DNA of 29,996 bases from a virus: the IMG/VR virus record IMGVR_UViG_3300027917_000131, positions 1 to 29,996 of that record; one strand, 5' to 3'. Under the pieces are notes generated by a model. That model did no database searches, was not told where the DNA came from, and worked only from the letters and a program-made list of their open reading frames with translations. Within the stretch, counting starts at the first letter, position 1. Every line of letters begins with the position of its first letter. Shown here in pieces: positions 1-29,996 of the stretch. The position numbers were made by a program, and so were the translations under genes.

Positions 1-1006
1 TAAAGACGTTGTCAACGTACTTCTCAAAATTGATCTCTGGTGTGTACGACTCATCGACAACAGCTTTCTCTGGTTCCCTGATGGAAGGTATCTCTTCTAG
101 CTTGGCATTGGTGGCAAACGTAGCAAATTCATCAGCGGTTTCTTTGTATGGAGTAGTGTATCTGATCCTGGCGTACTTGTCTTTGAGATAACCCTCAAGC
201 ATAACACGTTGCATCCATTCATCGGCTGAATCGTCGTGCAACTCGATATCGACGAATGGTATCTCATGCGGATTGGGTTGTCTCTTGGTTAGCCAGACAT
301 TCCCATGCCCAAGATACACGAGAGACACGCCACGAGGATCTGGGCAATCTAGGTCGTGGAAATTGCGTGATAAAGGAGCACCAACATTGATGAAATTATG
401 GCTAGTCCGAGATGGTGAATGGTGGTGACCATTAAAGACTATGGAGTTATTCTTAAATATTGACGGGTCAACACCATCTTCCGCTACGATGGATTTGTGC
501 AACAACCCACCTTTCACAGTCATGTGAGTGAAATAAATATCCGCATGGTGGATCGCTTGGGTTGGATTTTCTACCCAAGGCACGTAACCAACAGTCACTC
601 CGTTTATTTGATGCATACAAGGAGTAGCAATAACTTCTATGTGCTTGAATTGGTCTATCAAGCACATGTTATGTTGGCAATACTCTATTGATTTCCAGTC
701 GTGGTTACCAACAAGAAATGCCGACGCTGCACCCGATTCATAACATGCTTCAGAAATCAAACCAATACAAGTGTCAGCCACATGCAAGCAAAGAGTGTCC
801 ACATATCCAATGGATTCAAACAAATCACCTAGAAAAACCACCAAATCTGGTTCTTCCTCGGTGATCACACTAGCTATCCAGTCACAAGTATCGATCACCC
901 TTCGCAAGTATGTATTTAGACCATCAGGAGTCGGAGTAGAAAATTCAGCCTTCGTAGCAATATGCAAGTCACCAAAAACAACAGCACTAAACTTGTAGTC
1001 GCTCAT
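1..1006 (-). CDS. SbcD/Mre11/T4 gp47-like recombination nuclease subunit (3' end outside window)
   Basis: Read from the reverse strand, this frame stays open for 335 codons from an ATG at 1006 to the window edge, so the gene is partial. It shows the calcineurin-type metallophosphoesterase motifs in order: GDLH near residue 12, GDLFE near 58, GNHD near 100, and GHHHS near 195. These bind two metal ions in SbcD, Mre11 and T4 gp47. Such proteins pair with an SMC-like ATPase (SbcC/gp46) to process DNA ends for recombination; that partner would be expected just beyond position 1. The start overlaps the stop of the 86-residue gene upstream in an ATGA arrangement. The family call is firm; assignment to the gp47 role rests on the replication neighbourhood. 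Confidence 0.85.
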   Translation of the reverse strand, partial: MSDYKFSAVVFGDLHIATKAEFSTPTPDGLNTYLRRVIDTCDWIASVITEEEPDLVVFLGDLFESIGYVDTLCLHVADTCIGLISEACYESGAASAFLVGNHDWKSIEYCQHNMCLIDQFKHIEVIATPCMHQINGVTVGYVPWVENPTQAIHHADIYFTHMTVKGGLLHKSIVAEDGVDPSIFKNNSIVFNGHHHSPSRTSHNFINVGAPLSRNFHDLDCPDPRGVSLVYLGHGNVWLTKRQPNPHEIPFVDIELHDDSADEWMQRVMLEGYLKDKYARIRYTTPYKETADEFATFATNAKLEEIPSIREPEKAVVDESYTPEINFEKYVDNVF

Positions 1007-1263
1007 TCAGCACCTTCAACACGTTCTATCCTTTGTTGCTCTATGTATTGAAACGCTTGGATGTATTCATTAATGTTACAGTAATGCTGCAAGTTATTAT
1101 CATCTTCTGTATGAAAATCGTAGCAACCGTCCCACTTGCAATGCCCCATAACAGGGAGGTCAGGGGTCATATCTTGGTGAGTTATCTTAAAATACATTAC
1201 CACTTTGTTATCGTGCAACCAAGTTGTGACTTTCAATCCGCCAATGATGTTTTCCACTACCAT
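1003..1263 (-). CDS. Hypothetical protein, 86 aa
   Basis: A small, mildly acidic protein with no family I recognise. It begins with a short beta-rich stretch (IIGGLKVTTWLHDNKVVMYF), has two Cys near residues 43-47 (HCKWDGC), and ends in a Gln/Glu-rich helix. Both ends overlap neighbours by four bases (ATGA): its start lies in the stop of the exonuclease gene and its stop in the start of the nuclease-subunit gene. That supports it as a real, translationally coupled gene in the replication operon. Function unknown. Confidence 0.7.
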   Translation of the reverse strand: MVVENIIGGLKVTTWLHDNKVVMYFKITHQDMTPDLPVMGHCKWDGCYDFHTEDDNNLQHYCNINEYIQAFQYIEQQRIERVEGAE

Positions 1264-2234
1264 CAGTGCAACCTCTGAAATGGGATAACCCAGTGATGCA
1301 AGTCATCAACAATAGAAAACAAATCCAACTCTGACAGCAAGTGTTTAGTTTTGATCAGATCCACCTCTGGTCGCGCCAGTATTGATGCTGTTATTTCGTC
1401 ACAAGCATCTTCGCCAATCTCTTCTTCTGTCAAGTCTATAATTTCGTGATTTCGATAAACTATGTCTATGTTGTCGGCTATTTTTCTGATGCGTTTGTTG
1501 GTGCTATCGCTGCAATAGTTAAACAACGTATCAAAGGGATATTCGTAGTCTTCTATGTCCGACAGCACCTTTTCGATCGTCACCTTCCCAACACCAGGGA
1601 TGCCGGGTATTTTATCGCTGCCTGGATCGCCATACAAGGATTTCCTTACCATAAACTGTTCAGAGGGATAACCCATCTGTTGTTCGAAGTTGTCCAAGCC
1701 AACGATGTATTCCTTGAGTGGGCGATACAACCTGGTGCGATGCAATCCGTTCAAGACGGACCCATGCAACAATTGCAAAAAGTCGCTATCATCGGACACT
1801 ATCAACACGTTGTGACGATCGCGAAATGAAATCGATAGATGGCCAATAACATCATCGGCTTCATAGCCAGGTATACGGATAAAATGTACCGCCAGCCTCT
1901 CCAATATGAACTTCAACAGTTGGCGCTGTCTCTTGAACGATAGAAAATAAGATAGTCTGTCCTCGTCTGGCTCCTCATAGAAAGGGTCAGACTCGTCCCT
2001 ATACCTTGGCCCCTTGTATTCTGGCAACAAAGCTCTGCGTCTCTGGGAGATGCCGCCATCAAACACCACATAGCATCTCTTTATTTGGTTTACAGACAGC
2101 AGAGCTTGCAAACTCCTCAAGAAGCCGAACACACCGCCAGTTGGTTTCCCATATCTATTTTCTAACTCTTCCAACGCAGGAACACGCATTGTACGATGCA
2201 GCATATTGTTGCCATCTACGATCATCACAGTCAT
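1263..2234 (-). CDS. 5'-3' exonuclease / flap endonuclease (PIN/FEN family)
   Basis: A 323-residue enzyme of the T5 D15/T4 RNase H/PolA N-domain family, which removes RNA primers and 5' flaps during lagging-strand synthesis. Visible motifs: VDGNNML at residue 6 (first metal Asp), VVFDGG near 56, the basic RRALLPEYKG near 66, EADDVIG near 122, SDDSDFLQLL near 145 and an H3TH DNA-binding segment PGIPGVGKVTIEKVL near 212. Length is normal for a stand-alone phage enzyme. The polymerase in this operon lacks a 5' nuclease domain, so this gene supplies it separately. The ATG at 2234 is preceded by GGTGA and overlaps the previous stop (ATGA). Confidence 0.93.
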   Translation of the reverse strand: MTVMIVDGNNMLHRTMRVPALEELENRYGKPTGGVFGFLRSLQALLSVNQIKRCYVVFDGGISQRRRALLPEYKGPRYRDESDPFYEEPDEDRLSYFLSFKRQRQLLKFILERLAVHFIRIPGYEADDVIGHLSISFRDRHNVLIVSDDSDFLQLLHGSVLNGLHRTRLYRPLKEYIVGLDNFEQQMGYPSEQFMVRKSLYGDPGSDKIPGIPGVGKVTIEKVLSDIEDYEYPFDTLFNYCSDSTNKRIRKIADNIDIVYRNHEIIDLTEEEIGEDACDEITASILARPEVDLIKTKHLLSELDLFSIVDDLHHWVIPFQRLH

Positions 2235-2246
2235 AGCTTCACCAAT
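2228..2246. repeat. 19-bp direct repeat at a gene start, copy 2
   Basis: Second exact copy of ATTGGTGAAGCTATGACTG (minus strand), here spanning the last codons of the 123-residue gene and the start of the 5'-3' exonuclease gene. Confidence 0.85.
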
Positions 2247-2602
2247 ATGCCACTACACAGCCTGCGTAGAAATGGCTTATCATCATATGCCAGGTAATGT
2301 GGGCTAGAAGGGTGGTCTCTATATTGCAAACCACAACAACCGCATATAACACCACCTCCAGCCCTAACAAATGGTTCAGGAGGGTCAGTAGGGAATTTGC
2401 CGTGATAGTCGCCTGCCAACAATTTATCTATTTCGTCGATAGAAAATCCGCCACGTTGAGCTATTCTTTCTAAAGATTGATCATGGCCACAACGTGTGTA
2501 TTCAACATATGCCTGTTCTGCAATAACCCAAGGTATCCACCTTGGAGACCATATGTATTCTCTCCTACCAATTGACAGTATTGGAAACCTTTTCCCAGTC
2601 AT
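2231..2602 (-). CDS. Hypothetical protein with CxCC-type cysteine cluster, 123 aa
   Basis: I chose the ATG at 2602 because it has a GGTGA ribosome-binding site and lies 13 bases after the preceding stop; a longer reading frame from 2665 would overlap the upstream gene by 50 bases. The protein starts MTGKRFPIL, closely resembling the MTGKKLPTL start of its upstream neighbour. It has a Trp-rich section (WSPRWIPWVI), a helix-turn-helix-like stretch near residues 50-65, and a C-terminal CGCCGL motif with His residues that could bind zinc. No known family recognised. The stop overlaps the exonuclease start. Confidence 0.65.
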   Translation of the reverse strand: MTGKRFPILSIGRREYIWSPRWIPWVIAEQAYVEYTRCGHDQSLERIAQRGGFSIDEIDKLLAGDYHGKFPTDPPEPFVRAGGGVICGCCGLQYRDHPSSPHYLAYDDKPFLRRLCSGILVKL

Positions 2603-2614
2603 AGCTTCACCAAT
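2596..2614. repeat. 19-bp direct repeat at a gene start, copy 1
   Basis: The minus-strand sequence ATTGGTGAAGCTATGACTG covers the ribosome-binding site and first codons of the 123-residue gene. An identical copy lies at 2228-2246 over the start of the exonuclease gene. The identity includes both non-coding and coding bases. Confidence 0.85.
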
Positions 2615-2615
2615 T

Positions 2616-2939
2616 CTACTCAATCCAACTACAACAACCGTCAGTTGTACAGAAAGCTCGGACATGACCGTTATAGCTGTTACCTCCGAAATTCAAAGTA
2701 CCGTCACAATTTGGACAGGGTATATGGTAGGTATCATCCCTATAACGAGAACCTGAGTGACGGAAGAACTCATTCACTGCCTGTACAGCTTTAGAGAACC
2801 TCTCCATAGCTGACTTTTCTTCATCAGTCATCATTTCCCTAGGACCATACTTGAAGTCGAGAACTTTAGACTTCTCTGTCATAGGTTGAACTGAGACGAT
2901 ATCATCCGCAGTCAGTGTTGGTAATTTCTTCCCAGTCAT
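2616..2939 (-). CDS. Zinc-ribbon protein, 107 aa
   Basis: A hypothetical protein with a C-terminal zinc-ribbon-like element: CPNCDGTLNF near residue 75 and CTTDGC near residue 97, spaced like a C4 ribbon. The middle is helical and charged (residues 36-60). Its first residues, MTGKKLPTL, match those of the next gene, suggesting a shared origin of the 5' ends. It starts at 2939 in an ATGA overlap with the RlpA-like gene. Small zinc ribbons in phage replication operons often bind nucleic acid or protein partners, but nothing here identifies the target. Confidence 0.7.
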   Translation of the reverse strand: MTGKKLPTLTADDIVSVQPMTEKSKVLDFKYGPREMMTDEEKSAMERFSKAVQAVNEFFRHSGSRYRDDTYHIPCPNCDGTLNFGGNSYNGHVRAFCTTDGCCSWIE

Positions 2940-3424
2940 TGCATAACCACACTCAGTTTTGCTCGAGGTTTCTCATACATGAATACCACTTTATCGAATG
3001 CCCTATGCCCAATCCTGCGAGCGGCTGCCTTGGTCAAGTCAAATTGACCTCTATATCTCCAACCCTTCTTCAACTTTATCTGTACTTGATGCCAGTGGCA
3101 ACGTTTCTTCCATCTGATTTTCCTGGCGCGGAATCTGCCCTTGGGAGTGTCAGGTTGTCCCTTACACGGGCGAATAGCTCCAAAGGGACCGCGATCGTGT
3201 ACAACAGTATAGGTACACTTCTTCGTACGAGTGCTACAGAGATAACCCACGGTACCGAGAGGTATAGTGCGGTGTGCAATATGGTCGTCCGTATGTTTGA
3301 ACCTTCCCCCATTGGCCTTTATTTCTCCGCAATTACCGTCGCCAGGATAATAAACTGTAGCTCTTCCAAAGTCTATTGCGTATTGTGAGTTGATAGCCTG
3401 CAGTAGCAGCACAGCATATACCAC
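2936..3424 (-). CDS. RlpA-like double-psi beta-barrel protein with possible export signal
   Basis: The protein resembles the RlpA/barwin-like double-psi beta-barrel fold: an ATVYYPGDGNCG start of the barrel, HRTIPLGT near residue 52, VVHDRGPFG near 74 with the conserved Asp, and a late FDLTKAAARRIGH. RlpA proteins cleave glycan strands or bind peptidoglycan. The first 16 residues (MVYAVLLLQAINSQYA) look like a very short signal peptide. Start is a GTG at 3424 with GGAGG eight bases upstream, directly after the recA-like stop. A cell-wall-type protein between recA and a zinc-ribbon gene is out of place; it may act in lysis or entry. The middle (residues 95-125) is unusually basic. Confidence 0.72.
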   Translation of the reverse strand: MVYAVLLLQAINSQYAIDFGRATVYYPGDGNCGEIKANGGRFKHTDDHIAHRTIPLGTVGYLCSTRTKKCTYTVVHDRGPFGAIRPCKGQPDTPKGRFRARKIRWKKRCHWHQVQIKLKKGWRYRGQFDLTKAAARRIGHRAFDKVVFMYEKPRAKLSVVMQ

Positions 3425-3425
3425 G

Positions 3426-4487
3426 CTAATCCTCCGTCATATCAACTCCGGAATCCCAGGCTTCATCAACGCAAGCTTCCATGTGCTCCAACAAATCTGG
3501 ATATTGTTCCAACACATCATTCAGTTTCTTCTGATAAAACACTAGTTCTTCGCCTGGTTCCGGATAATCAACAACATGCACCTTTCCACCATAAAGACTG
3601 GCGTGTGGCGTATTGTCGATCATGAACAAAAGCATCTCATACCCATAATCAACACCGTGAGAATAGGTGATGGGCATGTCAACCCTGCGGTTTGGCGCTT
3701 CCATCTTGTCCTTTATGTTACTTGCGCCAATAAGAATTCCACTATTAGTAGACGGATAGTTGAATCGCTGTATATGCCAGGTCTTAATGCGTTTGCTAGC
3801 GAAAAATTTAATCGCGTCACCGCCACTGGCAGACAACTTCTTCGGACCACCACCAAAACCGCCAGTCTTGATCTGTGTTATCGTCTGGCTAATGAACACC
3901 AGAGAAGCATTGGACTGTGCGATCCTGGAGGTTATTCTTCGACAACCTTCTCTCACTTTTCGCGGCTTGTCAGCTATTCCGTCCTGGTATCTGTTGTTCG
4001 CTTTCTCTCCTTCCGTTTGGCTAGCAGAAATCGTGTCCCATACAAACACTATCGGCATGTCTGTTGGAAACCTGCCCGGAGCACGCAATCTATCCAGTGT
4101 CTCGAACAGCGTTTGAAAGCCAAGCTCTACGGTATCGGCTTGCAAATGCAAATGTCGATCTGGATCGTGACCCATGCGAAGCGCCCTATCACGTTTCCAA
4201 CTGGTTTCGGCATCCAACAACACACTAATACCACCAGCTTGTTGAAAGCCAATCATGATATGCGATGCCAGCGTTGACTTACCAGTCGAGGGATCGCCAT
4301 ATATCTCGGCGATTCTGCCCAACGGACACCCACCACCCAACAACAGATTCAACATTTTGGAAGTGGTAGGAATGACCCGATCGGCTACATCCGACCAGTT
4401 GTTATCTGCCCCTGCGATAGCAACGTCGTATTTGACAGCTTTGTTTATTTCTTTTGCTGCCTCACGCAGCCGATCGGACCAATCCAT
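3426..4487 (-). CDS. RecA/UvsX-like recombinase
   Basis: A 353-residue strand-exchange ATPase. Walker A is GDPSTGKST (residues 64-72), the catalytic Glu lies in LLDAETSW (near 94), and Walker B is VFVWDTIS with Asp151. A glycine-rich loop with TQIKTGGFGGG (near 210-220) fits the DNA-binding L2 region. Length matches RecA and UvsX. It would form filaments on single-stranded DNA with the gp32-like protein encoded immediately upstream, for recombination-dependent replication and repair. Start at ATG 4487 shares one base with the upstream stop (TAATG), preceded by GAAGG. The C-terminus is acidic, as in bacterial RecA. Confidence 0.92.
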   Translation of the reverse strand: MDWSDRLREAAKEINKAVKYDVAIAGADNNWSDVADRVIPTTSKMLNLLLGGGCPLGRIAEIYGDPSTGKSTLASHIMIGFQQAGGISVLLDAETSWKRDRALRMGHDPDRHLHLQADTVELGFQTLFETLDRLRAPGRFPTDMPIVFVWDTISASQTEGEKANNRYQDGIADKPRKVREGCRRITSRIAQSNASLVFISQTITQIKTGGFGGGPKKLSASGGDAIKFFASKRIKTWHIQRFNYPSTNSGILIGASNIKDKMEAPNRRVDMPITYSHGVDYGYEMLLFMIDNTPHASLYGGKVHVVDYPEPGEELVFYQKKLNDVLEQYPDLLEHMEACVDEAWDSGVDMTED

Positions 4488-5524
4488 TATAGACCCTTCT
4501 TTTTCTTAGCACCCATGCAGGACATCTCTTCGGGACACAACAAACACTTCTCCAGATCGGTGCTGAATCCGATCGATCCATCATCGTGTGGTTCGGGGTT
4601 GCTCACACCAGCATGGCACTCTGGTACCGAATCCGGGTCTATATCATCAATCGTGTTGGGGGCTTCGTCGGATTTCTTCTTTCTCTCCCTGCGAGCGGGT
4701 TCGTCTCTCCTCGCCTCCGACTTGGTCTCCCTCTCATCGTACTTTTCTTCCGCTACGCGCCGTCTGGCCCTTGCCCTAGAAGCTTCTTCTTCGTCCTTGC
4801 TATCGGACTTGTTACGATATACTTCATATAGCCTATCTGCAGCTCTCTCTATCCTAGCAATGTTTTCGTCAGTGGGGGCAGCATAATATTTGTCAAGGTC
4901 GATAATCTGGTCAAGCCACTTGCCGACGTCATCATCGTCATCACTCATAGAACATCGCTCTGGGATGAACCCCGGTACGTATTCGACCTGCTTGCGACCA
5001 CGCTTGTTCTTCTTGGTGCCCTTATTCACGCAAACATCAAATCCGCGCTCGATGTCGGTGATATCGCCGATCTTTGGATTATCGATCTGCAGAGTCACCC
5101 AATTGCGCACCTTGGGTGTGAACCTGGTGATTTGCACACCTTTTTCCTCTTCATCACGATCGATACACTGGGCATACCAGTTGGTGGCAGCAGATTGACG
5201 GCGGAGATCCATGTCAGGATGCTTCACCATCAACCGCTCGAGCACATCACAAATCGGGCAGCTATCAAACTTTGATGGCCAGGTGTTCAGACAATCATGA
5301 ATACGATCATCGTCACCGAGGGGCAGCTCGAAGTGAGTCATTTTCTTCTTGAAAATGAAACCTCGAGCGTTGTATGGTGGCATGAACCTGAGGTTATTAT
5401 CGCCATCTTTCCAATCGTAGAAATCGGCTCCGTCTTTACCGCCACCACTAGACTGGTTTTGCCGGATGTCCTCGGCATCTTCTTTGACAGCATCCATATT
5501 CAACGCATGGACTTTGAATCTCAT
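4487..5524 (-). CDS. Single-stranded DNA-binding protein, T4 gp32-like
   Basis: A 345-residue protein whose OB-fold core carries a zinc site with the gp32 arrangement: His64, Cys78, Cys89 and Cys92 (T4 gp32, as I recall, uses His64, Cys77, Cys87, Cys90). The N-terminus (residues 1-25) fits the cooperativity region. Residues 230-285 are a long, highly charged Arg/Lys/Glu linker, and the tail is acidic before a second Cys group: ECHAG near 302, then CLLCPEEMSC near 327-336, ending in basic GAKKKKGL. The second Cys cluster is absent from T4 gp32. It precedes recA in the operon. ATG at 5524 has GGAGG upstream. Confidence 0.87.
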   Translation of the reverse strand: MRFKVHALNMDAVKEDAEDIRQNQSSGGGKDGADFYDWKDGDNNLRFMPPYNARGFIFKKKMTHFELPLGDDDRIHDCLNTWPSKFDSCPICDVLERLMVKHPDMDLRRQSAATNWYAQCIDRDEEEKGVQITRFTPKVRNWVTLQIDNPKIGDITDIERGFDVCVNKGTKKNKRGRKQVEYVPGFIPERCSMSDDDDDVGKWLDQIIDLDKYYAAPTDENIARIERAADRLYEVYRNKSDSKDEEEASRARARRRVAEEKYDERETKSEARRDEPARRERKKKSDEAPNTIDDIDPDSVPECHAGVSNPEPHDDGSIGFSTDLEKCLLCPEEMSCMGAKKKKGL

Positions 5525-5529
5525 ATTGA

Positions 5530-6027
5530 CTATCCTCCGTGCTCGTCGGCAGCTATCATACGACGATAATTGACAGTGAGATTTTCTAACTTCTGATTGC
5601 GACCAAACACCAGTTTAGACAAGTATTGCATGTCATTATTCAGTGATTTGTTAGAACGCTTAGCTTCTCTAGCCTCCCTGACTTCTTCGTTTTGCAGCAA
5701 AATAGAGTCAATGTCATCCTTTGTCCTTTTGTAGCCAGATTCCGGGTCCTTTATTGGTATGTCAACCTTGAACGTGCTCTCTATCTCTCCTAAAAGGTCG
5801 TCTGCGTCCTCGTACTGATCGCCATATTTGCCAAGTAGGTACACCATGATGGCTTCCATCTTCATCTGGTGTTCCCACATGTCATCGATCTGTTCAAAGT
5901 CCTTGCGCTTAGCAACATTGAGAGAATCAATCAACTTTTTCACCCATGGCCTATCATCACTATCTAGGCTGGGGTTTCTGATAATACGGGCCATTAGTGG
6001 CAAGAACCATTCGCTTCTCATGCTCAT
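5530..6027 (-). CDS. Hypothetical helical protein, 165 aa
   Basis: I start this gene at ATG 6027, which overlaps the polymerase stop (ATGA); a longer frame from 6120 would run 94 bases into the polymerase. The protein begins MSMRSEWFLPLMARI and is predominantly helical and charged, with likely coiled-coil stretches near residues 60-80 and 105-140. No enzymatic motif is visible. Its place between the polymerase and SSB genes suggests a replication accessory role such as a loader or adaptor, but that is context only. Confidence 0.68.
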   Translation of the reverse strand: MSMRSEWFLPLMARIIRNPSLDSDDRPWVKKLIDSLNVAKRKDFEQIDDMWEHQMKMEAIMVYLLGKYGDQYEDADDLLGEIESTFKVDIPIKDPESGYKRTKDDIDSILLQNEEVREAREAKRSNKSLNNDMQYLSKLVFGRNQKLENLTVNYRRMIAADEHGG

Positions 6028-8987
6028 GCCGCGAACTCCCACACTACTTGCATGCGCTGTTTTTCTTCTTTTTCGTATGCCTTGGCAGTGCCAGGGATGG
6101 GCTTTGGGGGCTTGTCCCACGATAATAAGGTGCGTTTCAACAGGGAATAATCCTCAACAGACCCATCCACCTTGACCTGTCTTGGTTTATCGGTTAGAGA
6201 CAATGTGCACGTGTTGCCCCACGATATACCCACTTCGAAATCGACCTTCAGTGGGACAATAAGCCATGGCAGATGGTTGTGCATCCAATCCACCATCATT
6301 TTCTTGGCTATGATCAGTGTTTGATACAATTCACCAGGCCAAATGGCATGACAAATGGAATCGTGCACGGTGGCCCATACGTTGGTCTTCATTTCTCTCG
6401 AGTTCAAAGCTTCAACAATCAATCGTAGAGCTGCAGTAGCAATGTCACCAGCCGTCATCTGTATCGGGTTGTTGATCCCACGTCTGCGGAGGTCGTCACG
6501 TTCGAAGTCCTGCAAGTCAAATCTTCTGCGAAAATCAAAATAAGAGTATATTGCCTTGTTCTTGTTGGCCAACTCCTCTTGTCTCTGGAAATACTTCCTC
6601 ACGGTCGGAAACGTGTCAAGGTACTTTTTGATGATCACCTGTGCTTCTTCTTTAGTGATCTTCAAATCGTCGGCGACAGCTTGTGCGCCTCTGCCACCAA
6701 TAGCCACACCGAGGGAAACAGCTTTGAGATTACTACGATCTGCCTTCTTCAGTTGGTCCTCCGGTATGCCAAGACACATGGCACCAACAAAGGTGTGGAT
6801 ATCTTTGTCATCCCTGAAAGCTTGGATCATGGCCTCGTCGCCAGTGTAATTGGCCAACATCCTCAACTCCATTTGCGAATAGTCGAAGATGCCGATCAAA
6901 CCTTTAGGGTGGTGAGGCACCACACAAGTCTTGACAATACTACCACGTTTGATGCCATGCCAACCAGGGTGACCCTTCACATTGAGACGGAACGTTTCAG
7001 TAGTTCGCACACCGAAGTTAGCGTGACCGATGTTATCCTCGTCCAAGTGAGCACCAATCTTATTTACCCAACTGCCGAGTGTCTTATGGTCAGTGTTATA
7101 TTCAATAAGCTTGTCGATCACTTCTATGATTTTGTTGATCTTTGATTTTTGCTCTAGATCTTCTGTCTTCCTGGCTTTTCCTAATGCCTCCACCAATGAT
7201 TGATGGATTTCGTCGATCACGTCTTTGTCCACGGATCGATTGCCAGCATCCGTCACTCTGGGACAGTCGAGACCAAGGATATCGTACAGCAAGATAGCCT
7301 TATTGACGTAATACCCAAGCTTTATTTCTTGTACTTCTTTCTTAGCAGTCCTGTTCCTGATGCTGCGTATTCTTTCAATGTACCCACGATCATCAAACCA
7401 CTCATAAAGGTCTGCCAGGTTTTCCTCTAACCTCACTCTGATTTCACTCAGACGAGCATTATCAACCTTCACCCCTCTGAATTCCATCTCAGCGATCGGC
7501 AGAATAGCAGGCACAGACCATTTCTTGTGTGCTTCCCACAAATCCTCATCGCGCAACATCCGATCAAAGACTTCCCACAGACGGAAAGTGCCATCAGCAT
7601 CGGCGCAACAATACCGATGCACAATGTCCAAATCAACATCGCCCATGTGTTTGGGGCGATAGATCTGTGGGTCGTTCTTGAAGAACTTGCATCCGAATGG
7701 CGGTTGCTTTGGGTCAATCTCTACTGGGTGATACCTTTGTTCTAGTGGTATCCAATCCGGTATCTCCAGTAACGCATGGCTCAACTCCTCCTTATGGTTG
7801 ACCATGTCAGTAAACCTGGTCACCAAAGTCTCCAAGCCATGCTCGGTACCATCGTTATAGATCGTCCAACTCTGCAACATCGTGTCATCCACGATGTGTT
7901 TTATTATGATGCCAGCAACCCTAAGCCACAAAATATCGAACTTCAAATTGTGCCCGATCACAGGCACTTCTTCCAACATGTCGTTCAATATCGATACGAT
8001 TGCATTCAGTTGAAGGGTGTCTTTCCAGAACGGTGACTCAGGATGATTGAACGGTATGGTGAACGCTCTGCCAGACCCATCGGATATTGACAGAAGGAGC
8101 AATTCCCCATATGGAAGCAAAAACATTTCCAACCCGGTAGTCTCGGTGTCGAGAGCGATTCCGGGTATCCTCCCTGCTCGATATTCATCTTTTATGTTTT
8201 GGCAAGCATCGGCTATGGCTTCTATGGAATCGAGGAGTTTGTAATTACCCCATTGGGTGTGCTCTTCACCGCTGGCCTTGAGATACAAATATCTAAGGTC
8301 CTCTGTCAGCATTTGCTCCAGGGCTTCTGCCGACATGCTGAACTTGCCATGCTTTGGTTTGTTTTCACCACTGCGCAAAATAGCGGATGGGTGATATGAC
8401 GGCCAAAGGGTGAACTCCTCGCATTTTAGATCTTGATATCCATCCCTGATGGCACTGGCGAGGGCTTTTTTCATTTGCCCTTCTGTCCGTGCCCCATAAT
8501 CCTCGCCAGTGACAGTCACACAGCGCTCATACCGATATTTTAGTGTTGGTACTTCTACAAAGTGTCTTTTCTGTCTGGACTTTCCTACAGTCTTGGCTTG
8601 TGGCAAGAAGAAATTGATCGCTGACATGCCGAGAGGAACAATAAACACCGGACGATATTTAGAAATCGCCAACTCCAAATATCGTCTGCAAGCTGTTATT
8701 TCGTCAGCCTTGGGAGGCCTGACTCCCTTTCTGTGATTGCGCTCATCTTTCCATGGTACGCAACGAACAATGTTCTCAAATCGACACCATGATTGTGGTA
8801 TGCCGATATTTTCTAGTATCTCATTCAGCTTCTTGCCTGCAGGACCAACAAATGGTTCGTTCTTTTTGTCCTCCTTCCTGCCTGGCGCCTCCCCAACAAA
8901 CATAATGATCGGCTTTTCAGTTCCTCTTCCAGGCACACATACAGAGATAGCGTGTTTGTGGAGCGAACATTTGGTGCAGTTGGCCAT
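6024..8987 (-). CDS. Uracil-DNA glycosylase / 3'-5' exonuclease / family A DNA polymerase fusion
   Basis: A 987-residue replicative polymerase. Residues 1-225 resemble iron-sulphur uracil-DNA glycosylases (families 4/5): C4-x2-C7, GEAPG at 32-36, PFVGPAG, C76 and C100 completing a four-Cys set, and PSYHPSA near 197. The 3'-5' exonuclease follows: DTETTG (280-285), GHNLKFD (345-351) and Y459-x3-D463. The polymerase has motif A DYSQMELR (Asp702), motif B from R751 and K755, and motif C HDS (His875, Asp876). There is no 5' nuclease; that is a separate gene. In motif B, the residues at the E. coli Phe762 and Tyr766 positions appear to be Leu and Ile. Phage SPO1 polymerase also carries a glycosylase-like domain. 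A DpoZ-like role with PurZ is possible. Confidence 0.93.
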   Translation of the reverse strand: MANCTKCSLHKHAISVCVPGRGTEKPIIMFVGEAPGRKEDKKNEPFVGPAGKKLNEILENIGIPQSWCRFENIVRCVPWKDERNHRKGVRPPKADEITACRRYLELAISKYRPVFIVPLGMSAINFFLPQAKTVGKSRQKRHFVEVPTLKYRYERCVTVTGEDYGARTEGQMKKALASAIRDGYQDLKCEEFTLWPSYHPSAILRSGENKPKHGKFSMSAEALEQMLTEDLRYLYLKASGEEHTQWGNYKLLDSIEAIADACQNIKDEYRAGRIPGIALDTETTGLEMFLLPYGELLLLSISDGSGRAFTIPFNHPESPFWKDTLQLNAIVSILNDMLEEVPVIGHNLKFDILWLRVAGIIIKHIVDDTMLQSWTIYNDGTEHGLETLVTRFTDMVNHKEELSHALLEIPDWIPLEQRYHPVEIDPKQPPFGCKFFKNDPQIYRPKHMGDVDLDIVHRYCCADADGTFRLWEVFDRMLRDEDLWEAHKKWSVPAILPIAEMEFRGVKVDNARLSEIRVRLEENLADLYEWFDDRGYIERIRSIRNRTAKKEVQEIKLGYYVNKAILLYDILGLDCPRVTDAGNRSVDKDVIDEIHQSLVEALGKARKTEDLEQKSKINKIIEVIDKLIEYNTDHKTLGSWVNKIGAHLDEDNIGHANFGVRTTETFRLNVKGHPGWHGIKRGSIVKTCVVPHHPKGLIGIFDYSQMELRMLANYTGDEAMIQAFRDDKDIHTFVGAMCLGIPEDQLKKADRSNLKAVSLGVAIGGRGAQAVADDLKITKEEAQVIIKKYLDTFPTVRKYFQRQEELANKNKAIYSYFDFRRRFDLQDFERDDLRRRGINNPIQMTAGDIATAALRLIVEALNSREMKTNVWATVHDSICHAIWPGELYQTLIIAKKMMVDWMHNHLPWLIVPLKVDFEVGISWGNTCTLSLTDKPRQVKVDGSVEDYSLLKRTLLSWDKPPKPIPGTAKAYEKEEKQRMQVVWEFAA

Positions 8988-8990
8988 GAC

Positions 8991-9305
8991 TTATAGTTTG
9001 TCCAACTCTGCTTTAACTTCCTTGGTGAAATTGATCTTTGCTTGACAGTCTGCCCATTTGACCATTGTGTGGGGCACACCATCGATATCGAACACTGTGC
9101 CAATGAATCTGGCCACCAGCCAATATTCGCCAGACTCACATTGCGGTTCGTTGTCTCTCAGTCCAGGACCAGCCGTGACGATGCGTGCTACCAAACTTTC
9201 TTTCTTGGCGGATTCCGGCGTGATGATCAGCTGGGACGCATTCAGGTCAATTCGTCTTACCAATACAAGATCATGATATGGCTTGATTGAGTCTATTCCG
9301 CGCAT
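8991..9305 (-). CDS. GroES-like co-chaperonin
   Basis: A 104-residue protein with Cpn10 features: IKPYHDLVLVRRID at residues 8-21 (compare I-R-P-L-H-D-R-V-I-V-K-R in GroES), a short mobile-loop-like section (NASQLIITPES), VARIVTAGPG for the barrel strand, a GEYWLVARFIGT stretch and a C-terminal strand ending in QAKINF. Phage versions such as T4 gp31 replace host GroES so that GroEL can fold large phage proteins. No GroEL gene is seen here, so it would use the host's. It lies just ahead of the polymerase and overlaps the upstream stop by one base (TAATG). The mobile loop is shorter than usual, so confidence is moderate. Confidence 0.7.
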   Translation of the reverse strand: MRGIDSIKPYHDLVLVRRIDLNASQLIITPESAKKESLVARIVTAGPGLRDNEPQCESGEYWLVARFIGTVFDIDGVPHTMVKWADCQAKINFTKEVKAELDKL

Positions 9306-9625
9306 TATTCTTCACCTTCGTCGTCTGTGTCATCCTGCCTATAATTGTTGTCAGCTTTGCTCGGTCTTACTCTTCTGCGTCTGGTCGCATTCCCCTGTTG
9401 TTGGTCCTTGTAATCCGGGTCGTACTTTCTGAATATCATCTCAATACCGAACTCACCGTTCTTGTTCTCCCACGGGAACAGATGAATAACAGCATTGGAT
9501 AAATCAAGTGCTACTGGGCAATGAGTTTTGGTGTAGTAATAATCGTTCTTGTTGGCATCCACCCTGCCAGTGAATGCTAATTTCAGTCTGTCCTGGTACA
9601 CTTCGACATTTCTTCCTGTTGCCAT
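9305..9625 (-). CDS. Hypothetical protein with acidic tail, 106 aa
   Basis: No family recognised. Residues 1-68 look beta-rich (NVEVYQDRLKLAFTGRV, GIEMIFRKYD), followed by a basic patch RRRRVRP and a disordered acidic C-terminus ending DDTDDEGEE. A small beta-domain plus basic stretch and acidic tail is the general plan of single-stranded DNA-binding or protein-docking factors, but this is not enough to assign a function. It lies between the primase gene and the GroES-like gene, coupled to the latter by TAATG. Confidence 0.68.
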   Translation of the reverse strand: MATGRNVEVYQDRLKLAFTGRVDANKNDYYYTKTHCPVALDLSNAVIHLFPWENKNGEFGIEMIFRKYDPDYKDQQQGNATRRRRVRPSKADNNYRQDDTDDEGEE

Positions 9626-9629
9626 GTTT

Positions 9630-10568
9630 CTACCTTAGAATAAACGACACTTGCTCGGTGAAGGTATCGAAGGAACTAGCATTATTCAGCCTGTCTTGAA
9701 AGTCCTTAGCTGAATCTGGATCATCTCCATATTCCAGCTCCACGATACTGCATTTACACCCCCTACGTGTCAGTTTTTTTGCCAGGTCAATCGATTCTTG
9801 TCTAGCGTCTCCATCCAGGGCTATATAGTAATGGTCAAAACCAGCTTCTACCAACATGTGTGTTTGTTCCGCCGTCACATTCTTCCCGTATGTAGCTATT
9901 GCATTCAACCCTGCAGCTATGGCGGAAAATACACCCTCAGTTATGATCACATCTTTGTACCGAACAGCGTATGACAGGTGATATATTTTGTCTCTTGCAT
10001 TCGATCCAGGAGGATTTTTGTATCTCAATTTGTGATTTCTGTATGTCCTGGCTACCCAATATAGTGTTCTTCCCTCCTCGTCATAATCGGGTAATATGAT
10101 TCTGCCCTTACCAGCATGATCACTACGATCTTGCAACGGCACATTCTTCATGTTGGAGGTACCAACACCAACACCGTAGTGATTGATTTGATATTCGGTC
10201 AACCCCCTATCGAGTAGATATTTATAAGCTTCCATAAGAGGAGAAATATCCTCATAGTCCTTTGGCAATTCGACAAAAGTTTCCTTCGGAGGCTCCTTGT
10301 AGTTGTATTTCAAACTTCTGACAAATTCTTCCCATTTGGACAAATCTACCGTGTTGAATATCTGCAATTTCAAACGGGAGACTGGCCCCCTAGCTCTACA
10401 CCGGTAACAGTTGTACCAACCCCGTATCCCGTGATAATACTTGGTGGGGTTGACATACAGATGATGGCTCTTGTCCTTTTTGCCGACCCTCTGCAGACAG
10501 AAAGGGCAATTGAATCGGTATTCGTCCGATCTCCCGGCTTTGATGTATTCACCGAGACCAGTGATCAT
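9630..10568 (-). CDS. DnaG-like primase (zinc finger plus Toprim)
   Basis: A 312-residue primase that would synthesise RNA primers for the lagging strand. The N-terminal zinc-binding domain has C21-x2-C24 and C54-x2-C57. The Toprim catalytic core has IITEGVFSA (Glu211) and YIALDGD with Asp252 and Asp254. The protein lacks a C-terminal helicase domain; the DnaB-like helicase is encoded separately at 12612-13985. The start ATG at 10568 overlaps the stop of the winged-helix gene (ATGA). It is shorter than bacterial DnaG (about 580 residues), as is usual for phage primases. Confidence 0.9.
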   Translation of the reverse strand: MITGLGEYIKAGRSDEYRFNCPFCLQRVGKKDKSHHLYVNPTKYYHGIRGWYNCYRCRARGPVSRLKLQIFNTVDLSKWEEFVRSLKYNYKEPPKETFVELPKDYEDISPLMEAYKYLLDRGLTEYQINHYGVGVGTSNMKNVPLQDRSDHAGKGRIILPDYDEEGRTLYWVARTYRNHKLRYKNPPGSNARDKIYHLSYAVRYKDVIITEGVFSAIAAGLNAIATYGKNVTAEQTHMLVEAGFDHYYIALDGDARQESIDLAKKLTRRGCKCSIVELEYGDDPDSAKDFQDRLNNASSFDTFTEQVSFILR

Positions 10569-10822
10569 TTCTCATCAACCAAACTAAATACAACCAACTT
10601 TTGGTTGTGGATGCCTTGATCTGTAAACCGATCACAGTCCACCATACCATACGTGACCCGTCTTTTCACGATCTTTTTCTTCACCATGTCACGCAAGGTA
10701 ACACGAACCACTTGTGGTGCGACTTTCAATTCTTTGGCTATGTCAGCAGCAAGTAACTCCTCACCAGGCCTGCTCTTCAACACATCGTATATTTGTTGTT
10801 GCCTAGGACCCATTTTCGCCAT
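10565..10822 (-). CDS. Winged helix-turn-helix DNA-binding protein, 85 aa
   Basis: Residues 5-55 fit a winged helix: RQQQIYDVLKSRPGEEL (helix 1), AADIAKELKV (helix 2), APQVVRVTLRDMVKKKIVKR (recognition helix), then a wing strand. This resembles MarR- or replication-initiator-type domains. A second Met four codons in could also start it, but AGGAAG eight bases before 10822 supports the longer form. It overlaps the previous gene by 20 bases and feeds into primase by ATGA. It may be a transcription factor of the replication operon or an origin/primase accessory protein. Confidence 0.75.
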   Translation of the reverse strand: MAKMGPRQQQIYDVLKSRPGEELLAADIAKELKVAPQVVRVTLRDMVKKKIVKRRVTYGMVDCDRFTDQGIHNQKLVVFSLVDEK

Positions 10823-11030
10823 TTTTCTGCTTCCTGGACGAAATGAGTTTCTCTTCTAAGCCGCGGTCTTCTATCTTGTTGAAATTTTGTCTAAGCCTAA
10901 TAGCTAGAGTCTTCCTTATGCCAGACAATATTTGCAATCGGCCAGTCAGCTTCTCAACTTGGCTATTGACCCATGCATGTTGGGTTTCTATTTCCAATTG
11001 TATTTCAATCAAATCATCGTCTGACAACAT
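10803..11030 (-). CDS. Small coiled-coil protein, 75 aa
   Basis: An almost wholly helical protein: LIEIQLEIETQHAWVNSQVE followed by a Leu/Ile heptad pattern to about residue 55, then a charged tail. I start it at ATG 11030, three bases after the purZ-like stop; a GTG at 11039 is the alternative. Its 3' end overlaps the winged-helix gene by 20 bases. No function recognised; a dimeric accessory factor is plausible. Confidence 0.62.
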   Translation of the reverse strand: MLSDDDLIEIQLEIETQHAWVNSQVEKLTGRLQILSGIRKTLAIRLRQNFNKIEDRGLEEKLISSRKQKNGENGS

Positions 11031-11032
11031 AG

Positions 11033-12622
11033 CTACCACGCGCGTCTGTCGATCAACCCTTCTGGGCTGAACCTGGTGGAAATCAAAGTCACTGGAACCT
11101 TCCCAAACTTCTCTATGCGTTCGATAAATTTCTTGGTTCCCTCGGTCAGTTCTTCGTATTTGTTGGCCCTTCTGTTATCGACAGAAATATAGTCTGCAAA
11201 GGTGAGGGCCAGATCGGTTGGCGAGTTCAACCGAAGAGCTGCCTCGAATTGTGGCCATTCAAAAGTACCAACACGTCTCTTGCGTTTGGTGGTGGAGGTA
11301 GTCTCGGTCTTCACCAGCTCGTCGAGGGGCACACCGGATTCCATGGATAGCTGTTCGATAGTGATTTCCTCCGCCATCGGACCACTGGTGCCGCCAACAG
11401 GAGACTGTACTCTGATCGGATGTGCCCTGATAACCATAATGATGTTGCGAATGTTGTGCGGTGGAACACCAGACTCGGACAAGATACCAGAGACGGAACA
11501 ATCTCTCGATGTCACGTATGGGAAGGGGCCGTGATACAAACTAAGGCCTGTGCCCTGCGTGCCTTCGACCAAGATATTGATACCGGATTCGTACGCTTCG
11601 TCGAGCACTTGGGAAGTTGGTTTCAAATAGGGCTTGAGTTCTTTGATGTCTCTGGCCAGGGTGGTTGTTTCTGGATCGCGCATGATGCGCCTAGAGACAG
11701 CCGATCCAACACCCTGTCCGGTTGACCCTATACCACCGACAATGGTGTTAGCCTCCCTTTCTCTGTCGGCTTCGGTGACAATCAATGCTTGTGGATCGAT
11801 CCACAGCCTCTCTGGAGAAAGATTGTTATCTCTTATCTCCTCGAGGAGTTTGGGTACCCATAGCACTGCCCCTGGTGCCAAGGCAACCTTTGCTGTTTTG
11901 TTATGACGTGTTCCTGATGGGATGTGATGGAAGCAATAGACCTCACCAGACCAGGGCTCGAATACCTTGTGTCCTGCGTTTGCCCCACCACTGCGAATGA
12001 ATAAATCGTATTCCGGAGCGATATATGATACTACGTTGCCCTTGCCTTCACTGCCGAATTGTCCACCTAGAATAACATCGACTCTCTTTTGTCCTGCTCT
12101 GGTTCCGATGAATCCGACGAACTCTGCCACGTCATTCATCTTCCTGGAATAATCGAACAAAGAGGTGTCTATGATGGCATCGGCATGGCTGGCCAAAGCT
12201 CGAACGGCACATTCGATATCAGTCTCGTATATCCTGAGATATGGTGCGTCTCCTGGCCGATTACGGCTGACGTGCCTCTTCTTCAAGGTGGCGAATGGGG
12301 CGAAGACGTGAACATGCGTAACCTTTGACCTTGGAAACGCTTTTTTGATTGCTTCGATCTGGGGAATAGTCCTCACACAGTCGATAACAATCCTATTAGC
12401 TTTCACCTTCTTGGCGGCATCTGCCACCCATTGACCATTGGTAGCATCATCCAAGCTGTTACCGCCGTGGATCAAGGCGAATCTGGTCTCATCCGATACG
12501 GCTTTCTTGACCACCTCATTGGTCTTCAGAATCTCGGCACCATATCTCTGCGACAATATCTCAGCAAGTCTAGACTTACCGGCAGCAACAGATCCGGATA
12601 GTATTACCACACTATTCGTCAT
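11033..12622 (-). CDS. purZ: Nucleotide kinase-like domain fused to PurZ-type adenylosuccinate synthetase
   Basis: A 529-residue fusion. Residues 1-175 are a P-loop kinase-like domain: Walker A GSVAAGKS (10-17), VIDCVRT near 79-85, and an Arg-rich section (KKRHVSRNRPGD) resembling a lid. Residues 180-529 are an adenylosuccinate synthetase: GGQFGSEGKG (186-195), NAGHK with His218, GSTGQGVGSAVSRR (299-312), VEGTQGTGLS and GPFPYVTSRD (352-374). The PurA catalytic Asp of G-D-E-G-K-G is Ser191, and the PurA GTP motif T-K-L-D is T-F-A-D (474-477). Both changes are those I know from phage PurZ, which joins Asp to dGMP for 2-aminoadenine DNA. ATG 12622 has AAGGA upstream; a GTG at 12643 is possible. 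The kinase may phosphorylate dZMP or supply dGMP. Confidence 0.85.
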   Translation of the reverse strand: MTNSVVILSGSVAAGKSRLAEILSQRYGAEILKTNEVVKKAVSDETRFALIHGGNSLDDATNGQWVADAAKKVKANRIVIDCVRTIPQIEAIKKAFPRSKVTHVHVFAPFATLKKRHVSRNRPGDAPYLRIYETDIECAVRALASHADAIIDTSLFDYSRKMNDVAEFVGFIGTRAGQKRVDVILGGQFGSEGKGNVVSYIAPEYDLFIRSGGANAGHKVFEPWSGEVYCFHHIPSGTRHNKTAKVALAPGAVLWVPKLLEEIRDNNLSPERLWIDPQALIVTEADREREANTIVGGIGSTGQGVGSAVSRRIMRDPETTTLARDIKELKPYLKPTSQVLDEAYESGINILVEGTQGTGLSLYHGPFPYVTSRDCSVSGILSESGVPPHNIRNIIMVIRAHPIRVQSPVGGTSGPMAEEITIEQLSMESGVPLDELVKTETTSTTKRKRRVGTFEWPQFEAALRLNSPTDLALTFADYISVDNRRANKYEELTEGTKKFIERIEKFGKVPVTLISTRFSPEGLIDRRAW

Positions 12623-13985
12623 CATCTTCCTTCGCCTTTCCACCAGTTATTTGTTTCGATAACAATTTTTCTTCTTTGCTAACCTGCCGGATGTAGCATT
12701 GGTCCAAATAGGCCATCAAATAGATAGTGGTTTTGTCAATACCTCTTCTAGACTTGTCTATGTACAACCTAGCCCTATCATTGTTGCCTTCTTGTCTGGT
12801 CCTGTTGAAGCTACATATTCCGTCCGACTTGGCCACTTTGCGCCAGCTGTCCGCGATACGCTCTTTGGTGATCACTTCCCATGGTCTATCGCGGTCAAAG
12901 ATAAACCTTTGTATCTGCGAAGCTGTCCACACAGCACAATTAAAATCGTTGGCAATACCAATGATCTCAGAGTATATTCTGCCTATGCTCTGATACTCGT
13001 TTTCATGTACTGGCTTCAGCTCCTCAGGATAGTCAAGAATCACCAATCCGGGCTTGATGCCGTCATGAGTTATCAATCTCGATAGATAAGCTCGTATTTG
13101 CGGCATGGACACAGAGTGAGGGGAGTAATATTTGATCCTGAGATATCTACCCCTCAACTGGTCCAGTTTGTCAGCCCGTTCTTGATATTCTGTCGTGTTG
13201 TCAGTTACGTCATCGATTCTGACTTTGCAGAATCGGGCGGCATAACGTACGCCAACATCGACATGATCCATATCGCCGATTGTGATATGCACAACGGCTT
13301 CTTCGTTCATGATCGCGGCACAACCCAAGTTGATCAACCACTGGGTTTTACCCGATCCTGGAGGCGCCATCACAACCCACACTTCCCCGCGACCAGTACC
13401 ACCGTGTTGGGTGCGGTCGAATTCGGGAATCATGGTTGGTATGCGCGAAACCCCGTAGTGTGTCTCGTATGCCATTCCCGGTATTCGCTGAAACAAACCA
13501 AACAATTGCATACCAGCACTATCGATGTCTTCACCAACAGTCAGTGCCTTATTGATAATGTCGCCAACTTGGTCAAACGCGGAATCGTGGTCTATCAGAT
13601 CGGCCACTTTGATTATTGCAGACTTCAATGCCTGCCGCTTGCCAAATCTGATCACCCTCTCTCTTACCGCTTTAGCATCACCGAGATCGATTTCATAGAT
13701 AGTGTCTATTTGTTCCACCACCGTGTTGATCACATCACTCGGGATGTGATAGTTGGAAGCATACTCCCGTATCTCTTCCACAATGGTGGCTTGGCTCGGT
13801 ATCTCTTGATGTCTATGATACAGAGACATGGATACCCTGATCAAGGAGGCCAAGTATTCATAGTCAAAGTATTTGTAGTCTACAACGTCTTCGTATTTCT
13901 GTATGAATCCTATATCGCGCAGGCATAACGCAGCTATCTTCTTCTGGAAGGCTTCACTATATTTGTAGGATTCCTGTTTCTTCAT
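12612..13985 (-). CDS. DnaB-like replicative helicase
   Basis: A 457-residue RecA-fold helicase. The N-terminal 150 residues are helical, matching the DnaB primase-binding region. Walker A is MAPPGSGKTQW (about 206-216), Walker B is LVILDYPEEL (about 309), and an arginine-rich C-terminal segment (FNRTRQEGNNDRARLYIDKS) fits the SF4 helicase end. It would unwind the fork and recruit the primase encoded downstream. I start it at ATG 13985, overlapping the previous stop (ATGA); 12 more codons would be needed for the longer frame. It overlaps the purZ-like gene by 11 bases, placing that gene directly in the replisome operon. Confidence 0.88.
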   Translation of the reverse strand: MKKQESYKYSEAFQKKIAALCLRDIGFIQKYEDVVDYKYFDYEYLASLIRVSMSLYHRHQEIPSQATIVEEIREYASNYHIPSDVINTVVEQIDTIYEIDLGDAKAVRERVIRFGKRQALKSAIIKVADLIDHDSAFDQVGDIINKALTVGEDIDSAGMQLFGLFQRIPGMAYETHYGVSRIPTMIPEFDRTQHGGTGRGEVWVVMAPPGSGKTQWLINLGCAAIMNEEAVVHITIGDMDHVDVGVRYAARFCKVRIDDVTDNTTEYQERADKLDQLRGRYLRIKYYSPHSVSMPQIRAYLSRLITHDGIKPGLVILDYPEELKPVHENEYQSIGRIYSEIIGIANDFNCAVWTASQIQRFIFDRDRPWEVITKERIADSWRKVAKSDGICSFNRTRQEGNNDRARLYIDKSRRGIDKTTIYLMAYLDQCYIRQVSKEEKLLSKQITGGKAKEDDDE

Positions 13986-14191
13986 TTCGGTGTCATTGTC
14001 TTGCCGTGTTGTTTCAAACAATCATCGGAGATACAACTACCGTCTGGATCGACTTGAATAAATCCACAATCCTCGCATATTACTACGGCGGCTTTGCCTT
14101 CTGCCCATGTTTTCTCGTCTGTGATACCAGCCAGATCTCTGGTATCTTCGCCCCATATTTCTATCGAACATTGCTTGCAAAAGTTAGCCAT
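13982..14191 (-). CDS. Small zinc-binding protein, 69 aa
   Basis: A tiny protein with CKQC at residues 5-8, CEDCG near 39-43, and two further Cys near 52-57 (CISDDC). This could form one or two zinc ribbons or knuckles. Its start shares one base with the preceding stop (TAATG), and its own stop overlaps the helicase start. It may be a helicase or DNA-binding accessory protein; no specific family recognised. Confidence 0.7.
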   Translation of the reverse strand: MANFCKQCSIEIWGEDTRDLAGITDEKTWAEGKAAVVICEDCGFIQVDPDGSCISDDCLKQHGKTMTPK

Positions 14192-14469
14192 TATCTTAAC
14201 AGTGTTTTGATTTGATTCCTGGTTTCCTTGGTAGTGGTTTCGAATTCGTGCTTTGTACTGCTATCGCGCCTAGAAGCCGCCCATGACAGTTCTTTCAATG
14301 CGATCTTGGCCCAATATTTCGAGGCCACCTTGTGTAGTGTGTTGACACACTCGTCAAGATCGTCTCCCTCTTCTATTTCGGCCGAGATAGTAAAGTTTGG
14401 CTTGACATGTTCATATTTGCCGATACTGATATTGTGCGAAATAGTCACTGAAATTTCTTTAGTCTTCAT
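14191..14469 (-). CDS. Hypothetical protein, 92 aa
   Basis: The first 40 residues form an amphipathic beta-rich segment (ISVTISHNISIGKYEHVKPN, FTISAEI), the rest is helical, ending in a basic tail. Small proteins with a similar I-G-x-Y-E/H-x-x-K/E-P pattern occur beside helicase and recombination genes in other phages, as I recall, but their function is not known to me. It lies five bases after the SF2 helicase stop and is coupled to the zinc-protein gene downstream. Confidence 0.65.
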   Translation of the reverse strand: MKTKEISVTISHNISIGKYEHVKPNFTISAEIEEGDDLDECVNTLHKVASKYWAKIALKELSWAASRRDSSTKHEFETTTKETRNQIKTLLR

Positions 14470-14474
14470 TTCCG

Positions 14475-15986
14475 TTATTTCCCCTCACCTGGATCTGCCT
14501 TGGGTTTTGGTTTCTTTCTTATCTTTTTCATTTCGTCTTGAGGCAGTCGCAGTTTCCTGTCTATAATGACAGGCATTCCCATCATTTCTTCAGTAATAGC
14601 AACACTTCCAGATATCGTATATTCTTCTCTCTCGTAGGTCTTCAGTCTCTTCTCTGATTGTGATTCCAGCCATTGATGATGATCGTCCCAAAAGTCAAAC
14701 ACGTATACTTTGTTTTCTTCGCCCTCTTCCTTTGGTCGCATACCTCTACCAAGTCGTTGGATCGTGCGACGGTATTTTTTCATCCCTGTGCCCATGATGA
14801 GCACATTAATAATCGGTATATCTATCCCCTCATCTAGCACAGTGGTGGTGATCACAATAACCCGTTCTCTGTTGTTGACGTATTGCCCTATGTCATCCAC
14901 AGACCAGGAGTGATTTTGTATCTTGCCAGATGGTGAATATTGAGTGGTGGTTTTGCCGCCTTGCACAAAGATCGATTCTACACCATAATGCTCTTGCAAC
15001 AACCTGGCTATGATGTGCCCGTGTTTTTTGTAGCCAACAAATATTAGTGTTTTGTAACCGCCCTCATAACAACTGTTGGCAACGGAGGCTATCGCGCTGT
15101 TACGTTGGTAGTTGAACTTGATGCCGCTGTCATACACTGCCTGCCAATAGAAAGAATATATTCCCTTGGACAACGTCTTGATGAGAGTTACAACAGGTTC
15201 AGCTAGATACCCTCTCCTGCGAAGTTCCACCGATGGTATATCAAAGATGATCGGACCAGTAAGCCCGATCAAGAGCAAGTCATCAAAGCAATATTTTTCC
15301 GGATCGTCAAAGGCGGTAGCGGTATATGCCAGTCTGTATTTGGCGTCTACTTCGCTACAAACGTAGCTCCACATTTTGGCTGGCGCATGGTGTGCCTCAT
15401 CCAACATCAGAGCATCGACCTTGGCGATCGGTGACGATTCCGACATCAGCAGACGATACGCCGAATCAACCACAGAGACATAGACGATCTTATTTGGTTT
15501 GTACTTGTGGCCATAGCCCATACAACATACGCTATGGAATCCGAACGCCCTGAATCTAAGGTACGTCTGCTCCATAAGATAACCACTGGGCACCAAGATC
15601 AGAACGTTCTTGATCAGTTTGTCTCGGAGCAAATGTGCTACCGTGGCTGCGCATATTTCGGTCTTACCTGCTCCTGTGGCTGCTTGCACTATGCCGCGTC
15701 TGTTGATGATCGATTTGATTACTGCTCGCGATTGATAGTCTCTTAGTGTTCGTGTCTCCAGAATATTGTCATCAATTGTCGGCAGATCTGGAAATCGCAA
15801 AGACAGACCATGGATATCGAATTTGCATTCTCGCAGAAATGGTATGAGACCTGTCGGGAACACACCATCCTCACACAGTGCTTGTCCTTCCTCTTCCAAC
15901 TCACACAGCAACCGGTATAACCGGATCTTCTCTTGCTTGGTGGCCTCCACCACTTTGGTGAAGACGTTGCCTGCTTCGATGATCAC
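14475..15986 (-). CDS. UvsW/XPB-like SF2 DNA helicase
   Basis: A superfamily 2 helicase with Walker A QAATGAGKTE (101-110), DEAH at 196-199, motif III TATAF, and C-terminal motifs ITTTVLDEGIDIP and RLGRGMRP (motif VI arginines). T4 UvsW, the closest functional relative, remodels forks and Holliday junctions and unwinds R-loops, moving replication from origin to recombination mode. The best start is a GTG at 15986 that overlaps the upstream stop (GTGA), giving 503 residues; an ATG at 16058 would overlap the upstream gene by 76 bases. The start codon is less certain than the function. Confidence 0.88.
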   Translation of the reverse strand: MIIEAGNVFTKVVEATKQEKIRLYRLLCELEEEGQALCEDGVFPTGLIPFLRECKFDIHGLSLRFPDLPTIDDNILETRTLRDYQSRAVIKSIINRRGIVQAATGAGKTEICAATVAHLLRDKLIKNVLILVPSGYLMEQTYLRFRAFGFHSVCCMGYGHKYKPNKIVYVSVVDSAYRLLMSESSPIAKVDALMLDEAHHAPAKMWSYVCSEVDAKYRLAYTATAFDDPEKYCFDDLLLIGLTGPIIFDIPSVELRRRGYLAEPVVTLIKTLSKGIYSFYWQAVYDSGIKFNYQRNSAIASVANSCYEGGYKTLIFVGYKKHGHIIARLLQEHYGVESIFVQGGKTTTQYSPSGKIQNHSWSVDDIGQYVNNRERVIVITTTVLDEGIDIPIINVLIMGTGMKKYRRTIQRLGRGMRPKEEGEENKVYVFDFWDDHHQWLESQSEKRLKTYEREEYTISGSVAITEEMMGMPVIIDRKLRLPQDEMKKIRKKPKPKADPGEGK

Positions 15987-16705
15987 TTCAAAAAGTCCCA
16001 AGTGTAGATATGGAACGGGCCAGAATACAACTTGGATGGTACAAGAGGATAGTACCACCTACGATGCCTCGGTTTCGGAAATGCTGTCGGCACTAGTTCC
16101 TCGTATTCCATGGCATGCAGGTACTCCGACTCATATATCATGGGATAATACCCATTGAATTCATCTAGAGTCAACTGCGATCGATATTTGTACATAGCCT
16201 TCGATCTTACCTTGGAGATATCACCACCAGTGACCTCATGCAGATTGTCTTGGTGTAATTCCAACTCCATATAGGCTATGATCTTCAGTGCTATCAATAG
16301 GGATGTCGGTGCGTCGAGCTGGTTGACCTTGCGCACATGGGAGAACGCATAATACACAGCTGTCGACATCGACATGAAGGGAAAGTCGAACAGGAAAATA
16401 TTGACCATGCGTCGGCATTGCACGCCGAACTCATCGAGCGGCGTGAATCCGCACAGTTGGTCCTTATACCATCTGTCGTTGTATTTGCACGAATATCCTG
16501 CCCAATAGTTGTCCATGAAAGACACTGGGACTTGGTCTGCTTGGATATCCGGCAGAGGTGGGTATTCTAATATGAGGTTGGCTTTTGGCTTGCCGATTAG
16601 ATCATTGTATTGATCCGGTTGAAAAAGTTGTAACGATAATATTTCGAGTTGGTCCTTAAACGAGAGATTACGAAATCCCTCGGTACCCACCGCTGGCACA
16701 CACAT
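15983..16705 (-). CDS. Hypothetical protein, 240 aa, first gene of the replication operon
   Basis: No family recognised. It is rich in aromatic residues: NYWAGYSCKYNDRWYKDQLC near 67-86, FLFDFPFMSM near 104-113, and many Tyr in the C-terminal 80 residues, with a basic-aromatic motif KPRHRRWYYPLVP near 213. Four Cys are scattered and do not form a clear zinc motif. It is the first gene after the promoter at 16790-16819 and is coupled to the helicase gene by a GTGA overlap. No strong Shine-Dalgarno precedes the ATG. First-gene position and aromatic composition hint at a nucleic-acid or host-takeover role, but that is speculation. Confidence 0.72.
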   Translation of the reverse strand: MCVPAVGTEGFRNLSFKDQLEILSLQLFQPDQYNDLIGKPKANLILEYPPLPDIQADQVPVSFMDNYWAGYSCKYNDRWYKDQLCGFTPLDEFGVQCRRMVNIFLFDFPFMSMSTAVYYAFSHVRKVNQLDAPTSLLIALKIIAYMELELHQDNLHEVTGGDISKVRSKAMYKYRSQLTLDEFNGYYPMIYESEYLHAMEYEELVPTAFPKPRHRRWYYPLVPSKLYSGPFHIYTWDFLK

Positions 16706-16789
16706 GGCTAGTCCGCATAGTCATATCAGTTGCGACAGAGATCTATCAGTAAATCGAGTTTTTGCCACCGCTCTAGGAGCGAAGGCATA

Positions 16790-16819
16790 TTTATACCACA
16801 GCGGAGGGTGGGTTGTCAA
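16790..16819 (-). promoter_or_regulatory. Sigma70-like promoter for the replication operon
   Basis: On the minus strand: TTGACA (16819-16814), an 18-base spacer, then TATAAA (16795-16790) preceded by TG plus one base (extended -10). It would give a transcript starting near 16783, about 78 bases before the first replication gene. The flank ATAC before TTGACA is shared with the promoter at 20283-20312. This is among the closest-to-consensus promoters in the window. Confidence 0.82.
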
Positions 16820-16848
16820 GTATTCTCTCATACACCGAAAAGTGCTGT

Positions 16849-16928
16849 GGCCGAACCAGGTTACCCCGATCCGGCCACAAGCGGTGGCAGTTCGTCCTGT
16901 AGTGCTTGATGGGTAGCTCTAGACGAAC
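16849..16928 (-). terminator. Hairpin group between virion and replication operons; possible terminator
   Basis: The gap after the last virion-side gene (stop at 16962) contains a perfect 7-bp stem (GTTCGTC/GACGAAC, 16890-16896 with 16922-16928, 25-base loop), a 5-bp stem (16874-16888) and another 5-bp stem (16849-16853 with 16872-16876). The last two share bases and exclude each other. There is no long U-run, only CTTTT near 16841, so intrinsic termination is uncertain. I tested a tRNA reading and could not form one. The rest of 16706-16961 is promoter and leader. Confidence 0.45.
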
Positions 16929-16961
16929 GCTGGAGATCTAACCATGCTCGAGGTATATCTG

Positions 16962-17234
16962 TCAATCCCCCTCTGGAGAGGATACCGAATTCAAGTATTG
17001 ATCAACTTCCTTCAGCAACTCTATTAGCCTGGGGATATCCTCTGGCTTGAAGTTGGCTCCACGTTTGAACTTCAACTCACCGTTGCTCTTGACCTTCCTG
17101 AATATCACCGTATCATAGAAGGTCATATGCTCATGCACTGTCTTATAGACACACACCGACACGAACTCTTCCCGAAACATGCGCATCAGGCGGCTATACC
17201 TGCGCTTGCCATATCTCGGTGGTTCGGGGTTCAT
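16962..17234 (-). CDS. Small basic protein, 90 aa, last gene of the portal operon
   Basis: I start at ATG 17234, right after the minor head protein stop (TGATATG); a longer frame from 17279 would overlap that gene. The N-terminus is very basic (RYGKRRYSRLMRMFREE). The C-terminal half, TVIFRKVKSNGELKFKRG followed by an amphipathic helix, resembles the PC4-type single-stranded DNA-binding beta-sheet plus helix, a weak match. It could be a DNA- or head-associated protein. It is the last gene before the regulatory gap. Confidence 0.66.
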   Translation of the reverse strand: MNPEPPRYGKRRYSRLMRMFREEFVSVCVYKTVHEHMTFYDTVIFRKVKSNGELKFKRGANFKPEDIPRLIELLKEVDQYLNSVSSPEGD

Positions 17235-17235
17235 A

Positions 17236-18096
17236 TCATTTTCTACGGCGCTGTTGTTGCTTGATTTTGCGTAAAACATATTTGGCTGATCTGTGAGTTT
17301 TCTCTACTTTGTCCACTTCCTTCTTGCTCACCTTATCGATCTTTAGGGAGCAATAGCAGTTACCTCGACACCTGGTTTGGCCTGCTTTCGGTGTGGTAGG
17401 CAGAGTGTTGACCGTATATGGGTTATTGCGTGCCAAAGTCTGGCAATCTGGGCAAGGTTCGTCTGACTGCAACACCCAGGTTATCAACACATCCTCGCCA
17501 ACAGACAACACTCGACCGGATTCATATACTGATCGCATTGCTGCGGCATACAATCCGAGACGATATTTTAGTTGTTTGTCGGAAATGTTGGGTGCTTGCG
17601 CCAGGAACTTCTTAAAATAACCAAATTCTTCCTTTATGTAGCTATCGATCCACCTGTTCTCGGAAGGAGTGAGATCGTATAGAGATCCTGTTGGCTTGAC
17701 CAGTCCCACCGATTTGGTGCCCAATTGATAGGCAGTGCGAGTTACATCTTTGAATATGATCGAAGCTCGAGTTTCCGCCTTTGTCTTCGACCAATCACCA
17801 TTGCGGTATTTGCGCAATGCCTCGCCGATGCCGGCAGTGAATCTGCCGATCTCCTTTTCCAGCTGTTTTGATGCTGCTCTGGCATGTGCTCTCTGGGAGG
17901 ATGCAAATCGTCTGCTTCCTTGCGTTAATTCAACATCGGAAGCTTTGGCGTCACCTGGTGGACGGGCAGTGGCTATTGCCTTCGTTTCCGCGATTTCTCG
18001 TTCGGAAAGAGCATTCAATACGTGGGGTGTGATCGTATCACTCACCCCCAATACAGCACATCTCTGCCGTACCAATTCTTCGGTTGAAAGACACAT
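17236..18096 (-). CDS. Phage minor head (MuF/SPP1 gp7-like) protein
   Basis: The C-terminal third shows the phage minor-head domain: YESGRVLSVGEDVLITWV, then SDEPCPDCQTLA, NPYTVNTLPTTPKAGQT and CRGNCYCSLKI. The paired CPDC and CxxxCxC cysteines are typical of this family, whose members sit beside the portal and help package DNA or eject. The N-terminal half is helical and Ala/Arg-rich; the very end is basic (KIKQQQRRRK). The portal gene directly precedes it. I prefer ATG 18096 (286 residues); a TTG at 18138, abutting the portal stop, would add 14 residues. Neither has a strong ribosome site. Confidence 0.82.
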   Translation of the reverse strand: MCLSTEELVRQRCAVLGVSDTITPHVLNALSEREIAETKAIATARPPGDAKASDVELTQGSRRFASSQRAHARAASKQLEKEIGRFTAGIGEALRKYRNGDWSKTKAETRASIIFKDVTRTAYQLGTKSVGLVKPTGSLYDLTPSENRWIDSYIKEEFGYFKKFLAQAPNISDKQLKYRLGLYAAAMRSVYESGRVLSVGEDVLITWVLQSDEPCPDCQTLARNNPYTVNTLPTTPKAGQTRCRGNCYCSLKIDKVSKKEVDKVEKTHRSAKYVLRKIKQQQRRRK

Positions 18097-18138
18097 TGTT
18101 TTTGTTGTGACGTTATGCGACAGGCGACAATGCGACAA

Positions 18139-19854
18139 TCAATTGTCGGTGCTCACGGGCGGCAATTCTTGTTTCGGAGCACCGGTTGTCGGTGGCAGGT
18201 TCGCCACTGCTCGTATTGCCTGGTCGATCTCGACGATGGAAACCCTCGAGGACCCATTTCCGGATTCCTTCTTGGTGTCCTGGTCCGGTTCGGGGGGAGG
18301 GGATGTGTCTTTCGCGTCTCCCGTTGGCTCCGGTTGGTCTTTCTGAGGTGGGGCCGTCTTGGTGGGGGGTTCCTGCTTCTGGTCCAAGGGAGGAGCGTCC
18401 GTTTGGTCGGAGGGGGGCTCCTCCTCCTTGGGTTGCATGAGCTTCCGGATTTCCTGGTCTGTCAACCACAGAACATGGGTGAGGATATACTTGGACCATT
18501 CATAGGGCTTCAGATGGAGAATCTCGCCAGCCGAAGCCATACGCTCTGCAACGTCGATCACTTGCTGCCAGGCCTCGAGACGTTCAATGAGTTCGATCAA
18601 CGACGGAGGCACCATCATCACTTCGAAATCTTCAGCCTCAACATTTATGCCGATATAAGCAAAGTGAATCTGACAAAGCCTTTTCAAACCTTGTCTAACA
18701 GCACGCTGCAGAGAGAAAACTCCACGTGCCCATTTGACGGATTGAGATGAAAGAGATTTAGTGTTTTCAACATCTCCTTCGTAACCAAACCAACCTTTTG
18801 GCGCGCGCAAAGATCCAAAGAATTTATCACGAAAATGGTCGATGTCAGCAATTTCATTTACGTTTGTGATGCCTTGGGTGACATCAACACGGGAATTGCT
18901 GTTTTCTTTGACTGGCCAAAACTCGTCCTCTGACCACGCATAAGGGTCAAAACGGCTATCAAAACGACCCGATGTAGGGTCAACGTATTTGCGACGTTTG
19001 AGAGCACGTCTCCAACGTTTGAGGATGCGCACCTCTTCTTCAACCGGAGATCTGCCAACATCAACAAAATAGGTTTTGCGGTCAAGACTGCGCGTGATGC
19101 GCATGATCATCAAAAGGTCGTCAAGTATCTTTACCTGTTTTGCAATGCGCTCAGATCCGGCCAGGAGAGACGTGCCATAAACATTTGGTTTTTTCTCATG
19201 GGGTAGACGCTTGCGACGATAAATACGAAAATGGATCACATCCCAAGGTTTGTAGGTTGTTTCAACTCCCGACCCGTCTCCACCATTTTGTAAGTCAAGT
19301 TCAACCTTCTGTTTATAAGCACCTAGCAAAGCTGTTTCTTCAAAACCGATCAAAACGCCTTGTTGGTTTTCGATCCTTTCAATATCGCGAGGATCGCGCC
19401 AAACCATGTGGCGTATGCCAATTTTGGGGGCAGCTTGCAAAACGCAAAAATCATCGCCGAATTTGCCGGTGTCTCTATGCACACCTTCAATCCAGTCATT
19501 GACGTTTAGCGTTTGATGAAGCAGTTTGTTTCCTTCTGTTTCAATTTTTTTGTTTTTGGCCTTGATCCAAACAACTTGTTTGGTTTCCGGGTCTTGTTGT
19601 GTTGCATCTTCTGCATATGCGTCCAACACTGACGAAACATCAGCAAGTTGATCCATTGCATCGTAGATGTCATAACGATCACGACGATTTTGACGATCGA
19701 AATTCATCGTATCGTTGTAATGGTCTCCTGGCGTTAAGGATGGTGCACCGAAATAGTCACCAGCTTCGTCACGAGTTCGTTTAGCTTTTGTTATAAGCGA
19801 AGGAGATCTAGATCCCCAGCCAAAAATGTCTCTTAGCCTGCTCTGGAACGACAT
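18139..19854 (-). CDS. Portal protein (T4 gp20-like)
   Basis: A 571-residue portal, the dodecameric ring through which DNA is packaged. Typical segments: DIYDAMDQLADVSSVLDAYA near residues 63-82, a wing region with IHFRIYRRKR, the stem helix area SLDRKTYFVDVG, and HFRDKFFGSLRAPKGWFG like the F-R-x-K-x-x-x-S-L-x-x-P-K motif of T4-like portals. The last 110 residues are Pro/Glu/Lys-rich and probably disordered. ATG 19854 has AAGGAGATC about ten bases upstream; a start at 19902 lacks one. Codon choice changes within the gene: CGT/CGC and AAA dominate in the core, AAG and AGG/CGG in the tail. Confidence 0.85.
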   Translation of the reverse strand: MSFQSRLRDIFGWGSRSPSLITKAKRTRDEAGDYFGAPSLTPGDHYNDTMNFDRQNRRDRYDIYDAMDQLADVSSVLDAYAEDATQQDPETKQVVWIKAKNKKIETEGNKLLHQTLNVNDWIEGVHRDTGKFGDDFCVLQAAPKIGIRHMVWRDPRDIERIENQQGVLIGFEETALLGAYKQKVELDLQNGGDGSGVETTYKPWDVIHFRIYRRKRLPHEKKPNVYGTSLLAGSERIAKQVKILDDLLMIMRITRSLDRKTYFVDVGRSPVEEEVRILKRWRRALKRRKYVDPTSGRFDSRFDPYAWSEDEFWPVKENSNSRVDVTQGITNVNEIADIDHFRDKFFGSLRAPKGWFGYEGDVENTKSLSSQSVKWARGVFSLQRAVRQGLKRLCQIHFAYIGINVEAEDFEVMMVPPSLIELIERLEAWQQVIDVAERMASAGEILHLKPYEWSKYILTHVLWLTDQEIRKLMQPKEEEPPSDQTDAPPLDQKQEPPTKTAPPQKDQPEPTGDAKDTSPPPEPDQDTKKESGNGSSRVSIVEIDQAIRAVANLPPTTGAPKQELPPVSTDN

Positions 19855-19877
19855 CTTTTTCGATCTCCTTTGAGCAG

Positions 19878-19904
19878 ATATGGAAACCAGGAAGGATTCC
19901 ATAT
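19878..19904 (-). promoter_or_regulatory. Hairpin just upstream of the portal ribosome-binding site
   Basis: The inverted repeat ATATGGAA/TTCCATAT (8-bp stem, 11-base loop) ends about eight bases before the portal Shine-Dalgarno AAGGAGATC at 19870-19862. It could stabilise the leader or modulate portal translation. It does not cover the ribosome site itself. Confidence 0.5.
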
Positions 19905-20043
19905 ACTCTTATCAGCAGAAGATTGATATTTTATACAGAAAGGAAGGAAACGACGGAAAGATTAAGTTAAGTTTGATTTTTCAAATTCATATTCATCAAG
20001 CAAAAGCACCAAGAATCTTTCTTTTCAAGCTCATCTCTTTATA

Positions 20044-20072
20044 TCTGTAGTATTTCATTATTTGGATGTCAA
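20044..20072 (-). promoter_or_regulatory. Candidate second promoter in the portal leader
   Basis: A perfect TTGACA (20072-20067) follows ACAC, similar to the ATACTTGACA of the other two promoters. With a 17-base spacer the -10 is TACAGA, only a partial match; TATAAA lies a further six bases on, too far for a normal spacer. The -35 is clear, the -10 weak. Confidence 0.4.
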
Positions 20073-20147
20073 GTGTCTTTTGCTAATCAAACTCTTCTTT
20101 CAGTCTTTATTATTTGAATGTCTTTTATCTCTGATTTTCTCTTTTTA

Positions 20148-20197
20148 GATCTTCGATGTTCTTTTTCAGGATCCTGGTTAGATCCCTTGATCAGATC
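20148..20197. other. Cluster of five GATC sites in the portal leader
   Basis: GATC occurs at 20148, 20170, 20181, 20189 and 20194, five times in 50 bases. GATC is the Dam methylation target and clusters are known in pac sites and replication origins of some phages and bacteria. The segment is otherwise non-coding in my reading. Confidence 0.55.
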
Positions 20198-20214
20198 CAC
20201 ACCGCCATGGTAGC

Positions 20215-20272
20215 GATTCCCGAATCCTCCGCACCTCCTCACCGGAGGTGACTCCAGATTCCCATGGGAATC
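20215..20272 (-). promoter_or_regulatory. Three dyads at the 5' end of the portal leader: likely operator and leader structure
   Basis: Reading the minus strand, dyad C (20272-20257) is a perfect 16-base palindrome, GATTCCCATGGGAATC, beginning a few bases after the predicted transcript start near 20276, where an operator would sit. Dyad B (20250-20232) is CACCTCC/GGAGGTG with a five-base loop; its right arm is a Shine-Dalgarno-like sequence that the stem would hide. Dyad A (20226-20215) is GATTC/GAATC and contains GGGAATC, which could pair instead with the GATTCCC of dyad C. Alternative pairings of this kind occur in attenuators and riboswitches. A five-codon frame (Met-Ala-Val-Trp-Ile) follows about 20 bases after dyad B. 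Confidence 0.5.
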
Positions 20273-20282
20273 CTTAGACGTG

Positions 20283-20312
20283 TGAATAGCACATGACACG
20301 AATGTTTGTCAA
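20283..20312 (-). promoter_or_regulatory. Sigma70-like promoter for the portal operon
   Basis: On the minus strand: TTGACA (20312-20307), 18-base spacer, TGC then TATTCA (20288-20283). The -35 is perfect and the -10 is extended but otherwise a partial match. It shares ATACTTGACA and spacer length with the promoter at 16790-16819. It would drive a leader of about 420 bases before the portal gene. Confidence 0.65.
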
Positions 20313-20473
20313 GTATTTTCTTTCACTCTGTGTCGATGTGCCCGTAATTCTTTCAATCTCTGACATCAACATGACAGCGAAACCAGATTGCAAAGGCGTT
20401 TATCGATCGAAAATTGTTTATATCTTCATTCAAGTAAAAAGAAACAGTGTTTTATTCAAATAATAGATCGTAA
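20313..20473. other. AT-rich non-coding gap between lysis cassette and portal promoter
   Basis: No gene is supported here. Just after the upstream stop the minus strand reads AAAC-ACT-GTTT followed by CTTTTT, a very short stem with a U-run that might act as a weak terminator. TTGAAT occurs twice about 26 bases apart. Nothing else stands out. Confidence 0.4.
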
Positions 20474-20956
20474 TCAACCGTCAGCCTTGTGTTTGATTGT
20501 TTTTGCTTCTCTTTGTTGCAACATCAATCTTTTTCTGATCAAAGTCGCAGGTTTTAAACTTGGCCTTGGTTGTGATTTTGTGGGTTTGATCTTTGCGACG
20601 GGCTTTTTAGCAATTTTGTCCAGTGTTGATCTCACATCTGGATGAACACGACTTGAAAGAAGAATCGCAGTGATAAGTTGCGAGTGAGAATTGTTCAAGT
20701 TTTGACGAAGATCGTTGATCGAAACCCGCAAACGGTCTATTTCATCTTTGTTTGCAACGACGTACTTTTGCAAGTCGTTTTCTTGTTTGTCTCTAACTTC
20801 TTGCTCATCCTTTAATTTGCTTTTCCATTCTTGTTTTGCAGATTGCCAAGCGCTGTAAACACCAGGAGTGGCGGCAACGACAGCGGCTGTGGCAAGAGTG
20901 ATAATAGCTCTTTTTTTGCCGACAGTAGCTTGTATTTCTTCGGTGGTTTTTCCCAT
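20474..20956 (-). CDS. Membrane-anchored coiled-coil protein (spanin- or holin-accessory-like), 160 aa
   Basis: A hydrophobic segment at about residues 17-37 (RAIITLATAAVVAATPGVYS) could be a membrane anchor, followed by a long charged coiled coil (residues 40-90) and a basic Pro/Lys-rich C-terminus (KKPVAKIKPTKSQPRP). This layout resembles inner-membrane spanins or holin-associated proteins, and it closes the lysis cassette. Start ATG 20956 follows a GTG at 20959 and overlaps the metzincin stop; AAAGGTG precedes it. No direct family match. Confidence 0.62.
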   Translation of the reverse strand: MGKTTEEIQATVGKKRAIITLATAAVVAATPGVYSAWQSAKQEWKSKLKDEQEVRDKQENDLQKYVVANKDEIDRLRVSINDLRQNLNNSHSQLITAILLSSRVHPDVRSTLDKIAKKPVAKIKPTKSQPRPSLKPATLIRKRLMLQQREAKTIKHKADG

Positions 20957-21606
20957 CACGACACCTTTGCTTTTTTGCCGTAGATTTTCTTAAGTAATCG
21001 TTTGTCGCTATCTGAGAGAGTTTGTGGTCTGCCATGCATGACCGGATACATGATCGAACTTTTGTGTTCGTCATGATCAAGACCCAATACATGTCCCAGT
21101 TCGTGTGTTAGAATCGCGTGAGTGTAGGAAGAAATATAAGGATCCGGCAGAGTGACCACAGCCGAAAGAATGTCACCAGTTTCTTTGTCGTATTTGTGTT
21201 GAGTGACCGCTCCACCGTCATTGGTGGTGTCACAAACGTCTTGATCGGTAGCATACACCGAAGTGCGCAAATAAACCATCCCAGATGGAGGAAAACTGCC
21301 AACGTCAAAATCGGATGGAACTTGCGATCCCAAATCAAACAGTTCTCTATCGGCAGAACGATTAAAATTGACAATAACCTTTCTGTAAACTTCCACCCAA
21401 ATAAGAGACAAGTCATTGGAAAAATGGACAGTGATTGGAAACATGGAGATCGGCCACTTCAATTTGTTACCGTGCCGCTCCATCAAACCATAATCTTTCC
21501 ATCCACCTTTGGTGATAACACCATAGATCACCATAGCGATGGCACCGATGAATATGGCACCACCGATAACAAACATGATCCAATGTTGCTTCATAAATTC
21601 AAGCAT
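20956..21606 (-). CDS. Membrane-anchored metzincin-type metallopeptidase
   Basis: A zinc peptidase of 216 residues. HELGHVLGLDH at 168-178 is the full metzincin zinc motif (HExxHxxGxxH), and SSIMYP at 183-188 supplies the Met-turn with Met186, as in matrixins and related enzymes. A transmembrane helix at about residues 10-32 would anchor it, with the catalytic domain on the outer side of the inner membrane. It lies between the M23-peptidase and a coiled-coil membrane gene. ATG 21606 has AGGTAG upstream. Metzincins are uncommon in phage lysis cassettes; possible targets are host envelope proteins, or phage proteins that must be activated. Confidence 0.85.
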   Translation of the reverse strand: MLEFMKQHWIMFVIGGAIFIGAIAMVIYGVITKGGWKDYGLMERHGNKLKWPISMFPITVHFSNDLSLIWVEVYRKVIVNFNRSADRELFDLGSQVPSDFDVGSFPPSGMVYLRTSVYATDQDVCDTTNDGGAVTQHKYDKETGDILSAVVTLPDPYISSYTHAILTHELGHVLGLDHDEHKSSIMYPVMHGRPQTLSDSDKRLLKKIYGKKAKVS

Positions 21607-21610
21607 AGTA

Positions 21611-22306
21611 CTACCTGCAGACAGCCGTTGCAATCGGCGTCTCTTTTCTTGGTACCCTCTGACCAGAGATGGCCAATAAGAAATTCTCTGGGTTCATCAA
21701 CCTGCTGGGAGGAGATGCATCGGCACCACCTCTCCATGGTTGATTGGTATGACCAGATGAATAAACCTCGAAATGCAACATCGAGCTGCCAGATTCCATC
21801 CGACCCACCATAGCGATCGGCTGGCCTTTCTTCACCGAGGATCCACTCAATCCAGTCTTTTTCAACCCACCTTTCTGGCCTCTCATCTTGATATAAGGTG
21901 TGTTTAGGTTGAAGTGAGTCAAACTGTTGCCGTCTACCTCCCCATAATTGACCACGTAGTTGCCATGATTGACAAACAAAGCATACGTGCCACTATAAAA
22001 ATGGTAGAAACTGGCAATTTCGCCATCGGCAACAGCAACTATCACATCTCTGTATCTACCAGCACAATCAGTGCCTGCATGGGTCCGATTTGCCTGCCTC
22101 TTGTATCCGAATGCACCAGATCCATTTGGCCCTTTCCCTGCAATGAACCGCCGAAACCATTTGCCTCTGCTGGGGATGGGCCATACTTCGGTACCATACA
22201 TCCTGGCGTTGGGTACGGATGATATCTTCTTGGAATATTTTTCATGGCCAGGCACCCAATACCAAGTGGTGCCATACTGGGCAGCCAAATCGGATAGATA
22301 ACCCAC
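21611..22306 (-). CDS. M23-family (LytM-like) endopeptidase, candidate endolysin
   Basis: A 231-residue protein with the M23 beta-barrel: HAGTD (His76, Asp80) and LHFEVY (His178) supply the three zinc ligands. In the usual H-x-H the first His is Met176, and the Y-A-H-L motif reads YGEV, so the catalytic histidines of LytM-type enzymes look absent; a subfamily with S-M-L-H-F-E is known to me from other proteins, so activity is not excluded. There is no signal peptide; the N-terminal 50 residues are aromatic and basic and may bind the wall. Start is GTG 22306, overlapping the previous stop (TAGTG). It would cut peptidoglycan cross-links. Confidence 0.82.
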   Translation of the reverse strand: MGYLSDLAAQYGTTWYWVPGHEKYSKKISSVPNARMYGTEVWPIPSRGKWFRRFIAGKGPNGSGAFGYKRQANRTHAGTDCAGRYRDVIVAVADGEIASFYHFYSGTYALFVNHGNYVVNYGEVDGNSLTHFNLNTPYIKMRGQKGGLKKTGLSGSSVKKGQPIAMVGRMESGSSMLHFEVYSSGHTNQPWRGGADASPPSRLMNPENFLLAISGQRVPRKETPIATAVCR

Positions 22307-22797
22307 TATTGCACCGCCTTACCAATACCTATCGCGCCACCACACACCGCCACACCAGCAATAAAGTTGAAATAAGGCGATTTGTACCAGGGAGGTGATG
22401 CTTGTTGTGCCACCCTGGTGATTGCCTTTTCATACACAGATTTTTGTGTGTCTTTTGTTGTAGTGCAAGCAGCCAATTTAGTATTCATAGTCATCAGCTT
22501 AGCATCACACTTCAACTTTTCATTGGTGACATCCACCTCTGCCTTGCCTAGAAGATGGGCGATCTCTGCCTTGAGTTTCTTGATTTGTGCTTGGTGGTTG
22601 GCTATTAGATCGGCGGCATATTTGTCTGACATAAAATAGCCATCAGACGGAGGAACGAATTTGGCGCCCTTTTTGACTCTTTGCTTGATCTTTGGGGGTT
22701 GCTTGTCATTTGCCTTTGGCGTTTTATTCGCCATTGTAGGCGAGTTGATCAAGCTCATGAGCAAGCAAATCAGCATCATCGAGATACTTTTTGACAT
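22306..22797 (-). CDS. Exported coiled-coil protein starting inside the spanin-like gene
   Basis: From ATG 22797 the protein starts with a signal-like sequence (MSKSISMMLICLLMSLINSP, then TMA), followed by a charged periplasmic section with a coiled coil near residues 60-120 and a C-terminal hydrophobic segment (FNFIAGVAVCGGAIGIGKA). The first 74 bases lie inside the preceding gene in another frame. This recalls the Rz/Rz1 overlap of lambda-like spanins, but I see no lipobox. Upstream AAGGA and GGTGG fit either as weak ribosome sites; an internal ATG at 22734 would drop the signal peptide and reduce the overlap to 11 bases. Confidence 0.6.
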   Translation of the reverse strand: MSKSISMMLICLLMSLINSPTMANKTPKANDKQPPKIKQRVKKGAKFVPPSDGYFMSDKYAADLIANHQAQIKKLKAEIAHLLGKAEVDVTNEKLKCDAKLMTMNTKLAACTTTKDTQKSVYEKAITRVAQQASPPWYKSPYFNFIAGVAVCGGAIGIGKAVQ

Positions 22798-23080
22798 TTT
22801 CCACCCGTTCCTTATCTACCTGTTGTAGCTCTTCCTCAAGTTGTGCCTTCAACTTCTTGTGGGCTTCTTTTTGTTTGATGAGAAGAGCTTTCAGTTTGAT
22901 CTTCTCCTGTTTTTCCGCTTGTAGAGACTTGTTGAGTTCTTCCGTCTCTGCATCCACAAGCTTCTTCTTTTCCTCAGGAGTCAGTGTTGCAACAACCTTC
23001 TTCTTCGTGAGGAAAGCAAACAGAAGAATGACCACCAATACAGATAGAACGCCGATTAATAGCCAGCCCCACCAAACCAT
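22724..23080 (-). CDS. i-spanin-like protein: N-terminal membrane anchor plus coiled coil
   Basis: A 118-residue protein with a classical N-terminal transmembrane helix (WWGWLLIGVLSVLVVILLFA at 3-22) and a long, highly charged coiled coil to about residue 95. This is the plan of inner-membrane spanins (Rz), which bridge to an outer-membrane partner to fuse the membranes at lysis. The next gene begins within its 3' end. It abuts the holin candidate (TAA then ATG). Without a family match, other lysis or structural roles are possible. Confidence 0.7.
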   Translation of the reverse strand: MVWWGWLLIGVLSVLVVILLFAFLTKKKVVATLTPEEKKKLVDAETEELNKSLQAEKQEKIKLKALLIKQKEAHKKLKAQLEEELQQVDKERVENVKKYLDDADLLAHELDQLAYNGE

Positions 23081-23659
23081 TTATTTGTCTCCAGCCACTG
23101 CGGCCTTGGCACCGCCCTCGTCGATGACATGCTCACCGAGTTTGGCCTCAATGAGATCCATCAATTCCTTCTTGGCCCATGGTGCGAGTTTGCCCTTGCC
23201 AAGACGTTCTGCAAGTCCGAGAGCTTCCTTGGCAATCTCGTTACCGACAACCTCCTTGCCGTCTTTGAGCAGGGTCTTTAGTTTTTGTTCACCGAAGCCA
23301 ACTGCCTTACCCAATACCCACTCTGCTTTCTGTTGTTCAACCTTGATGTTCCAACGACGAAGTAAAGAAATCAACAGCAGAGACAAAACGGGAGTTGCAA
23401 TAGCACCAACGATCTGAATAACCGTTACTAGGAGATTCTGCCACCAAGCTTGAGTACCAGCATCTGTCTCTTTTGCCTTCGGGTCTTCTTTCTTTGTCTC
23501 CTCAGGCTTTGGTTCTTCCTTCGGAGTCTCTGCAACCTTGGTTGCTTTGGCTGGTACTGCCTCTGCATCCTTCTTTGGTGGTGTAGCATCCGCAGCAACA
23601 GCTTGTACAGACACCAGCATGAACATCAGAGCAACACTAGTAGCAATTGACCTTCTCAT
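23081..23659 (-). CDS. Holin candidate (LLH-type) with signal peptide
   Basis: A 192-residue protein: a signal peptide MRRSIATSVALMFMLVSVQA ending AVAADA, a Pro/Lys/Glu-rich linker (residues 25-68), one transmembrane helix (VIQIVGAIATPVLSLLLISL, about 80-100), then a cytoplasmic-type amphipathic region with KAEWVLGKAVGFGEQKL. The last part resembles holins of the Lactobacillus phage LL-H type. A holin with a cleaved signal and a membrane helix is less common. AAGGAGGAAGAGG before ATG 23659 is a strong ribosome site, matching the need for high expression in late infection. Confidence 0.68.
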   Translation of the reverse strand: MRRSIATSVALMFMLVSVQAVAADATPPKKDAEAVPAKATKVAETPKEEPKPEETKKEDPKAKETDAGTQAWWQNLLVTVIQIVGAIATPVLSLLLISLLRRWNIKVEQQKAEWVLGKAVGFGEQKLKTLLKDGKEVVGNEIAKEALGLAERLGKGKLAPWAKKELMDLIEAKLGEHVIDEGGAKAAVAGDK

Positions 23660-23688
23660 AATCCTCTTCCTCCTTGTTTACACAACAC

Positions 23689-24264
23689 CTAGTTAGTTAC
23701 AGAATTCGGCAGAGAGTACAACGTACCACATTGTTTGCATCTATACTTGTTATTACCCCAAAGTTTATCCTTTGCGCTAGACGCGACTCTAGTCCTTGAA
23801 ACCAAAGATACTTCGACATCAGATATAGATTCCTGGTCGCCGATATCGGCAGGAATTGGTTTGCTCAGAACAATGGTGTCAGCTGTGTTGCTAGCAACAA
23901 ATCTTTTAGACTTGACTTCTTTAAGAGTTGCAGGATCAACGTACTTGATCTTGATTGACATATTTTTCAATACATCAAGATCAAGTACAGCATCCTGGAT
24001 TTGGAAGGAATCTGTGGCTTTATAAGTACCGACAATTTCTCCGTCGATCTCTACTTCCTCATATACTACAGACCTGCTAATCGTGACAGTATGTACTTTC
24101 GTATCTTTTACATACGAATTGGCGTGCCTATCGTCACTTCCGACTCCCCTAAGAGGAGTTATTAGACTCGCAGAGATACGGATGTAGAAGTCTATATCAC
24201 TACAATTGGGACATTCAGCCGATATCAACTGCGATCTTCTAGCTTGAGCTTCTTGTATAGTCAT
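23689..24264 (-). CDS. Zinc-ribbon structural-type protein, 191 aa
   Basis: A pair of Cys motifs, CPNC near residue 19 and CKQCG near 176, flank a long beta-rich section (residues 50-160). The two could meet to bind one zinc ion, closing the fold. It lies directly after the giant tail gene and before the holin, where tail accessory proteins are common. ATG 24264 has AGGAG six bases upstream. I do not recognise a family; baseplate or tail-tip accessory is a guess from position. Confidence 0.65.
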   Translation of the reverse strand: MTIQEAQARRSQLISAECPNCSDIDFYIRISASLITPLRGVGSDDRHANSYVKDTKVHTVTISRSVVYEEVEIDGEIVGTYKATDSFQIQDAVLDLDVLKNMSIKIKYVDPATLKEVKSKRFVASNTADTIVLSKPIPADIGDQESISDVEVSLVSRTRVASSAKDKLWGNNKYRCKQCGTLYSLPNSVTN

Positions 24265-24273
24265 CACAGACTC

Positions 24274-27200
24274 CTAGTATTCATTCTCTTTAGCGGAACC
24301 TGGGTTATTATTACCTAGTTGGTGGGAAGCTGTACCATTAGGAGGTGTGGATATTGGTTTTGCCATCCACAATATGGTGATTATATCGTTAGTGGACGTG
24401 AGGGAATATATCGTAGCCCAATGGAAACCCTGAGGCAAATTAACTATGGCTTTGGCATATACATATGTATCGTCAGCAGCGGTGACGTTGTCCAGAAAAA
24501 TGTACGGTGACGCATAACCATCAGTGACAGGAGGAGCATTCCCATCGATACCTATAGAAAAGGATGAACTGACATTATTTATTTCCAACTCGAGGTCAAC
24601 ACTGATCTCCATATACCCACCACGAGAGTAAAAGAAGAATGGATGTTGATCTTCAAATGCCAAAACATCCTGCACCATAAAGGTTTGGGTATGGTCCGTA
24701 TCGGAACCACCTGGAAGTAGATTAGCTTGTAGTGGTGTGAAGTTTCTTACGTCCCTACCGTAGAACGAAAGAGGTATCGTGTGTTCAAAGCCAGAGGGTG
24801 GTTTCATTCTGTAAGCGTGAAATTTGGGAGCAATTTCGTAAGCAGCCAGATTGTTGATTGTGTCACCTGCCTGCCCAACGTAGAAATAAATTTGGTGGAA
24901 ACCGATCCTGTCGAACTTCCATCTGACTCTATCGCAAATACTGGAGAAGCTCGTCGCATTCAGAGTATCTGGACCTTCAGTACAAGAAAACCCCGTCAAC
25001 GCGGATGGCAACTTCAACGTACCGTCAGTATCCCTAACCTTCACATCCCACTCAGTTGCACCAGCTAAACCGATTGCATAAGCAACTAGTGTAAATTCAT
25101 CACCATGGAATGTGAACGCTCTCCAACTGCTGGCGGAAAACCCACCTGCCTTGTGATGCAACGATCTATTCATCATGCAGCTAGTATTGGTAGAATCCCT
25201 CATATCGTTGCTTGTATTTGTATGATAGATACCAACTGACTCCATGTTGATAGTACCTATCTGCATTTCATTCTTACCGGCGATAGGATCGATATTTAGT
25301 GCTGCGTCGCCCTCAGATACAGCTAGTTTATTGGTATCCCACAACTCTAAGCCCGTGACTTCAGGCTTCTTCGGTTGGAATACTGTTATTCCACCAACAT
25401 ACACAACAGGAGTTGCTGTATTTGCCGTAAGGTCAACAACATGCATGCCGTACGGAAGTTCACCAGCTATGTAAATACCTCCCTGGGAGATGTGCTCAGT
25501 AGAAGAGGATGCCGGTAGATCGAAGAGATGCTCTCCATCGATCGATACTTCTATTGCTGTGGTGTTATCCAAGTCAATAGAAATACCTGTCCCAATGAAC
25601 CAGAATCTGACGTTGTCACCTGTCGTATCAGCGTATAGCCAACCACCCCCAATACCATCGCTGGTAAAATTACCATTCTCAAGGGTAGCTGAGGTCGACA
25701 TGATGCCGGTTGCCATGTCGGAAAGGCGTACACCTATCTCTTCTGTCCTGTTCACATTCAAAGCATAACAGGCAGGACCCATGTGATCGTTGGCTTCACC
25801 GCCACATGCAAACTCAGCCAGATTAAAAATAGCTGCTATCTCTTCTTCAGTCCTGTCAGTTTCTCCATCAACACCGTAGCAATGTCCATAGTAGTACAGA
25901 TCAGTGTACGCAGTGAACGCTGTAGCAGGATTTACAGTCAACGTGGTTCCAGAAATGGCTGTGATGGTGTGGAGATATTTGATATTAGAATCCATCAACA
26001 TAATAATGTCACCAGTTCTCCATTCAGTGGGATTGGTGACATTAACTATCGACGTGCCGGTTGCAGAGTCTCCTTGTCCTTTGAATCCTCTTACGAAGTT
26101 GTAACCCCATTGGTGCGTTGGAGTTCCTGCTACCTGTTCTATATAACGAATCAACCTACCGCCCTTATCCCAATCTTCGGGATTGGTCGGCATTGTTGCT
26201 CTTGTTGCGTAGTCTTTGGTGTACTCACCGCCATTAATGATCGCTTTTCCACCACTGTCAACAACCTGCGAATCCTCCGCTGTCGTCGAGATGTACAGAC
26301 CTCTGATAGCGATCAATTCACCATCTACATCCTCAACATTCGGAACTACAAAGGCCACGTGATGGATACCCAATGGCATCCTGACCAAACTACTATCAGA
26401 GTTTAACGCATATCGATGGTGATTCATGCCATCATAAAAATTATCGATGTCATTTTCAAACGCGTATGTCATAGAAACAACAGACTCAGCCCCATCCAAT
26501 GCGAAGTTTTTATTAATATTGGCAGGAGTCCCAGATCCAACTGATGCGTCATACGCGATAGCTATACCGGAGCAGACACCGGTAAACTCAACAATAGTGA
26601 AACCACGGTTTGGTGGTTGCGGGCTGTTATTTTGTGTGGTAGTAGCGAAAGAAATACCAGGATGTGCAAACCTCGGATGAATTCCCTTATAATGCCAAAC
26701 ACGAACTCGAGGATCCTGCGGAGTCGAGAACGATCTTTGCATATTTTGATAATGCGACAGTTGGGTCACAAGGGAGTCATCATCTCCAGTGTCAGGAGCA
26801 CCAATGCCATCAATTGGAATGAATTCCGATCCGGCCAGAGTCTTGAGATCACCGAAATTGAGGTTGTATGGATTGGTATTGGCTTCGATGGATCCACCAT
26901 GTTTATCTGTTGGAGTTCCATCCGTTACATCGTGAAGGTGCTTTGGAATCTCGATCCAAGCACCAGTACCTGTTACATCGCGATCGAGGATACGAAATTT
27001 CTTACCAGCATTGTCTACGAATACAAACCCCTCTTCCACCATTCTAAAGTGAAAGCCCCTATCGCCGGTCCATGTGATCCTTCCGGTATCCTCTGCATAT
27101 GTCCACGAATCCAACCCATCGTTGGTTATGATCTTGTTACCTCTAGTGATGGCACCGTTCCAGAGGTTAACTGCGCCAGCAGTAACAGTAAGTCCCTTGG

Positions 27201-29970
27201 CTATTCTTACCTTATACCCTGGACCAACAGAATCGATCTCGTAGATCTCCTCCCTGTTTCTACACCCAGCATATATGGTGTTTTCCCTCAACATCAGAGT
27301 ATCACCAACCCTAACGTTGGCTAGCCCGGTTCCATCAGGGTCAGCACTATAATCAACCCAACCAGTTGACGAAGTATAGGAAATCGTAACGAGGTTTGTG
27401 TTACGCACAACCACGTCGTCATCCCAACCTGTGTTGTCATCGTTGACAATGTAGTCACGGAAGAACTTACGATGGAATGTCAGAGCATCATCAGCGAATT
27501 TGGTGTACGAGATAGAACCATCTGGAGGTGGTGTTTGTCCAGTCTTAACAGACTGCCCACTCTCTAGACGAGTGCCATCATACAGGATAATATCGTCGTG
27601 GTATCGTAGAGCGAATACGATATAGTTATCTCTCTTGAACAACACATTAGCCGCAGTAGTCTTAAGGTAGTTGTGAATCGTTACATCCACGACTCCGGTT
27701 GCACCTCTATCGATCTCAACTATGGCCTTAGAGCTGCTAGACATCGCCCATGCGGACCCCATTGGTATTCTTGCATATCCAGCACCCTGAATAGGAAGAT
27801 CTAGGTATAGATGGTCGTCGACGATCTCAAGTATACCTGTCGTTGCATTCCAAGAAACTCTACCATCACCGATCAACTTCATGTTGAGGTTTTGATTTAG
27901 AGTTTCAAGGTTATCATTTTCTCTATCATATGAAGGTAGAGCACTATCTGCTATTCTCCACCCAACACGACTTGAAGCGCTATTTGTTACAGATCCACTG
28001 CCCTTGAAACCGATGTGAATTCCAGTAACTGTCGCTTGGAAGTCTACATCGCCAAACATATTGTCGATGGAGATACTTGTTCCGTATATATCGAAATTTC
28101 CGGACTCCTTGAGCATCATACCCGCCGATGAGTATTTCTCGTACTGAAAGTACGTCTCATCAGCAGACGATTCATCTATGACCTCGTCGTACCTGTTATT
28201 GCGAGACCAACCATCATCCATGTTCGACATTTCGCCGATTGTCATACCACCCCAATCAGCGTCGTCTGTGATACGTAGATGAGAGAAATGGCTTGTCCAC
28301 ACCAAAGCATTTCTATACGCTTTGGTCACAACATCGAATCTTCCTTTTTCAGCGTAGGCAATTGACAACCTACCTGCACCTGAATCGATAGCACCAATCC
28401 GGATATTCTCCAGTCCTACACTCTGCTTCATTACGAGTATATCTGCTTCAGCATCATCGGAATAAGCTGTAGGCAGGACTAACTCAATAACCCAGTCACC
28501 GGTTACTTTTCCAACAAAACCCTCGAATGTCGCTCCACCTGATGCAGAGTACAGGAATACCCTGTCACCATACGAGAACATCAACTCGTTTAGAGTATCA
28601 CCAGTTTGGTAAGTTGCACCTATCGTATACTCTCGAGCGTCGTATGTAGCAGGTACCGTGTACGTCGGAGATCCGACAGCAGACATCGAGGAGAACACAT
28701 CGTTAGACCCATTCCACTCAATAGCGAGACCTGTCACCTTTACGACATCATCATTCTCAGAAAGGATTTGAGCTGCTGCACCCTCACCTTTCAAAGTCAC
28801 ATGACTAGGGATGTGTAAAGGAGCAGAGAGTTTGAACTCTCCGTCGAGGAGCAGAGTGTAGGAGTTGTCTAGATCCTCACGAACGCTGGACTTCTCAAAG
28901 ATATCACTGATCGCCTGAATTAGTCCTTGGTGACCATAGTACTCACCTGACCGATCCATGCTGTCATCTTCACCACCGTAGACTCTGATGGTGTTAGGAT
29001 CGAGGATCGTCTTACCCTTGATATAATCAACGTAATGAGTACCTCCTCGGTTCTCGATACGGATGATACCAAGCTTGTTGTAGTATACAGAATCATCGTA
29101 TTTAGCATTGACAGCAAGAGCAGCTGTCTCAATATCAGAATCTGATGGCAACGTGGCTTCATTCGCTACCGCAGCAGCAGTGCCTTCCACAAGGAGGTAG
29201 TCTACATCTGGAGGAGGGTCAAGGTCCTCACTCTTGTGAAGACCTATAACCCATGAGAGAGCATAGTTACCTGCGTTAGGATCGGTTAGCGTGAAGAGAT
29301 CACTTTGTACAGCTGACTCAACAACTCTGAAACTCTCAAGTGTAATCCATCTACCTGAGTCGAGATCTACTTTCAGAGATGTTGAACCCTCGGAGCATTC
29401 CATACCCTCGTAGATACCAGCATCGAGAAGATCCTGAAACTCCTTGAAAAGGAGATAGGTATTCATCTCGTACATATCGAGCTTAGCTACCGTCTTGATA
29501 TCGACCCCAGCAGAGTTGTACCCAGTAGCACCAGCAGGCACATCGATGATAGCGAGTAGAACTTCGTCGTCACCAAGTGTTGGTGGAACAGGAGGAGTGC
29601 CTGATGTACCTTGCCTGACAGCATATGCTACATCGTTGTTAGGTAGAGCTAGATTGTATGTGTAGCTCGCAACAACATAGTGGATGTTTGGAGTACCACC
29701 AGACAGTGATCCGACAACTACATCATCTTGCTCTTGATCATCCTCCTGGATCCACACACCATCAGGAGTCAGAATAGTCCCAAGGTAAAGCCCAGCAGCA
29801 AGATTATCTGGATCATCATCATGTGTAAATTTCAGGTATAGGCCACCACTACCACCGAGGCTAACGTTGTAGCCAAGGTAAACACCATGCCTAACTGCAC
29901 CGCGTAGTCTATTGCGGTACAGATCAGTGCTGTCAGGAGATCGGAAGTCGAAGTACCTTGTGCGGGCCAT
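24274..29970 (-). CDS. Giant tail fibre/tail spike with beta-helix and repeated beta-sandwich modules
   Basis: The protein has 1898 residues. Residues 1-190 are a Gly/Asp-rich N-terminus probably joined to the virion. At about 330-440, ending in FKLSAPLHIPSHVTLKGEG, begins a pectate-lyase-like right-handed beta-helix. The second half has several beta-sandwich-like modules that repeat a G-[IMF]-H pattern: LGIHHVAF near 1205, YGMHVVDL near 1510, IGFHQIYF near 1690 and QGFHWATI near 1848. Beta-helical spikes bind or cut surface polysaccharide; beta-sandwich ends often bind sugars. AGGATAGG precedes ATG 29970. Enzymatic activity cannot be inferred from the sequence alone. Confidence 0.8.
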   Translation of the reverse strand: MARTRYFDFRSPDSTDLYRNRLRGAVRHGVYLGYNVSLGGSGGLYLKFTHDDDPDNLAAGLYLGTILTPDGVWIQEDDQEQDDVVVGSLSGGTPNIHYVVASYTYNLALPNNDVAYAVRQGTSGTPPVPPTLGDDEVLLAIIDVPAGATGYNSAGVDIKTVAKLDMYEMNTYLLFKEFQDLLDAGIYEGMECSEGSTSLKVDLDSGRWITLESFRVVESAVQSDLFTLTDPNAGNYALSWVIGLHKSEDLDPPPDVDYLLVEGTAAAVANEATLPSDSDIETAALAVNAKYDDSVYYNKLGIIRIENRGGTHYVDYIKGKTILDPNTIRVYGGEDDSMDRSGEYYGHQGLIQAISDIFEKSSVREDLDNSYTLLLDGEFKLSAPLHIPSHVTLKGEGAAAQILSENDDVVKVTGLAIEWNGSNDVFSSMSAVGSPTYTVPATYDAREYTIGATYQTGDTLNELMFSYGDRVFLYSASGGATFEGFVGKVTGDWVIELVLPTAYSDDAEADILVMKQSVGLENIRIGAIDSGAGRLSIAYAEKGRFDVVTKAYRNALVWTSHFSHLRITDDADWGGMTIGEMSNMDDGWSRNNRYDEVIDESSADETYFQYEKYSSAGMMLKESGNFDIYGTSISIDNMFGDVDFQATVTGIHIGFKGSGSVTNSASSRVGWRIADSALPSYDRENDNLETLNQNLNMKLIGDGRVSWNATTGILEIVDDHLYLDLPIQGAGYARIPMGSAWAMSSSSKAIVEIDRGATGVVDVTIHNYLKTTAANVLFKRDNYIVFALRYHDDIILYDGTRLESGQSVKTGQTPPPDGSISYTKFADDALTFHRKFFRDYIVNDDNTGWDDDVVVRNTNLVTISYTSSTGWVDYSADPDGTGLANVRVGDTLMLRENTIYAGCRNREEIYEIDSVGPGYKVRIAKGLTVTAGAVNLWNGAITRGNKIITNDGLDSWTYAEDTGRITWTGDRGFHFRMVEEGFVFVDNAGKKFRILDRDVTGTGAWIEIPKHLHDVTDGTPTDKHGGSIEANTNPYNLNFGDLKTLAGSEFIPIDGIGAPDTGDDDSLVTQLSHYQNMQRSFSTPQDPRVRVWHYKGIHPRFAHPGISFATTTQNNSPQPPNRGFTIVEFTGVCSGIAIAYDASVGSGTPANINKNFALDGAESVVSMTYAFENDIDNFYDGMNHHRYALNSDSSLVRMPLGIHHVAFVVPNVEDVDGELIAIRGLYISTTAEDSQVVDSGGKAIINGGEYTKDYATRATMPTNPEDWDKGGRLIRYIEQVAGTPTHQWGYNFVRGFKGQGDSATGTSIVNVTNPTEWRTGDIIMLMDSNIKYLHTITAISGTTLTVNPATAFTAYTDLYYYGHCYGVDGETDRTEEEIAAIFNLAEFACGGEANDHMGPACYALNVNRTEEIGVRLSDMATGIMSTSATLENGNFTSDGIGGGWLYADTTGDNVRFWFIGTGISIDLDNTTAIEVSIDGEHLFDLPASSSTEHISQGGIYIAGELPYGMHVVDLTANTATPVVYVGGITVFQPKKPEVTGLELWDTNKLAVSEGDAALNIDPIAGKNEMQIGTINMESVGIYHTNTSNDMRDSTNTSCMMNRSLHHKAGGFSASSWRAFTFHGDEFTLVAYAIGLAGATEWDVKVRDTDGTLKLPSALTGFSCTEGPDTLNATSFSSICDRVRWKFDRIGFHQIYFYVGQAGDTINNLAAYEIAPKFHAYRMKPPSGFEHTIPLSFYGRDVRNFTPLQANLLPGGSDTDHTQTFMVQDVLAFEDQHPFFFYSRGGYMEISVDLELEINNVSSSFSIGIDGNAPPVTDGYASPYIFLDNVTAADDTYVYAKAIVNLPQGFHWATIYSLTSTNDIITILWMAKPISTPPNGTASHQLGNNNPGSAKENEY

Positions 29971-29996
29971 TTTACCTATCCTCGATTAACGTCGAT

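Follow-up and report, generated by a model that had tools for sequence, protein, structure and literature searches.

The question raised by this locus is whether a phage gene that resembles the synthetase PurZ, placed among replication genes, marks a phage that replaces adenine by 2-aminoadenine (Z) in its DNA. The window, i.e. the whole stretch of DNA analyzed here, is a virus record of 29,996 bases, a fragment, and its minus strand carries nearly all genes. The initial annotation placed the synthetase at 11033-12076. These coordinates cut off an N-terminal kinase domain encoded by the same gene. The gene is thus a kinase-PurZ-like fusion at 11033-12622 (minus strand), encoding 529 amino acids from the ATG at 12622. 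The reading frame stays open up to a GTG at 12643 (536 amino acids); the ATG is the likelier start, given the AAGGA upstream of it, the overlap with the dnaB stop and the disorder of residues 1-7 in the structure model. Residues are numbered here from the GTG at 12643, so that S198 below corresponds to Ser191 in the 529-residue numbering.

The fusion gene lies between helicase and primase genes, as had been noted. The DnaB-like replicative helicase gene is upstream and overlaps the fusion-gene start (12612-14021, minus strand; PHROG 19, E=2e-52), and the TOPRIM DNA primase gene follows downstream on the same strand after two small open reading frames (9630-10568; PHROG 47, E=2e-45). Further along the minus strand, a family-4 UDG is fused to a family A DNA polymerase (6024-8987; UDG E=1e-25, DNA_pol_A E=1e-51). 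The polymerase scored 87.7 bits against the DpoZ model, far under the cut-off of 500, and by this model does not belong to the DpoZ family. A GroES-like co-chaperonin gene is found between the polymerase and primase genes (8991-9305). The portal, polymerase, helicase and primase genes that surround the fusion gene are of phage type. Together with the 16 genes that are syntenic in a related viral contig (L137), this ruled out contamination of the window by a bacterial operon. The E-values, the conservation of the fusion and the syntenic relative likewise ruled out a chance match or artefact for the fusion gene itself.

Residues 186-534 (11042-12088, minus strand) were assigned by Foldseek to a Ser-type adenylosuccinate-synthetase (PurZ-like) domain, and residues 188-534 match adenylosuccinate synthetases, with Pfam PF00709 at E=1.4e-55. 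The PurA fold with a Ser in GSEGKG and a retained NAGH His had been described correctly: GGQFGSEGKG, NAGH and LTFADY are all present. In GSEGKG (12038-12055, minus strand) S198 replaces the catalytic Asp of PurA; column counts gave Ser at this position in all 36 fusions, as well as in each further Ser-type row that was grouped, and Asp in 11 of 11 PurA rows. His225 of NAGH (11969-11980, minus strand) is the catalytic His, which is kept in all rows of all groups counted. The aspartate loop ETTSTTKRKRR (residues 447-457; 11273-11305, minus strand) contains T449, which is Thr as in PurZ and Gly in PurA, with Thr in 31 of 36 fusions. Czernecki et al. name the equivalent position, T273, as PurZ-specific (PMC8342488). 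In total, S307, P409-I410 and T449 are common to the fusion and to PurZ/PurZ0 and are not found in PurA.

Two further positions bear on the substrates. The TKLD motif of PurA had been read as TFAD in this protein (residues 481-484; 11192-11203, minus strand), and use of ATP or dATP had been considered. The Lys is indeed lost, but the Asp for nucleotide recognition, here guanine, is retained: position 484 is Asp in 36/36 fusions, 12/12 proteins of the PurZ0 clade and 11/11 PurA, whereas the ATP-using PurZ mostly carry N or Q (9 of 12). Since Asp484 is kept, GTP rather than ATP or dATP is the predicted co-substrate of the fusion synthetase, which speaks against the earlier proposal. R454, whose loop contacts aspartate and ribose in PurA, is kept in 31 of 36 fusions. 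A Lys or Arg at position 454 was dropped as proof of a preference for deoxy- or ribonucleotides, because PurZ enzymes themselves vary there.

Profile comparisons placed the synthetase domain near both PurZ and PurA. PHROG 1211 (phage PurZ, '2-aminooxy adenylosuccinate synthetase') matched it with E=2.4e-65. The top-scoring NCBIfam model was archaeal-type PurA (276 bits, E=3e-82), under its own cut-off, and the protein stayed under the cut-off of every NCBIfam PurA model; the PurZ model NF038379 gave 205.5 bits, under its cut-off of 300. An AlphaFold2 model built from 40 fusion sequences had a mean pLDDT of 90.8. Foldseek comparison of its synthetase domain resulted in target-normalized TM-scores of 0.93 with Pyrococcus horikoshii PurA (5k7x), 0.85 with phiVC8 PurZ bound to dGMP (6fm1), 0.83 with S-2L PurZ and 0.81 with PurZ0 (7vf6).

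We built two trees with agreeing topologies, a quick one of 99 rows and a careful one of 59 rows; a huge-phage match (LR756501), which is a normal PurA-like protein with GDEGKG, was used as an outgroup row. The Ser-type enzymes split from PurA with support of 99 in the quick and 100/100 in the careful tree. Both trees also keep PurZ (99; 100/99) apart from the PurZ0 clade (100; 100/100). All kinase fusions fall into a single clade (100; 100/100) within the Ser-type superclade and outside the PurZ and PurZ0 clades, and a few unfused viral proteins adjoin it (92; 97/89). The proposed test in a PurA/PurZ/PurZ0 tree thus separated the protein from PurA (100/100) but placed it inside neither of the other two clades, and the label PurZ-type applies to the superclade it shares with PurZ and PurZ0, while its own clade (100/100) and its score under the PurZ-model cut-off set it apart. 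In AU tests, forcing the fusions together with PurZ was rejected (p=0.011), and forcing them with PurZ0 was weakly disfavoured, a borderline result (p=0.063); a topology in which the fusion clade branches off before all other members of the superclade was not rejected (p=0.21 for the split with PurA). The window fusion and that of L137 form a sister pair (100/99). Fusions from phages and from cells are intermixed, supported branches of the careful tree requiring three changes or more, and a single clade of all phage fusions gave p=0.061 in the AU test. This interleaving suggests that the fusion was transferred repeatedly.

The fusion can be compared with characterized enzymes. PurZ of phiVC8, S-2L and SH-Ab 15497 shares with the fusion the PurA fold, the Asp-to-Ser change, the catalytic His, the T449-type loop and the PIRV...SG loop. 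Compared with these, the fusion adds an N-terminal kinase, forms its own clade and has a GTP-type Asp where PurZ mostly has N or Q; moreover, no DatZ-MazZ cluster was seen beside it, and most of the relatives found are cellular. PurZ0 of the actinobacteriophages Ghobes, MeganNoll and Galactica (7vf6) is likewise Ser-type, with GSE(A/G)KG and the guanine-recognition Asp; here the fusion differs by its kinase, its separate clade, an Arg instead of Lys at position 454 and a lack of DmtZ-like or gp51-like neighbours. With the short archaeal PurA (P. horikoshii 2d7u/5k7x) it has the compact fold and conserved ligand residues in common, but that enzyme carries the catalytic Asp and a Gly at 449 where the fusion has Ser and Thr.

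The N-terminal part of the fusion (residues 8-180; 12104-12622, minus strand) is a P-loop NMP-kinase-like domain according to Pfam AAA_33 (P-loop kinase; E=4e-6, residues 12-134), Foldseek and residue conservation. Its Walker A motif GSVAAGKS (residues 17-24; 12572-12595, minus strand) has G17, G22 and K23 in all 39 rows of the 40-fusion alignment that reach it. Because the Walker A residues, D88, Q95, H110 and R123 are invariant or nearly so among the 40 fusions, the kinase domain looks intact and apparently active. The closest fold in Foldseek was the AMP-bound Sulfolobus adenylate-kinase-related protein 3lw7 (target-normalized TM-score 0.79). In the phage database, the nearest relatives are stand-alone kinases of haloarchaeal viruses. 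The P-loop kinase type is shared with those of HSTV-2, HRTV-7 and HCTV-6 and with the Sulfolobus UPF0200/AdkA-like protein SSO1041; the pairwise test gave 27% identity and E=1e-15. All of these are stand-alone, whereas the kinase in the window is fused to the synthetase.

A scan with patterns built on the window protein alone gave no relatives; these were reached with a motif pattern and with an alignment. In 50,697 phage records, no place covers 80% of the fusion. Nearly all of the listed matches to a GSEGKG pattern in viral contigs encode a PurA/PurZ-fold protein, and a few of the contigs among them carry the kinase fusion; a scan with the fusion alignment added full-length fusions in further viral contigs. 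The fusion is present in seven phage lineages. Two of the contigs (L137, L138) share up to 16 genes with the window at 32-63% identity and have the fusion between helicase and primase, and PolA, primase, helicase or terminase genes accompany the other phage fusions on their contigs. One 56-kb contig with overlapping ends (G007; 199/200 identical) carries the fusion, PolA and primase. The viral contigs L142, L143 and L145 carry genes of the cellular-type operon described below and are likely bacterial contamination; the synthetase of L145 is identical to one on the Roseibium suaedae chromosome. Two side observations concern the viral collection. IMG/VR holds many diverse Ser-type GSEGKG synthetases that are unannotated (L018-L136), including a viral clade that is neither PurZ nor PurZ0 (L040, L059, L061, L075, L076, L092, L095, L099 and others). 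On one phage contig with the fusion (L294, 4797-6668), a Mu F-like head protein has a C-terminal ADP-ribosyltransferase exoenzyme domain.

Partner genes of Z-DNA synthesis were searched with models for DatZ, MazZ, DmtZ (the N-terminal part of actinophage genes) and the Ghobes gp51-like neighbour; the identities of the DmtZ and gp51-like models were judged by accessions in PMC12884076. At 65 of 112 unfused viral loci among the matches listed, DmtZ-like, Ghobes-gp51-like, MazZ, DatZ or DUF550-DUF5664 neighbours were present, and most are therefore ordinary Z-phage candidates. With the models used, no DatZ, MazZ, DmtZ-like or gp51-like gene was detected in the 30-kb window, its syntenic relatives or G007. 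As the window is a fragment, this is weak evidence either way. Nucleotide-pool enzymes do recur beside the fusion in phages and in cells. In L144, a gene 4 bp downstream of the fusion (2677-3378) joins an NDT-like half, DUF4406 by Pfam, to a MazG-like half; we assigned the MazG half and the likeness to NDT by reading the sequence, and the DUF4406 half scored a marginal 4.7 bits against the DmtZ model. The apparent NDT-MazG arrangement is reminiscent of the fused DmtZ-DutZ genes in PurZ0 phages (PMC12884076). Downstream of the fusion in L141 is a MazG-like gene (E=3e-6). Neither the window nor L137 has a partner of this kind.

Relatives are encoded at 388 loci in the genome collection. We inspected 79 loci from the best 80 of the 388, a choice that favours full-length fusions. 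In 79/79 of these the fusion was matched over essentially its full length at 40-48% identity. Among these best loci, the carriers include Acidobacteria, Planctomycetes, Verrucomicrobia, Chloroflexi, Myxococcota, Actinomycetota, Pseudomonadota, Synergistota, Thermoplasmata and Nitrososphaerota. A normal PurA is also present in 13 of 14 carrier genomes checked. A strict pattern found the motif in 3 of 298 other genomes in a sample of Pseudomonadota, a lower bound, and a pattern survey of 144 Thermoplasmatota genomes gave no other carrier. Two of the three Pseudomonadota carriers have the fusion with DUF7002, and in the third the kinase and synthetase are adjacent but separate genes. A Pseudomonadota locus with such neighbouring genes is L299 (49-1458 and 1477-2508), where the kinase is the C-terminal part of a 470-residue protein and matches phage dNMP kinases (PHROG 139).

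Neighbour clustering of the cellular loci (L176-L254) revealed a conserved operon of M78-macrodomain, kinase-PurZ and DUF7002 genes (e.g. L176, 8611-12289), with the two partner genes on either side of the fusion at most loci. The cultured strain Roseibium suaedae DSM 22153 is among those whose operon was read. Among the best 80 of 388, models detected the DUF7002 gene (about 224 codons) within 4 kb of the fusion in 76/79 loci, the M78-macrodomain gene in 56/79 and a further, unfused kinase from this family in 19/79. The M78-macrodomain protein (about 458 amino acids) combines an M78/IrrE protease domain with a macrodomain and matches the PADLOC capP and DarG models, the latter with E=2.7e-8. 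The structure model of DUF7002 (pLDDT 96.7) matches DarT1 (8baq; Foldseek probability 1.00, E=2e-4) and also other ADP-ribosyltransferases. As in DarTG, a DarT-like fold is thus paired with a macrodomain protein, but here the macrodomain forms one protein with an M78/IrrE protease, kinase-PurZ is the core of the operon, and DUF7002 resembles DarT at the fold level only (9-14% identity). In 17 of the 79 loci (best 80 of 388), MazG, HD (YfbR/DatZ-like) or NUDIX genes are found no more than 4 kb from the fusion; farther out in the same loci there are none, though more DNA lies there. The c9 MazG, HD and NUDIX models were derived from the neighbours of these loci, unlike the MazZ model. Genes for type I restriction subunits, integrases, SNF2-PLD helicases and ThiF recur nearby. 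In Hyphomicrobiales (L216, L245, L246, L251, L253) an HD-domain YfbR-like protein and a protein of about 500 amino acids recur near the operon. Rhizobial plasmids, several of them conjugative, carry the fusion under the sole label adenylosuccinate synthetase, followed by a gene for a hypothetical protein. By analogy with DarTG, we consider the three-gene operon a candidate defence system. Our literature search found no paper on the kinase-PurZ fusion or its operon, and nothing relevant on DUF7002 or on adenylosuccinate synthetase with defence.

How the fusion would act has to be inferred, including its substrate, co-substrate, reaction order and product fate. As the fusion is kept in seven phage lineages and at all cellular loci inspected (best 80 of 388), the two domains probably work together. 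In the mechanism we propose, GTP would serve as the phosphate donor for the Ser-type synthetase, which would attach aspartate at the 6-position of a guanine mononucleotide, most probably dGMP. Host PurB would convert the resulting N6-succino-2-amino-adenine nucleotide to (d)ZMP, which the fused NMP kinase would phosphorylate to the diphosphate. In known Z phages the steps after PurZ are left to host enzymes (PMC12884076). Expressed with the replication genes of this phage, the enzyme would supply dZTP for full or partial incorporation into phage DNA. We judge the chances of this bifunctional scheme, carried through to dZTP for phage DNA, to be about even. A Z-type nucleotide is the likely product of the fusion, and a Z genome is possible for this phage.

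The kinase could instead act upstream of the synthetase: its substrate would be deoxyguanosine, or a different purine deoxynucleoside from salvage, and it would provide dGMP rather than handle dZMP. Consecutive steps are often fused, and P-loop kinases of the AAA_33/AAA_18/CPT/Zeta type vary in substrate; structurally, however, the domain comes closest to an NMP-type kinase with bound AMP, and the homologue encoded by a separate gene has its matches among dNMP kinases, so we regard this order as very improbable. Only slightly better is the case for an ordinary supplementary PurA that would turn IMP into adenylosuccinate, with the kinase making ADP/dADP, so that phage replication would be supplied with adenine nucleotides. 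The higher score of archaeal-type PurA (276 versus 205 bits for PurZ), the P. horikoshii fold match and the retained GTP-type Asp and R454 are in keeping with it. Nevertheless, the catalytic Asp is replaced by Ser in every fusion counted, as in all PurZ/PurZ0 sampled, PurA is split off with full support, every PurA cut-off is missed, and nearly all carrier genomes checked already have a normal PurA, which makes this explanation improbable.

A stronger contender is that the family makes a modified purine nucleotide for a conflict system, in which the fusion is the middle gene of the cellular operon, and not for DNA replacement; only the synthetase-kinase would have passed to phages, or from them, to serve as a counter-measure or nucleotide-pool weapon. 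The close association with DUF7002 and M78-macrodomain genes, their matches to DarT1, capP and DarG, the recurring restriction, integrase and SNF2-PLD genes, the patchy spread, the occurrence on plasmids and the interleaved tree all favour it. Against it, the phage copies sit beside replication genes without either partner (no DUF7002 or M78-macrodomain gene was found on phage fusion contigs within the DNA examined), and neither the fusion nor DUF7002 is represented by a PADLOC model. We consider this account doubtful but worth keeping in view. Also tentative, and at best possible, is a combined scenario in which bacteria, archaea and phages share a kinase-PurZ enzyme for Z nucleotides, which cells would use in immunity with the DarT-like ADP-ribosyltransferase and the protease-macrodomain protein, and phages on its own for Z-DNA or counter-defence.

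Even if the bifunctional enzyme makes dZTP in this phage, the original role of the fusion may be other than Z-DNA, because cellular accessory genes, set in another operon, make up most of the relatives found. For the same reason, i.e. the chromosomal location of most relatives in a conserved operon, a PurZ-like gene alone is no marker of a Z genome. PurZ-type enzymes have been regarded as phage enzymes, plus a handful of archaeal relatives (PMC12884076). Our results add a kinase-fused third lineage that spans many bacterial and archaeal phyla and also occurs in phages, and reveal an operon, encoding a macrodomain and a DarT-like ADP-ribosyltransferase, that is hidden under the labels 'adenylosuccinate synthetase' and 'hypothetical protein'. 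The fusion supplies a candidate dedicated dZMP kinase, which would be useful in making Z-DNA. If the tentative immune-system scenario is true, 2-aminoadenine chemistry would not be confined to phages.
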